Below the pieces are notes generated by a model. It saw only the letters and a list, made by a program, of their open reading frames with translations. It was not told where the DNA came from and ran no database searches. From Krasilnikoviella flava (GTDB lineage: Bacteria; Actinomycetota; Actinomycetes; Actinomycetales; Cellulomonadaceae): DNA of 64,000 nucleotides. Shown here piece by piece: positions 1-64,000 of this stretch. Numbering within the stretch: the first letter of the stretch is position 1; each line of letters starts with the position of its first letter. The translations under genes were made by a program, and so were the position numbers. The DNA lies in NCBI RefSeq assembly GCF_900167525.1, contig NZ_FUZQ01000002.1:248001-312000 (forward strand). Direction: 5' to 3'.

Positions 1-1
1 G

Positions 2-1849
2 GGCGGTGCCCCGCTGCCCGACGACGAGCCGTGGCGGCCGTGGACGCCGGTCGGCACGTTCCTGGTGCACCACGTGCTGTTCAGCGGCTTCCCGCACCTG
101 CTGTGGCGCGAGCACGTGGCCCGCACCCTGGGCCCCGCGCTAGGCGACGAGGCGCTCGGCTGGTGGGGAGAGCGCGGGGCAGGGGGCCCGTCGTCGGGGT
201 CCAACGCGTGGGCGCTGCACGGGTCGCGGACGGCCTCGGGCGCGCCGCTGCTGGCCGGGGACCCGCACCGCCTCCTCGAGCTGCCGGGCGTGTACCAGCA
301 GGTCCGGCTCGCGCGCCCCGGTCACGACGTCGTCGGGCTCGCGTTCCCCGGCGTCCCCGGGGTGCTCCACTACGGCCACGCTGTGTCGTCGGGGCGTGAG
401 GTGCCGGTCGAGGCCGCGTCGGTGCCGCCGCCCTCCGTGGCCTGGGGCGTCACGAACGCGATGGCCCACCACGCCGAGCTCTGGGCGGAGGGAGCCGACG
501 CCGTGGAGGCCCGGTCGCGGGTGGTCGTGGAGGGGGCGGAGGTGGTGCCCGTGCGGGGCGGCGACCCCGTCGCCGTGAGGTGGGCCGAGACGCCCCGCGG
601 CCCGCTGGTCACCGACCGGCACAGCCTGCGCTGGCCGGTGCGGGTCACGGCCGACGCCGGCGTCGCCGCCTGGCGGGCGCTCCAGCGCGCGAGCACGGCG
701 CGCGACGTCGCCGCCGCGTTCGCCGGCTGGGTCGACCCCGTGAACCGGGTGCTCGTCGCCGACTCGACCGGCGAGGTGCTGAGCCTCACGGCGGGGCGGG
801 TGCCGGACGTCGCGCCGTCGGGCCGGGTCGTGCCCGCGACACCCGGGCCGACGCCGGCGGCGCCGGTCTGGCGGGTGCTGCCCGGGCCCGCCGTCGTGGC
901 CGACGTCGCGGTGGACGCCAACGACCGCCCGGCCCGGCCGGAGCACGACCTCGGCCACGCCTACGCCCCGCACCGCGGCGCCCGCGTGCGCGCCCTGCTC
1001 GCCGACCCGCCGCCGGGCGGGGAGACCGCCGCGGCCCAGGACCGGCTGCTCGCCGACACCCGCGACGGCGGCGCCGTCGAGCTGGTCGCCTGGCTCGGGC
1101 TGGCGCGCCCGTCGGTCGAGGCCAGGCTTCCGTCGGTCGAGCCCGTCGAGACCACGGAGCGCGCCGCTCGGCTGCGCGCCTGGGTGGCGGCGGGCGCGCG
1201 CACGGACGCCGACGACGCCGACGCCGCGCTGTTCGCCCGCTGGCGGCACGCGCTGGTGCGGCTCGTCGCGGCCGACCCGGCGCTCGCGCCCTTGCACGAC
1301 GAGCACGGGCTGCCCGCGGTCTTCGCGCCGTGGCTCGACGTCGTCGCGCGCGTGGGCGACGCGCTCGCGGCGATCCTGGCGTCGGGCGTCGTCGACGGAG
1401 GGCGGCTGGCCGGGGAGGCGCTCGCGGACCTCGACAACCTCTCCGACGACCCGGCCCACAACCCCGCCGACGACGCAGGCGAGACATGGGGCGACCTGCA
1501 CCGCCTCGCCCCGCTGCACGCGCTCGACCTGGTCCCGGGCGCGACGGCACCCGTCGTCCCGGTGGTGCCGCTCGGCGGGGCGGGCGACGCCGTGCGCTGC
1601 ACGGGGGGCGTCCCCGGCGTGACCCACGCGGCCTCGCGCGGGTCGGTGGCGCGCTGGGTGTGGGACCTCGGCGACCGGCGCCGCAGCCGGTGGGGCGTGC
1701 CGTTCGGTGCCTCCGGGGACCCGCGCTCGCCGTACTTCGCCGACCAGCACCCCGCGTGGGCCGAGGCCCGCACCACCGCGATCGAGACCGAGTGGGCGCG
1801 GCTGCGCCCCGAGCCCCTGCCGACCCGACGACACCCGGAGGACCGATGA
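2..1849 (+). CDS. Penicillin acylase family protein (5' end outside window)
   Basis: The reading frame is open to the left edge, so the N-terminus lies outside the window. The visible part contains the end of the alpha/linker region and a whole beta chain. The autoprocessing site is visible as GSNAW, with the nucleophile Ser codon at 200-202, followed by SRTASGAPLLAGDPH, the family's block after the catalytic Ser. Such Ntn-hydrolases cleave amide bonds of acylated substrates after self-cleavage. The stop overlaps the start of the next gene (ATGA), so the two are probably co-translated. The neighbour is a siderophore-type acetyltransferase, suggesting a siderophore-related acylase rather than beta-lactam metabolism; this is inference. 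Confidence 0.85.
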   Translation, partial: GGAPLPDDEPWRPWTPVGTFLVHHVLFSGFPHLLWREHVARTLGPALGDEALGWWGERGAGGPSSGSNAWALHGSRTASGAPLLAGDPHRLLELPGVYQQVRLARPGHDVVGLAFPGVPGVLHYGHAVSSGREVPVEAASVPPPSVAWGVTNAMAHHAELWAEGADAVEARSRVVVEGAEVVPVRGGDPVAVRWAETPRGPLVTDRHSLRWPVRVTADAGVAAWRALQRASTARDVAAAFAGWVDPVNRVLVADSTGEVLSLTAGRVPDVAPSGRVVPATPGPTPAAPVWRVLPGPAVVADVAVDANDRPARPEHDLGHAYAPHRGARVRALLADPPPGGETAAAQDRLLADTRDGGAVELVAWLGLARPSVEARLPSVEPVETTERAARLRAWVAAGARTDADDADAALFARWRHALVRLVAADPALAPLHDEHGLPAVFAPWLDVVARVGDALAAILASGVVDGGRLAGEALADLDNLSDDPAHNPADDAGETWGDLHRLAPLHALDLVPGATAPVVPVVPLGGAGDAVRCTGGVPGVTHAASRGSVARWVWDLGDRRRSRWGVPFGASGDPRSPYFADQHPAWAEARTTAIETEWARLRPEPLPTRRHPEDR

Positions 1850-2592
1850 CGACCGACCAGCCGAACCCGACCGACCAGCCGAACCCGAGCGCCCAGCCGA
1901 GCCCGAGCGCCCAGCCGAGCCCGAACGGCCACGGCGACCCGACCGGGCCTCCGCCGGCGACGGACCGGCTCCTGCCCGGCGCGCGCGGCGCGGAGGTGTG
2001 GCGCGCCGACGTCCCCGGCGCGGGCGCCGTCACGGCGCACGTGCTGGACCCGGTGGGCGACCTCGACGTGCTGCACGAGTGGGTCAACCGCCCGCACGCA
2101 GGGTTCTGGGGCCTCGCGGACCTGAGCCGCGACGACCTGAGCGCCACGTACGCGTTCGTCGACTCCCTGCCGACGCACCACGCCTACCTGGTGCGCTGGG
2201 ACGGCGAGCCCGTCGTCCTGGTGCAGCTCTACCATCCGGAGGACGACCCGGTCTCGACCGCCTACGACGTGCGGCCCGGTGACCTGGGCATGCACTTCTT
2301 CAAGGGCGGCGACGGGCCCGCCGCCCGGTACGGCGTCCAGACCTGGGCGGTGATCGGCCCCGCCGTGCTCGCGTTCGCCCTGGCGGCGCCTGGGGTGCGG
2401 CGCCTCGTGGCGGAGCCCGACGCCCGCAACCGCCCGGCGATCACCCGCATGGCGGCGTTCGGCTTCGAGCCCGCCGGCACGGTGCGCTTCGAGTCCCCGC
2501 AGGGCCCCAAGGAGGCCGTGCTGGCGTTCTGCCCGCGCGAGCGCGCGGAGGCGTTGGTGGCCGGGTCCGTGGCGACCCTCGCGGCGGGCTGA
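1846..2592 (+). CDS. GNAT acetyltransferase, siderophore type (AlcB/IucB/MbtK-like)
   Basis: The product has 248 residues. Roughly the first 45 are a low-complexity Pro/Ser/Gln segment built on repeats of the type QPNPSAQPSPS. The GNAT domain follows, with the GDLGMHFF and VRRLVAEPDARN blocks typical of enzymes acylating N-hydroxylysine or N-hydroxydiamine in hydroxamate siderophore assembly. The ATG overlaps the TGA of the penicillin acylase gene, so it is coupled to it. I recall a penicillin amidase/acetyltransferase pair attached to some actinobacterial desferrioxamine clusters, which would fit, but the core siderophore genes are not in this window. Confidence 0.8.
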   Translation: MTTDQPNPTDQPNPSAQPSPSAQPSPNGHGDPTGPPPATDRLLPGARGAEVWRADVPGAGAVTAHVLDPVGDLDVLHEWVNRPHAGFWGLADLSRDDLSATYAFVDSLPTHHAYLVRWDGEPVVLVQLYHPEDDPVSTAYDVRPGDLGMHFFKGGDGPAARYGVQTWAVIGPAVLAFALAAPGVRRLVAEPDARNRPAITRMAAFGFEPAGTVRFESPQGPKEAVLAFCPRERAEALVAGSVATLAAG

Positions 2593-2598
2593 GGGCGG

Positions 2599-3735
2599 TC
2601 AGTCCTGCGGGTCGGCCGGGCGGACGTCGGCGGGCACGAGCCCGGTGGTGGTGCCGGGCACGAGTTCGACGGGCAGCGTCGTGCAGGTGGGCTCCTCGCC
2701 GGCCAGCACGCCGAGCACGGCGCGGCCGAGCGCCGCGCCCTTCGCCTGCAGCGGCTGGTGCACGCTCGTGAGCACGTCGGGGGAGAGCCACGGCAGGTCG
2801 ATCCCGTCGAACCCGGCGACCGACACGTCGTCGGGCACGCGCAGCCCCAGCTCGCGGGCCGCGATGACGGCGCCCGCGGCGAGCAGGTCGGAGTGGGCGA
2901 CGATCGCCGTCGGCCGCTCCGTCTCCGGCACCCACGCACCGAGGATCTCGGTGGCGGCGTCGCGCCCGTGCTCCACCAGCGAGGCGGGCGTCTCCCAGGA
3001 GATCACCGGCTCCACCTCGTCGCGGACGCCCTCGAGACGGTGCCGCGTCGACGTGCGGTCGGCCTGCGCGAGGCGCGCCGCGTCGATCGGGCCGGACCGT
3101 TCGTCGGCGTCGAGGGGCAGCGTGATCTCCGCGATCCGGGTGTGCCCCAGGTCCTGGAGGTGGCGCACCGCCTGCGCGGTGCCCGCCCGGTCGTCGAGCG
3201 CGACCAGCGGCGCGCCGTCGACCCGGCCGCCCTCGCCGACGACGACGGGCACGTCGCGGCGCTGCAGGGCCGCGAGCGTCACGTCGTCGGTGAGCACGCC
3301 CCACACGAGCACGGCGACGTCCACGGCGGCGGACTCCAGCAGCGGGTCCACCACGGGCAGCGGCGCCGGCTCCCCGGCGGCGTGCGGCGCGGCGGCCGTG
3401 CGCACGCCGGGGATGAGCAGCACGCCCAGGCCCTCGGCGCCGAGCACGTCGACGAGCCCGTCCAGCACCTTGACGGCGACCGGGTCGCGGAACGCGCGGC
3501 CGGGCTGGTCGCCGAGCACCACCCCCACGATCCCGGAGCGGCCCGACCGGAGCTGCCGGCCCAGCGGGTTGGGACCGGAGTAGCCCAGCTCCGCCGCGGC
3601 CGCGAGCACCTTGTCGCGGGTCTCGGCGGTGATGGGGCCTGCGCCGGAGAACGCCAACGACGCGGTGGAGACCGAGACGCCCGCGAGGTCGGCCACCCGC
3701 GCGAGGGTCGGTCGGGTGCCGTGGCTGCGGCCCAT
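2599..3735 (-). CDS. LacI-family transcriptional regulator
   Basis: This 378-residue protein has an N-terminal LacI helix-turn-helix (residues about 9-55, with VADLAGVSVSTASLAFSG and the hinge-helix region AELGYSGPNPLGRQL). A periplasmic-binding-protein-like sugar-sensing domain fills the rest. It is transcribed divergently from the MFS transporter at 3835. A near-perfect palindrome sits in the gap between them, so it probably represses the transporter and perhaps itself in response to a small-molecule ligand. The ligand cannot be read from the sequence. Start is ATG at 3735. Confidence 0.92.
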   Translation of the reverse strand: MGRSHGTRPTLARVADLAGVSVSTASLAFSGAGPITAETRDKVLAAAAELGYSGPNPLGRQLRSGRSGIVGVVLGDQPGRAFRDPVAVKVLDGLVDVLGAEGLGVLLIPGVRTAAAPHAAGEPAPLPVVDPLLESAAVDVAVLVWGVLTDDVTLAALQRRDVPVVVGEGGRVDGAPLVALDDRAGTAQAVRHLQDLGHTRIAEITLPLDADERSGPIDAARLAQADRTSTRHRLEGVRDEVEPVISWETPASLVEHGRDAATEILGAWVPETERPTAIVAHSDLLAAGAVIAARELGLRVPDDVSVAGFDGIDLPWLSPDVLTSVHQPLQAKGAALGRAVLGVLAGEEPTCTTLPVELVPGTTTGLVPADVRPADPQD

Positions 3736-3787
3736 GGAGCTCCTTCCGGCGGTGTCGGGCGAAGCCTACCCGCGGCGACCAGGGATT

Positions 3788-3805
3788 GGTCGAATCGATT
3801 TGACC
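3788..3805. promoter_or_regulatory. LacI-type operator between the regulator and the MFS gene
   Basis: The 18-bp element GGTCGAATCGATTTGACC is an inverted repeat with one mismatched pair and a central CG, the hallmark of LacI/GalR operators. It lies in the 99-bp gap between the divergent starts at 3735 and 3835. Both facts are seen in the sequence; binding by the adjacent regulator is inferred. Confidence 0.7.
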
Positions 3806-3834
3806 GGAGTGGCGGGATCGGGAAGCGTCGCACC

Positions 3835-5112
3835 GTGAGCACCGACCTCCCCGCGCGCCCGCCCGCGCACGCCGTGCGCGCCGCCTGGGCCGTCTTCGTC
3901 GTCTTCGTCGTCGCGGGGATCGGCATGGCCACCTGGGCCTCCCGCATCCCCGCGGTGCGCGACGGACTCGGCTTCTCCGAGGCGGAGATGGGTGTGCTGC
4001 TGCTCACGGGGGCGATCGGCTCCCTCGTCGCGCTGCCGCTGTCCGGCATGATCGCCTCGCGCATCGGCGCGGGCCGCACCTGCGTGTCGTTCGCCGCGCT
4101 GGCGGCCGCGGGCTTCGCCGTCGCGACCCTCGCCGTCGACGGTGACCACCCGCTGCTGGTGCGGACCGGACTCTTCCTCGGCGGCATGGGGGTCGGCATC
4201 TGGGACGCCGCGATGAACCTCGAGGGCGCCGTCGTCGAGCAGCGTCTGGGTCGGTCCGTCATGCCGCGCTTCCACGCGGGGTTCTCGCTGGGCACCGTCG
4301 CGGGCGCGGGCATCGGGGCGCTCGCGGCGCACGCCGGGGCCTCGCTGGCCGGGCACGTCATCACGGTCATGGTGATCGACCTGCTGGTGGTCGTCGTGTG
4401 CGTGCGGTTCTTCGAGCCGACGCCGCACACGGCCGCGGCCGGCGACGGCGCGGCCGCCCCGGACACGCGGGCCGACCCCGCCACGGCGGTCGACACCGGC
4501 ACCGGCCACACGTTGCGCGACACCCTGGCGACGTGGCGCGAGTCGCGCACGCTGCTGGTCGGGCTCGTCGTCCTGGCGGCCGCGCTCACCGAGGGCGCGG
4601 CCAACGACTGGGTGAGTCTCGCGGTGGTGGACGGCTTCGGCACGCCCGACTCGACCGGCGCGATCGCCCTCGCCGTCTTCCTGTGCGCGATGACGCTCAC
4701 CCGGCTCGCGGGCACCTCCCTGATCGACCGGTACGGGCGCGTGACCATGCTGCGGGCGTGCGGCGCCGCGGCCCTGGTCGGAGTCCTCGTCTTCGCGCTC
4801 GTGCCGACGCTGTGGGTGGCGCTGGTGGGTGTGGCGATCTGGGGCGCCGGGGCCTCGCTCGGGTTCCCGCTCGGCATGTCCGCCGCCTCCGACGACCCGA
4901 AGCGGGCCGCCCTGCGCGTCTCCGTCGTGTCGACCGTCGGCTACTCGGCGTTCTTCGTCGGCCCGGCGCTCATCGGCTTCCTCGCCGAGCACGTCGGCTA
5001 CCGCGACGCCCTGCTGGTGCTGGCCGTGCCGGTGGCGGTCGGGCTCGTCGTGGCGGGCGCCGCCCGGCCGCTGCCGACCGCCTCCGGCCCGGCGCGTACG
5101 CTGGGCGAGTGA
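3835..5112 (+). CDS. MFS transporter
   Basis: The 425-residue product has about twelve hydrophobic segments and a central hydrophilic Ala/Asp/Thr-rich loop near residues 195-225. The N-terminal half contains GMATWASRIPAVRDGL and FHAGFSLGTVAG, which resemble the YbjJ-like branch of MFS permeases. It should be an inner-membrane proton-coupled transporter of unknown substrate. The GTG at 3835 is chosen because it follows a GGGAAG site and precedes the first membrane helix; the frame stays open upstream, but those codons lie under the LacI gene. Its TGA overlaps the GTG of murB. Confidence 0.85.
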   Translation: MSTDLPARPPAHAVRAAWAVFVVFVVAGIGMATWASRIPAVRDGLGFSEAEMGVLLLTGAIGSLVALPLSGMIASRIGAGRTCVSFAALAAAGFAVATLAVDGDHPLLVRTGLFLGGMGVGIWDAAMNLEGAVVEQRLGRSVMPRFHAGFSLGTVAGAGIGALAAHAGASLAGHVITVMVIDLLVVVVCVRFFEPTPHTAAAGDGAAAPDTRADPATAVDTGTGHTLRDTLATWRESRTLLVGLVVLAAALTEGAANDWVSLAVVDGFGTPDSTGAIALAVFLCAMTLTRLAGTSLIDRYGRVTMLRACGAAALVGVLVFALVPTLWVALVGVAIWGAGASLGFPLGMSAASDDPKRAALRVSVVSTVGYSAFFVGPALIGFLAEHVGYRDALLVLAVPVAVGLVVAGAARPLPTASGPARTLGE

Positions 5113-6365
5113 GCCTGTCGACCCTGAACACGCCGTCCGCCGACGAGCCCGCCCGGCAGCGTGCCGGTCGCACGACGGCCGCTCCGGCGCTCTCCGAGCT
5201 CACCACGCTGCGCGTCGGCGGGCCGGTGGACGACTACGTGGAGGCGGAGTCCGAGGCGGAGCTCATCGACGCGGTGCGTACCGCGGACGACGCCGGGCAG
5301 CCGTTGCTGGTGATCGGCGGCGGCTCCAACCTGCTGGTCGCCGACGAGGGGTTCGCCGGCATGGTCGTGCGTGACGTGCGCCAGGGCCTCGAGGCCGACC
5401 TGGAGGACTCCTGCGGCACCGACGGCGCGTGCGGCGGAGCCAGCCTGCGCCTGCCCGCCGGGCAGGACTGGGACGCCTTCGTGGCAGAGGCCGTGGCGAA
5501 CGAGTGGGTGGGCGTCGAGGCGCTGTCGGGCGTCCCCGGCACCGTCGGCGCGGCCCCGGTCCAGAACATCGGTGCGTACGGTCAGGAGGCGTCCGGCGTC
5601 GTGGCGTCGGTGGTCACCTGGGACCGGTCGACCGGGAGCCGCAGGACGTTCCCGCTGAGCGGCCTCGGCTTCGGCTACCGCACCTCGCTGCTCAAGCGGA
5701 CCATGCGGGCGGACGGCGGCGAGGGCGCCCCCTGGTACCCCACGCCGAGGTACGTGGTGCTCGAGGTCAACCTCCAGATGCGGCTCGGCAGCCTGTCCGC
5801 GCCGGTCGGCTACGGCGAGCTCGCCCGGCGCCTCGGCGTCGAGGTGGGGCAGCGGGCGCCGTCGGTAGAGGTGCGCGAGGCCGTGCTGGAGCTGCGGGGC
5901 GGCAAGGGGATGCTGCTCGACGGCGTCGGCGTCGACCCGGGTGCGGGCTCGTCCTCCGGGGACGGTCCGGACCACGACCGCTGGTCCGCCGGCTCCTTCT
6001 TCACCAACCCGGTGCTGCCGGCCGAGTCCGCGGACGAGCTGCCCGAGGGCGCACCGCGCTTCGCGGTGCGGTCCGCCACGCCGGAGTCGACCGTCGGCCC
6101 GGGGCCGGGCGCCGTCGACCCCACGCTCGTGAAGACCAGCGCCGCCTGGCTCATCGAGCACGCCGGGTTCACCAAGGGGTTCGGCCTCGCGGGCGAGCAC
6201 AGCCCCGCGCGCCTGTCGACCCGCCACACGCTCGCGCTCACCAACCGCGGCGGCGCGACGGCGGCCGACCTCGTCGCCCTCGCCCGCACCGTGCGCGACG
6301 GGGTCCGCGACACCTTCGGCATCGAGCTCGAGCCCGAACCGGTCCTGGTCGGCACCGCCCTGTAA
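5109..6365 (+). CDS. murB: UDP-N-acetylenolpyruvoylglucosamine reductase MurB
   Basis: This cytoplasmic FAD enzyme reduces UDP-GlcNAc-enolpyruvate with NADPH to UDP-MurNAc in peptidoglycan synthesis. Visible blocks are the FAD-binding VIGGGSNLLVADEG, PVQNIGAYGQE, the proton-donor Ser in SAGSFFTNPVL, and the C-terminal AWLIEHAGFTKGFG and STRHTLALTNRG. At 418 residues it is longer than the E. coli enzyme. The extra length is in linkers such as the EDSCGTDGACGG segment and the acidic, Gly-rich stretch before SAGSFF. The GTG start overlaps the stop of the MFS gene (GTGA), so it is translationally coupled to an unrelated-looking transporter. Confidence 0.95.
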   Translation: MSLSTLNTPSADEPARQRAGRTTAAPALSELTTLRVGGPVDDYVEAESEAELIDAVRTADDAGQPLLVIGGGSNLLVADEGFAGMVVRDVRQGLEADLEDSCGTDGACGGASLRLPAGQDWDAFVAEAVANEWVGVEALSGVPGTVGAAPVQNIGAYGQEASGVVASVVTWDRSTGSRRTFPLSGLGFGYRTSLLKRTMRADGGEGAPWYPTPRYVVLEVNLQMRLGSLSAPVGYGELARRLGVEVGQRAPSVEVREAVLELRGGKGMLLDGVGVDPGAGSSSGDGPDHDRWSAGSFFTNPVLPAESADELPEGAPRFAVRSATPESTVGPGPGAVDPTLVKTSAAWLIEHAGFTKGFGLAGEHSPARLSTRHTLALTNRGGATAADLVALARTVRDGVRDTFGIELEPEPVLVGTAL

Positions 6366-6397
6366 CGGCCCCCTGTCCCCGCTCACCGCGGGTGGGC

Positions 6398-7426
6398 TCA
6401 GTAGAGGACGACGGGCGTGCCCTTCGGCATGCCCCAGGAGTCCCAGAGCCAGCTGATCGCGGAGTTCGACACGCGCACGCAGCCGTGCGACGCGGGGTAC
6501 GGCGGGATGGAACCCGAGCCGTGCACCGCGTACCCGCCCGAGAAGTACTTCGGCCGGTACATCGACCCCAGCTCGAGCGTGGACTCGTGCATACCGTTGC
6601 GCTCCATGTACACGGCGTAGGAGCCGCGCGGCGTCGTCGCGTGGTAGCTGCGGCCCTTGGCCTCGTACGTGTCGCCGTTGCCCGACGACGCGTTGATGAT
6701 CCGGGTGACCTTGCCGTCCTCCACGGTCATCAGCAGCTGCCGGTCGAGGTCGATCTCGACGACCTTGCCGGACGACGAGTGCGCCGCCGGACGCACGCCG
6801 TCGTCCAGCGCGTCCTGAGTCTTCGGGCCGACGACGCCGTCGCGGTACTGCCCGGCAGCCTTCTGCAGCGCCCACACGGCCTGCTGCGTGGCGGGGCCGA
6901 AGCTGCCGTCCGCGTCCTGCAGGAAGTAGCCCAGCTCCTGCAGCCGCTCCTGCAGCGCGACGACCCGGTCGCCCGAGTCGCCGTACTCGAGCATCTTGTC
7001 GCGCTCCTCGGCGGCCTTCTTCTCCGCGGCCTCCTGCTCGGCCTGCTCCTTCTCCGCGGCCTCCTCGGCGGCCTTCTGCTCGGCCTCCTTCTCGGCCTTC
7101 TCCGCCGCCTTCTTCTCCGCGGCCTCCTGCTCCTTCGCCGCAGCCTCGTCGGCGGCGTCCTGCTCGGCCTGCCGCTCGGCCTGCTCGCGCTCGGCGGCCT
7201 CCTGGTCGGCCTTCTCCTGCGCGTCCTGCTCCGCGCGCCCCTGGGCGCCGTCGGACGCCGGACCGGCGTCGTCGGAGGGGGACACGGACGCCGTCGGGGC
7301 GGCGCCGGGCTGGGGCTCGGTGTCGCCCGACAGGGGCGCGCAGCCGGCGAGCGCCAGCGCGAGCACCACCGGCACACCGAGGACCGCCGCCGCCTTGCGC
7401 CGCCGCAGGCTGGGAACCGTACGCAT
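6398..7426 (-). CDS. L,D-transpeptidase lipoprotein with PG-binding domain
   Basis: This 342-residue exported protein has an Arg/Lys-rich N-terminus and a lipobox ending in ALAGC, so it is probably membrane-anchored. Next is a long Ala/Glu/Lys/Gln coiled coil (about residues 65-145), a PG_binding_1 domain (DRVVALQERLQELGYF) and a C-terminal YkuD catalytic domain. The YkuD motif HGSGSIPPYPASHGCVRVSN carries the catalytic Cys. It should form 3-3 peptidoglycan cross-links or attach proteins to the wall. The ATG at 7426 is preferred over one 30 bases upstream because GAAAGGGG lies just before it. It is convergent with murB, 32 bp apart. Confidence 0.92.
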   Translation of the reverse strand: MRTVPSLRRRKAAAVLGVPVVLALALAGCAPLSGDTEPQPGAAPTASVSPSDDAGPASDGAQGRAEQDAQEKADQEAAEREQAERQAEQDAADEAAAKEQEAAEKKAAEKAEKEAEQKAAEEAAEKEQAEQEAAEKKAAEERDKMLEYGDSGDRVVALQERLQELGYFLQDADGSFGPATQQAVWALQKAAGQYRDGVVGPKTQDALDDGVRPAAHSSSGKVVEIDLDRQLLMTVEDGKVTRIINASSGNGDTYEAKGRSYHATTPRGSYAVYMERNGMHESTLELGSMYRPKYFSGGYAVHGSGSIPPYPASHGCVRVSNSAISWLWDSWGMPKGTPVVLY

Positions 7427-7674
7427 CGTGCCCCTTTCGCGCCGGAGGCGGCGCACCCGGTGCGCCGCGAGGTACTACCGTGCCCCGCGACCACGCCGGC
7501 CGCTACCGCAGCGCTCCGACCGTGTCGTGATCGTGACCTGTCGCCCGCCGTTCACCTGCGAGGACGCACGACACGGCGGGATCGTGGGGGGCCGATCGCG
7601 CCCTTCGAGGACCGCGAGCCCCCACGTCGTCGGGCCGACGGCGCGGGGGCTCGGGTCCTGGCAGGCGGCGACGG

Positions 7675-7959
7675 TCAGCGCCGGTCCTCCTTGAGGACCG
7701 CGAGCCGCTGGCGGTACTCGGCCTCGTCGATCTCGCCGCGGGCGTAGCGCTCGCCGAGGACGTCGACGCCACCTGCGCCGCCGCGAGCCCACGGTGGTCC
7801 GTACCGCCGCGCGCGGCGGGCGATCAGGAACACGACGGTGGCGAAGAGCAGGAACCACAGGATCGGGAAGACGATCCACCAGCCCGGCCCGCCGCCGCCG
7901 GCGTAGGGGTGCGCGGCGACGGCCGCGGGGACGGCGATCGCGGTGGCAGTGGAGAGCAT
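7675..7959 (-). CDS. Small membrane protein with SHOCT domain
   Basis: The 94-residue protein has a hydrophobic N-terminal segment, a second transmembrane helix (GWWIVFPILWFLLFATVVFL) followed by an Arg-rich cytoplasmic stretch, and a C-terminal SHOCT motif (LGERYARGEIDEAEYRQRL). SHOCT domains are short oligomerisation-type modules of unknown role, often at the ends of small membrane proteins. The start at 7959 is preceded by GAGGAGT. It is an isolated gene between the L,D-transpeptidase and the response regulator; no function is assigned. Confidence 0.8.
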   Translation of the reverse strand: MLSTATAIAVPAAVAAHPYAGGGGPGWWIVFPILWFLLFATVVFLIARRARRYGPPWARGGAGGVDVLGERYARGEIDEAEYRQRLAVLKEDRR

Positions 7960-8083
7960 CGTGGACTCCTCATGACGGTGGGACCGCCCGGTGCGGACCC
8001 TTCGCCACCACCGTCGCCCGCGGGGACGGTCGGCGTCGTCAGCCCGCCGTACCGATCTCGGTGGTCCCGCGGTGCCGGTCCCG

Positions 8084-8749
8084 TCAGCCCGACCAGCCGG
8101 GGCGTACCACACCGCCCTCGTACGCCGCCACGACCAGCTGCGCGCGGTCGCGAGCGCCGAGCTTCGCCATCACCCGGGAGACGTGGGTCTTGACGGTCGA
8201 CTCCGACAGGTAGAGGGTGCGGGCGATCTCGTCGTTGGACAGCCCGCCGGCCACCTCGACGAGCACCTCGCGCTCGCGGGCGGTGAGGTCGTCCAGGCCG
8301 GGCGGGGGCGGCACGTCGCGGGTGGCGTCGGCGACGCGTGCGAGCAGGCGCCGGGTGACGCCGGGGGACAGGAGCGCGTCCCCGGCGGCAGTCACCCGCA
8401 CCGCGCGCACCAGGTCGGCGGGCTCGGTGTCCTTCACCAGGAAGCCGCTCGCCCCGCCACGGATCGCCTCGGCCACGTACTCGTCGAGCTCGAAGGTCGT
8501 GACGACGACCACGTGCACCTCGCCCGCGCGGGGGTCGGCGACGATGCGCCGGGTGGCCTCCAGGCCGTCGGCGCCGGGCATGCGGACGTCCATGAGCACG
8601 ACGTCGGGCAGCAGCTCGAGGGCGAGGCGCACCGCCTCGTCGCCGGTCGCGGCCTCGCCCACCACGGTCATGTCGGCCTCGGCGTCGAGCAGGGCGCGGA
8701 AACCGCCCCGCACCAGGGCCTGGTCGTCGGCCAGCAGCACCCGGATCAT
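8084..8749 (-). CDS. NarL/LuxR-family response regulator
   Basis: This 221-residue regulator has a receiver domain with acidic pocket ADDQ, phosphoacceptor Asp in VVLMDVRMPG, Thr in VVVTTF and Lys in FLVKDTE. A C-terminal LuxR helix-turn-helix follows (LTAREREVLVEVAGGLSNDE, then STVKTHVSRVMAKLGARDR). Its ATG overlaps the TGA of the upstream sensor kinase, so the pair is one operon. The target genes cannot be read from the sequence. Confidence 0.95.
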   Translation of the reverse strand: MIRVLLADDQALVRGGFRALLDAEADMTVVGEAATGDEAVRLALELLPDVVLMDVRMPGADGLEATRRIVADPRAGEVHVVVVTTFELDEYVAEAIRGGASGFLVKDTEPADLVRAVRVTAAGDALLSPGVTRRLLARVADATRDVPPPPGLDDLTAREREVLVEVAGGLSNDEIARTLYLSESTVKTHVSRVMAKLGARDRAQLVVAAYEGGVVRPGWSG

Positions 8750-9990
8750 GCGTCTCCCCGTAGGTCGTCAGGCTGGTCGTCAGGCCTACCGTGCGGTGGG
8801 CCGGACCGGTCGGTCGCGGGAGCGGCGTCGAGCGGGATCGTCGCGTCGACGACGAACCCGTCCCCGACCGGCCCGGCCGCGAGCGTGCCGCCCACGCCCT
8901 CGACCCGTTCGCGCATGCCGCGCAGGCCGTAGCCGGGGCGGTTCTCGTCGGGAGGGCCGGCCGGGCCGCCGTCGTCGGACACTGCCACCCGGAGCCGGCC
9001 GTCCTCGCGGTCCGCGTGCACGACGACGGTCCGCGCGCCGGGCGCGTGCCGGCCCACGTTGGTGAGGGCCTCCTGCACCACGCGGAACGCGACGCCGGCG
9101 AGGTGCGCGGGGACCGCCCCGGCGGTCAGGAGCGCGGGGTCGACGTCGAAGCGCACGACGACGCCCCGCGCCTGCAGCGGCTCGGCCAGGCGGGGGAGGG
9201 CGGCCAGGTCCCAGGTGGGGGTGCGGGGCTCGGCGGCCGCCGCGTCCGGGCCGGCGTCCTCGCCGCGCACGACGCCGAGCACGGCACGCACCTCGTCGAG
9301 CGCGTCGCGGCTGGTCGTCTTGATCGACGCGAGCGCAGACCGCGCCTGCTCGACGTCCCGGTCCAGCAGGTGCAGGCCCACGCCCGCCTGCACGTTGATG
9401 GCGGACAGGGAGTGGGCGAGGACGTCGTGCAGCTCGCGCGCGATGCGCAGCCGTTCGGTGGCGACGGCCGTGCGTTCGCGGTCCACTCGGGCGGCGCGCA
9501 GGGCGGCGGCGCGGGCGAGCCGCTCCCGGATGCCGGTCGCGATCAGCAGCGCGACGGCGGTCCACGCGGCCCCGCCGAGGAGCGCGGCGACCCGGGTGGG
9601 CTCGTCGCGCAGCGCGGCGGCCGCCGCCACGCTGCCCCACATCAGCACGGCACCCGACCAGGCGATCGCCCGCGCCCGCGCGGGAGGGCCGGTGAGGAGC
9701 ACCATGACGAGCACGCCGACCGTGCCGCCCAGCACGGGGCCCCACGCGTACCCCAGCGCGAGGTAGGTGCCGAGCGCCCCGACGGCCAGGAGCACGGCGA
9801 CGACGGGGTGGCGGGGGAGTGCGAGCAGCACGACCGGCCCGACGAGGGCGAGCAGCAGCCCGAGCGCGTCGACGGCGCGCGTGCCCGGCTGCCAGTGCGA
9901 CGCCCCGAGGGTCCCGAACGTCACGACGACGGCCAGCGTCGTCGCGAGGAACAGCCGGGGGCGCCACCGGTCGAGGGGGCCGCGGTCCAT
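8746..9990 (-). CDS. Sensor histidine kinase, DesK/NarX-like (HisKA_3)
   Basis: The 414-residue membrane kinase has about six N-terminal hydrophobic segments with no obvious extracellular sensor domain. A HisKA_3 dimerisation motif follows (RIARELHDVLAHSLSAINVQ, His phosphoacceptor), then an HATPase domain ending in GYGLRGMRERVEGVGG. It phosphorylates the regulator encoded immediately downstream with a 4-bp overlap. The internal ATG at 9990 is preferred over one 75 bases upstream because the intervening residues are very Arg/Pro-rich and unlike the family. Confidence 0.93.
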   Translation of the reverse strand: MDRGPLDRWRPRLFLATTLAVVVTFGTLGASHWQPGTRAVDALGLLLALVGPVVLLALPRHPVVAVLLAVGALGTYLALGYAWGPVLGGTVGVLVMVLLTGPPARARAIAWSGAVLMWGSVAAAAALRDEPTRVAALLGGAAWTAVALLIATGIRERLARAAALRAARVDRERTAVATERLRIARELHDVLAHSLSAINVQAGVGLHLLDRDVEQARSALASIKTTSRDALDEVRAVLGVVRGEDAGPDAAAAEPRTPTWDLAALPRLAEPLQARGVVVRFDVDPALLTAGAVPAHLAGVAFRVVQEALTNVGRHAPGARTVVVHADREDGRLRVAVSDDGGPAGPPDENRPGYGLRGMRERVEGVGGTLAAGPVGDGFVVDATIPLDAAPATDRSGPPHGRPDDQPDDLRGDA

Positions 9991-10088
9991 GCCGGGCACG
10001 CTACGCCGCGGCCGGGTCCTGCGCGTCCGCCCGTGGTGCCACGGGGGGTGGTCCCCCGGGACCACCTGCCGGGTGCCGACGAGCCGGA

Positions 10089-10113
10089 TGAGAGGTCTCT
10101 CATCGGTCTCTCA
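10089..10113 (+). promoter_or_regulatory. TGAGAG/CTCTCA palindrome plus 11-bp-spaced direct repeat
   Basis: TGAGAGGTCTCTCA (10089-10102) is a 14-bp inverted repeat with one mismatched pair. Its right half, CTCTCA, recurs exactly 11 bp later (10108-10113). Direct repeats one helical turn apart are typical of OmpR-family regulators. The element sits 35 bp before the GTG of the kinase-like gene. Similar elements occur at 11468 and 14809, making the OmpR-type regulator at 12109-12765 the obvious candidate binder. Confidence 0.5.
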
Positions 10114-10147
10114 CGGCGCGCTCGCGCCGGGCCGGTCGGATGGTGCC

Positions 10148-11470
10148 GTGCCGACCACCGTCCCCGCCGCCGTCCCGTCCGCGCCCGCGGAGCACCGCGC
10201 CTGGCTCGACCTGCTCACCGGAGACGCCGCGGACGGCGTCCTGTCGGCGGCGCTCGCGGCGGACGACGCCGTCCTCGAGTCCTGGTCGGTGCGGCAGGTG
10301 CACGCGCGCCCCGGCGCCGAGGTCACGGCGGCCTACGAGGTCGTCGCGCGGCGCGGCGCGGGCGACGCCGCCGTGCGCGCGCCCGAGCACCTGTTCGCCA
10401 CCAGCGCCCCCGCGTCGGCGTTCCGCCGGGCCCGGGGTGTCGGCGGCCCCGGCGATCGGTCCGGCGCGCTCGGCCCCGGCATCGTGCGGCTCGACGACGG
10501 CGAGCGGGTCGTGCACGTGTGGCGCCACCCGCACGACCCGGCTCTGCCCGGTCTCGCGGCGGGCAGCACGCCGTCGCGGGTCGAGGAGCGGCTGCGGACG
10601 GCGGGGGCCGACGCCCCGCTGCTGTCGCTCGAGACCGTCACCTACCGGCCCCTGCGCCGTGCGGTGCTGCGGGCGCGCACCGGCGCGGGCGCCGTCTACG
10701 TCAAGGTGGTGCGCCCCGCGCGCGTGGACGACCTCGTGCGGCGGCACGCCCTGTTCGCGGGGCGCCCGCGTTCGGTGGCCGCGCCCCGGGTGCTGTCGTG
10801 GTCCGCCGACGGCGTCGTCGTGCTCGAAGAGGTGCCCGGCGCGTCCGTCGCCGCCCTGGTCGCGCGCACGCCCGCCGAGGACCAGCCGACGTGCGTCGAC
10901 CCGGCGGAGATCCTGCGGGTCACGACCGGGCTCCCCCGTGCGGGCCTCGCGCTGCCCCGCCGTCCGGCCTGGGCCGACCGGCTGCGGCACTACCTGGACG
11001 CGCTCGCGGCCGTGCACGGGGTCGACGACGCCCGGCTCGAGGCGCTGGGCGGCGCAGTCGCCGACGTCGTCGCCGCCGGCGACCCCGGGCCGCTCGTCGT
11101 GACGCACGGCGACCTGCACGCCGCGAACCTCCTGCTCGACCCGGCGACCGACGACGGCCGGGCCCGCCCGCGCATCGGCGCCGTGCTCGACGTCGACACC
11201 CTCGGCCCGGGACACCTGGTGGACGACCTGGCGTGCTCCGTCGCGCACCTGGCCGTGCTGCCGGTGCTCGACCCGCGCGGGTACGCCGGGGTGGACGGGC
11301 TGGTGGAGCGCTGCCTGGCGGAGTTCGGGCGCGTGGCGGAACCGGCCCTGCTGCGCGCCCGCGCGGCCGCGGTCGTCGCCTCGCTCGCCGCCGGGGCCGA
11401 GGACGCGGCGGGCGCCGAGGGGTTCCTGGTCGTCGCGGAGCGGCTCGCCGCGGCGGCGACGGAAGTCTGA
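10148..11470 (+). CDS. APH-fold phosphotransferase family protein
   Basis: The 440-residue protein has the aminoglycoside-phosphotransferase/choline-kinase fold in its C-terminal two thirds. Visible parts are the nucleotide-binding Lys in VYVKVVRP, VVVLEEVPG, the Brenner motif THGDLHAANLLLD near residue 320, and the metal-binding AVLDVDTLGPG. The first 130 residues form an extra domain I do not recognise. The substrate is unknown: small-molecule, sugar or antibiotic kinases all share this fold, so resistance should not be assumed. Start is the GTG at 10148. The gene is flanked by two near-identical TGAGAG/CTCTCA palindromes. Confidence 0.75.
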   Translation: MPTTVPAAVPSAPAEHRAWLDLLTGDAADGVLSAALAADDAVLESWSVRQVHARPGAEVTAAYEVVARRGAGDAAVRAPEHLFATSAPASAFRRARGVGGPGDRSGALGPGIVRLDDGERVVHVWRHPHDPALPGLAAGSTPSRVEERLRTAGADAPLLSLETVTYRPLRRAVLRARTGAGAVYVKVVRPARVDDLVRRHALFAGRPRSVAAPRVLSWSADGVVVLEEVPGASVAALVARTPAEDQPTCVDPAEILRVTTGLPRAGLALPRRPAWADRLRHYLDALAAVHGVDDARLEALGGAVADVVAAGDPGPLVVTHGDLHAANLLLDPATDDGRARPRIGAVLDVDTLGPGHLVDDLACSVAHLAVLPVLDPRGYAGVDGLVERCLAEFGRVAEPALLRARAAAVVASLAAGAEDAAGAEGFLVVAERLAAAATEV

Positions 11471-11503
11471 GAGGCCTCTCATGCACGGCTCCCGACGCTC
11501 TCA
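11468..11503 (+). promoter_or_regulatory. TGAGAGGCCTCTCA palindrome plus downstream CTCTCA repeat
   Basis: A perfect 14-bp palindrome spans 11468-11481 and overlaps the stop codon of the upstream kinase-like gene. A further CTCTCA lies at 11498-11503, which is 22 bp (two helical turns) after the first. It precedes the exported-protein gene at 11585 by about 80 bp. It differs by one base from the element at 10089, consistent with a shared regulator. Confidence 0.5.
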
Positions 11504-11584
11504 CCTGCGCCGCGGAGGCTGGGACCAGTCGGCGGGGAGGTCCCGCCACCAGCAGGATCCCGACACGGACGAAGGAGCAGAACG

Positions 11585-12001
11585 ATGAAGGCACGCAGCG
11601 CATGGATCGTCACCGGGGCGCTGGGCGCGGTCGGCCTGGGGGCCGGCGTCGCCGCGGCGCAGGGCACGTTCGACCGGGCACCGTCCGACGAGGTCGTCGC
11701 GTCGGCCGTCCAGGTGGGCGACGACGGCGGGACGGGGTCCTCGGCGGCGCCCGCCGCGGACGCGGTGGCGAGCCCGTCGCCCGCGGCCGTGCAGAACGGC
11801 ACGTCGATCACGACCGTGACGGCCGGGTCGGTCGCCACCCCGTCGACGGCCCCCACGACGCAGACCGCGAACACCGCACCGTCCGCCCAGACGGCCCAGA
11901 CCGCACAGACGCCGGCCAGCCCCGCGACGGCGTCGTCGCCGGTGAGCCCGGTGACGCCGCAGTCGGCGCAGACGGCCCCGACGGCGGCCTCGGCGGGCTG
12001 A
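11585..12001 (+). CDS. Small exported Ala/Thr/Ser/Gln-rich protein
   Basis: The 138-residue product starts with a signal peptide (positive MKAR, hydrophobic core, likely cleavage near GVAAAQG). The rest is low complexity, rich in Ala, Thr, Ser, Pro and Gln, with TAQTAQT-type repeats and no Cys. No enzymatic domain is visible; a cell-surface or periplasmic spacer is the most that can be said. It is preceded by a CTCTCA-type element and followed by a strong hairpin, so it is probably monocistronic and possibly controlled by the convergent two-component system. Confidence 0.7.
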   Translation: MKARSAWIVTGALGAVGLGAGVAAAQGTFDRAPSDEVVASAVQVGDDGGTGSSAAPAADAVASPSPAAVQNGTSITTVTAGSVATPSTAPTTQTANTAPSAQTAQTAQTPASPATASSPVSPVTPQSAQTAPTAASAG

Positions 12002-12025
12002 CCGCGGCAGGCCCACAGCGGCACC

Positions 12026-12075
12026 GAGCGTGCTGACGTGCCGGGACCCGGTCCCGGGATCACGTCAGCACGCTC
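12026..12075. terminator. Bidirectional hairpin between convergent genes
   Basis: A perfect 15-bp inverted repeat (GAGCGTGCTGACGTG and its complement) encloses a loop that is itself nearly palindromic (CCGGGACCCGGTCCCGG). The whole 50-nt element therefore folds into one long hairpin on either strand. It lies between the 3' ends of the exported-protein gene and the response-regulator gene, the usual place for a shared terminator. No strong T-run follows. Confidence 0.75.
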
Positions 12076-12108
12076 GTTCGCGTGCCGGCGGGCCGGTTCG
12101 CGCCGGCG

Positions 12109-12765
12109 TCAGGCCAGGCGGTAGCCCATGCCCCGCACGGTGACGAAGCGCTCCGCGCCGAGCTTGTTGCGCAGGTAGCGCACGTACACGTCCACCACGT
12201 TGGAGCCGGGGTCGAAGTCGTACCCCCACACGCGCGACAGCAGCTGCTCGCGGCTGAGCACCTGCCCGGGGTTGCGCAGGAAGGCCTCGGCGAGCGCGAA
12301 CTCGCGCGCCGACAGGTCCACCTCGACACCGGTGGCGGTGGCCCGGCGGGTGCGCAGGTCGAGGCTGAGGTCGCCGTGGCTGAGCACGGTCACCTCGCCG
12401 GCGGGCTCCACGCGCAGCCGCAGCCGGATGCGGGCCAGCAGCTCCTCGAAGCGGAACGGCTTGGGCATGTAGTCGTCCGCGCCGCCCTCGAGCCCGGCCA
12501 CCGTGTCGGTCACGGACGTGCGGGCGGTGAGGATGATGACGGGCATCGTCACCTTCGCCTCGCGCAGCCGGCGCAGCACCGTGAAGCCGTCCTGGTCGGG
12601 CAGGCCGAGGTCGAGCACCAGCAGGTCGAAGTCTCCCGACGACGCGAGGTCGAACGCCTCGCGCGCGGTCGCGACGGTCGTGCTCGCGTACCCGGAGGCG
12701 CGCAGCCCCTTCGCGACGAACGACGCGATGCGGGTCTCGTCCTCGGCGATGAGGATCTGGCTCAC
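12109..12765 (-). CDS. OmpR-family response regulator
   Basis: This 218-residue regulator has a receiver domain (acidic AEDE, phosphoacceptor Asp in LVLDLGLPD, ILTART, DDYMPKPF) and a C-terminal winged helix (EFALAEAFLRNPGQVLSREQ, SNVVDVYVRYLRNKLG, TVRGMGYRLA). Its GTG start overlaps the TGA of the kinase gene, so the two are translationally coupled. Three promoters within 3 kb contain TGAGAG/CTCTCA repeats spaced by helical turns, which would suit this class. These would make it autoregulatory and a regulator of the two genes downstream of its own terminator. Confidence 0.94.
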   Translation of the reverse strand: MSQILIAEDETRIASFVAKGLRASGYASTTVATAREAFDLASSGDFDLLVLDLGLPDQDGFTVLRRLREAKVTMPVIILTARTSVTDTVAGLEGGADDYMPKPFRFEELLARIRLRLRVEPAGEVTVLSHGDLSLDLRTRRATATGVEVDLSAREFALAEAFLRNPGQVLSREQLLSRVWGYDFDPGSNVVDVYVRYLRNKLGAERFVTVRGMGYRLA

Positions 12766-14423
12766 GGGGTGGGTCCTTCCTCGGGGGCGGCGTCGGGCCG
12801 CGGGCGGGGCGTGCGGCCGGCCGGCGGGACGGCGCGCGGCGCGGGGGGCAGGTCGGGCGTCGGGGCGGTGCGGGGGCTCGCGACCGTCCGGGCGGTGGGC
12901 GCCACCGGGCGGTCCGGACCTGCGACCGGACCTGCGACCGGGTTCGCGTCGGGACCGGCGTCGGGCACGGGGAGCACCGGGATCACGACCGTGAACGTGG
13001 AGCCCTGGCCCGGGGTCGAGGCCACCGTGACCTCGCCGCCGTGCCCCTCGGCGATGGCCGAGACGATGGCGAGGCCGAGGCCGGAACCGTCCCGCCGCGC
13101 GCCGTCGTGCTCGCCGCGCGCGAACCGGTCGAAGATGCGGCTCACGTCGTCGGGTGCGATGCCGACGCCCTCGTCGCGCACCCACAGGCGCACCCGGGAG
13201 CCGTCGTGGTTGGTGCGCGACCCGATCGCGATCACGCTGCCCGGCTCGGAGAACTTCACCGCGTTGGCGGCGAGCTGCAGCCACGCCTGCGTGAGGCGCT
13301 GCGCGTCCGCCATCGTGCGCGCGTCGGTGCGGGAGTCGACCAGCCAGGTGCGCTCGCCGAGGGGACGGGCCTTGTCGAGCACGTCGTCGGTGAGGCGGCC
13401 CAGCTCGACGGGGGCGGGGCGCACGAAGTCGGGCTGACCCACCGTCGCGAGCGTCACGAGGTCGTCGACGAGCCGGTTCATCCGATCGAGCTCGTCCAGG
13501 GCGAGGTCCCGCGTCTCGCGGGCGTCCGCCGGGTCCGCGGTGTCCATGAGCTCGAGGTGGCCGCGCACGATCGTCAGCGGGGTGCGCAGCTCGTGCCCGA
13601 CGTCGTCGAGCAGCCGGCGCTGGGACTCGAACGACCCCTCGAGGCGGTCGAGCATGCCGTTGAACGCCTGGGTGAGGTGCGTGAGGTCGTCGTTGCCGGA
13701 CTCGGGGATGCGGGCCGACAGGTCGGACTCGCCGATCTGCTGCGCGGTACGGGCCAGCATCCGGATGGGGCGCAGCAGGCGCCCCGCGAGCAGCCAGCCG
13801 ACGACGCCGGTCACGACCAGCGCGGCGAGCGCCACGAGGGCGTAGCTGCGGAACACCGCCTGGGTCTCGGCGTGCTCCGCCACGCGGTCGTAGGCGAGGA
13901 CGAGCGCCGCGGGCTCGCTGGACGCCGGCACGGTGCCGGAGGCCTCCGGCAGCGCGGACACCGGCGCGACGAGCGCCCGGTAGTCGGTGGTCGCGGTGCG
14001 GATCGTGCGCAGCACCACCTGGTCGGAGTGCAGCAGGGGCGTCACGGCGGCGACGAACTCGGCGTCGTCCTGCAGGTGCACCTCCACGGCCTGCTGGGAC
14101 ACCAGGGGGCGCTGCCCGGTGCGCAGGCCGATGACGCCCTCGTGCCGGGCGGGGACGTCGAGCTGGATGGCGGTGACCACCACCTCCTCGGCCGACGAGA
14201 ACGGGTCACCCGTCACCGGGTCGACGCCGGACGCGGCCAGCGTGCGCAGCTCGTCGGCGCTCTCGGTGAGGTCGGCGTCGATGCGGTCGTCCACCTGCTC
14301 GTGCGTCAGCAGGTAGGCGGTGGCGCCGGCGAACCCCAGCGCGAGGGCGGTGAGGGCGAGGAGGGCCGTGAGGATGCGCGTGCGGACGGTGGGCCCGCCC
14401 CGGGGCCCCGGGGATCGCACCAT
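12762..14423 (-). CDS. Sensor histidine kinase with HAMP domain
   Basis: The 553-residue kinase has a first membrane helix (about residues 15-37), an extracytoplasmic sensor region, a second helix near residue 180, and a HAMP linker (LLRPIRMLARTAQQIGESDL). Then come HisKA (DVGHELRTPLTIVRGHLEL, phosphoacceptor His) and HATPase (DEGVGIAPDD, GSGLGLAIVSAIAEGHGGE). The last 75 residues are an unusual Pro/Ala/Arg-rich tail with PVAGPVAGP repeats and no known domain. Its ATG shares a base with the stop of the upstream membrane-protein gene (TGATG). Confidence 0.94.
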   Translation of the reverse strand: MVRSPGPRGGPTVRTRILTALLALTALALGFAGATAYLLTHEQVDDRIDADLTESADELRTLAASGVDPVTGDPFSSAEEVVVTAIQLDVPARHEGVIGLRTGQRPLVSQQAVEVHLQDDAEFVAAVTPLLHSDQVVLRTIRTATTDYRALVAPVSALPEASGTVPASSEPAALVLAYDRVAEHAETQAVFRSYALVALAALVVTGVVGWLLAGRLLRPIRMLARTAQQIGESDLSARIPESGNDDLTHLTQAFNGMLDRLEGSFESQRRLLDDVGHELRTPLTIVRGHLELMDTADPADARETRDLALDELDRMNRLVDDLVTLATVGQPDFVRPAPVELGRLTDDVLDKARPLGERTWLVDSRTDARTMADAQRLTQAWLQLAANAVKFSEPGSVIAIGSRTNHDGSRVRLWVRDEGVGIAPDDVSRIFDRFARGEHDGARRDGSGLGLAIVSAIAEGHGGEVTVASTPGQGSTFTVVIPVLPVPDAGPDANPVAGPVAGPDRPVAPTARTVASPRTAPTPDLPPAPRAVPPAGRTPRPRPDAAPEEGPTP

Positions 14424-14785
14424 CAGTCGTCCTCGTCGTCGTCGGGACCGTCGTCGTCGTCGGGAGCGTCGTCATCGTCGTCGTCCGTCGGCGGGACCGG
14501 CGAGACCCCGCCGTCGTCCGACGTCCGGGTCGGTTTCGGCGTCGGTGACGACGACGGCTCCGACGACGAGGGGGTCGGCTCCGGCGTGCCGGTGCTCTGG
14601 TCGGGGCTCGGCGTGGGCGACGCCGGGTCGGGGGTGGGGGAGACCACCACGACGCCTCCGACGTCGCGGTCCTCTGGCTCGGCGGTCGTGGCGGCGACGA
14701 TTATGCCGGTGATCACCGCCACGAGGACGAGCCCGAGGACCCAGGGGATGGCGGCGCGCCAGCGACGTCCCGACCGTTCAGCCAT
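14423..14785 (-). CDS. Single-pass membrane protein with Asp-rich tail
   Basis: The 120-residue product has a basic N-terminus, one transmembrane helix (AAIPWVLGLVLVAVITGIIV), a Pro/Ser/Thr-rich stalk (PTPDPASPTPSPDQS) and a C-terminal tail of nearly uninterrupted Asp. Topology suggests the acidic tail is outside. As the first gene of a three-gene operon with a sensor kinase and response regulator, it could be an accessory sensor or divalent-cation-binding partner of the kinase; that is inference. A 17-bp direct repeat lies 24 bp upstream of the ATG. Confidence 0.75.
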   Translation of the reverse strand: MAERSGRRWRAAIPWVLGLVLVAVITGIIVAATTAEPEDRDVGGVVVVSPTPDPASPTPSPDQSTGTPEPTPSSSEPSSSPTPKPTRTSDDGGVSPVPPTDDDDDDAPDDDDGPDDDEDD

Positions 14786-14792
14786 GCCCGGA

Positions 14793-15860
14793 TCATCCCG
14801 CGGACGGATGAGACGCAGATGAGAGGGGCGCGCCGGCCGGGTCGGGCGCGACGAGCCAGTCGTCGACGCCGGACAGCATCCGGCGCTTCGTGCGGTCCGA
14901 CGCGCGGCTGGCCCGCACGGACGACCGTGCGAGGTCCGCCAGCTCGGCGTCGGTGAACCCGTGCACCTCGCGGGCGGCGACGTACTGGTCGAGCAGGCGG
15001 GAGGAGAACAGCAGCGGGTCGTCGGCGCCGAGCGCGACCCGGGCGCCCGCCTCGACCAGCGGCCGCAGCGGCACCGCCGCCGTGTCCGGGTAGACGCCGA
15101 GGCCCACGTTGGACGCCGGGCAGACCTCCAGCGCCACCTCCCGCTCCACCAGCTCGGCCAGCAGCGCCGGGTCCTCCCCGGCGCGCACCCCGTGCCCCAG
15201 GCGGTCCGGGTGCAGGGCGTCGACGACGTCGCGCACGTGCGCGGGCCCGAGCAGCTCGCCGCCGTGCGGCACGGACGCGAGGCCCGCCCGGCGCGCGATC
15301 CGGAACGCCGCGGCGAACTCGGCGGTGTCGCCCCGTCGCTCGTCGTTGCTCAGCCCGAATCCGACGACCTCGCCCGGGCCGTCGCCCGCGTACCGGGCCG
15401 CGAGGCGCGCCAGCGTGCGCGCGTCCAGCGGGTGCCGCATCCGCGACGCGGCCACGACCACCGCCACCTCGACGTCGTGCGCGGCGCTCGCGGCCCGCGC
15501 GGCGTCCAGCACGATCTCGACCGCGGGCGTGAGGCCGCCGACGAACGGCGCGTACGACGTCGGGTCCACCTGGATCTCGAGCCGGCGCGACCCCTCGGCG
15601 GCGTCGTCCGCCGCCGCCTCGTCGACCAGGCGACGCATGTCCGCCTCCGAGCGCACGCACGCACGGGCCGCGTCGTACAGCCGCTGGAACCGGAACCAGC
15701 CGCGTTCGTCGGCGGGCACCCGCAGCGGGTCGCCGTCCGTCAGGGCGCTCGGCAGCCGCACGCCGTGCCCGGCCGCCAGGTCGCGCAGCGTGGGCACCCG
15801 CATCGAGCCCGTGAAGTGCAGGTGCAGGTGAGCCTTGGGGAGCTTCGCCAGATCGCGCAC
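14793..15860 (-). CDS. Adenosine deaminase family protein
   Basis: The 355-residue protein has the amidohydrolase ligands of the adenosine/AMP deaminase family. These are the zinc-binding HLHLHFTGS near the N-terminus, PHGGE (usually HAGE), the catalytic His in RLGHGVR, CPASNVGLGVY, and GADDPLLFS (usually S/T-DDP). It should deaminate adenosine or a related purine or modified base; the substitutions make the exact substrate uncertain. The GTG at 15860 is chosen because an ATG at 15911 would overlap the upstream regulator and add a nonconserved leader. The last codons contain a candidate operator for the next operon. Confidence 0.85.
   Translation of the reverse strand: MRDLAKLPKAHLHLHFTGSMRVPTLRDLAAGHGVRLPSALTDGDPLRVPADERGWFRFQRLYDAARACVRSEADMRRLVDEAAADDAAEGSRRLEIQVDPTSYAPFVGGLTPAVEIVLDAARAASAAHDVEVAVVVAASRMRHPLDARTLARLAARYAGDGPGEVVGFGLSNDERRGDTAEFAAAFRIARRAGLASVPHGGELLGPAHVRDVVDALHPDRLGHGVRAGEDPALLAELVEREVALEVCPASNVGLGVYPDTAAVPLRPLVEAGARVALGADDPLLFSSRLLDQYVAAREVHGFTDAELADLARSSVRASRASDRTKRRMLSGVDDWLVAPDPAGAPLSSASHPSAG
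14809..14825 (-). promoter_or_regulatory. TCTCATC direct repeat, 11-bp period
   Basis: On the minus strand the sequence reads TCTCATC-N4-TCTCATC, two identical heptamers one helical turn apart. It lies 24 bp upstream of the ATG of the membrane-protein/kinase/regulator operon and inside the last codons of the adenosine-deaminase-like gene. It shares the CTCTCA core with the elements at 10089 and 11468, and the spacing suits an OmpR-family dimer. Autoregulation is the inference. Confidence 0.5.
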
Positions 15861-15888
15861 GGCGCCAGTCTGCCCCGGGCCGGCCGGT

Positions 15889-16569
15889 TCAGGGCAGCCA
15901 GCCGCGCTCACGGGCGACGGTCACGGCGGCCGTGCGGTCGTCCACGCCCAGCTTGGCGAACGCCCGCAGCAGGTGCGTCTTGACCGTGGCCTCCGCGATG
16001 AACAGCTCCCGCCCCACGGCCGCGTTCGACAGGCCTCGGGCGACGAGCGTGAGCACCTCGGCCTCGCGTGCCGTCGGTCGCTCCGCAGCGGTCCGCACGC
16101 TGGTGACGAGCCGGGTCGCGACGCCCGGTGCCAGCACCGTCTCGCCGCGCGCGGCCGCCCGCACGCCTGCCACGAGCTGGTCGCGCGGGGTGTCCTTGAG
16201 CAGGTAGCCGGTGGCCCCCGCCTCGACCGCGCGCAGGATGTCGGCGTCCGTGTCGTAGGTCGTGAGTACGACGACGTGCGGGCCACGACGCGGGGCGCCG
16301 CCCCCCGACGCCCCGACGATCCGGGCGGTGGCCCCCACGCCGTCGAGGCGCGGCATCCGCAGGTCCATGAGCACGACGTCCGGCGCCAGCTCGCCCGCCA
16401 GGACTACCGCCGCCTCGCCGTCGGGCGCCTCGCCCACCACCTCGACGTCCGCCTCGCCGTCCAGCATCCCGATGATCCCGGAGCGCACCACCGGGTGGTC
16501 GTCCGCGACCAGCACCCGCACCGTGCGGCCGGGCGGGCCGGCCGGCGCGCCCGGCCCGGCGGGCGTCAC
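15889..16569 (-). CDS. NarL/LuxR-family response regulator
   Basis: The 226-residue regulator has a receiver domain (VADDHPVVRSG, phosphoacceptor Asp in VVLMDLRMP, VVVLTTYD, YLLKDTP) and a LuxR-type helix-turn-helix (LTLVARGLSNAAVG, EATVKTHLLRAFAKLGVDD). It overlaps the kinase gene upstream by 4 bp. Because that kinase in turn overlaps an ABC-2 exporter, this four-gene unit resembles efflux systems controlled by a DesK-type two-component pair, though no inducer can be deduced. Confidence 0.95.
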   Translation of the reverse strand: MTPAGPGAPAGPPGRTVRVLVADDHPVVRSGIIGMLDGEADVEVVGEAPDGEAAVVLAGELAPDVVLMDLRMPRLDGVGATARIVGASGGGAPRRGPHVVVLTTYDTDADILRAVEAGATGYLLKDTPRDQLVAGVRAAARGETVLAPGVATRLVTSVRTAAERPTAREAEVLTLVARGLSNAAVGRELFIAEATVKTHLLRAFAKLGVDDRTAAVTVARERGWLP

Positions 16570-17843
16570 GACGGCCCCCCGGCCGGCACGTGCACCTCGA
16601 CGCGGGTCCCGCCCTGCTCGCCCGGCCCGACGGCGAGCGTGCCGCCCACGGTCGACACGCGCTCGCGCATCCCCGCCAGCCCGAGGCCGTCGGTGTGCCC
16701 GGGCGGCAGGCCGCGGCCGTCGTCGATCACCTCGAGCCGGACGTCCGCGGTCGGGCCGTCACCGGGCTCGCGCCGCGTCAGCCGGATCGTCACGACGCTG
16801 GCGCCGGCGTGCCTGCGCACGTTGGCCAGGGCCTCCTGCGCCGCGCGCAGCAGCACGACGTCGGCGGCCGCGTGCCCCGTCGTCCCGGGACCCTCGGCGT
16901 CGGCCTCCCGCCCGCCGACGTGGAGCTGCACCCGCGTGCCGGTCTCGGCCGTGAACCGCTCGGCGAGCCGCTGCAGCGCCTCGCCGAGCGTCGAGCCCTG
17001 CAGGGGCACGGGGGAGAACGCGGCCACGAGGGCACGCGCCTCCGCGAGGTTGTCCCGCGCCGTCTGCTCCACCAGCAGCAACCGCTCGCGGGCGCGGTCC
17101 TGCTCGCCCCGGTCGAGCGCGGCGGTCGCGGCCTGCGCCTGCGTCACGACGCTCGTGAACCCCTGCGCCAGGGTGTCGTGGATCTCCCGGGCGATGCGCT
17201 CGCGCTCGGCCGTGACGCCCGCGGCGTGGTGCGACTCGGCGAGCTCCGCCTGCGTCGCCCGCAGCTCGTGCAGCAGCCGCGCCCGCTCGTCCGAGCGGCG
17301 CATCGTGGAGGCGAACCACAGCCCCAGCAGCACCGAGAACGCGATGGCGATGGCCATCTGCGGCGCCGCCTCGACCAGCGTGGGGACGTCGAACCCCTGC
17401 TGGGCCGCGATCCCGAACGTGGTCGCGACGCCGAGGGCGACGCTCGCCACCACGGCGCGCCGCGGCGGCTCCAGGAGCATCCACAGCTGCGTGAACGAGG
17501 CGAACAGCAGGAACGTCGCCAGCCCGCCCTGGGCGACGGCGACCGCGGTCCCGGCGATCAGGACGACGACGTACGCGAGCGCCTGCCGTGGGTCGCGGGT
17601 GCGTGCGGCCCGCGCGCCCCATGCGGCGTACGCGAGGAGCATGGTGGCCATGGCGGCGTACGCCGTCCACAGCTCGCGGGCCCCGGCGTCCCCGCCGAGC
17701 GCCATGGCCGCCGCGGTCAGCAGCACGATGAGCACGAAACCCACGTCCCACCAGACGACCTGCCGGTCCCACGGGTCGGCGGTCACGCGGGCGACCTCGT
17801 CGTCGCCGGTGCCCGCGCGGGCGGCGTCGTCAGCCGTCGTCAC
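16566..17843 (-). CDS. Sensor histidine kinase, DesK/NarX-like
   Basis: The 425-residue kinase has five or six hydrophobic N-terminal segments with little extracellular sequence. The HisKA_3 motif is RIAREIHDTLAQGFTSVVTQ and the HATPase C-terminus ends in GLAGMRERVSTVGGTLAVG. Compact membrane sensors of this type often detect membrane perturbation or work with a transporter. The GTG start lies 14 bp inside the end of the ABC permease gene, which supports joint expression and a functional link to the exporter. Confidence 0.93.
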   Translation of the reverse strand: MTTADDAARAGTGDDEVARVTADPWDRQVVWWDVGFVLIVLLTAAAMALGGDAGARELWTAYAAMATMLLAYAAWGARAARTRDPRQALAYVVVLIAGTAVAVAQGGLATFLLFASFTQLWMLLEPPRRAVVASVALGVATTFGIAAQQGFDVPTLVEAAPQMAIAIAFSVLLGLWFASTMRRSDERARLLHELRATQAELAESHHAAGVTAERERIAREIHDTLAQGFTSVVTQAQAATAALDRGEQDRARERLLLVEQTARDNLAEARALVAAFSPVPLQGSTLGEALQRLAERFTAETGTRVQLHVGGREADAEGPGTTGHAAADVVLLRAAQEALANVRRHAGASVVTIRLTRREPGDGPTADVRLEVIDDGRGLPPGHTDGLGLAGMRERVSTVGGTLAVGPGEQGGTRVEVHVPAGGPS

Positions 17844-18696
17844 GGCGCCGCCACCGGAAGGTGCGCACCGCGACGACCAGCCCCACGATCAGCCATGCGA
17901 CCAGTACACCAGCGGTGGCCGCGAGCTGCCACGACCCGCTCGTCTCGAGCGCGGCCATCTCGTCCGGCAGGAACACCGACCGCATGCCCTGCGCGATCCA
18001 CTTCAGCGGGAACACGGACGCCACGGTCTGCATCCACGACGGCAGGGCGAAGAACGCGAAGAACACGCCGGAGATGAACTGCAGCACCAGCACGACAGGG
18101 GTCACGACGGCGCTCGCGGACCGGCCGGAGCGCGGGAGCGACGAGAACCCGACGCCGCAGATGGTGCCGGTGGCCGTGCCGAGCACGAAGACCCAGGCGA
18201 ACGTGACCCAGTCGGCGGGGTCGGTGGGCATCGGCACGTCGAAGGCCAGCGCGGCGACGGCCAGCAGCGCGGCCGTCTGCACCAGCGACGTCGCGAGCGT
18301 CAGGAGCACCTTGCCGCCGAAGTACGCGGTCGACGGGAGGGGCGTGGCGCGCAGGCGGCGCAGCGTGCCGTCGTCCCGCTCGACGGCGATCGAGATCACC
18401 AGCGACTGGAAGCTGGTGAGCATGATCCCGGTGGCCACCATGCCGGGCAGGAAGTACTGGGCGTAGCCGACCTCGGTGACGCCCGTGCCCTGGTCCTCGT
18501 TGCCGAACACGGTGGAGAAGATCGCGAGCATGAGGATCGGGTAGGCGAAGACGAAGACGACGGCGTCGCGCTCCCGCCAGAACTGGCGCACCTCGACGCC
18601 GGCGCGGACCAGCGAGAGCCGGACGGCGCCGGGGAGCCGTCCGCTCGTCGAGCCCGCGCGGGCCCCTGCGGCCGGGTGGGTGGTCGCGGCGCTCAT
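17830..18696 (-). CDS. ABC-2 type exporter permease
   Basis: The 288-residue membrane protein has about six helices in the ABC-2 arrangement: an N-terminal helix around DAVVFVFAYPILMLAIF, an extracellular loop (FGNEDQGTGVTEVGYAQYFLPG), the coupling segment AVERDDGTLRRLRATPLP, and a C-terminal bundle (ISGVFFAFFALPSWM). It forms the export channel with the ATPase encoded just upstream, whose stop overlaps its ATG by 4 bp. The substrate is unknown; homologues with adjacent two-component systems often export antibiotics or lipids. Confidence 0.92.
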   Translation of the reverse strand: MSAATTHPAAGARAGSTSGRLPGAVRLSLVRAGVEVRQFWRERDAVVFVFAYPILMLAIFSTVFGNEDQGTGVTEVGYAQYFLPGMVATGIMLTSFQSLVISIAVERDDGTLRRLRATPLPSTAYFGGKVLLTLATSLVQTAALLAVAALAFDVPMPTDPADWVTFAWVFVLGTATGTICGVGFSSLPRSGRSASAVVTPVVLVLQFISGVFFAFFALPSWMQTVASVFPLKWIAQGMRSVFLPDEMAALETSGSWQLAATAGVLVAWLIVGLVVAVRTFRWRRRDDG

Positions 18697-19667
18697 GCGT
18701 CGGCTCCGTCCGTGACGAGCCCGAGGTAGACGTCCTCGAGGCTGGGGCGGGCGATGCACAGGTCGACGACCTCGCCGTCGGGTCCCGCGGCGGTCGCCAT
18801 GAGGTGGGCGGCGAGCGCGGTGGGTGCGTCGGTGCGCTCCGTGTGGCGGACGCCGTCCGCGGTCCAGGTCACCACGGGAGTGCGTGCCGCGGGGCCGCCG
18901 AGCGTCTCGGGGGTGCCCTCCGCGACCACGCGCCCGTCGCGCACGACGGCGACGCGGTCGGCCAGGTGCGCGGCCTCGGCGAGGTCGTGCGTGGTGAGCA
19001 GGATGGTGGTGCCCGCGTCCCGCAGCCGCAGCACGAGGTCCCAGAACGTGCGCCTGGCCTGCGGGTCGAAGCCCGTCGTCGGTTCGTCGAGGAAGAGCAG
19101 CTCGGGGCCGCCGACGACGCCGAGCGCGACGTCGAGGCGGCGGCGCTGCCCGCCCGACAGGGAGCGCACCCGCGCTCCCGCCTTGGCGGTGAGGCCCACG
19201 GCGGCGACGACCTCGTCCGGGTCGCGGGGCGCCGGGTAGTAGCGGGCGGTCGCCCGGACCGACTCGGCGACCGAGAGCTCGGCCTGGTCGCGGGAGTCCT
19301 GCGCGACGACGCCGATGCGGGCCCGCCACGCGCGGCCGGCCCGTGCGGGGTCCTCGCCGAGCACGCGCACCTCGCCGCCGTCGCGGGCCCGGAACCCCTC
19401 GAGGATCTCGACAGTCGTCGTCTTGCCGGCGCCGTTCGGGCCGAGGACGGCGACGATCTCGCCGGTGGCGAGGTCGATGTCGAGCCCGTCGACGGCCTGC
19501 TTGGGGCCGTACCGCTTGGCCAGTCCGCGCACGCGGACAGCGGCGCGCTCGGCGGGGTGCTCGCGGACCTCGCGGCCATGGTCGACGCCGTGATCGGCAC
19601 CGCGGTCGGCGGGGCGGCCCGGGGCGCCTGCCGGTGGAGCCGGGGAGGGTCTCGTCGTGGAGGTCAT
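18693..19667 (-). CDS. ABC transporter ATP-binding protein
   Basis: The 324-residue ATPase has Walker A (GPNGAGKTT), Q-loop (VVAQDS), signature (LSGGQRRRLD), Walker B (LLFLDEPTTG) and the switch His (LLTTHDLAEA). The first 45 residues form a Pro/Gly/His-rich leader (ADRGADHGVDHGREVREH) not seen in the family. It might be skipped by a later start, but no good ribosome site supports one. The C-terminal domain after residue 255 is of the DrrA type. It is the first gene of the ATPase-permease-kinase-regulator operon. Confidence 0.93.
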   Translation of the reverse strand: MTSTTRPSPAPPAGAPGRPADRGADHGVDHGREVREHPAERAAVRVRGLAKRYGPKQAVDGLDIDLATGEIVAVLGPNGAGKTTTVEILEGFRARDGGEVRVLGEDPARAGRAWRARIGVVAQDSRDQAELSVAESVRATARYYPAPRDPDEVVAAVGLTAKAGARVRSLSGGQRRRLDVALGVVGGPELLFLDEPTTGFDPQARRTFWDLVLRLRDAGTTILLTTHDLAEAAHLADRVAVVRDGRVVAEGTPETLGGPAARTPVVTWTADGVRHTERTDAPTALAAHLMATAAGPDGEVVDLCIARPSLEDVYLGLVTDGADA

Positions 19668-19775
19668 GCCTCGAGCCTCGCGGGGCCGGCGTGGCCTCCG
19701 GGAGCCTCGGACGGGGGGACCCGAGGTCCACCGATCGGTGGACGCCGGGCGTGGTGGCGACGGCGCGACCGGTGG

Positions 19776-19805
19776 TTCGACCCACGCCCCCGCGTCGCGT
19801 ACAGT
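19776..19805 (+). promoter_or_regulatory. Candidate promoter for tRNA-Trp-secE-nusG
   Basis: TTCGAC and TACAGT hexamers are separated by 18 bp about 85 bp before the tRNA. It is the best sigma-A-like match in the 222-bp gap between the divergent ABC operon and the tRNA. Transcription would run through tRNA-Trp into secE and nusG. The match is imperfect, so this is tentative. Confidence 0.4.
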
Positions 19806-19889
19806 TGTCCCTCGGTGGTTGATGCCCGCCATGATCGAGCGCGCCCTTCCGGGGTGGTTCGAGCGTGGTGCGACGGGCGTCGGGCACGA

Positions 19890-19965
19890 AGGGTAGTGGC
19901 GCAATTGGTAGCGCAGCGGTCTCCAAAACCGCAGGTTGCAGGTTCGAGTCCTGTCTACCCTGCCA
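19890..19965 (+). tRNA. trpT: tRNA-Trp (anticodon CCA)
   Basis: A complete 76-nt cloverleaf can be drawn. The acceptor stem AGGGTAG pairs with CTACCCT, the D-loop contains AATTGGTA, the anticodon stem GCGGT/ACCGC encloses CTCCAAA with anticodon CCA at 19923-19925, and the T-loop is GGTTCGAGTCC. The terminal CCA is encoded. Its position directly before secE is the common actinobacterial arrangement. Confidence 0.97.
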
Positions 19966-20094
19966 GCGTGTTCCCCCGCGGGGCCGCGCGCAGCGGGGCC
20001 ATCGCATGACCCCGGAACGCCAGGAGTCAGTGCCGTGGGCGCGTCGCCGGCAGGTGGCGCGGCCGCAGCGGGAACGCGAAACGGGGTAGAGCGA

Positions 20095-20355
20095 GTGAGC
20101 GAGTCACCGGCTGAGGCCGTGGGGACGCCCGGCGGTGGCACGTCGGCCGCAGGCAAGCGCCCGAACCTGTTCGCGCGCATCGTGCTCTTCGTGCGCCAGG
20201 TCGTGGCGGAGCTCCGCAAGGTCGTGACCCCGACCCGCTCGGAGCTGGTCAACTACACGATCGTCGTCCTGGTGTTCGTCACCGTGGTCATGCTGTTCGT
20301 GACGGCGCTCGACTACGTCATCGGACTGGGCGTCCTCGCCCTCTTCGGCGACTGA
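20095..20355 (+). CDS. secE: Preprotein translocase subunit SecE
   Basis: This 86-residue protein has a hydrophilic Gly/Ala-rich N-terminus, the conserved amphipathic stretch [20 protein letters not shown] and one transmembrane helix ([20 protein letters not shown]), the single-helix form found in Gram-positive bacteria. It clamps SecY in the SecYEG channel. The GTG at 20095 is used because upstream in-frame codons run into the tRNA. It is followed 62 bp later by nusG. Confidence 0.95.
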
Positions 20356-20417
20356 CCTCGGCAGACCGCCGGACGCCCGCCCCCGAAGCAAGCAGATTCC
20401 AGAAAGCAGGTTCGTTC

Positions 20418-21320
20418 GTGTCCCAGGATCCGCTGGACCAGACGGAGAACGTCGACCCCACCCAGCCCGACGCCGAGGGCGTCGAGGCGGACCTCGACGT
20501 GCCCGCGGACCCCGCCACGGACGCGGAGCCCGAGGCCGGCGTCGAGGACGCTGCCGCTGAGGCCGACGACGAGGCCGCTGAGGACGAGGCCGCGACCGAC
20601 GAGGCTGCTGAGGACGAGGCCGCGACCGACGAGGCTGCTGAGGACGAGGCCGGAGACGACGAGGCCTCGGACGAGCGCCCGTCGGACGCCGACGGCGACG
20701 TCGTCGAGGACCCGGCCGAGGAGTTCCGCCGCACCCTGCGCTCGCAGCTCGGCGACTGGTACGTCATCCACTCCTACGCCGGGTACGAGAACCGTGTGAA
20801 GGCCAACCTGGAGAACCGCATCCAGAGCCTGAACATGGAGGACTACATCTTCCAGATCGAGGTCCCGATGGAGGAGGTGACCGAGATCAAGAACGCGCAG
20901 AAGAAGACCGTCCGCCGCGTCCGCATCCCCGGTTACGTCCTCGTCCGCATGGACCTCACCGACGAGTCGTGGGGCGCCGTGCGCCACACGCCGGGCGTCA
21001 CCGGCTTCGTCGGTCACACGCACCAGCCCGTGCCGCTGACGCTCGACGAGGTGTACTCGATGCTGGCGCCGGTGTTCGTCGAGGCCGCCCCCGAGGGTGG
21101 CAAGGCCGCGGCGGCGTCGTCGGGCGCGACGGCGAAGGCCCCGGTCGAGGTCGACTTCGAGGTCGGCGAGTCGGTCACCGTCACCGACGGCCCGTTCGAC
21201 ACGCTGCCCGCCACGATCTCCGAGATCAACGCCGAGGCCCAGAAGCTCCAGGTCCTCGTCTCCATCTTCGGCCGGGAGACCCCGGTCGAGCTGTCGTTCA
21301 ACCAGGTCGCCAAGATCTGA
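20418..21320 (+). CDS. nusG: Transcription termination/antitermination factor NusG
   Basis: NusG binds RNA polymerase and couples it to Rho or the ribosome. The NGN domain ([20 protein letters not shown], then [16 protein letters not shown] and [10 protein letters not shown]) and the C-terminal KOW domain ([19 protein letters not shown]) are clear. At 300 residues it is far longer than the E. coli protein because of about 110 N-terminal residues rich in Asp, Glu and Ala. These include three 10-residue repeats of the type [11 protein letters not shown] second, Ala/Gly-rich insertion separates the two domains. Start is GTG. Confidence 0.96.
20571..20660 (+). repeat. Three tandem 30-bp repeats inside nusG
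   Basis: Three nearly identical 30-bp units begin at 20571, 20601 and 20631. Each encodes [10 protein letters not shown] or a close variant in the acidic N-terminal extension of NusG. Units one and two differ by a single base and the third diverges at its 3' end. The in-frame period suggests expansion by slippage or unequal crossing-over. Confidence 0.9.
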
Positions 21321-21391
21321 CGGACGCAGTACTGCAACCGGGTCATCGCCCAAGGCGTCGGTCCACGAACTGAGAAAGACAGGGAAGAGTC

Positions 21392-21823
21392 ATGCCTCCC
21401 AAGAAGAAGGTCTCCGGCCTCATCAAGCTCCAGATCAAGGCCGGTGCGGCCACGCCCGCCCCGCCGATCGGCCCCGCGCTCGGTCAGCACGGCGTGAACA
21501 TCATGGAGTTCTGCAAGGCGTACAACGCGGCCACGGAGTCGCAGCGCGGCAACGTCGTCCCCGTCGAGATCACCGTGTACGAGGACCGCTCGTTCACGTT
21601 CATCACGAAGACGCCGCCGGCCGCCGAGCTGATCAAGAAGGCCGCCGGTGTGGCCAAGGGGTCCCCGACCCCGCACACCGTCAAGGTCGCGCAGCTCTCC
21701 CAGGACCAGGTCCGTGAGATCGCCCAGACGAAGCTCACCGACCTCAACGCGAACGACATCGACGCCGCGATGAAGATCGTCGCCGGCACCGCTCGTTCGA
21801 TGGGCATCACCGTCGCGGAGTGA
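21392..21823 (+). CDS. rplK: 50S ribosomal protein L11
   Basis: The 143-residue protein has the L11 N-terminal domain ([20 protein letters not shown], with the Pro-rich helix that meets thiostrepton) and the rRNA-binding C-terminal domain ([20 protein letters not shown]). It forms the GTPase-associated centre on 23S rRNA with L10 and L7/L12. It lies 71 bp after nusG and 134 bp before rplA. Confidence 0.98.
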
Positions 21824-21957
21824 TCCGCGGGCGAGCCGCCCGACCGTGACCGGACCCGTCCGGTCCGGGCGGCCCGCACCAAGTCCCGGCGAACGACGCC
21901 GGGCACGTGGCAGGGTCCGCGCGGACCCGCTCACCACGACTGCAGAAGGAGAAGCAG

Positions 21958-22668
21958 ATGGCAACGCGCAGCAAGGCATACCGCGCCGCGGCGGAGAAGA
22001 TCGACCGCGACGCCCTGTACGCCCCCCTCGAGGCGGTCCGCCTCGCCAAGGAGACCGCGACGGTCAAGTACGACGCGACCGTCGAGGTCGTGTTCCGCCT
22101 GGGCGTCGACCCCCGCAAGGCCGACCAGATGGTCCGCGGCACGGTCAACCTGCCTCACGGCACCGGCAAGACGGCCCGCGTGATCGTCTTCGCGAACGCC
22201 GCCAAGGCCGAGGAGGCCGTGGCCGCCGGCGCCGACGAGGTCGGTGGCGACGAGCTCATCGCCAAGGTGGCCGCCGGTTACACCGACTTCGACGCCGCCG
22301 TGGCGACGCCGGACCTCATGGGCAAGGTCGGTCGTCTGGGCAAGGTGCTGGGCCCCCGTGGTCTCATGCCGAACCCGAAGACCGGCACCGTGACGATGGA
22401 CGTGACCAAGGCCGTGTCCGACATCAAGGGCGGCAAGATCGAGTTCCGCGTGGACAAGCACTCGAACCTGCACTTCATCATCGGCAAGGCGTCCTTCGAC
22501 GAGACCGCGCTGGTGGAGAACTACGCCGTCGCGCTCGAGGAGGTCCTGCGCCTCAAGCCGACGTCGTCCAAGGGCCGGTACATCACCAAGGCCACGATGG
22601 CGACGACGATGGGCCCGGGCATCCCGCTCGACCAGTCGCGCACCACGAAGCTGCTCGACGAGGCGTGA
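21958..22668 (+). CDS. rplA: 50S ribosomal protein L1
   Basis: The 236-residue L1 forms the mobile stalk at the E site and in many bacteria represses its own mRNA. Conserved segments are [33 protein letters not shown] and [20 protein letters not shown]. The ATG at 21958 follows GAAGGAGAAG; an in-frame ATG 51 bases earlier is less likely. A strong hairpin follows, so the rplKA transcript ends here rather than running into rplJL. Confidence 0.98.
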
Positions 22669-22696
22669 TCCCGGAAGGGACCCGCTGAACCATCGC

Positions 22697-22734
22697 ACGA
22701 CGGCCCGGCACCCGCGAGGGTGCCGGGCCGTCGT
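22697..22734 (+). terminator. Intrinsic terminator after rplA
   Basis: A 17-bp perfect stem (ACGACGGCCCGGCACCC and its complement) closes a GCGA tetraloop and is followed by CGTTCT. It sits between the convergent rplA and the membrane-protein gene that ends at 22772, so it may serve both strands. Confidence 0.88.
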
Positions 22735-22771
22735 CGTTCTCTCCGCAGGCACCGGTCGACCGCGGTGGCGG

Positions 22772-23359
22772 TCATGGGTGACGGTGCCCCTCGAGGCCGG
22801 GCAGGTCGGGGAGGCGGTGCTCGCCGTGCGGCACCGCCCGTGCGCCCGCCTCCGTGTCGGCAAGGCCCGCGGTCGCGACGGCGGAGACGGCGACCGCGCC
22901 CACGAACAGGAGCGCCAGCGACACCGCAGGACGCCCTCTCCGTCCGACGCCCGTGGCTCCCGACGCTTCCCGCGACCCGTCGGCTCCGTCCGTGGCCGGT
23001 CGGACGGGGCCCGGCTGCGTGGTCGCGCCGACCACGGCGGCGGCGGTGAGCTGGAGCGCGGCGGCCGCGATCGCCGCGACCACGTGGCTCCCTTGCGCGA
23101 CGCCCAGCGCGATCCCGAGCACGCTCGCCACCGCGAGCGCTCCCAGGCCGATCCGCCCGAGGACGGCGGGATCCGCGCCGCGCACCGTCGCCCCGCGCAG
23201 GACGAGCACCGCCACGACGAGCTCGGCCGTGCCGACGACCAGCGCGAGCAGTCCCTGCGGGCGGGGGAACGCGCCCCGTACCAGGCCCAGCTGGACGAGG
23301 CCGGCGCCGACCAGGGCGAAGGCGACGAGGGTGCGCGACACGGGCGCGGTCGGGCTCAT
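22772..23359 (-). CDS. Hypothetical membrane protein
   Basis: The 195-residue protein has four or five hydrophobic segments and a Gly/Arg/Thr-rich cytoplasmic loop around residues 115-140. The C-terminal tail is His-rich (HGEHRLPDLPGLEGHRHP). No family was recognised. Its ATG overlaps the TGA of the DUF4383-type gene upstream, so the two are co-translated and probably act in the membrane together. Confidence 0.65.
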   Translation of the reverse strand: MSPTAPVSRTLVAFALVGAGLVQLGLVRGAFPRPQGLLALVVGTAELVVAVLVLRGATVRGADPAVLGRIGLGALAVASVLGIALGVAQGSHVVAAIAAAALQLTAAAVVGATTQPGPVRPATDGADGSREASGATGVGRRGRPAVSLALLFVGAVAVSAVATAGLADTEAGARAVPHGEHRLPDLPGLEGHRHP

Positions 23360-23763
23360 GCCGTCGCGGCCTCCGCCTCGCGACGGCGGTCCGCACCGAG
23401 CCCGACGCCGAGCAGCAGGATCGCGCTCGCCAGGTGGAGCACGTTGTCGGCACCGTTGAGCGCGATGATGTTGGCCCCCGTGCCGATGAGGAACAGTCCG
23501 AGGACGCCCACGAGGAGGTAGACGGCGCCGATCGTCACGTTGACGCCCCGGGCCGCCGTCACCGTCCGCGACGCGAGGAGCAGGGCGGCGCCGACGCCGA
23601 GGTGGACGATGTTGTGCAGCGGGTTCACCTCGAACAGCAAGAGGGTGTTCCCCTCGGTCGCGGCGAAGCCGACGCCCGCCGTGACGACGAAGCCGGCGAG
23701 GCCCACCAGCAGGTACACGGTGCCGAAGACTGCCGCGAGGAGGCGGTTCGCAGACGAGGCCAT
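23356..23763 (-). CDS. DUF4383-type four-helix membrane protein
   Basis: The 135-residue protein has four transmembrane helices. The motifs LLLFEVNPLHNIVHLGVGAA and GADNVLHLASAILLLGVG are characteristic of DUF4383 proteins, which are widespread in actinobacteria and of unknown function. The ATG at 23763 follows GAGAAGAGGGAG, an excellent ribosome site. The gene is divergent from the sigma-factor cassette and overlaps the following membrane-protein gene by 4 bp. Confidence 0.82.
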   Translation of the reverse strand: MASSANRLLAAVFGTVYLLVGLAGFVVTAGVGFAATEGNTLLLFEVNPLHNIVHLGVGAALLLASRTVTAARGVNVTIGAVYLLVGVLGLFLIGTGANIIALNGADNVLHLASAILLLGVGLGADRRREAEAATA

Positions 23764-23949
23764 GATGGCAACTCCCTCTTCTCTCGGGCGCGAGGTGGTC
23801 CCGCGCTCACCGGGAGTTCGGAGCAGACGCCGACGTGGATGGGTGTGTATCAGGGCCACGGCGACGTCCTCCCTCCCCGTGACGACGAGAGCGCCGTCCG
23901 GTGCGGCCCGCGGGGCGAAGGGAGGCATGCGCGTGATGCAACCTCATCC

Positions 23950-23978
23950 TTCATCCGTTCTGACGAGCGCCGTAGGCT
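23950..23978 (+). promoter_or_regulatory. Candidate promoter for the sigma/protease cassette
   Basis: TTCATC and TAGGCT are separated by 17 bp, 63 bp upstream of the sigma-factor ATG, in the 277-bp divergent gap. TAGGCT also appears as a -10-like hexamer before other genes in this window. The assignment is tentative; an autoregulated promoter read by the sigma factor itself cannot be excluded. Confidence 0.35.
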
Positions 23979-24040
23979 CGGAGGTTCCGGGGCGCGGCCG
24001 TCCCGGCTTCTCGACGAGCCCCCACGAGGTGCGAACAGTC

Positions 24041-24676
24041 ATGACACGAGCCACGGAGGAGCCTCCCGGTGGGACGCCGGACGCCGACGAGAGCCTGGGC
24101 GACCGGGCGGCGCGGGCGGTCCTGGAGTTCCGCGAGGGACGCACGGACGCCCTGACCGACCTGGTCCGCGAGGCGACGCCGCTGCTGTGGCACACGGTGC
24201 GCGCCCAGGGCGTGGACCGCGACGTGGCCGACGACGTGGTGCAGTCCACGTGGGCGGCGCTGGTCCGGCACGCGGAGACGATCGCCGAGCCGAAGGCCGT
24301 GCTGAAGTGGCTCCTGGTGACCGCTCGTCGGGCCGCGTGGGAGACGGTGCGCAAGGGCAGGGCCGACCTGCGGCGCCGCACCGAGCTCCCCGACGACGTG
24401 ACGGAGGGCTCCGCCGCTCTGCCCGACGCGGGACCGGGCCCGGAGGCCGAGGTCCTGAACGACGAGCGCGACCGGATCCTCTGGTCGTCGCTCCGGCGGC
24501 TCCCGGAGCGGTGCCAGGAGCTGTTGCGACTCGTCTCGCTCGCCGACCGCCCGGACTACAAGGCGATCTCGGCGTCGATCGGCATGCCGGTGGGAAGCAT
24601 CGGCGCGACACGGGGACGGTGCCTGGCGAAGCTGCGCGCCGTCCTCACCGAGCAAGGGGAGGCCTCGTGGACATGA
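24041..24676 (+). CDS. Sigma-70 family (ECF-like) RNA polymerase sigma factor
   Basis: The 211-residue protein has sigma region 2 (VREATPLLWHTVRAQGVDRD, ADDVVQSTWAALVRHAE, WLLVTARRAAWETVRK) and region 4 (LRRLPERCQELLRLVSLADR, then ISASIGMPVGSIGATRGRCL), with no region 1 or 3, as in ECF factors. It lies at the head of a collinear cassette with a 173-residue partner, a subtilase and a TPR-CHAT protease. I recall this arrangement in other actinobacteria. No membrane anti-sigma factor is encoded; control may come from the overlapping downstream gene. Confidence 0.9.
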   Translation: MTRATEEPPGGTPDADESLGDRAARAVLEFREGRTDALTDLVREATPLLWHTVRAQGVDRDVADDVVQSTWAALVRHAETIAEPKAVLKWLLVTARRAAWETVRKGRADLRRRTELPDDVTEGSAALPDAGPGPEAEVLNDERDRILWSSLRRLPERCQELLRLVSLADRPDYKAISASIGMPVGSIGATRGRCLAKLRAVLTEQGEASWT

Positions 24677-25194
24677 GCCGGAAGCACGAGAACGCGTGGG
24701 GTGCGCCCGTGCCCGGAGAGGACGAGCCCCTGGACGAGCGCGACCTCGCCGTCCTGGACCGGCTCGGCCGCGCCGTGCAGGTGGTGGACCCCGTGCCCGA
24801 GAGCCTGGTGGAGCGGTCGCTCTTCGCGATGACGCTCGCGCGCCTCGAGGCCGAGATCATGGAGCTGCAGCAGATCGAGGCCCCCGCCGGGTCCGTGCGC
24901 GGTGACGCCCCGCCGCTCGAGGCCCGCACCATCACCTTCACCCACGAGCGGCTCACCGTGATGATCGCGCTGTCCGCGGACGACGACGGCGCCCACGTGC
25001 GTCTCGACGGCTGGGTCGCGCCCGCCGCCACCCTCGTCGTCGAGCTGCGCCAGCCCGGCGGCGAGCGCACCACGACCGCCGACGACGACGGCCGCTTCGC
25101 CTTCACCGCCGTCGACCGCGGCCCCACCAGCCTGCTCGTGCGCCTGCCCGACGGCGGCGACGTCACCGTCGCCACGCCGGTCATCGAGCTCTGA
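24673..25194 (+). CDS. Partner protein of the sigma/protease cassette, beta-sandwich C-terminus
   Basis: The 173-residue soluble protein has an N-terminal helical part (about residues 1-75, ERDLAVLDRLGRAVQVVDPV and a Leu/Glu helix). The C-terminal half, WVAPAATLVVELRQPGGERT then ADDDGRFAFTAV, resembles carboxypeptidase-regulatory/transthyretin-like beta-sandwiches. There is no transmembrane segment or HXXXCXXC zinc motif. The ATG at 24673 overlaps the sigma stop (ATGA); a GTG at 24667 is an alternative. Tight coupling makes an anti-sigma or adaptor role plausible but unproven. Confidence 0.75.
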   Translation: MSRKHENAWGAPVPGEDEPLDERDLAVLDRLGRAVQVVDPVPESLVERSLFAMTLARLEAEIMELQQIEAPAGSVRGDAPPLEARTITFTHERLTVMIALSADDDGAHVRLDGWVAPAATLVVELRQPGGERTTTADDDGRFAFTAVDRGPTSLLVRLPDGGDVTVATPVIEL

Positions 25195-25261
25195 ACCCGG
25201 GCGCGACCTGCGCCCATCCTGATCGTGCGCCGATCCGGCGCGCGCGTGACGAGGAGGACAC

Positions 25262-27100
25262 GTGACCGAGAGCCCTGTGGGACCGATGCCGAGCAGGCCT
25301 GAGCCGAGGATCCGGTTCCTGGACCCCAGCACGGCTCGACGGAGCCCTGGTCAGCGCCAGGTCGGATCGACCTGGTACGTGGCCGATCGTCTGCTGGTCC
25401 GCGGCGGCCTCCCTGACTCGATCCGTGGCCGCCTCCGTGCTCCGGAGGGCGCTTCTGGGCTGCCGGCGGTTCTCTCCCTGGAGCCGAGCGGGGACGAGGA
25501 CGCGGCCGCCGCCGGTTTCGAGCGGGCGGCTCGTCGCCAGGGGTGCCACGTCGGCGTCGAGGTCAGGTACCGGCACGGGGCCGAGCCCGCCGCGGACGCG
25601 CAGCCCCTCGACCTGGTCGACGAGGACCAGGGCTTCGTGCTCCGGCTGATCGCGGACCGGCCCGACGTGCAGCCGGACGCCTGGGAGGTCCTCGAGGAAG
25701 ACGCTCGCGACGAGTCCACCCCCTGGACCCTCAGTCTTGATCACGTGATGACGGCGCTCCCGTTCACGACTCACCCGTTCACGACTCACCCCTTCACGAC
25801 CCATCCGTTCACGACCCATCCGTTCACGACTCATCCGTTCACGACTCACCCGTTTGCGGCGCAGCCGTTCACGACTCACCCCTTCACGACCCACGGGATG
25901 GCGGAATACGGGGTGCCTGGTAGTGGTGGCCGGTCGCCGGTGGCATGGCTCGGGGCCCCGCCGACGCGCCGGGTCCGGGACGACGGAGACGAGTCGCGGA
26001 CCCCGGACGGCGCGGTCCGCCCGGTGGTAGCGATCGTCGACACAGGGATCGGGACCCATCCGTGGTTCGGTACCTATGGTCTCGATGCCGACCAGGACGA
26101 GGGCAACGGTGTGGTGATCCGCGGGTCGAAGCTGCCCGACGGTCCCATCGGGACCTACCCGGTGCCGGAGCTGCCCGAGGAGGACGCCGAGATCGGTGGT
26201 GCGAGCACCGCCCCCCTGACGGGGCCCCTCGATCCTGTCGCGGGGCACGGGACGTTCATCGCGGGGATCGTGCACCAGACCTGCCCTGACGCGCGACTTC
26301 TCCCGGTGCGTGTGGTCGGGGGGGCCGGTGCCGCGATCGAGTCCGAGGTGATCGAGTCATTGCGGCGACTGCTGCGGTTCCACCGCCAGGGACTCGCAGG
26401 GGAGGCGGGCTACGTCGCGGTCGACGTGGTGGTCCTCCCGATGGGCTATTACCACGAGCAGCCGGAAGACCTGCAGTGGGACCACCCGCTCTCCGACGTG
26501 CTGGCCCGCCTGCGTGACTCCGGGGTCGCGGTCGTCGTGGCCGCGGGCAATGACGGCGAGACGCGTCCCGAGTTCCCCGCCGCGTTCGCGCCCGAGGTGG
26601 ACCGGCGTGCTACCCCGCCCCGGATCGTTCGCGCACGGGACACGAGCGTGCAACGGCCCCCGATCCTCGCTGTAGGTGCCGCCAACCCCGACGGGTCGAC
26701 GGCATTGTTCAGCAACGACGGCCCCTGGGTGACGTGCGTCCGTCCCGGTGCGGCGGTGGTGAGCACCGTGCCACGGACTCTCGACGGCCCGAGCACGCCG
26801 TCGCTCCGCACCCGGGAACGGTTTGCCGACGCCGTGCGCTCGACGATCGATCCGGAGGGGTTCCAGGGAGGATTCGCTACCTGGAGCGGTACGTCGTTCG
26901 CCGCTCCCGTCCTTGCGGGTGAGATCGCCAGAGAGCTGCTCGCCGAGCGGAGTCGACCGGCCCTTCCGGCGGACGCTACGCTCGCGGGATCGGCCGATCG
27001 GGCCGATCGAGACGGCGAGGCGCGGGTGGCAGCGATCTGGCGAGCCATCTCCGGGGCGACGGGAGGCCTGTCGTTCGACGAGGCGTCAACCCCGGGGTGA
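25262..27100 (+). CDS. Cytoplasmic subtilisin-like (S8) serine protease with PFTTH repeats
   Basis: The 612-residue protein has no signal peptide. Residues 1-165 form an N-terminal domain. Residues 167-211 are nine tandem PFTTH-type pentapeptides. The S8 domain follows, with a full catalytic set: Asp260 (VAIVDTGIG), His329 (GHGTFIAGIV), oxyanion Asn430 (VAAGNDGE) and Ser545 (GTSFAAPV). The GTG start is preceded by GAGGAGG. It lies 67 bp after the partner gene and 17 bp before the CHAT gene. It should be an active intracellular protease, possibly activated by or activating the CHAT protein. The adjacent exported peptide ends in a matching HPFSSH. Confidence 0.93.
   Translation: MTESPVGPMPSRPEPRIRFLDPSTARRSPGQRQVGSTWYVADRLLVRGGLPDSIRGRLRAPEGASGLPAVLSLEPSGDEDAAAAGFERAARRQGCHVGVEVRYRHGAEPAADAQPLDLVDEDQGFVLRLIADRPDVQPDAWEVLEEDARDESTPWTLSLDHVMTALPFTTHPFTTHPFTTHPFTTHPFTTHPFTTHPFAAQPFTTHPFTTHGMAEYGVPGSGGRSPVAWLGAPPTRRVRDDGDESRTPDGAVRPVVAIVDTGIGTHPWFGTYGLDADQDEGNGVVIRGSKLPDGPIGTYPVPELPEEDAEIGGASTAPLTGPLDPVAGHGTFIAGIVHQTCPDARLLPVRVVGGAGAAIESEVIESLRRLLRFHRQGLAGEAGYVAVDVVVLPMGYYHEQPEDLQWDHPLSDVLARLRDSGVAVVVAAGNDGETRPEFPAAFAPEVDRRATPPRIVRARDTSVQRPPILAVGAANPDGSTALFSNDGPWVTCVRPGAAVVSTVPRTLDGPSTPSLRTRERFADAVRSTIDPEGFQGGFATWSGTSFAAPVLAGEIARELLAERSRPALPADATLAGSADRADRDGEARVAAIWRAISGATGGLSFDEASTPG
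25760..25894 (+). repeat. Nine tandem 15-bp repeats (PFTTH array) in the subtilase gene
   Basis: Nine 15-bp units encode PFTTH six times, PFAAQ once, then PFTTH twice. Units differ by synonymous changes (CAC/CAT, ACT/ACC, CCG/CCC), so the peptide is more conserved than the DNA; this suggests selection on protein sequence. The array lies between the N-terminal domain and the catalytic domain of the S8 protease. Confidence 0.95.
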
Positions 27101-27117
27101 TGCACGAGGGGTGAGGC

Positions 27118-29679
27118 ATGAGCGACGCGCTGGCGGCCGTCCGCGCCGAGGTCGACGAGATCCGGACGCACGCGCGCGCTCACCGACAGTTCGCGAGCGC
27201 ACTCGACCGTTATCAGAAGGCCCTGGTGCGGCTCGACGCGCTGGAGTCGATCGGGACAGAGGACCGTGTCGCCGCCGTGCGGGCGCGGGTGCTGGTCGGG
27301 ATCGCCGCGTGCGAGGGGGAACTCGGCGCGGACCGCGAGGTGGTCCTGGCAACGCTCGCCGCCGCGGCGGCGACGGCGCTCCGAGCCCAGAGCGCGGAGA
27401 TGGTGGCCCTCGTCCACGCGAACCTCGGCCTGCAGCTCCTGCGCTCGGGTGACCATGACGACGCCAGGCGCGAGCTCGACGCGGCTCTGGAAGGTCTGGT
27501 GGACGAGTCGGAGATGCTTCCGGTGCTCATCAACCGTGGCTCTCTCCGACTCGAGATCGGAGCCATCGACGATGCCGTGGACGATCTCCAGCGGTGTTTG
27601 GACATCGCGCGGGAGGTAGGGGACGAGCAACTGATCCCGATGGCCGAGCACAACCTGGGCTATGCCTTCTTCCTCGGGGGTGACCTGCCGGCGGCGCTCC
27701 GTGCGATGGACGCAGCCGCGGAGTCGGCACCACCAGAGCATGCGGGCGTCGGGCTGATGGACAAGGCCACGGTCCTCTACGAGGCGGGTCTTCTGACGGA
27801 TGCGGAAACCGCGCTCGGCCGGGCTGCGGAGATCCTCGATGCCACGGGTGGGGCACGAGACCTGTTGGACGCAGAGCTCGAGCGGGCCCGGTGCCTGGTG
27901 GGCCTGGCCCGGTTCGCCGAGGCGCAAGCACTCGCCGAGCAGGTCCGCGACCAGGCTCGCAGAGCGGGACACGGGATCATGGCGCTGCGCGCGGAGTTCG
28001 TGGGCCTGGACTCGAGGTTCGGCCGGATGGTCGAGAGGACGTCGACCGCGCAGGCCCTCCGGTTGGCCAAAGCAGCTGACGAGCTCTGTCGTCGTGCGGA
28101 GGAACAGCACGGAGCGGAGCGAGTCCTCATCGATGCCCGGCTGCTCGCAGCGGAGGCGTGGGCACGATCCGGGAGATTCGACCGTTCGCAGGCCGACCTG
28201 CTTGCGCTGCCTCCCGCCTCGGGGATGGCGCTCGGGGCTCGGGTGCGTGCGGAAGTCGTCTCGGCCCTGTGCGGCTACGGGGCCGGCATGCGCCGGTCCG
28301 GCCTGGCGGCGGTGCGTCGGGGGTATCGGCTGCTCGCTGAGCAGCGTCAGCAGCTCGGGGCCGTCGAGGCGGTGACCGCCGCAGCGGTCCACGGGATCAG
28401 GCTCCAGGGCGTGGACATCGACGCCGCCCTGCGCTCCACCTCGCCCGATCCGCTCTTCGACGCGCTGGAACGAGGGCGCGCGACGTTCGCCGGCTCGGGT
28501 CGTGTGCGACCTCCGGACGACCCGCGTACGGCGGAGCTCGTGGTGTCGGCCAGACGCCTCATGGAGAACGCCCGGCAGCTCAGGGGCAGCGAGCACGCCG
28601 GGGACGGCGAAGGCGGGCGCGGCGCCGACCTGCACCGTGACGCTCGCCGGCTGCAGCACCAGGCGAGGGAGCGGACGTGGCACTCGGGTGGGGTCGCCGG
28701 CGTGCCGACACCGGCCTCGGCGAGGGAGCTCCGGTCCGACCTTCGTGCGTCGGGCTCCGACCGGGTCGTGCTCAACCTGACCATGAACGGTGGGCGGGTA
28801 CGCGCGGTTCGCCTTGATGCTGACGGTGCGCGGCTGCTCGACCTCGGACCGCTGTCGCCATACCTGGAGCTCGTGCGGCGGATCCGCGCCGACCAGCAGG
28901 TGCTGGCGAACCGCATGCTGCCGACACCGATGCGGGAGGTCGTGCTCACCTCGCTGCGCGGCGCGCTGCGCCGTCTCGACGGCCTTCTACTCGGCACGCT
29001 CGACGTCGCAGGTCGGCACGTCTACGTCGCAGCCCGCGACAGGATCGTCTCGTTGCCGTGGGCGGCGTTGCCCTCCCGGCGAGGGTTGTCGACGGTCGTC
29101 AACTCCTGGGTGGCCCGAGGACACGCGGACTGGTCGCCCGGACCTGGGCTCTCGGTCGCCGGGTCCGGTCTGGTCCATGCTGTGACGGAGGCGGAGCAGG
29201 TCGCGGCGACGTGGGGGAGTGGTGCCACGCTCCTGACCGGCCCGGACGCCACCTGCGCCGCGGTGTCGCAGGCCCTCGAGGGCGCCCCCGTGGTCCACAT
29301 CGCCGCTCACGGGACCCACGAGCCGGACAACCCGGTGTTCTCGAGCCTTCTTCTGGCCGACGGTCCGCTGTTCGCCCACGAGCTGGACGGGCGCGATCTG
29401 TCGCGGTCGGTGATGGTCCTGTCGGCGTGCGACGTCGGCTCGGCGAGCATCCGGCACGGTGGTGAGCCGCTGGGGCTGACGAGCGTGCTGCTGCGCATGG
29501 GTGCCCGGGCCGTGATCGCCAGCGTCGCACCGCTACGGGACGACGTCGCCGTCCGTGTGATGCCCGCGCTGCACCATGGGCTCCGTGACGGGTTGCGGCC
29601 GGGGGCGGCCCTCGCCCGTGCCGTGGCGGACGAGCCCGAGCCGGTGCCCCTGGTGTGCTTCGGCCCCCTCGTCCTGTGA
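27118..29679 (+). CDS. TPR-CHAT caspase-like protease
   Basis: The 853-residue protein begins with a long helical TPR-type array (residues about 1-450, repeats such as LVHANLGLQLLRSGDHDDAR and AEHNLGYAFFLGGDLPAAL). A charged linker follows, then a C-terminal CHAT domain. The caspase dyad is visible: His731 in VHIAAHGTHEP and Cys771 in MVLSACDVGSA. TPR-CHAT proteins are cysteine proteases activated through their helical sensor part; known examples act in bacterial immunity and programmed death. It is coupled to the S8 protease 17 bp upstream, implying a two-protease cascade. Its natural substrate is unknown. Confidence 0.93.
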   Translation: MSDALAAVRAEVDEIRTHARAHRQFASALDRYQKALVRLDALESIGTEDRVAAVRARVLVGIAACEGELGADREVVLATLAAAAATALRAQSAEMVALVHANLGLQLLRSGDHDDARRELDAALEGLVDESEMLPVLINRGSLRLEIGAIDDAVDDLQRCLDIAREVGDEQLIPMAEHNLGYAFFLGGDLPAALRAMDAAAESAPPEHAGVGLMDKATVLYEAGLLTDAETALGRAAEILDATGGARDLLDAELERARCLVGLARFAEAQALAEQVRDQARRAGHGIMALRAEFVGLDSRFGRMVERTSTAQALRLAKAADELCRRAEEQHGAERVLIDARLLAAEAWARSGRFDRSQADLLALPPASGMALGARVRAEVVSALCGYGAGMRRSGLAAVRRGYRLLAEQRQQLGAVEAVTAAAVHGIRLQGVDIDAALRSTSPDPLFDALERGRATFAGSGRVRPPDDPRTAELVVSARRLMENARQLRGSEHAGDGEGGRGADLHRDARRLQHQARERTWHSGGVAGVPTPASARELRSDLRASGSDRVVLNLTMNGGRVRAVRLDADGARLLDLGPLSPYLELVRRIRADQQVLANRMLPTPMREVVLTSLRGALRRLDGLLLGTLDVAGRHVYVAARDRIVSLPWAALPSRRGLSTVVNSWVARGHADWSPGPGLSVAGSGLVHAVTEAEQVAATWGSGATLLTGPDATCAAVSQALEGAPVVHIAAHGTHEPDNPVFSSLLLADGPLFAHELDGRDLSRSVMVLSACDVGSASIRHGGEPLGLTSVLLRMGARAVIASVAPLRDDVAVRVMPALHHGLRDGLRPGAALARAVADEPEPVPLVCFGPLVL

Positions 29680-29782
29680 TGTGGACGACATCTTGCGCTC
29701 ACCCCGCCCGCCGCCGTTGTGATGTGGCTGCCGATCTCAACAGCCCGCCGCTGGGCTGGGACAACCGACGGAAGGACGTTCG

Positions 29783-29905
29783 ATGAAGACACGTGCCACC
29801 CGCGTCATCGCTGGTCTGCTGCTCGCCGCCACCGCCGTGGTCGGCGCCGCTGCTACGGCATCGGCGGAGCCCCCGGGCCCGCAGCATCCGTTCAGCTCTC
29901 ACTGA
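29783..29905 (+). CDS. Exported 40-residue peptide ending in HPFSSH
   Basis: A short gene with a strong ribosome site (GGAAGGA, 7 bp before the ATG) encodes a classical signal peptide. It has MKTR, a hydrophobic core (VIAGLLLAATAVVGAAA) and a signal-peptidase site after ATASA. The predicted mature peptide is only EPPGPQHPFSSH. Its C-terminus nearly matches the PFTTH units of the subtilase encoded 4 kb upstream. It follows the CHAT gene by 103 bp and precedes a strong terminator, so it is probably the last gene of the cassette. A short membrane-inserted peptide is the alternative reading. No homologue is recognised. Confidence 0.72.
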   Translation: MKTRATRVIAGLLLAATAVVGAAATASAEPPGPQHPFSSH

Positions 29906-29929
29906 CGGCAACAGGTCCCCGTCTGTGAG

Positions 29930-29969
29930 CGGGCGGTGGGTCGGCCCGAGCGTGCCGACCCACCGCCCG
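29930..29969 (+). terminator. Intrinsic terminator after the peptide gene
   Basis: A 16-bp perfect stem (CGGGCGGTGGGTCGGC and its complement) closes an 8-nt loop and is followed by TCGTCGTGT. It separates the protease/peptide cassette from the rplJ leader that begins just after it. Confidence 0.85.
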
Positions 29970-29989
29970 TCGTCGTGTAGAGTTCTCAG

Positions 29990-30160
29990 GTAACCCAAGA
30001 CCGCCGGTCGTCCGACGCTGCCCGGGCTCGCCCAGGAAGCCGAAGGCCGAAGTCCCGTGAAGAGTGCGGGGGCCTGCGTAGGTGACACGACGACGATCAC
30101 ACAGCCTGGCTGTGAGCTCCGAGCCCCGTGCGCACCTGCGCCGGGGCTCTTTTCTTTCGC
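29990..30160 (+). promoter_or_regulatory. Ribosomal protein L10 leader (rplJL mRNA)
   Basis: The 200-bp untranslated region before rplJ contains the GGGGGCCTGCGTAGGTGA segment and flanking helices typical of actinobacterial L10 leaders, to which the L10(L12)4 complex binds. It ends in a terminator hairpin followed by a T-rich run, so control is probably by attenuation: excess L10 would favour termination. Exact boundaries are approximate. Confidence 0.7.
30121..30157 (+). terminator. Attenuator hairpin in the rplJ leader
   Basis: GAGCCCCG pairs with CGGGGCTC (8 bp, 13-nt loop) and is followed by TTTTCTTT, the best U-tract of any terminator in this window. It lies 38 bp before the rplJ start, inside the leader, so it must be bypassed for rplJL expression. 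Confidence 0.8.
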
Positions 30161-30194
30161 AGGGACCGGTGGCACCACCACCGGAAGGATTGCC

Positions 30195-30725
30195 ATGGCG
30201 AGGCCGGACAAGGCAGCCGCTGTCGCGGAGGTCGCGGACAAGTTCCGTGACTCCAACGCGGCGATGCTGACCGAGTACCGCGGGCTCACCGTCGCTCAGC
30301 TCAAGGAGCTGCGTCGGTCGCTCAGCGGCAACGCAACCTACGCCGTGGTGAAGAACACGCTGACGTCCATCGCGGCCAAGGAGGCCGGGATCGACGCGTT
30401 CGAGGCGGACCTCAAGGGTCCCTCCGCGATCGCGTTCGTGACCGGTGACCCGGTCGAGGCCGCCAAGGGTCTGCGTGACTTCGCCAAGGCGAACCCTGCA
30501 CTGGTCATCAAGGGCGGTGTCCTTGACGGGAAGCCGCTGACCGCTGCAGAGGTCACCAAGCTCGCGGACCTCGAGTCCCGCGAGGTCCTGCTGGCCAAGA
30601 CGGTCGGCGCGATGAAGGCCAAGCTCTACCAGGCTGCCTACGCCTTCACCGCGAAGCCGGCCCAGGCCGCTCGCGTCATCGATGCCCTGCGTCAGAAGCA
30701 GGAATCGGAGGCCGCTGCCGCCTGA
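30195..30725 (+). CDS. rplJ: 50S ribosomal protein L10
   Basis: The 176-residue L10 anchors L7/L12 dimers to the stalk base. The rRNA-binding N-terminal domain is clear ([41 protein letters not shown]). The C-terminal helix that carries L7/L12 follows. The ATG at 30195 is preceded by GGAAGGA. Expression is probably limited by the leader attenuator directly upstream, and rplL follows after 83 bp. Confidence 0.97.
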
Positions 30726-30808
30726 CGGCGGTACGGCGAGAACAACCCCCTCTGCTTCTGCCGGGCCCCGCGAGGCCCCAGGACGCACCAACCGAAAGGA
30801 ACGCCATC

Positions 30809-31195
30809 ATGGCGAAGCTCAGCACCGACGAGCTCCTGTCCGCCTTCGAGGAGCTCACGCTCATCGAGCTCAACGAGTTCGTGAAGGCCTTCGAGGAGAA
30901 GTTCGACGTCACCGCCGCGGCCCCGGTCGCCGCTGCCGTCGCCGCCCCCGCCGCCGGCGGTGCCGCCGAGGCCGCTGAGGAGAAGACGGAGTTCGACGTC
31001 ATCCTCGAGGCCGCCGGCGACAAGAAGATCCAGGTCATCAAGGAGGTGCGCGCGCTCACGTCCCTCGGCCTGAAGGAGGCCAAGGACCTGGTCGACGGCG
31101 CCCCCAAGCCGGTCCTGGAGGCCGCGAACAAGGAGACGGCCGACAAGGCCAAGGCTGCCCTCGAGGGCGCCGGCGCCACCGTCACCCTCAAGTGA
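30809..31195 (+). CDS. rplL: 50S ribosomal protein L7/L12
   Basis: This 128-residue stalk protein recruits translation factors. The dimerising N-terminal domain ([20 protein letters not shown]), Ala-rich hinge ([17 protein letters not shown]) and C-terminal factor-binding domain ([20 protein letters not shown]) are all present. It is the last gene of its operon; a strong hairpin follows within 33 bp. Confidence 0.98.
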
Positions 31196-31227
31196 TCGCT
31201 GCGGCCTAGCCGCACATCGCTGTCAGC

Positions 31228-31259
31228 GAGGCCCGCATCCCGTCAGGGGTGCGGGCCTC
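31228..31259 (+). terminator. Intrinsic terminator after rplL
   Basis: GAGGCCCGCATCCC pairs with GGGGTGCGGGCCTC (14 bp with one G-T pair) around a GTCA loop. It separates rplJL from the rpoBC transcription unit. Confidence 0.85.
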
Positions 31260-31468
31260 GCCGCGTCCGCGATCGGTGCCGCGCCGTCGGTGCGCGGGTT
31301 GTGGAGGTGTGGTGTCGTGACCGACGTCGCGCCACCGGCGCCTGGCCCCGGCTCCCTAGCACGGGTTAGGCTGGTACGACAACCGTTTCTTGGGCGGCAT
31401 ATGGCGGCCACCGAGACAACGTCCTCAAGACCCAGAACCGAGGGCGTCCGCTCGTGTGCCCGCGCGAG

Positions 31469-31497
31469 TGGACAAACGACGAAGTTCTGGCTACGCT
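31469..31497 (+). promoter_or_regulatory. Candidate rpoBC promoter
   Basis: TGGACA and TACGCT are separated by 17 bp, giving a predicted leader of about 155 nt before the rpoB start at 31662. The 466-bp gap between rplL and rpoB holds the rplL terminator, this element and a weaker TAGGCT hexamer at 31367. I see no gene or small ORF with a convincing ribosome site in it. Confidence 0.5.
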
Positions 31498-31661
31498 AGC
31501 GCTTTGCGCTCGCTTGTGCCCCGACGCCTCCCCGCCGACGAAGTGCCGCCCTCCACGATCACGTCTTCGTGACTCCTGGACCGGTTCCTCCCGCCGCGGT
31601 CCGGCGCCCGCAGCCTCGCTGAGCGTACAGCGTGCCATCGAACTGCAGGGAAGGACCCCTC

Positions 31662-35174
<3,513 letters not shown>

Positions 35175-35230
35175 TCAGCGACCAGCTGAACTCCACGGAC
35201 ATTTCGAAAGCTTTGAGGAAGTAGGACATC

Positions 35231-39112
<3,882 letters not shown>

Positions 39113-39198
39113 ACCCCACGGGACTCCTCGCTTCGCTGCGGGGACCCGCGGGGACCCTGGCTCCGCTGATCGGTTGATCTCCAGGACGAGGTAGTCCG

Positions 39199-39230
39199 GG
39201 AGGGGCGCACGTCACAGCGTGCGCCCCTCC
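39199..39230 (+). terminator. Intrinsic terminator after rpoC
   Basis: GGAGGGGCGCACG pairs with its exact complement (13 bp, 6-nt loop TCACAG). It ends the rpoBC unit; the promoter for the str operon starts only 8 bp later. Confidence 0.88.
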
Positions 39231-39237
39231 TGAACCT

Positions 39238-39266
39238 TTGACCCCGCTTGCTTCCGCGGGTAATCT
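39238..39266 (+). promoter_or_regulatory. Sigma-A-type promoter of the rpsL-rpsG-fusA operon
   Basis: TTGACC and TAATCT are spaced by exactly 17 bp, the best promoter match in the window, directly after the rpoC terminator. The predicted leader to the rpsL GTG is about 290 nt. No ORF with a ribosome site is visible in that leader, so it may hold RNA structure, but I cannot define one. Confidence 0.75.
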
Positions 39267-39560
39267 TGGAAGCCGTGCCCGTGCCGTCGCGCGCGCATCC
39301 CGCTGTCAGTCCTGAGTCTTCGGCTCGGGCCGGCTGCCGGAGGCGTCGCCGACCTGAGCGCACTGGCACCCCGGGTAGATCGCTCCGGACCGTCCGCGAG
39401 GGCGGGGAGCTGAGCTGATCCGGGCCATCGAGCCGGTGGTAAGTGGCGTAGCGGTCCGCAAGGGCCGCGTGTGCCGCATGCGATCGGCACGCACAAGCCA
39501 GACAGACCACCGTCGAGGGCCGGCCGGCCCTCGTGAGCTCGAGAAGACGACGGAGACGTA

Positions 39561-39935
39561 GTGCCTACGATCCAGCAGCTCGTCCGCAAGGGCCGGAGCA
39601 CGAAGGCGACGGCGTCCAAGACGCCCGCCCTCAAGGCCTCCCCCCAGCGGCGCGGCGTGTGCACGCGCGTGTACACCACCACCCCCAAGAAGCCGAACTC
39701 CGCGCTCCGCAAGGTCGCGCGCGTCAAGCTGTCCTCCGGTACCGAGGTCACGGCGTACATCCCCGGCGTCGGCCACAACCTGCAGGAGCACTCCATCGTG
39801 CTCGTGCGCGGTGGCCGTGTGAAGGACCTCCCGGGTGTCCGCTACAAGATCGTGCGCGGCGCGCTCGACACGCAGGGCGTGAAGAACCGCAAGCAGGGTC
39901 GCAGCAAGTACGGCGCGAAGAAGGAGAAGGCCTGA
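39561..39935 (+). CDS. rpsL: 30S ribosomal protein S12
   Basis: The 124-residue S12 sits at the decoding centre. The two loops altered in streptomycin resistance, [19 protein letters not shown] and [17 protein letters not shown], have the usual sensitive-type Lys residues. Start is GTG. Its TGA shares a base with the ATG of rpsG. Confidence 0.98.
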
Positions 39936-40405
39936 TGCCTCGCAAGGGTCCGGCCCCCAAGCGGCCGCTCATCGTCGACCCCGTCTACGGGTCGCCCGTC
40001 GTGACGCAGCTGATCAACAAGGTCCTGCTCGACGGCAAGAAGTCCACCGCCGAGGCGATCGTCTACGGCGCCCTCGAGGGCGTCCGTGCCAAGACGGACC
40101 AGGACCCGGTCGTCGTGCTCAAGCGCGCGCTGGAGAACATCCGCCCGGCGCTCGAGGTCCGCTCCCGCCGTGTCGGTGGCGCCACCTACCAGGTGCCCAT
40201 CGAGGTGCGTCCGGTGCGCTCGACGACGCTCGCGCTGCGCTGGCTCACCGACTTCTCGCGCGCCCGTCGCGAGAAGACGATGACCGAGCGTCTGATGAAC
40301 GAGATCCTCGACGCCTCGAACGGCCTCGGTGCCGCGGTCAAGCGCCGCGAGGACATGCACAAGATGGCCGACTCGAACAAGGCCTTCGCGCACTACCGCT
40401 GGTGA
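39935..40405 (+). CDS. rpsG: 30S ribosomal protein S7
   Basis: The 156-residue S7 organises the 3' major domain of 16S rRNA. Conserved segments are [40 protein letters not shown] and [20 protein letters not shown]. The start is coupled to rpsL (TGATG). A hairpin lies between it and fusA. Confidence 0.98.
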
Positions 40406-40412
40406 TGCGCAC

Positions 40413-40443
40413 GGACGGCCCCGGGCGACCCCCGGGGCCGTCC
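40413..40443 (+). terminator. Hairpin between rpsG and fusA
   Basis: GGACGGCCCCGGG pairs with its exact complement (13 bp, 5-nt loop). No T-run follows, so it may be a partial terminator or an RNA-stabilising element that lowers or separates fusA expression. A second GC-rich inverted repeat (CCGGCCGGCAGCCGG) follows around 40457. Confidence 0.6.
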
Positions 40444-40517
40444 GCGGATCCGGAACCGGCCGGCAGCCGGCCCTCCGGCCCGGCTTCCGACCTTCCACCG
40501 ACAAGGGGTAACGCACC

Positions 40518-42620
<2,103 letters not shown>

Positions 42621-42748
42621 GTCCCCACAGGTCGACGACCAGCACAACCATCAACCTGTAGGAAACCCCGTCGCCCCGCGGGATGTAGGCTTCTTGGCCG
42701 AGTCTCGCAACGTTCGGGAACATCTACCCAAGTCCCAGGAGGACCCCA

Positions 42749-43945
42749 GTGGCTAAGGCCAAGTTCGAGCGGACCAAGCCGCACGTCAACATCGGCACGA
42801 TCGGGCACGTCGACCACGGTAAGACGACGCTGACTGCCGCGATCTCGAAGACGCTTGCGGACACGTACCCCGACCTTCCGGCGAACACGCAGCGCAACTT
42901 CGACGAGATCGACGCCGCGCCGGAGGAGAAGCAGCGCGGTATCACGATCAACATCGCGCACATCGAGTACGAGACGCCCAAGCGTCACTACGCGCACGTC
43001 GACGCGCCGGGTCACGCCGACTACATCAAGAACATGATCACCGGTGCCGCCCAGATGGACGGCGCGATCCTGGTGGTCGCGGCGACCGACGGCCCGATGG
43101 CCCAGACGCGCGAGCACGTGCTCTTGGCCCGCCAGGTGGGCGTCCCCTACCTGCTGGTCGCGCTCAACAAGGCCGACATGGTCGACGACGAGGAGATCCT
43201 CGAGCTCGTCGAGATGGAGGTCCGTGAGCTGCTGTCGTCGCAGGAGTTCGACGGCGACAACGCGCCGGTCGTGCGCGTCTCCGGCCTCAAGGCCCTCGAG
43301 GGTGACCCCGAGTGGACCAAGAGCGTCCTGGAGCTCATGGAGGCCGTGGACGAGAACGTCCCCGACCCGGTCCGCGAGCTCGACAAGCCGTTCCTCATGC
43401 CGATCGAGGACGTCTTCACCATCACCGGCCGTGGCACCGTCGTGACCGGCAAGGTGGAGCGTGGCACGCTCGACGTCAACTCCGAGGTCGAGATCGTCGG
43501 TATCCGCGAGCCGCAGAAGACCACGGTCACCGGTATCGAGACGTTCCACAAGCAGATGGACCAGGCTCAGGCCGGCGACAACACCGGTCTGCTCCTGCGC
43601 GGCATCAAGCGCGAGGACGTCGAGCGGGGCCAGGTCGTCGTGAAGCCGGGTTCGATCACGCCGCACACCGACTTCGAGGCTCAGGTCTACATCCTGGGCA
43701 AGGACGAGGGCGGCCGTCACAACCCGTTCTACTCGAACTACCGTCCGCAGTTCTACTTCCGGACCACGGACGTCACCGGCGTCATCACGCTGCCCGAGGG
43801 CACCGAGATGGTCATGCCCGGCGACAACACCGAGATGACGGTCGCGCTGATCCAGCCGATCGCCATGGAGGAGGGCCTCGGCTTCGCCATCCGTGAGGGT
43901 GGCCGCACGGTCGGTTCGGGCCGCGTCACCAAGATCATCAAGTGA
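42749..43945 (+). CDS. tuf: Elongation factor Tu
   Basis: The 398-residue EF-Tu delivers aminoacyl-tRNA to the ribosome. The G motifs are [27 protein letters not shown] and NKADM. The domain III segment [14 protein letters not shown], which lines the tRNA and elfamycin surfaces, has the common sequence. Start is GTG after CCCAGGAGG. A TAGGCT hexamer at 42686 suggests it may also have its own promoter. A hairpin follows 46 bp after the stop. Confidence 0.98.
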
Positions 43946-43961
43946 TCCGCTGATCCTCAGT

Positions 43962-43989
43962 TGATCATCTGAGCGTGATCATCTGAGCG
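43962..43989 (+). repeat. Two abutting 14-bp direct repeats after tuf
   Basis: TGATCATCTGAGCG occurs twice without a spacer, directly before the tuf terminator. A related TGATCCTCAG lies just upstream. No function is evident; local slippage is the simplest origin. Confidence 0.8.
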
Positions 43990-43991
43990 CA

Positions 43992-44025
43992 GGAGGCCCG
44001 GGCCCTCTCGAGGGTCTGGGCCTCC
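43992..44025 (+). terminator. Intrinsic terminator after tuf
   Basis: GGAGGCCC pairs with GGGCCTCC, and an inner CCCTC/GAGGG stem extends it with a small internal mismatch. It separates the str operon from the S10 promoter region. Confidence 0.78.
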
Positions 44026-44064
44026 GGTGCGTCCGGCGTCACAGCGGTCGAACCCCGTTCCGGC

Positions 44065-44094
44065 TTGGAATCATGGGGTTCCCTGTGGCAAGAT
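44065..44094 (+). promoter_or_regulatory. Candidate promoter of the S10 operon
   Basis: TTGGAA and CAAGAT are separated by 18 bp, about 345 bp before rpsJ. The 493-bp gap between tuf and rpsJ also contains the tuf terminator and a long leader. Several short GC-rich inverted segments occur there (for example CGGTTCTCCCGGAGCGG near 44167), but I see no gene. A long structured leader is consistent with L4-type feedback control, which is inference. Confidence 0.5.
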
Positions 44095-44438
44095 GTTCAG
44101 GTTGCCTGTCACGGGCGCGTTCTTTCTCGTGTCGAACAGTGTGTAGCACCACGGTGCGTGCGCCGGTCCGGTTCTCCCGGAGCGGTCCACCCGCCTGGAG
44201 CGGTTCTCCTCTCGGAGGAGTCGCGGGGTTGCCGGCTGTCGACGCGCTTGAGCGCCCCGCGGGACACATGTCTCGACAGGCCAGACAAACGTCGTGGTCC
44301 GCCTCGCGGACCACAATCAACGGCCCCACGCCGAACGGTGTGCGCCCGGGTGTGCAGCATTGTTGTCACAACAACGGCGACACGCCCGAGCGCGGGGGTC
44401 GGACAGTAGCGGTTCGAGAGAGAGAGTCAGACGACGCC

Positions 44439-44747
44439 ATGGCGGGACAGAAGATCCGCATCCGGCTCAAGTCCTACGACCACGAGGTCATCGACAGCTC
44501 GGCGCGCAAGATCGTCGACACGGTGACGCGCGCTGGTGCGACGGTCGTGGGTCCGGTGCCGCTGCCGACGGAGAAGAACGTCTTCACCGTCATCCGGTCG
44601 CCTCACAAGTACAAGGACAGCCGCGAGCACTTCGAGATGCGCACGCACAAGCGGCTCATCGACATCATCGATCCCACGCCGAAGGCCGTCGACTCGCTCA
44701 TGCGGATCGACCTGCCTGCCGACGTGAACATCGAGATCAAGCTCTGA
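44439..44747 (+). CDS. rpsJ: 30S ribosomal protein S10
   Basis: The 102-residue S10 (also known as NusE) binds 16S rRNA and NusB/NusG in antitermination. Conserved segments are [39 protein letters not shown] and [15 protein letters not shown]. The ATG at 44439 is the canonical start; the frame remains open upstream through the leader. It is first in the S10 operon, 13 bp before rplC. Confidence 0.98.
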
Positions 44748-44760
44748 GGCTGGGATAGAT

Positions 44761-45414
44761 ATGACCAACCAGCAGAAGAACGTGACCGCGGTGCTCGGCA
44801 CCAAGCTCGGCATGACGCAGCTGTGGGACGACGCCGGTCGCCTCGTCCCCGTCACCGTCGTGGCCGTCCCGACCAACGTCGTGACGCAGGTTCGCGCCGC
44901 GGACGCCGACGGCTACGCCGCCGTGCAGCTCGCCGCCGGGCAGATCGACCCGCGCAAGGTCACCAAGCCGCTCAAGGGCCACTTCGAGAAGGCCGGCGTC
45001 ACGCCGCGCCGTCACGTCGCCGAGGTCCGCACCGAGGACGCCGCCGAGTACACGCTCGGCCAGGAGATCACCGCCGCCGCCTTCGAGGCGGGCGCCGTGG
45101 TCGACGTCGTCGGGACCACCAAGGGCAAGGGCACCGCCGGTGTCATGAAGCGCCACGGCTTCTCCGGAGTCGGCGCCTCCCACGGTGCTCACCGCAACCA
45201 CCGCAAGGCCGGCTCGATCGGTGGCGCCTCGACGCCGTCGCGCGTGTTCAAGGGTCTGCGGATGGCCGGTCGTATGGGCCACGACCGTATGACCGTCCAG
45301 AACCTGACCGTCCACGCGGTCGACGCCGAGAAGGGTCTGCTGCTCGTCAAGGGCGCGGTTCCCGGCCCCAAGGGTGGCGTCGTCGTCGTGCGTACCGCTG
45401 CGAAGGGTGCGTGA
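44761..45414 (+). CDS. rplC: 50S ribosomal protein L3
   Basis: The 217-residue L3 nucleates 23S rRNA folding and reaches the peptidyl-transferase centre with its loop ([20 protein letters not shown]). The N-terminal [20 protein letters not shown] and [20 protein letters not shown] are also conserved. It is followed by rplD after 4 bp. Confidence 0.98.
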
Positions 45415-45418
45415 CCCC

Positions 45419-46117
45419 ATGGCCAACCAGACCGTCGACGTGCTCGACGCCCAGGGCAAGAAGGCCGGCACTGCCGAGCTTCCCGCCGAGGTGTTCGACA
45501 CCGTCACCAACGTCCCGCTGATCCACCAGGTGGTCGTGGCGCAGCGCGCCGCCGCCCGCCAGGGGACGCACGCCACCAAGACCCGCGGCGAGGTCCGCGG
45601 CGGTGGCCGCAAGCCGTACAAGCAGAAGGGCACCGGCCGCGCCCGTCAGGGCTCGACCCGCGCCCCGCAGTTCGCCGGCGGTGGCACCGTCCACGGCCCG
45701 CAGCCGCGCAAGTACGACCAGCGGACCCCGAAGAAGATGAAGGCCGCCGCCCTCCGCGGTGCCCTCTCCGACCGGGCTCGCGCCGGCCGCGTCCACGTGG
45801 TCTCCGGCTTCGGTCTCGACGGTGCTCCGTCGACCAAGACCGCGGTCAAGACGCTCGCCGCGCTCACCGAGCGCACCCACGTCCTCGTGGTCACCGAGCG
45901 CTCGGACGAGCTGACGATCCTGTCGCTCCGCAACGTCGAGCAGGTTCACCTGCTGACCGCGGACCAGCTCAACACCTATGACGTGCTCGTCTCCGACGAC
46001 GTCGTCTTCACCGAGGGCGCGCTCGCCGCGTTCGTCGCGGGCCCGGCCACGGGCAAGAGCGTGAAGGCCGTCGCCACGGAGTCCGAGGCGGCTGAGACCG
46101 AGGAGGCCACCAAGTGA
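45419..46117 (+). CDS. rplD: 50S ribosomal protein L4
   Basis: The 232-residue L4 extends a loop into the peptide exit tunnel ([20 protein letters not shown], the site of macrolide-affecting changes, here of normal form). In some bacteria it represses the S10 operon. The start is at ATG 45419. The C-terminal 20 residues are an acidic Ala/Glu/Thr tail. Its stop overlaps the rplW GTG. Confidence 0.98.
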
Positions 46118-46416
46118 CCGCCGTGACGAAGGACCCGCGCGACATCCTGATCGCGCCGGTCGTCTCCGAGAAGTCCTACAACCTCCTCGACGAGGGCAAG
46201 TACACCTTCGTCGTGGACCCGCGGGCCAACAAGACCGAGATCAAGATCGCGGTCGAGCAGGTCTTCGGTGTCAAGGTCGACTCGGTCAACACGATCAACC
46301 GCAAGGGCAAGGCGCGTCGCACGCGCTTCGGCCTGGGCAAGCGCAAGGACACGAAGCGCGCGATTGTGACCCTCCGTGAGGGCACGATCGACATCTTCGG
46401 CGGTCCGGCTTCCTGA
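46114..46416 (+). CDS. rplW: 50S ribosomal protein L23
   Basis: The 100-residue L23 sits at the tunnel exit and docks trigger factor and SRP. Conserved features include [19 protein letters not shown] and [20 protein letters not shown]. The GTG start overlaps the rplD stop (GTGA); rplB follows after 29 bp. Confidence 0.98.
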
Positions 46417-46445
46417 GGCGCAGAGAGCAGATCGAGGACTAACCC

Positions 46446-47282
46446 ATGGGAATCCGTAAGTACAAGCCGACGACGCCCGGACGCCGCGGCTCCAGCGTCG
46501 CCGACTTCGTCGAGATCACGCGCTCGCAGCCGGAGAAGTCTCTGGTCCGTCCGCTGTCCAAGACGGGTGGGCGCAACAACTCCGGTCGCATCACGACCCG
46601 TCACAAGGGCGGTGGCCACAAGCGTGCCTACCGCGTGATCGACTTCCGTCGCCACGACAAGGACGGCGTGCCCGCCAAGGTCGCGCACATCGAGTACGAC
46701 CCGAACCGCACGGCTCGGATCGCGCTCCTGCACTACGCGGACGGCACGAAGCGCTACATCATCGCGCCGAACAAGCTGTCGCAGGGCGACGTCGTCGAGG
46801 CCGGTGCCGGCGCCGACATCAAGCCGGGCAACAACCTGCCGCTGCGCAACATCCCGACCGGTACGGTCATCCACGCCGTCGAGCTCCGCCCCGGTGGCGG
46901 CGCGAAGATCGCCCGCTCGGCGGGTGCCTCCGTGCAGCTCGTGGCGAAGGACGGCCCGTACGCGCAGCTGCGCATGCCGTCCGGCGAGATCCGCAACGTC
47001 GACCTGCGCTGCCGCGCGACGGTCGGCGAGGTGGGCAACGCCGAGCAGTCGAACATCAACTGGGGCAAGGCCGGCCGTATGCGGTGGAAGGGCGTCCGCC
47101 CGACCGTCCGTGGCGTGGTCATGAACCCGGTCGACCACCCGCACGGTGGTGGTGAGGGCAAGACCTCCGGTGGTCGCCACCCGGTCAGCCCGTGGGGCCA
47201 GCCCGAGGGCCGGACCCGCCGCCCGAACAAGCCGAGCGACAAGCTGATCGTCCGCCGTCGCCGCACCGGCAAGAAGCGCTGA
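46446..47282 (+). CDS. rplB: 50S ribosomal protein L2
   Basis: The 278-residue L2 contacts the peptidyl-transferase centre and bridges subunits. Segments seen are [26 protein letters not shown]-type [19 protein letters not shown], and [20 protein letters not shown] with the conserved His. It lies 14 bp before rpsS. Confidence 0.98.
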
Positions 47283-47296
47283 TAGGAGCCTGACAG

Positions 47297-47578
47297 ATGC
47301 CTCGTAGCCTGAAGAAGGGCCCCTTCGTCGACGACCACCTGCAGAAGAAGGTGGACGCTCAGAACGAGAAGGGGACCAAGAACGTCATCAAGACCTGGTC
47401 CCGTCGGTCGGTCATCACGCCCGACTTCCTCGGTCACACCTTTGCCGTGCACGACGGCCGGAAGCACTCTCCGGTCTTCGTCACCGAGGCGATGGTCGGC
47501 CACAAGCTCGGCGAGTTCGCTCCCACGCGAACCTTCCGCGGCCACGTGAAGGACGACAAGAAGGGTCGTCGTCGCTGA
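47297..47578 (+). CDS. rpsS: 30S ribosomal protein S19
   Basis: The 93-residue S19 binds the 30S head with S13. Conserved parts are [38 protein letters not shown] and [21 protein letters not shown] 73-bp gap precedes rplV. Confidence 0.98.
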
Positions 47579-47651
47579 GCCAGGGGTCACCACCTCTGAT
47601 TCAGTAGATGACTGACCTGGACTGTCTTCGATACAGGAAAGCAGGACAGCA

Positions 47652-48020
47652 ATGGAAGCCAAGGCGCAGGCGCGGTTCGTCCGTGTCACGCCCCAGAAGG
47701 CCCGGCGCGTCGTGGACCTCATCCGTGGCAAGCAGGCCGCCGAGGCCGTCGCGGTGCTGAAGTTCGCGCCGCAGGCTGCGAGCGAGCCGATCCGCAAGGT
47801 TGTGGAGAGCGCCGTCGCGAACGCCCGGGTGAAGGCCGACCGCGCCAGCGAGCGCTTCGACGAGACGGAGCTCTTCGTCTCGGCGGCGTTCGTCGACGAG
47901 GGGCCGACGCTCAAGCGGTTCCGTCCGCGGGCGCAGGGGCGTGCGAGCCAGATCCTCAAGCGCACCAGCCACATCACCGTGGTCGTCGCACCGCGTGAGC
48001 AGAAGGAAGGGGCCCGATAG
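47652..48020 (+). CDS. rplV: 50S ribosomal protein L22
   Basis: The 122-residue L22 lines the exit tunnel with its beta hairpin ([20 protein letters not shown]). The N-terminal [20 protein letters not shown] is standard. Its TAG shares a base with the rpsC GTG, so the two are coupled. Confidence 0.98.
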
Positions 48021-48868
48021 TGGGGCAGAAGGTTCACCCGCACGGGTACCGCCTCGGCATCACCACCGACCACCGGTCGCGCTGGTTCGCCGACAGCACC
48101 AAGCCTGGTCAGCGGTACCGCGACTACGTCCGCGAGGACGTGGCGATCCGCAAGCTCATGAGCACCGGTCTCGAGCGGGCCGGCATCTCCAAGGTCGAGG
48201 TCGAGCGCACCCGCGACCGCGTCCGCGTGGACATCCACACGGCGCGTCCGGGCATCGTCATCGGCCGCCGGGGTGCCGAGGCCGACCGCATCCGCGGCGA
48301 GCTCGAGAAGCTCACGGGCAAGCAGGTCCAGCTCAACATCCTCGAGGTCAAGAACGCGGAGATCGACGCGCAGCTGGTCGCGCAGGGCATCGCCGAGCAG
48401 CTCGCGAGCCGCGTCTCGTTCCGTCGCGCCATGCGCAAGGGCATCCAGTCCGCGCAGCGCGCCGGTGCCAAGGGCATCCGGGTGCAGGTCTCGGGCCGTC
48501 TCGGCGGCGCCGAGATGAGCCGGTCGGAGTTCTACCGCGAGGGTCGTGTGCCGCTGCACACGCTGCGCGCGTACGTCGACTACGGCTTCTTCGAGGCCCG
48601 CACCACCTTCGGCCGCATCGGCGTGAAGGTGTGGATCTACAAGGGCGACATGACCGAGAAGGAGTTCGCCGCACAGCAGGCCACCGCCGCGCCCCGTCAG
48701 GGCCGTGGTCGTGGTGGCGAGCGTGGCGAGCGTGGAGGGGACCGCCGTGGTGGCGGTCGTCGCCCCGAGCGTCCGGCCCAGCCGGCTGGTGAGAGCGCCC
48801 CCGCGTCCGACGCGGCTCCGGCGCCGACCGAGCAGGCTGCGGCCCCCGAGTCTGGAACGGAGGCCTGA
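48020..48868 (+). CDS. rpsC: 30S ribosomal protein S3
   Basis: The 282-residue S3 forms part of the mRNA entry tunnel. The KH domain ([20 protein letters not shown]) and the C-terminal domain ([20 protein letters not shown]) are canonical. The last 60 residues extend beyond the E. coli protein with an Arg/Gly-rich stretch ([20 protein letters not shown]) and an Ala/Pro/Glu tail, as in many actinobacteria. Start is GTG overlapping the rplV stop. Confidence 0.97.
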
Positions 48869-48871
48869 GTC

Positions 48872-49291
48872 ATGCTGATCCCCCGCAGGCTCAAGCACCG
48901 CAAGCAGCACCACCCGAAGCGCTCCGGCGCTGCCAAGGGTGGCACCACGATCGCGTTCGGCGACTACGGCATCCAGGCCATCGAGCCCGCCTACGTCACC
49001 AACCGTCAGATCGAGGCTGCTCGTATCGCGATGACCCGCCACATCAAGCGTGGCGGCAAGGTCTGGATCAACATCTACCCGGACCGTCCCCTGACCAAGA
49101 AGCCCGCCGAGACCCGCATGGGTTCCGGTAAGGGCTCGCCCGAGTGGTGGGTCGCCAACGTCAAGCCCGGCCGGATCGTCTTCGAGCTGGCCGGTGTCGA
49201 CGAGGAGCTGGCCCGTGAGGCCATGCGCCGTGCGATCCACAAGCTCCCGATGAAGTGCCGTTTCGTGGTGCGCGAGGGTGGTGCGAACTGA
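48872..49291 (+). CDS. rplP: 50S ribosomal protein L16
   Basis: The 139-residue L16 helps position A-site tRNA. Conserved segments are [39 protein letters not shown] and [19 protein letters not shown]. It lies 3 bp after rpsC, and its TGA shares a base with the ATG of rpmC. Confidence 0.98.
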
Positions 49292-49530
49292 TGGCAGTCG
49301 GAACCAAGGGCATGGCCCCCGCTGACCTCGATGGCTTCGACGACGAGAAGCTCGTCGCCGAGCTGAAGAAGGCCAAGGAGGAGCTCTTCAACCTCCGTTT
49401 CCAGTCGGCCACCGGCCAGCTGGAGTCCCACGGTCGGATCAAGGCCGTCAAGCGCGACATCGCGCGGATCTACACGGTCCTGCACGAGCGCGAGCTCGGT
49501 ATCCGCACGGCCCCGAGCGTGAGTGAGTGA
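49291..49530 (+). CDS. rpmC: 50S ribosomal protein L29
   Basis: The 79-residue L29 is at the exit tunnel rim beside L23. The core [20 protein letters not shown] and [18 protein letters not shown] is clear; about ten N-terminal residues are extra. It starts at ATG 49291, coupled to rplP (TGATG). Confidence 0.97.
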
Positions 49531-49537
49531 GGCATCG

Positions 49538-49828
49538 ATGAGCGAGAACACCAACGCGGTGGCCGCTGAGACGACCGAGCGCAGCACGCGCAAGGTCCGT
49601 CGTGGCTACGTCGTCAGCGACAAGATGGAGAAGACCATCGTCGTCGAGGTCGAGGACCGCAAGAAGCACCCCCTGTACGGCAAGGTCCTGCGCACCACCA
49701 CCAAGGTGAAGGTGCACGACGAGCAGAACTCTGCCGGTATCGGCGACCTGGTCGAGATCATGGAGACCCGTCCGCTGTCCGCGACCAAGCGGTGGCGACT
49801 GACGGAGATCCTCGAGAAGGCCAAGTGA
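49538..49828 (+). CDS. rpsQ: 30S ribosomal protein S17
   Basis: The 96-residue S17 is a primary 16S rRNA binder. Core segments are [39 protein letters not shown] and [17 protein letters not shown]. The ATG at 49538 follows GTGAGTGAGG. A GTG at 49523, overlapping rpmC, would add five residues and is an alternative start. Confidence 0.97.
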
Positions 49829-49833
49829 TCCAG

Positions 49834-49893
49834 AAGGTCTTGTAGACCTTCGGCCGGGCGGGCCGTGACACACGTATGCGGCCCGCCCCGGCC
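49834..49893 (+). terminator. Two consecutive hairpins between rpsQ and rplN
   Basis: AAGGTCT/AGACCTT (3-nt loop) is followed at 49852 by GGCCGGGCGGGCC pairing with GGCCCGCCCCGGCC, with one bulge. They fall in the 145-bp gap that divides the S10-like and spc-like gene groups, so this may be a partial terminator or a processing site. No T-run is present. Confidence 0.5.
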
Positions 49894-49973
49894 ACCACAG
49901 CAACTATCCGTTCGGCAAGGCTCGCCCGGGACAGCCCGGGACGAGAACCAGCTCGACGACAGGAGATCAATCG

Positions 49974-50342
49974 ATGATCCAGCAGGAGTCGCGACTGCGG
50001 GTCGCCGACAACACGGGTGCCAAGGAGATTCTCTGCATCCGTGTTCTCGGTGGATCCGGCCGTCGCTACGCCGGTATCGGCGACACGATCGTCGCCACCG
50101 TCAAGGACGCGATCCCCGGCGGCAACGTGAAGAAGGGCGATGTGGTCAAGGCCGTCATCGTCCGGACCGCCAAGGAGCGCCGTCGTCCCGACGGTTCCTA
50201 CATCAAGTTCGACGAGAACGCCGCCGTGATCCTCAAGAACGACGGTGAGCCCCGTGGCACCCGCATCTTCGGCCCGGTCGGGCGCGAGCTGCGCGACAAG
50301 CGGTTCATGAAGATCATCTCGCTGGCGCCGGAGGTGCTCTGA
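49974..50342 (+). CDS. rplN: 50S ribosomal protein L14
   Basis: The 122-residue L14 forms an intersubunit bridge and the silencing factor RsfS docking face. Conserved segments are [39 protein letters not shown] and [20 protein letters not shown]. It leads the second group of ribosomal genes; rplX follows after 2 bp. Confidence 0.98.
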
Positions 50343-50344
50343 CC

Positions 50345-50686
50345 ATGGCGAAGATCAAGAAGGGCGACCAGGTGATCGTTATCGCCGGTCGCGACAAGGG
50401 CAAGACGGGCCGTGTGCTCGAGGTCTTCAAGGACTCCGACCGCATCGTGGTCGAGGGCGTGCAGCGCGTCACCAAGCACGTCAAGGCCGGCCAGACGGCT
50501 CGCGGCACCCGCACGGGTGGCATCGAGACCGTCGAGGCGGCGATCCACGTCTCGAACGTGATGGTCGTCGACCCGGAGACCAAGAAGGGCACGCGCGTCG
50601 GGTTCCGCACCGAGCAGGTCGAGCGCGATGGCCGTACCCGCACCGTCCGTGTGCGCGTCGCCAAGCGTTCCGGGAAGGACATCTGA
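50345..50686 (+). CDS. rplX: 50S ribosomal protein L24
   Basis: The 113-residue L24 is an assembly-initiator protein with a KOW motif ([19 protein letters not shown]). [20 protein letters not shown] is also typical. Its stop overlaps the rplE start by one base (TGATG). Confidence 0.98.
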
Positions 50687-51258
50687 TGACCGAGACCACT
50701 CTCGAGGCCCCGGCCACCCCGCGCCTCAAGCAGAAGTACCGCGAGGACATCATCGCGGCGCTGCGTGAGGAGTTCGGCCACCAGAACATCCAGCAGGTCG
50801 CCGGTCTGACGAAGATCGTCGTCAACATGGGTGTGGGTGACGCCGCGAAGGACTCCAAGCTCATCGAGGGCGCGATCCGCGACCTCACGGCGATCACGGG
50901 GCAGAAGCCCCAGGTGACCCGGGCCAAGAAGTCGATCGCGCAGTTCAAGCTGCGCGAGGGCATGCCGATCGGCGCGCACGTCACGCTGCGCGGCGACCGG
51001 ATGTGGGAGTTCCTCGACCGGCTGCTGTCGGTCGCGCTGCCCCGTATCCGCGACTTCCGCGGTCTGAGCCCGAAGCAGTTCGACGGGCACGGCAACTACA
51101 CCTTCGGTCTCACGGAGCAGTCGATGTTCCACGAGATCGACCAGGACAAGATCGACCGCGTCCGCGGCATGGACATCACGGTCGTGACCACGGCGACGAC
51201 CGATGACGAGGGCCGCTCCCTGCTGCGCCGTCTCGGCTTCCCCTTCAAGGAGAACTGA
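50686..51258 (+). CDS. rplE: 50S ribosomal protein L5
   Basis: The 190-residue L5 binds 5S rRNA and contacts P-site tRNA. Conserved segments are [40 protein letters not shown] and [20 protein letters not shown]. It is coupled to rplX and lies 1 bp before rpsN. Confidence 0.98.
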
Positions 51259-51259
51259 C

Positions 51260-51445
51260 ATGGCGAAGAAGGCCCTGATCAACAAGGCGAACGCCAAGCC
51301 GAAGTTCGCCGTCCGCGCCTACACCCGGTGCCAGCGCTGCGGCCGTCCGCACTCGGTCTACCGCAAGTTCGGCCTGTGCCGGATCTGCGTGCGGGAGATG
51401 GCCCACCGCGGCGAGCTCCCCGGCGTCACCAAGAGCAGCTGGTAA
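51260..51445 (+). CDS. rpsN: 30S ribosomal protein S14, zinc-binding type
   Basis: The 61-residue protein is the short S14 form. It has two CXXC motifs (CQRC and CRIC) that bind zinc, and the C-terminal [15 protein letters not shown]. Many actinobacteria carry a second zinc-free paralogue under zinc control; none is in this window. A 73-bp gap separates it from rpsH. Confidence 0.98.
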
Positions 51446-51518
51446 AACCACTACGCCGTAGGTCCGGGCGCTGCGCACGCACTGCTCGGATACCCCGGCG
51501 AGGAAGGGCTGGAGCCCA

Positions 51519-51917
51519 ATGACCATGACAGACCCCATCGCAGACATGCTCACTCGTCTGCGTAACGCGAACTCGGCGCACCACGAGACGGTCACCATGC
51601 CGCACTCGAAGCTGAAGTCGAACATCGCGGAGATCCTGCAGGCGCAGGGGTACATCACCGACTGGAGCGTCGAGGACGCCAAGGTCGGCAAGTCCCTCAC
51701 CCTGACCCTCAAGTACGGCCCGAGCCGCGAGCGCGCCCTCAGCGGCGTCCGTCGCGTGTCGAAGCCCGGCCTCCGCGTCTACGCGAAGTCCACCAACCTG
51801 CCTCAGGTCCTCGGCGGCCTCGGCGTGGCGATCCTGTCCACGTCCTCCGGCCTGCTGACCGACCGTCAGGCCCAGGCCAAGGGCGTCGGCGGCGAAGTCC
51901 TCGCCTACGTCTGGTAA
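51519..51917 (+). CDS. rpsH: 30S ribosomal protein S8
   Basis: The 132-residue S8 binds the 16S central domain and in enterobacteria regulates the spc operon. Conserved segments are [40 protein letters not shown] and [20 protein letters not shown]. The ATG at 51519 follows GGAG; an ATG at 51525 is a near alternative. Confidence 0.97.
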
Positions 51918-51936
51918 TCCGGAAAGGAGAATCGCC

Positions 51937-52473
51937 ATGTCTCGAATCGGCAAGCTCCCCGTTCCGGTCCCGGCCGGCGTGGACGTCACCATCAGCGGTG
52001 CGCTCGTGACCGTCAAGGGCCCGAAGGGGATCCTGGAGCACACGGTGCCCGCCCCCATCACTGTCGCTCAGGACGACGGCACCCTCGTGGTGTCCCGCCC
52101 GGACGACGAGCGTGAGTCCCGTGCGCTGCACGGCCTCACCCGCACCCTCCTGGCCAACATCGTCACCGGTGTGACCCAGGGCTACGAGAAGAAGCTCGAG
52201 ATCGTCGGTACCGGTTACCGCGTCGCCGCCAAGGGGCAGAGCCTGGAGTTCGCTCTCGGTTTCTCGCACCCGGTCGTCGTCACGGCGCCGGACGGCATCA
52301 GCTTCGCGGTCGAGAGCCCCACCAAGTTCTCGGTGGCCGGCATCGACAAGCAGCAGGTCGGCGAGGTCGCAGCGAACATCCGCAAGATCCGCAAGCCCGA
52401 GCCCTACAAGGGCAAGGGTGTGCGTTACGCCGGCGAGGTCGTCCGCCGCAAGGTCGGAAAGGCTGGTAAGTGA
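51937..52473 (+). CDS. rplF: 50S ribosomal protein L6
   Basis: The 178-residue L6 lies near the GTPase centre. It has two alpha/beta domains with [20 protein letters not shown] and the C-terminal [29 protein letters not shown] precedes the ATG. Its stop shares a base with the rplR start. Confidence 0.98.
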
Positions 52474-52844
52474 TGGCTCTCAAGATTCTGGGCAAGGGCA
52501 AGGCCGTCGCTCGTCAGCGCCGTCACCTCCGCCTGCGCAAGAAGATCAAGGGCACCGCGACGCGTCCGCGCCTCGTCGTGACCCGCTCCTCGCGCCACAT
52601 GGTGGCGCAGGTCGTGGACGACACGGTCGGCAAGACCGTCGCCTCCGCCTCGACCCTCGAGGCGGACCTGCGTGGTCTCGACGCCGACAAGACGGCGAAG
52701 GCCCGCAAGGTCGGCGAACTCGTCGCCTCGCGTGCCAAGGCCGCCGGCATCGAGTCCGTGGTCTTCGACCGCGGTGGCAACAAGTACCACGGTCGGGTGG
52801 CTGCGGTCGCCGACGGCGCCCGGGAAGCGGGGCTGGAGCTGTGA
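52473..52844 (+). CDS. rplR: 50S ribosomal protein L18
   Basis: The 123-residue L18 binds 5S rRNA with L5. Segments seen are [40 protein letters not shown] and [20 protein letters not shown]. The ATG at 52473 overlaps the rplF stop; a GTG codon immediately before it (52470) is also possible. It is followed by a 14-codon ORF joined by TGATG. Confidence 0.97.
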
Positions 52845-52888
52845 TGGCCGACGTCCGCGAGTTCGCACGGAAGATGAGGATCCTCTGA
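52844..52888 (+). CDS. 14-codon micro-ORF between rplR and rpsE
   Basis: An ORF encoding [14 protein letters not shown] fills the 43-bp space between rplR and rpsE. Both of its ends overlap the neighbouring genes as TGATG, so ribosomes could pass from rplR through it into rpsE without leaving the mRNA. The S5 ribosome site (GATGAGGA) lies inside it. The short basic peptide may have no function of its own; translational coupling is the likely role. Confidence 0.55.
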
Positions 52889-53565
52889 TGGCTGCAGGGC
52901 AGCGCACCGGCGCCCCCCAGGGCGCCAACGAGTCCAACAAGACCGACGGCCGCCGCGGCGGCGGTGGCGGTCGTCGTGACGACCGCCGCGGCGGTGGCCG
53001 CGACCAGGCCGACAAGAACGCCTTCGTCGAGCGCGTGGTGACGATCAACCGCGTCTCGAAGGTCGTCAAGGGCGGTCGTCGCTTCAGCTTCACCGCGCTG
53101 GTCGTGGTGGGCGACGGCGACGGCACCGTCGGTGTCGGCTACGGCAAGGCCAAGGAGGTGCCCGCGGCGATCGCCAAGGGTGTCGAGGAGGCGAAGAAGA
53201 ACTTCTTCCGCGTCCCGCGCATCCAGGGCACCATCCCTCACCCCATCCAGGGTGAGGAGGCCGCCGGCGTCGTGTTCCTGCGTCCGGCCTCGCCGGGTAC
53301 CGGTGTGATCGCCGGTGGTCCGGTGCGCGCCGTGCTGGAGTGCGCCGGCATTCACGACGTGCTGAGCAAGTCGCTCGGTTCGTCGAACTCGATCAACATC
53401 GTGCACGCGACCGTCGCGGCCCTCAAGGGCCTCGAGGAGCCGGCGGCCGTGGCCGCCCGCCGTGGTCTGCCGCTCGAGGACGTGGCTCCGGCCGCGCTCC
53501 TGCGTGCGCAGGCTGCCGGACTTGCCGCCAAGGCGGAGAAGGCCGGCGAGAAGGTGGGTGCGTGA
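52888..53565 (+). CDS. rpsE: 30S ribosomal protein S5
   Basis: The 225-residue S5 affects decoding accuracy. The double-stranded-RNA-binding domain ([20 protein letters not shown]) and the C-terminal domain ([39 protein letters not shown]) are canonical. About 40 N-terminal residues ([20 protein letters not shown] and following RGGGRDQ) are an Arg/Gly-rich extension relative to E. coli. Its stop overlaps rpmD by one base. Confidence 0.97.
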
Positions 53566-53747
53566 TGCCTCGACTGAAGGTCACCCAGGTCAAGTCCGCC
53601 ATCGGCGGCAAGCAGAACCAGCGTGACACGCTGCGGACCCTCGGCCTCAAGCGGATCGGCGACACCGCCGTGAAGGAGGACCGTCCGGAGATCCGTGGCA
53701 TGGTCACCACGGTGGCGCACCTCGTCACCGTCGAGGAGGTCGAGTGA
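53565..53747 (+). CDS. rpmD: 50S ribosomal protein L30
   Basis: The 60-residue L30 contacts 5S/23S rRNA. The sequence [20 protein letters not shown] then [18 protein letters not shown] is diagnostic. It is coupled to rpsE by TGATG and overlaps or abuts rplO. Confidence 0.97.
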
Positions 53748-53749
53748 TC

Positions 53750-54214
53750 ATGGCCGACAACACCGAGAAGTCGCAGCCGCTCAAGATGCACCACCTGCGT
53801 CCGGCCGACGGCGCCAAGACCGCCAGGACCCGTGTGGGTCGCGGTGAGGCGTCGAAGGGCAAGACGGCGGGTCGAGGCACCAAGGGTACGAAGGCTCGCT
53901 ACCAGGTTCCCGAGCGCTTCGAGGGCGGGCAGATGCCTCTGCACATGCGCCTCCCGAAGCTCCGCGGGTTCAAGAACCCGTTCCGCGTCGAGTACCAGGT
54001 CGTCAACCTGGACAAGCTCGCTGCGCTGTACCCCGAGGGTGGCTCCGTCACCGTCGAGGGCCTCGTCGCCAAGGGCGCGGTCCGCAAGGGTCAGCTGGTG
54101 AAGGTGCTCGGCACGGGCGAGATCACCGTCAAGCTGGACGTCACGGTCGACCGCGTCTCCGGCTCCGCCAAGGACAAGATCCTGGCGGCCGGCGGCACGG
54201 TCTCCGAGGACTGA
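53750..54214 (+). CDS. rplO: 50S ribosomal protein L15
   Basis: The 154-residue L15 is a late assembly protein. Segments seen are [40 protein letters not shown] and [20 protein letters not shown]. The ATG at 53750 is 10 bp after GAGGAGG; a GTG at 53744 overlapping rpmD is the alternative. A hairpin 11 bp after the stop closes the spc-type group. Confidence 0.97.
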
Positions 54215-54224
54215 CATCCGCATC

Positions 54225-54256
54225 AGGGCCGGCGGCGCACACGCGCTGCCGGCCCT
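54225..54256 (+). terminator. Intrinsic terminator after rplO
   Basis: AGGGCCGGC pairs with GCCGGCCCT, with an inner GCGC/GCGC stem around ACAC. It lies at the start of the 310-bp gap before secY, implying that secY-adk-map have their own promoter. Confidence 0.75.
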
Positions 54257-54306
54257 GTGTGCTCCCGGCGTGTTCCGGCAGGCCAAGCCGCCGAGGCGGC
54301 GTGTGG

Positions 54307-54336
54307 TCTGGATCACTGGTCCCGGGCACGTAGAAT
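54307..54336 (+). promoter_or_regulatory. Candidate promoter of secY-adk-map
   Basis: TAGAAT at 54331-54336 is a good -10 hexamer. The -35 candidate TCTGGA lies 18 bp upstream and is weak. The rest of the 310-bp gap holds the rplO terminator and a leader of about 180 nt with no visible gene. Confidence 0.5.
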
Positions 54337-54524
54337 CCGTCACGGTCCGCGCCACGCGTCCGGAGATCCGGCCGCACGGCGAGCCCGGGGTCCCATCCGG
54401 CCGGACCGACGACCGAGTCGGCGTGACGGCGGCGTGGCCCACGGGCCTCGACGTCGGGAGCTCGCGCCACACCTCGCCGGTCCCCGGCGACACGACAACC
54501 CGCCGCGGCGGGCCAGGAGGATAG

Positions 54525-55823
54525 GTGCTCAGCGCATTCGGCCGGGCTTTCCGGACACCGGACCTGCGGCGCAAGCTGCTGTTCACGATCGCGATCATGG
54601 CGCTCTTCCGGGTGGGGTCGCTCGTGCCCACACCCGGTGTCGACTACGGCAACGTCCAGCAGTGCGTCGCGGCCCTCGAGGGCAGCACCTCGCTGCTCGG
54701 CCTCGTCAACGTCTTCAGCGGTGGTGCGCTGCTGCAGCTGTCGATCTTCGCGCTCGGCATCATGCCGTACATCACGGCGAGCATCATCGTGCAGCTGCTG
54801 CGCGTGGTCATCCCGCGCTTCGAGGCCCTGCACAAGGAGGGCCAGTCGGGGCAGTCGAAGCTGACGCAGTACACGCGCTACCTGACGATCGCCCTCGCGA
54901 TCCTGCAGTCGACGACGATCATCACCACCGCCCGCACGGGGATGCTCTTCCAGGGTTGCCCCGTCGACGTGATCGCGGACGACAGCTTCATGACGGCCAC
55001 GCTGATGGTCATCACCATGACGGCCGGTACCGGCCTCGTCATGTGGCTCGGCGAGATGATCACCGAGCGCGGCGTCGGCAACGGCATGTCGCTGCTGATC
55101 TTCACCTCGATCGCGGCGAGCTTCCCGTCGGCCCTGTGGTCCATCGCAGGCGGCTCGAACGGCCCCCTGAACTTCATCGTGATGATCCTGGTCATCGTGC
55201 TCGTCGTCGGGCTGGTCGTGTTCGTCGAGCAGTCCCAGCGCCGCATCCCGGTGCAGTACGCGAAGCGCATGGTGGGGCGTCGTATGTACGGCGGCACCAG
55301 CACCTACATCCCGATCAAGATCAACATGGCCGGTGTCATCCCGGTCATCTTCGCTGCGTCGATCCTCGCTATCCCGGGCCTGATCGCCCAGTTCGGCGAG
55401 CCGACCGCGGGCTGGGTCGTGTGGATCTCGGACAACCTGGTCCAGCAGTCCGACCCGCTGTACATCGTGCTGTACGTGCTGATGGTCATCTTCTTCGCGT
55501 TCTTCTACACGTCGATCACGTTCAACCCGGACGAGGTCGCGGACAACATGAAGAAGTACGGCGGCTTCATCCCGGGCATCCGTGCCGGCCGGCCGACCGC
55601 CGAGTACCTCGACTACGTGATCACCCGGATCACCGCCGCGGGTTCGGTCTACCTGGCGATCGTGGCGCTCATCCCCACGATCGTGCTCGTGGTGCTGGGA
55701 GTCACCACGAACATCCCGTTCGGTGGAACGTCGATCCTCATCATCGTGGGCGTCGGGCTCGAGACCGTGAAGCAGATCGACTCCCAGCTCCAGCAGCGTC
55801 ATTACGAAGGGTTCCTCCGTTGA
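54525..55823 (+). CDS. secY: Preprotein translocase subunit SecY
   Basis: The 432-residue channel subunit has ten transmembrane helices. Conserved segments include GVDYGNVQQC after helix 1, FALGIMPYITASIIVQLL in helix 2, GNGMSLLIFTSI, and TSITFNPDEVADNMKKYGGF near helix 8. It forms the SecYEG pore with the SecE encoded at 20095. Start is the GTG after CCAGGAGGATAG. Its TGA overlaps the TTG of adk. Confidence 0.98.
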   Translation: MLSAFGRAFRTPDLRRKLLFTIAIMALFRVGSLVPTPGVDYGNVQQCVAALEGSTSLLGLVNVFSGGALLQLSIFALGIMPYITASIIVQLLRVVIPRFEALHKEGQSGQSKLTQYTRYLTIALAILQSTTIITTARTGMLFQGCPVDVIADDSFMTATLMVITMTAGTGLVMWLGEMITERGVGNGMSLLIFTSIAASFPSALWSIAGGSNGPLNFIVMILVIVLVVGLVVFVEQSQRRIPVQYAKRMVGRRMYGGTSTYIPIKINMAGVIPVIFAASILAIPGLIAQFGEPTAGWVVWISDNLVQQSDPLYIVLYVLMVIFFAFFYTSITFNPDEVADNMKKYGGFIPGIRAGRPTAEYLDYVITRITAAGSVYLAIVALIPTIVLVVLGVTTNIPFGGTSILIIVGVGLETVKQIDSQLQQRHYEGFLR

Positions 55824-56482
55824 CCGAGACGAACGAAGGCGGCAGCACCGCTGTCACGCCGACCACCCGCCGCGAGCTCCACGGCGCCCCCAGCGCCGAG
55901 GCGCGGGTGACGCGCCTGGTGATCATGGGGCCGCAGGGTGCGGGCAAGGGCACGCAGGCGGCGCGACTGGCCGAGCTCTTCGGCATCCCCGCCATCTCGA
56001 CGGGCGACATCTTCCGCGCGAACATCAAGGGCGGCACGGAGCTCGGCAAGCTTGCGCAGGAGTACAGCGCGAAGGGTGACCTCGTCCCCGACGAGGTCAC
56101 CGACGAGATGGTGCGCTCCCGGCTCGGCGAGGACGACGTGAAGGGCGGGTTCCTGCTCGACGGGTATCCGCGCAACGCGCACCAGGTCGAGGCGCTCGAC
56201 GGCATCCTGTCCGACCTCGGCTGGGCGCTGGACGGTGTCATCGAGCTCACCGCCGCGCGCGAGGAGCTCCTGGCCCGCATCTCCAAGCGTGCCGAGATCG
56301 AGGGCCGTGAGGACGACACCCCGGACGCGATCGCGCGTCGGCTCGACATCTACGACGAGCAGACCGCGCCCCTGACGGCGGCGTACTCCGAGCGGGGCCT
56401 GCTCGCGCAGGTGGACGGCATCGGAGACGTCTCCGAGGTCACCGAGCGCATCGTCCAGGCGCTGGCCGCCGAGCTCGGCTGA
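55820..56482 (+). CDS. adk: Adenylate kinase
   Basis: Adk interconverts ATP + AMP and 2 ADP. Visible motifs are the P-loop GPQGAGKGTQA, the AMP-binding ISTGDIFRANIKGGTELG, and LDGYPRNAHQVEAL. There is a short LID without zinc Cys, as in other actinobacterial short-form enzymes. Using the TTG at 55820 (overlap with the secY stop, GAAGGG upstream) gives 220 residues with a 29-residue nonconserved leader. A GTG at 55907 gives a canonical 191-residue enzyme and is a serious alternative. Confidence 0.95.
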   Translation: MTETNEGGSTAVTPTTRRELHGAPSAEARVTRLVIMGPQGAGKGTQAARLAELFGIPAISTGDIFRANIKGGTELGKLAQEYSAKGDLVPDEVTDEMVRSRLGEDDVKGGFLLDGYPRNAHQVEALDGILSDLGWALDGVIELTAAREELLARISKRAEIEGREDDTPDAIARRLDIYDEQTAPLTAAYSERGLLAQVDGIGDVSEVTERIVQALAAELG

Positions 56483-56494
56483 GGCGCCGGCGAG

Positions 56495-57379
56495 ATGATC
56501 TTCGGTTCGCGCGAGCGCGTCGAGCTCAAGACGCCCGAGCAGGTGCGCGTCATGCGACGCGCCGGCCTGGTCGTCGCGTCGGCGCTGGACGCGGTGCGCG
56601 CGGCGGCCCGCCCGGGCATGACCACGGCCGACCTCGACGTGGTCGCGGCGCGGGCCATCGCGGACGCCGGTGCGACCCCGTCCTTCCTCGGCTACGAGGG
56701 CTACCCGGCGACGGTCTGCGTCTCGGTGTCGGAGGAGGTGATCCACGGCATCCCCGGCGCGCGCGTGCTCCAGGTCGGTGACGTCGTCTCCGTCGACTGC
56801 GGCGCGATCGTCGACGGCTGGCACGGCGACTCCGCGATCAGCCTGGTGCTGGGCGCGGACGGCGCGCTGGACGTGGACGGCGCCGCGGAGCCCGACGGCG
56901 TCGACACCGCGGACCTCGACCTCGTCCGCGCCACGCGCACGGCCATGTGGGCGGGGATCGCGGCGCTGGCCGGGGGCAAGCGGCTGAACGACGTCGGCAC
57001 GGCGGTCGAGGCGGCCGTCGAGCTGGCCGGCGGGGTCTCCGGCGTCGAGTACGGCATCGTCGAGGACTACGTGGGGCACGGCATCGGCACCGCGATGCAC
57101 CAGCCGCCCGACGTCGTGAACTTCCGGACCTCGGACCGCGGCCCGCGGCTCCGGCCGGGCATGTGCTTGGCGATCGAGCCGATGATCACACGGGGGAGCG
57201 GTGCCACCCGGGTGCTCGAGGACGACTGGACGGTCGTGACGCAGGACGGGTCGCGGGCCGCGCACTGGGAGCACACGGTGGCCATCCTCGAGGGCGGGAT
57301 CAGCGTGCTGACCGCCGCCGACGGAGGCCGTGCGGGGCTCGCCCCGTTCGAGATCGAACCCGTGACCATCGACACCTGA
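56495..57379 (+). CDS. map: Methionine aminopeptidase, type I
   Basis: The 294-residue enzyme removes initiator Met. The metal ligands are in VDCGAIVDGWHGDSA (two Asp), GHGIGT (His), IEPM (Glu) and HWEHT (Glu), and HGIP precedes the first. A hydrophilic insertion of about 20 residues (GADGALDVDGAAEPDGVDTA) follows the first Asp block. It lies 12 bp after adk, in the secY-adk-map arrangement. Confidence 0.97.
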   Translation: MIFGSRERVELKTPEQVRVMRRAGLVVASALDAVRAAARPGMTTADLDVVAARAIADAGATPSFLGYEGYPATVCVSVSEEVIHGIPGARVLQVGDVVSVDCGAIVDGWHGDSAISLVLGADGALDVDGAAEPDGVDTADLDLVRATRTAMWAGIAALAGGKRLNDVGTAVEAAVELAGGVSGVEYGIVEDYVGHGIGTAMHQPPDVVNFRTSDRGPRLRPGMCLAIEPMITRGSGATRVLEDDWTVVTQDGSRAAHWEHTVAILEGGISVLTAADGGRAGLAPFEIEPVTIDT

Positions 57380-57386
57380 CGGTCTG

Positions 57387-57416
57387 TTCGCAGCCCCTGG
57401 TGTGATGGAGTACGAT
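57387..57416 (+). promoter_or_regulatory. Candidate promoter of infA-rpmJ-rpsM-rpsK-rpoA-rplQ
   Basis: TTCGCA and TACGAT are separated by 18 bp in the 226-bp gap between map and infA. It would give a leader of about 180 nt. The hexamers are plausible, but no experimental support can be read from the sequence. Confidence 0.5.
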
Positions 57417-57605
57417 GGTCTGTCGGGTGTAGTCCGTTCGGCAGTTCCTCGATGCATGCGCGAGTTGGTGGCGCTGCAGACCAGCACCGGTGCGACGCAA
57501 GCGTCGGCCGGTCGGGACGAGGGTGAGCAGGCGGCACGCACGACATCCGGACCTCCGTCACGCTGCTGACGGGCGCCCGGGGCCAGACGAGAGTTAGCGG
57601 AGGAC

Positions 57606-57827
57606 ATGGCAAAGAAGGACGGCGTCATCGAGATCGAGGGCAGCGTGGTCGAGGCCCTGCCGAACGCGATGTTCCGTGTGGAGCTTGCGAACGGCCACAA
57701 GGTCCTCGCGCACATCTCGGGCAAGATGCGTCAGCACTACATCCGGATCCTCCCGGAGGACCGTGTCGTGGTCGAGCTCAGCCCGTACGACCTGTCCCGC
57801 GGTCGGATCGTCTACCGCTACAAGTAA
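57606..57827 (+). CDS. infA: Translation initiation factor IF-1
   Basis: The 73-residue single OB-fold protein occupies the A site of the 30S during initiation. It reads [20 protein letters not shown] then [20 protein letters not shown], standard for IF-1. The ATG follows AGCGGAGGAC. rpmJ lies 70 bp downstream. Confidence 0.98.
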
Positions 57828-57897
57828 CCCCCACCCCATCGAGCGCCGTCGTGGCGCCGGCACCCGCCGGCGTGCGTACGGCGGCGGAGGAACACTG

Positions 57898-58011
57898 ATG
57901 AAGGTCAAGCCGAGCGTCAAGAAGATCTGCGACAAGTGCAAGGTGATCCGCCGGCACGGTCGCGTCATGGTGATCTGCGAGAACCTGCGCCACAAGCAGC
58001 GCCAGGGCTGA
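57898..58011 (+). CDS. rpmJ: 50S ribosomal protein L36, zinc-binding type
   Basis: The 37-residue protein has the zinc ligands CDKC, the Cys in [11 protein letters not shown] and a following His. The start follows GGCGGAGG. Zinc-type L36 often has a zinc-free duplicate elsewhere; none is seen here. It lies between infA and rpsM as expected. Confidence 0.97.
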
Positions 58012-58178
58012 TCGCAGCCACCTGCTGACGGCACGCGCTCGCCGTCGGACACAGCGCACCACCACGAACCTGCCCCCTCGGGGGCGGGGGAACCCTCGGT
58101 CCAGGGGCCGAGGCCCGCGATTCTCGCGGGAGGGCGGTGCGGCAGACCTCTGGAAGAAGTACAGGAGCCGGAAGGCAC

Positions 58179-58553
58179 ATGGCACGTCTGATCGGCGTCG
58201 ACCTCCCCCGCGACAAGCGGCTCGAGGTTGCGCTCACTTACATCTACGGCGTCGGCCGTACCCGCGCCCAGCAGACGCTGGCCGCGACCGGGGTCGACCC
58301 GGACCTGCGGGTCAAGGACCTCGGTGACGACCAGCTCGTCGCCCTGCGTGACTACCTGGAGGGCAACTTCCAGCTCGAGGGCGACCTGCGCCGCGAGGTC
58401 GCTGCCGACATCCGCCGCAAGGTCGAGATCGGCACCTACCAGGGCCTGCGTCACCGCCGCGGCCTCCCGGTGCGCGGTCAGCGCACCAAGACCAACGCGC
58501 GTACCCGCAAGGGTCCGAAGCGCACCGTGGCGGGCAAGAAGAAGGCCCGCTGA
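58179..58553 (+). CDS. rpsM: 30S ribosomal protein S13
   Basis: The 124-residue S13 contacts P-site tRNA and the 50S head bridge. Conserved segments are [40 protein letters not shown] and [22 protein letters not shown] precedes the ATG at 58179. The 167-bp gap before it contains a short perfect hairpin (CCCGCGA-TTC-TCGCGGG, 58114-58130). Confidence 0.98.
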
Positions 58554-58627
58554 TAGCAGTCCGTGGTGCGGCCGGCTCTCCGAGCTGAGCCGCCCCGGTC
58601 CGATCAGACCAGGAGATCAGAGAACAC

Positions 58628-59032
58628 ATGCCTCCCAAGACTCGTGCCACGGCCGCGCGCAAGCCGCGCCGCAAGGACAAGAAGAACGTCCCGCTCGGCC
58701 AGGCCCACATCAAGAGCACCTTCAACAACACGATCGTCTCGATCACCGACCCGTCGGGCGCCGTGATCGCGTGGGCGTCCGCCGGCCACGTCGGCTTCAA
58801 GGGCTCCCGCAAGTCCACGCCGTACGCCGCGCAGCTGGCCGCCGAGTCGGCAGCCCGTCGCGCCCAGGAGCACGGTGTCAAGAAGGTCGACGTCTTCGTC
58901 AAGGGCCCGGGCTCCGGTCGTGAGACCGCGATCCGCTCCCTGCAGGCGACCGGCCTCGAGGTCGGTTCGATCCAGGACGTGACGCCCCAGGCGCACAACG
59001 GCTGCCGCCCCCCGAAGCGCCGCCGCGTCTGA
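58628..59032 (+). CDS. rpsK: 30S ribosomal protein S11
   Basis: The 134-residue S11 shapes the mRNA exit platform. Segments seen are [40 protein letters not shown] and [18 protein letters not shown]. In E. coli rpsD follows, but here rpoA is next after a strong hairpin; rpsD must be elsewhere, as is usual in actinobacteria. Confidence 0.98.
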
Positions 59033-59041
59033 CCCTCCCGA

Positions 59042-59088
59042 CGTCGTCGGGCCCCGGGGCCGAGGGATCGGCCCCTGGCCCGACGACG
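59042..59088 (+). terminator. Long hairpin between rpsK and rpoA
   Basis: A 12-bp outer stem (CGTCGTCGGGCC and its complement) contains an inner 8-bp stem (GGGGCCGA-GGGA-TCGGCCCC) with only two unpaired bases on one side and one on the other. It lies in the 163-bp gap before rpoA. It may terminate part of the transcripts or protect the 3' end of the rpsK mRNA. No T-run follows. Confidence 0.6.
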
Positions 59089-59195
59089 CCGCAGGCTGCC
59101 CGGGCGGGTGGACCGAGTCCCACCCGGGGCCGCGAGCTAGCTCTCGCGGATCCGTGATGCGTCATATGGCGGACGCACACTGAAAGGACCTGACC

Positions 59196-60212
59196 GTGCT
59201 CATCGCACAGCGCCCCTCCCTGACCGAAGAGGTCATCTCGGAGTACCGTTCGCGCTTCTCCATCGAGCCGCTCGAGCCGGGCTTCGGCTACACGCTCGGC
59301 AACTCGCTTCGGCGGACCCTGCTGTCGTCCATCCCGGGCGCGGCCGTCACCTCCATCCGCATCGACGGTGTGCTCCACGAGTTCTCCACCGTGCCGGGTG
59401 TCAAGGAAGACGTCACCGAGATCATCCTCAACATCAAGAACCTCGTCGTCTCCTCGGAGAACGACGAGCCTGTCGTGATGTACCTGCGCAAGACGGGCGC
59501 GGGCGTGGTCACCGCCGCGGACATCGTGCCGCCGGCCGGCGTCGAGGTGCACAACCCGGACCTCCACGTCGCGACGCTCAACGACAAGGGCAAGCTCGAG
59601 ATCGAGCTGACCGTCGAGCGCGGTCGCGGCTACGTGTCCGCGGCGCAGAACAAGAACGAGGACGCCGAGATCGGTCGGATCCCTGTCGACTCGATCTACT
59701 CGCCGGTCCTCAAGGTCACCTACAAGGTCGAGGCCACCCGTGTCGAGCAGCGCACGGACTTCGACAAGCTGATCGTCGACGTCGAGTCGAAGGCCGCGAT
59801 CGCTCCCCGCGACGCGCTCGCCTCGGCCGGCAAGACGCTCGTCGAGCTCTTCGGTCTCGCCCGCGAGCTGAACGTCGAGGCCGAGGGCATCGAGATCGGC
59901 CCGTCGCCGACGGACTCCGCGCTGGCCGCGGACCTGGCGCTGCCGATCGAGGAGCTCAACCTCACGATCCGGTCGTACAACTGCCTCAAGCGCGAGGGCA
60001 TCCACCAGGTGGGTGAGCTCGTGGCTCGTAGCGAGGCCGACCTGCTCGACATCCGCAACTTCGGTGCCAAGTCCATCAACGAGGTCAAGGAGAAGCTCGC
60101 CGAGCTGGGCCTCTCGCTGAAGGACTCGCCGCTCGACTTCGACCCGTCCAGCGCCGCGTACTTCAGCGGTGGGGACGACGAGGCCACGTACACGGACGAG
60201 CAGTCGTACTGA
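59196..60212 (+). CDS. rpoA: DNA-directed RNA polymerase subunit alpha
   Basis: The 338-residue alpha subunit has the dimerising N-terminal domain ([40 protein letters not shown]) and the DNA-binding C-terminal domain ([40 protein letters not shown]). Start is GTG after TGAAAGGACC. rplQ follows after 76 bp. Confidence 0.98.
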
Positions 60213-60288
60213 CGCCTCCGCGCCCGCAGCAGCCCGCTCGACCTGACCGGGCCGCGCGGCGCGGAACCACCCTCAAGGAGAACCAGAA

Positions 60289-60810
60289 ATGCCTACCCCC
60301 ACCAAGGGTCCGCGGCTCGGTGGCAGCCCGGCTCACCAGCGACTGATCCTCGCAAACCTGTCGACGTCGCTCTTCGAGCACGGTCGCATCACCACCACGG
60401 AGACGAAGGCGAAGCGCCTGCGCCCCCTGGCCGAGCGCCTCATCACCTTCGCCAAGCGCGGTGACCTGCACGCCCGTCGCCGGGTGCTGACCGTCGTGCG
60501 CGACAAGTCCGTGGTGCACACGCTGTTCACCGAGATCGCCCCGGCCATGGCCGAGCGCAACGGTGGCTACACGCGCATCACCAAGATCGGCAACCGGAAG
60601 GGCGACAACGCGCCCATGGCGGTCATCGAGCTCGTCACCGAGCCGGTGAGCCCGAAGCAGGCCGTCGTCAAGGAGGCCACGAAGGCCGCCGAGAAGGCTG
60701 CCAAGGTCGAGGACGAGGCCGCCGTCGAGGCGACCGAGGAGTCCACCGCCGCCGAGGCCCCCGCCGAGGAGAAGTCGGACGCGAAGGCCGAGGAGTCGAA
60801 GGAGGCCTGA
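60289..60810 (+). CDS. rplQ: 50S ribosomal protein L17
   Basis: The 173-residue L17 has the usual core ([60 protein letters not shown]). A roughly 50-residue Ala/Glu/Lys tail ([19 protein letters not shown]) is absent from E. coli. It is the last gene of the infA-rplQ group; a strong terminator follows. Confidence 0.97.
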
Positions 60811-60825
60811 CCTCCTGACATCCCC

Positions 60826-60870
60826 ACGACGGAGCCCCGTGCCACCTCTGGTGGCGCGGGGCTCCGTCGT
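60826..60870 (+). terminator. Intrinsic terminator after rplQ
   Basis: ACGACGGAGCCCCG pairs with its exact complement, and an inner TGCCACC/GGTGGCG stem closes on TCT. The element forms a long hairpin 15 bp after the rplQ stop and 15 bp before the next ATG, ending the ribosomal block. Confidence 0.88.
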
Positions 60871-60885
60871 CCCTACGGTGGAGGC

Positions 60886-61707
60886 ATGACCGCTCGCACC
60901 GCGAGGGCGGGGCCCGTCGGCCCTGTCCCTGTGCCCGCTGCCACCGTGCCCGCCCCTGTGCCCGTCGTCCTCGTGCACGGCTCGCGCACGTCCGCGACGA
61001 TGTGGCGGCGGCAGGTCGCCGCGCTCGGGCGTGGCGGGGTCCCTGCCACGGCGGTGGACCTGCCCGGTCACGGCGGGCGCCGCGAGGAGCCGTTCACGCT
61101 CGACGGCGCGGTGGAGGCGGTGCGGCGCGCCGTGGACGGGGCCGGAGGGCGTGCTCTGGTGGTGGGCCTGTCCCTGGGCGGCTACGTCGCGATCGAGCAC
61201 CGCGCGCGGTACCCCGGGCAGAGCGCGGGCCTCGTAGCCGCGTCGTGCTGCACGACGTCGTCCTCGTGGCTGCGCCCGGCGTGGCTGTCGCTCGCCCGCT
61301 GGATCGAGGCGTGGCCGGACCACGGCGCGCGCCTGAACGACACCTTCGTCCGGCTCGCCCTCGACGCCGAGGGCGTCCGGGACATCGGGGCCGGCGGCTT
61401 CGCCCTGCGCGCGATGACCCAGGTGCTGCGCGAGCTGGGCCCGACCGACACCCTCGGGGCCCTCATGACCGCGCGCAGCCCCGTGTGGATCGTCAACGGC
61501 CGGTACGACCACTTCCGGGCCCAGGAGCGCGCGTTCATGGCCGCGGCCCGCGCGGGCGGCGCCCCGACCCGTCTGGTCGTCGTGCCGCACGCGCGCCACC
61601 TCGTGAGCCTCGACGCGCCCGTGGCGTTCACGCGCGTGCTCCTGGAGGCCGTCGCCGCGACGGCGTGGTCCGAGCGCGACCGTGCGGTCGAGTACGCGTC
61701 GGCCTGA
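60886..61707 (+). CDS. Alpha/beta hydrolase family protein
   Basis: The 273-residue protein has the alpha/beta-hydrolase signature: oxyanion region VLVHGSRTSATMW, nucleophile elbow GLSLGG, acid Asp in NGRYDHFRAQE and catalytic His in HARHLVSLD. An N-terminal Ala/Pro/Val-rich leader of about 25 residues has no recognised role. The substrate cannot be inferred. It starts 15 bp after the rplQ terminator and separates rplQ from truA. Confidence 0.85.
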   Translation: MTARTARAGPVGPVPVPAATVPAPVPVVLVHGSRTSATMWRRQVAALGRGGVPATAVDLPGHGGRREEPFTLDGAVEAVRRAVDGAGGRALVVGLSLGGYVAIEHRARYPGQSAGLVAASCCTTSSSWLRPAWLSLARWIEAWPDHGARLNDTFVRLALDAEGVRDIGAGGFALRAMTQVLRELGPTDTLGALMTARSPVWIVNGRYDHFRAQERAFMAAARAGGAPTRLVVVPHARHLVSLDAPVAFTRVLLEAVAATAWSERDRAVEYASA

Positions 61708-61745
61708 GGGGGGCGTCGGCGCCCCCGGCTCCCGGGCGCCTGGTG

Positions 61746-62588
61746 TCAGGCCAGCGGCAGGTCCCAGGCCCGCGCCCCGCCGACGAGCGCGGCCGAGTTG
61801 GGCACGACGACGACGTCGTCGCCCAGCCGGTCGAGGGCGTTCGGCGTGATGCGACGGGAGTTGCCGCCGCCCAGGTACAGGCGGTCCCAGAGGAACACGG
61901 GCCGCAGCCCGTCGATCATGGCGACCACGCGCCGAGACCACAGGCCGTCGCCCAGGCGTCGCCGCTCGGGCTCGCCGACGTACTGGTCGTAGGTCGCGCC
62001 GCGACGCACGGGCGCGTGCGACCACTCCAGGTGCGGAGCGAGCCGTCCGCCGTCGAACAGCGCGGACCCGAGCCCGGTGCCGAGCGTGAGCACGAGCTCG
62101 ACCCCGGAACCTGCGACGACACCGGCGCCGTGCACCTCGGCGTCGTTGAGCACCATCGCCGGCACCCCGAGGCGCCGGGCGAGGGCTCCGCGCACGTCGA
62201 AGCTGGCCCACGCCTCGACCAGGTCCGGCAGCACCCGGGAGCGCGGCCCTGACCGGGTGATGTAGTGCGGGGTGTGCACCACCACGCCGTGCCGGATCAT
62301 GCCGGGCATCCCGAGCGTCACCCGGTGCGCGGCGGGGAGCCGCTCGGCGATGCCAGCCACGGTGTCCAGCAGCAGGCGCGGGGGCAACGGGTACGGCGTG
62401 GGCACCCGCACCGGTGCCGCGTGCGCGGTGCCCGCCGAGTCGAGCACCGCCGCCTTGATGCCCCCGCCGCCGCAGTCGACGGCGAGGGTGAGCACGTCGG
62501 ACGGCGCGGGCGGCCGGGCCGGGGACGTGTCCGTCCCGCCGTCGGGCAGGGTTCCGGGGGTGCGCGCCGTGGCGCCTGAGTCGACCAT
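61746..62588 (-). CDS. ROK-family sugar kinase, polyphosphate-glucokinase-like
   Basis: The 280-residue protein has the ROK phosphate motif [19 protein letters not shown], the catalytic Asp in [11 protein letters not shown], and [20 protein letters not shown], which resembles polyphosphate glucokinases. It probably phosphorylates glucose or a related sugar with polyphosphate or ATP. The zinc-type CXCGXXGC motif of many ROK proteins is absent, as in the polyphosphate-using branch. The ATG at 62588 is chosen; a GTG directly before it is possible. It is divergent from truA with only 30 bp between starts. Confidence 0.85.
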
Positions 62589-62618
62589 CACGGGACATCA
62601 TCCGGCGACAATGGGGTG

Positions 62619-63554
62619 GTGAGCACGCCGACACCCGCGCCGACCCCTCCGACCGCGCCCCCGGGGCCGCCCGCCGACACCCTCCGCGTGCGGCTCGACC
62701 TCGCCTACGACGGCACCCACTTCGCGGGCTGGGCCACCCAGCCGCGCCTGCGCACCGTGCAGGGGGTGCTGGAGGACGCCCTCGCGACCGTGCTGCGCAC
62801 CGGGCCCCTCGGTCTGCCCCGCCCGCGGCTCACGGTGGCCGGGCGCACCGACGCGGGCGTGCACGCCCGCGGCCAGGTGGCGCACGTCGACGTGCCGCGC
62901 GAGCTCTGGGAGGTGTTGCCGGGGCGCTCGGACCGGGAGCCCGGCGTCGCGCTCGCCGACCGGCTGGCCGGCGTGCTGCCGCCCGACGTCGTCGTGCACC
63001 GCACCGCCGAGGCACCCGCCGGGTTCGACGCGCGGTTCTCCGCGATGCACCGCCGCTACGTCTACCGCGTGGCGGATCGTCCCGCCCTGCGCGACCCCCT
63101 GCGCCGCGACTGGGTGCTGTGGCACCGGCGCCCGCTCGACGTCGAGGCGATGCACCGGGCGCTGCAGCCGCTGGTCGGGCTGCACGACTTCGCCGCGTTC
63201 TGCAAGCCCCGCGAGGGCGCCACGACGATCCGCGAGCTCACGCGGTTGTCGTGGGAGCGCCCCGACGAGGGCCCGGACGCCGGGCTGGCCGTCGCGACCG
63301 TGCAGGCCGACGCGTTCTGCCACTCGATGGTCCGCGCGTTGGTCGGCATGTCGCTGGCCGTGGGGGAGGGGCGGCGCGACGCGGACGCCCCCGCGCAGGT
63401 CCTGGCGGGCCGCTCGCGGTCGGCGGCGGCCGGCGTCGTCGCCGCCCGGGGCCTGGTCCTCGAGCACGTCGCGTACCCGGAGGACGACGAGCTCGCCGCG
63501 CGGGCCGAGCGGGTCCGCGCGAGGCGCGACCCGGACGAGGTCGACGCCGGCTGA
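62619..63554 (+). CDS. truA: tRNA pseudouridine(38-40) synthase TruA
   Basis: TruA isomerises uridines 38-40 in tRNA anticodon arms. Visible parts are [20 protein letters not shown], the catalytic Asp in [19 protein letters not shown], the RRYVYRV segment and the C-terminal [19 protein letters not shown]. The N-terminal 20 residues are Pro/Thr-rich. Two adjacent GTG codons (62616, 62619) could start it. In many actinobacteria truA follows rplQ directly; here two genes lie between. Confidence 0.95.
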
Positions 63555-63555
63555 C

Positions 63556-63972
63556 CTACGGCTCCTCGACCCAGTGGACGGCGGCCTCCTCCGCGGAGGC
63601 GCCTGCGCCGTCGATGCCGGCGTCCTCGCCGTAGATGTCGTTGTCCCGGACGCCGCCCTCGTCGTCGGGGTCGGCGTCGCGGTCCTCGGCGAGCCGGCCG
63701 GCACGAGTCGTGTCCGGACGGTCCAGGGGGTCGCGGTCCCAGTCGTCCGGCTGCTCCTCCGCGAGGCGCCGGTCCAGCGGCTCGCCGGCGGACTCCTCCC
63801 ACGCCGTCTCGCCCCAGTGGTTCGAGCGGGAGCGCTCCAGCGGCGAGTAGCCCTCGTCGAGGACGTCGTCGAGGTCCGGGTCGCCGAGGGTGTCCTCCTG
63901 GGGGAGCTGGTCCTCGTCGCCCTCCGCGCCCGTCTCGGGGTCCGGGGTCGTGCCGGGTGTCTCCTGGGTCAT
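63556..63972 (-). CDS. Acidic DUF5709-like protein
   Basis: The 138-residue, strongly acidic protein contains DDVLDEGYSPLERSRSNHWG and GEPLDRRLAEEQPD, which match my recollection of DUF5709 proteins found in actinobacteria near translation genes. No membrane segment or catalytic motif is seen, and the function is unknown. The ATG at 63972 is used; an ATG 15 bases upstream is possible. Its stop is 1 bp from the convergent truA stop. Confidence 0.75.
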   Translation of the reverse strand: MTQETPGTTPDPETGAEGDEDQLPQEDTLGDPDLDDVLDEGYSPLERSRSNHWGETAWEESAGEPLDRRLAEEQPDDWDRDPLDRPDTTRAGRLAEDRDADPDDEGGVRDNDIYGEDAGIDGAGASAEEAAVHWVEEP

Positions 63973-64000
63973 GTCACCACGGTGCACCCGGAGCCAGGTC

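What the first reader, a model, noticed from the sequence alone, without database searches (positions are those of the whole stretch)
29783..29905. A 40-residue exported peptide whose C-terminus copies the repeat unit of the upstream subtilase
The micro-gene has a strong ribosome site, a textbook signal peptide and a predicted mature peptide EPPGPQHPFSSH. The subtilase in the same cassette carries eight PFTTH units and one PFAAQ, most flanked by His as HPFTTH. A shared motif between a protease and a tiny secreted neighbour is unlikely by chance. The array could be a tethered mimic of the peptide (autoinhibition), or both could be ligands or substrates of the same factor. A puzzle is that the protease looks cytoplasmic while the peptide looks exported.
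Basis: partly seen in the sequence, partly recalled or inferred. Interest (0 to 1): 0.88.

Follow-up and report, generated by a model that had tools for sequence, protein, structure and literature searches.

The report
Exported peptide echoing a protease repeat
A tiny gene at the end of a bacterial protease operon encodes a peptide that looks exported and ends in a short motif much like one that the operon's own protease repeats in its linker; a few related bacteria carry such a gene at the same spot, which hints at a peptide-controlled protease switch that remains untested.

Summary
Window 29783-29905 is a 40-codon ORF with a strong ribosome site, a signal-peptide-like N-terminus and the end QHPFSSH. 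Of 12,948 ORF ends, each compared with its own locus's subtilase array, it ranks first. The array (8 PFTTH, 1 PFAAQ) is a disordered linker before the S8 domain. By my rule 168 of 196 unique loci have an array, with 89 distinct units. The micro-gene is rare: 5 intact and 1 shortened copy among 75 own-family loci whose CHAT end was seen, 0 of 105 others. The closest relatives (4D.3, I. cucumis) lack it, so the array does not need it. Four of the five intact peptides fit array units of other loci strikingly (ranks 2, 6, 11, 16 of 15,262; the fifth 113), but only the window's and QY 916's match the local repeat closely. In Oerskovia merdavium it is a recent 546-nt insertion. Best reading: a Phr-like propeptide of the adjacent TPR-CHAT protease, with the array as a built-in form of the same ligand (inferred, 0.35). 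It is not an RRNPP member. Expression and binding are untested.

The parts
24041..24676 (+). ECF sigma factor, first gene of the cassette
   Evidence: Sigma70_r2 E 1.1e-6, TIGR02937 E 4.1e-16
24673..25194 (+). 173-aa protein with a weak CarboxypepD_reg-like domain
   Evidence: PF13620 E 1.9e-5, 25.4 bits, below the curated cut-off of 32.3
25262..27100 (+). S8 subtilase without an evident signal peptide (by eye); D260, H329, S545 invariant in 28 aligned sequences, window included
   Evidence: PF00082 E 2.6e-16; alignment A1
25298..25756 (+). folded N-terminal (prodomain-like) domain, residues 13-165, of the subtilase
   Evidence: AlphaFold2 model from 28 sequences, ten-residue blocks 11-160 at pLDDT 69-93; best Foldseek hits are pro-subtilisins, aligned ranges not shown
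25760..25894 (+). array: 8 PFTTH and 1 PFAAQ, inside a stretch (residues 167-231) with pLDDT under 50
27118..29679 (+). TPR-CHAT protease, 853 aa; H731 and C771 invariant in 27 aligned sequences, window included; TPR Asn139 in 26 of 27, Asn179 in 27 of 27
   Evidence: CHAT PF12770 E 3.7e-26, TPR_12 E 3.1e-7; model mean pLDDT 88.7
29770..29776 (+). ribosome-binding site GGAAGGA of the micro-gene
29783..29905 (+). 40-codon micro-gene: signal-peptide-like N-terminus, predicted mature EPPGPQHPFSSH
29929..29970 (+). 17-bp hairpin after the micro-gene, before the rplJ leader; no T tract
   Evidence: stretch 29903-29985 folds at -48.1 kcal/mol, z -4.55; the terminator scan, which asks for a T tract, found none

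Best explanation
The micro-gene encodes an exported propeptide and is the accessory last gene of a cassette of ECF sigma factor, small protein, S8 subtilase and TPR-CHAT protease. Its C-terminal 5-7 residues are a free form of the ligand that the subtilase carries as a tandem array in the linker behind its N-terminal domain. Proposed working: the peptide is exported, trimmed, taken back up by an oligopeptide importer and bound in the TPR groove of the CHAT protease, where it competes with or substitutes for the subtilase array, so that the state of the protease pair, and through it the ECF sigma factor, depends on peptide in the surroundings. Shown: the gene, its recurrence at one position, the likeness of motif and array, intact catalytic residues in both proteases, a disordered array in the model. 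Inferred: expression, export, import, binding to TPR, effect on proteolysis and on sigma.
For: Own-array rank 1 of 12,948 ORF ends; four of five intact micro-ORFs lie in the top 16 of 15,262 against arrays of other loci (ranks 2, 6, 11, 16; the fifth 113; the shortened one 679). The pattern [HN]P[FYLMI][TS].{1,2}H at ORF ends: 3 of 8171 in 107 loci (some genomes twice), all three exported-looking micro-ORFs after CHAT; 0 of 7580 in 100 further loci. The start codons lie 93-103 nt after the CHAT stop in window, L035, L038 and L043 and 77 nt in L123, each behind a purine-rich site. Window versus QY 916: 8 synonymous and 3 non-synonymous codons, dN/dS about 0.27, with one non-synonymous codon before codon 38. 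Recent gain in Oerskovia merdavium. The arrangement meets three of the five RRNPP criteria listed in PMC10075063 (passages) and a fourth, the Sec signal, by my heuristic only. Conserved TPR asparagines recall RapJ Asn225, which holds the PhrC backbone (PMC3601965, passages).
Against: The gene is absent from 69 of the 75 own-family loci with a visible CHAT end and from all 105 others, including the closest relatives. Peptide and local array do not co-vary across species: own-array ranks 1, 2, 79 and 2419 for the four with arrays, and the first two peptides are near-identical. Looser end patterns also hit unrelated ORFs: 2 of 6 and 11 of 15 hits, and in the rank list unrelated ORFs stand between the micro-ORFs (rank 1 is one). 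No complex could be modelled, so TPR binding has no direct support; Asn in TPRs is common. The receptor is 853 aa, outside the RRNPP range. Array units of other genera (APFTRG, NPFMKT, GYGDGV) share the motif loosely or not at all.
Confidence: 0.35

Rival explanations
1. The motif is a ligand of the subtilase itself: the array next to the N-terminal domain occupies or guards the active-site cleft (tethered autoinhibitor), and the peptide is a diffusible competitor or substrate-like inhibitor.
For: The array directly follows the folded N-terminal domain, the place where pro-subtilisins are processed (established knowledge); best fold matches are pro-subtilisins.
Against: Array units differ widely between lineages (89 units, rotations merged) while the active site is conserved; 28 of 196 loci have no array by my rule; exported peptide and cytoplasmic enzyme need an import step.
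Confidence: 0.15
2. The peptide is an outward signal or weapon: exported to enter neighbours and trip or block their own cassettes; strains exchange such genes.
For: Patchy presence; gain by insertion in O. merdavium; between window and QY 916 the two 100-nt pieces over the spacer and most of the micro-gene are 86% and 94% identical while CHAT upstream is 56-70%; the window peptide matches the QY 916 array unit exactly.
Against: The next 100-nt piece, over the gene's end and the hairpin, is only 70% identical, and the CHAT 3' end is conserved in other relatives too. No immunity gene or toxin-like feature noticed; about 12 residues; PADLOC gives only weak subtilase and BovA matches.
Confidence: 0.12
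3. The gene is real and exported, but the likeness is a by-product (short Pro/Ser/Thr/His motif, convergent) and the peptide acts elsewhere, for example at the envelope.
For: Own-array match fails for O. merdavium and is weak for I. halalbus; another exported-looking small ORF without the motif follows CHAT in four loci of another family.
Against: Ranks of the micro-ORFs against array units are extreme, and three of them are the 3 of 8171 ORF ends with the stricter pattern.
Confidence: 0.25
4. Not translated: a spacer ORF.
For: No expression data; small size; shortened in I. halotolerans CG 23.
Against: Ribosome site, synonymous excess in codons 1-37, recurrence with a signal-peptide-like start at the same place in other genera.
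Confidence: 0.08

Closest known systems
ECF54 sigma-factor neighbourhood (carboxypeptidase-, subtilase- and CHAT-domain proteins), PMC8999054
   Same: Same set of neighbours; control of sigma by proteolysis was proposed there (passages read).
   Different: No array and no exported peptide mentioned in the passages read; the ECF54 model itself was not on hand.
Rap-Phr and other RRNPP quorum-sensing pairs (PMC10075063, PMC3601965, PMC11343458)
   Same: Small Sec-type propeptide encoded beside a TPR protein; signal typically at the C-terminus; duplicated copies of the signal known in propeptides (passages).
   Different: The TPR protein here is an 853-aa CHAT protease, in Actinomycetota, with the tandem copies inside a partner protease; no RRNPP receptor among the 27 PDB sequences matched or the 50 fold matches listed of 1373.
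Csx29 (TPR-CHAT of type III-E CRISPR, Craspase) with CASP-sigma, PMC10028731
   Same: TPR-CHAT protease tied to an ECF-like sigma factor (passages); among best fold matches.
   Different: Works with Cas7-11 and target RNA on Csx30; no subtilase, array or exported peptide in the passages read.
Pro-subtilisins (Tk-subtilisin, subtilisin BPN')
   Same: S8 domain behind a folded N-terminal domain.
   Different: Here 65 disordered residues with a tandem array lie between the two, and no signal peptide is seen.
DdvA transmembrane anti-sigma factor (PDB 8rw5, 8rot)
   Same: Best Foldseek E-value for the TPR-CHAT model; sigma context.
   Different: Overall superposition is poor (TM 0.2-0.3); described as transmembrane. 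No paper on it was found.

Membership tests
RRNPP quorum-sensing system | propeptide of 10-100 aa | tested here: met
   40 aa; range from PMC10075063
RRNPP quorum-sensing system | propeptide with a Sec signal | tested here: inconclusive
   passes my heuristic; SignalP not available
RRNPP quorum-sensing system | receptor with TPRs | tested here: met
   Pfam TPR matches, helical repeats 2-456
RRNPP quorum-sensing system | receptor 250-500 aa | tested here: not met
   853 aa
RRNPP quorum-sensing system | genes adjacent (-60 to 400 bp) | tested here: met
   103 nt
RRNPP quorum-sensing system | receptor related to Rap, NprR, PlcR, PrgX or Rgg | tested here: not met
   none among 27 PDB sequences matched nor the 50 fold matches listed of 1373
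ECF54 cassette | ECF sigma with carboxypeptidase-like, subtilase and CHAT neighbours | tested here: met
   the carboxypeptidase-like match is below its cut-off
ECF54 cassette | match of the sigma factor to the ECF54 model | not testable with these tools
   no ECF group models on hand
CHAT protease | CHAT domain with His and Cys | tested here: met
   PF12770; H731, C771 in 27 of 27
S8 subtilase | Asp-His-Ser triad | tested here: met
   D260, H329, S545 invariant in 28 rows
Subtilisin I9-type zymogen | I9-like prodomain that inhibits the enzyme | tested here: inconclusive
   folded domain 13-165; pro-subtilisins are best hits but aligned ranges not shown; no I9 Pfam match at E 1

The most novel reading that the evidence does not exclude
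A peptide-signalling logic outside the known receptor families: in Actinomycetota a caspase-like TPR-CHAT protease reads a short Pro-x-Thr-x-Ser/Gly-His peptide, which exists both as a built-in tandem array in the partner subtilase's linker and, in some strains, as an exported, horizontally gained propeptide, so that a protease cascade that sets an ECF sigma factor becomes sensitive to neighbours.
Probability: 0.2. Interest if true: 0.9.

Novelty: new variant of a known kind. Interest (0 to 1): 0.7.

Why it matters
Relatives of the subtilase are common in Actinomycetota (130 of 221 genomes of the family at E 0.001, some of these weak; 109 of 198 genomes of another genus at E 1e-40), most of the fetched ones with a CHAT gene behind them, and the input signal of the cassette is not given in what I read. 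A micro-gene that displays an array-like motif at a free C-terminus gives a concrete candidate ligand that can be synthesised and tested on purified proteins. If it binds, it explains the array as a ligand and adds peptide communication through a protease rather than a transcription factor or phosphatase.

Tried and rejected
Chance likeness: judged unlikely from ranks and pattern counts. The pattern was shaped after I had seen the window and I. halalbus peptides and some arrays, so only L123 is an independent hit of it; one search uses no pattern. A required partner of every array: rejected. Metal-binding His array as the general role: put aside, since many units lack His. Copies elsewhere in genomes: the window peptide as query matched 213 of 221 family genomes at E 10, but only itself and QY 916 strongly, the next at 0.003. 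Over 340 genomes of the class seven others passed E 1e-4; the three best were other secreted proteins without the end motif or a CHAT or S8 gene in the 3-kb locus; the other four were not opened and lie in frames of 203 to 641 aa. A pattern for PMTAS[HR] plus stop hit 4 of 221 genomes: the two known ones, and two (G123, G207) without an exported-looking start. Rfam: nothing at gathering scores in 29600-30250. Defence library: weak only. Promoter/terminator scan: nothing. Papers: judged by listed titles and abstract beginnings plus the passages cited, I saw none on the array or on an exported peptide in this cassette.

Full report
What is there. The window lies in a genome of the Isoptericola group (named relatives; window at G000:C8). 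Downstream of an L1-like ribosomal protein ORF (21907-22668) and upstream of rplJ, rplL and rpoB (all named by eye) lies a cassette: an ECF sigma factor (24041-24676), a 173-aa protein with a sub-threshold CarboxypepD_reg match, an S8 subtilase (25262-27100), a TPR-CHAT protease (27118-29679), and the micro-gene (29783-29905), followed by a 17-bp hairpin and the rplJ leader. The review PMC8999054 (passages) names carboxypeptidase, subtilase and CHAT proteins as the conserved context of group ECF54, so this is very likely an ECF54 cassette; the group model could not be tested.

The array. In the window the subtilase has 8 PFTTH and 1 PFAAQ at 25760-25894. An AlphaFold2 model from 28 sequences has a folded N-terminal domain (13-165), a stretch 167-231 with pLDDT under 50, and the S8 domain, itself modelled with mixed confidence (mean pLDDT 67.9). 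Catalytic residues are invariant in the 28 aligned sequences. With the window and after removal of duplicates 196 remained. By my repeat rule 168 of 196 have an array (56 of 79 in the window's family, 112 of 117 outside). In 166 of the 168 it starts more than 40 residues before the GHGT motif; in the other two no GHGT was found. There are 89 distinct units with rotations merged (100 strings), mostly of 6 residues (144), else 5 (18), 7 (5) or 12 (1). Five of the 168 have fewer than 3 exact copies, QY 916 among them. Units drift by lineage: PFTTH, PFTSH, PYTQPF, PYTDPH, NPLTASH, NPMTAGH, NPITMGH, APFTRG, NPFTRT, GYGDGV. The family assignment of loci was mine, by locus number.

The micro-gene family. 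Position scans and an ORF-end scan found six micro-ORFs just after CHAT: the window (end QHPFSSH), Isoptericola sp. QY 916 L035 (QHPFTSS, 95% identical over 39 residues), I. halalbus L038 (PNPMTASH), Oerskovia merdavium L043 (TPKTGSH), G021/L123 of another genus (INPYTVGH), and I. halotolerans CG 23 L039 (MPMTASR, shortened, no clear ribosome site). They align as A3. My first scan missed L043 and L123, so others with weak signals may be missed too. The CHAT end was visible in 75 of 79 own-family loci and 105 of 117 others; no array-like micro-ORF was seen in the others. Profile A3 against 221 family genomes found no further strong member. So 5 intact plus 1 shortened: a rare accessory gene. 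The nearest subtilases, L031 (89%) and L032 (82%), have only 73 and 76 nt from the CHAT stop to the leader motif ACCCAAGACC, against 313 in the window.

Is the likeness real? Without any pattern, I scored the last 8 residues of 15,262 ORF ends (22-110 aa readings, six frames, 196 loci) against array units of other loci by local alignment. The window ORF is rank 2, L123 rank 6, I. halalbus rank 11, QY 916 rank 16, O. merdavium rank 113, the shortened one 679; the remaining high ranks, rank 1 included, are unrelated frames, many on the other strand. Against the own array (12,948 ORF ends), window and QY 916 are ranks 1 and 2, I. halalbus 79, O. merdavium 2419. So the motif is shared at the level of the family; close copying of the local unit is seen in two genomes whose peptides are nearly identical and thus not independent. 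The window peptide's PFSSH is the exact array unit of QY 916. The I. halalbus end NPMTASH is one change from the first unit NPLTASH of another Isoptericola (L106) and from NPMTAGH in L105.

Movement and selection. O. merdavium L043 and O. enterophila L044 have CHAT proteins 89-100% identical in windows, yet L043 has 648 nt from CHAT stop to leader motif and L044 102, and the extra 546 nt carry the micro-gene and a second, degenerate CHAT 3' end: a recent gain. Between window and QY 916, pieces of 100 nt give 56-70% in CHAT upstream of its last 400 nt, 83-93% in the CHAT 3' end, 86% and 94% over the spacer and most of the micro-gene, 70% over its end and the hairpin, and 94% or more in the next pieces to rplJ. 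The CHAT 3' end and rplJ are conserved in other relatives too, so exchange is likely but not proven. Between these two the ORF has 8 synonymous and 3 non-synonymous codons, dN/dS about 0.27, with two of the three non-synonymous codons among the last three: a conserved precursor with a variable end, on very small numbers.

How it may work. A small exported propeptide beside a TPR protein, with the signal at the C-terminus, is the anatomy of Rap-Phr and related pairs. The cassette meets propeptide length, TPRs and adjacency, passes only my crude test for a signal peptide, and fails receptor length and receptor homology (criteria from PMC10075063, passages). Duplicated copies of a signal inside a propeptide are known (PMC11343458, passages); here the tandem copies sit inside the partner protease. 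TPR-CHAT proteins are linked to sigma control in Csx29/CASP-sigma (PMC10028731, passages), and Csx29 is among the best fold matches. I therefore prefer the reading that peptide and array are two forms of one ligand, the TPR groove being the likeliest reader (Asn139 in 26 of 27, Asn179 in 27 of 27 rows), and that the exported form lets surroundings act on the protease pair. Every functional step is inference.

Limits. No expression data, no SignalP, no complex prediction, one genome per species, and a literature library of open-licence papers only; the two ECF surveys cited by the review were not held.

Noticed in passing
L268:7061-7264, L269:7071-7259, L276:7113-7301, L280:6633-6782 (loci as oriented, subtilase on +): Four loci of another family (f33) have a different exported-looking small ORF after CHAT, with a [KR]D[TS]GW motif and no array likeness; a long ORF on the opposite strand follows. 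Whether it belongs to the cassette is open.
   Followed up: partly
196 unique loci, subtilase linker: A tandem array before the S8 catalytic His motif is present in 168 of 196 loci with 89 distinct units, as if homogenised and replaced within lineages.
   Followed up: partly
L043:10332-10870: Degenerate second CHAT 3' end downstream of the micro-gene, sharing GACGAACCCGTG with the intact end, where O. enterophila reads GACGAGCCGGTG: trace of the recombination that brought the gene.
   Followed up: partly
L102 (turned so that the subtilase is on +), the 300 nt after the CHAT stop: Spacer that begins like the window's (GTGGACGACATC) and has a frame ending PLPATGH without a signal-peptide-like start; perhaps a relic of the micro-gene.
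   Followed up: no
window 24673-25194: Small protein between sigma factor and subtilase; a candidate sigma inhibitor and protease substrate by position only.
   Followed up: no
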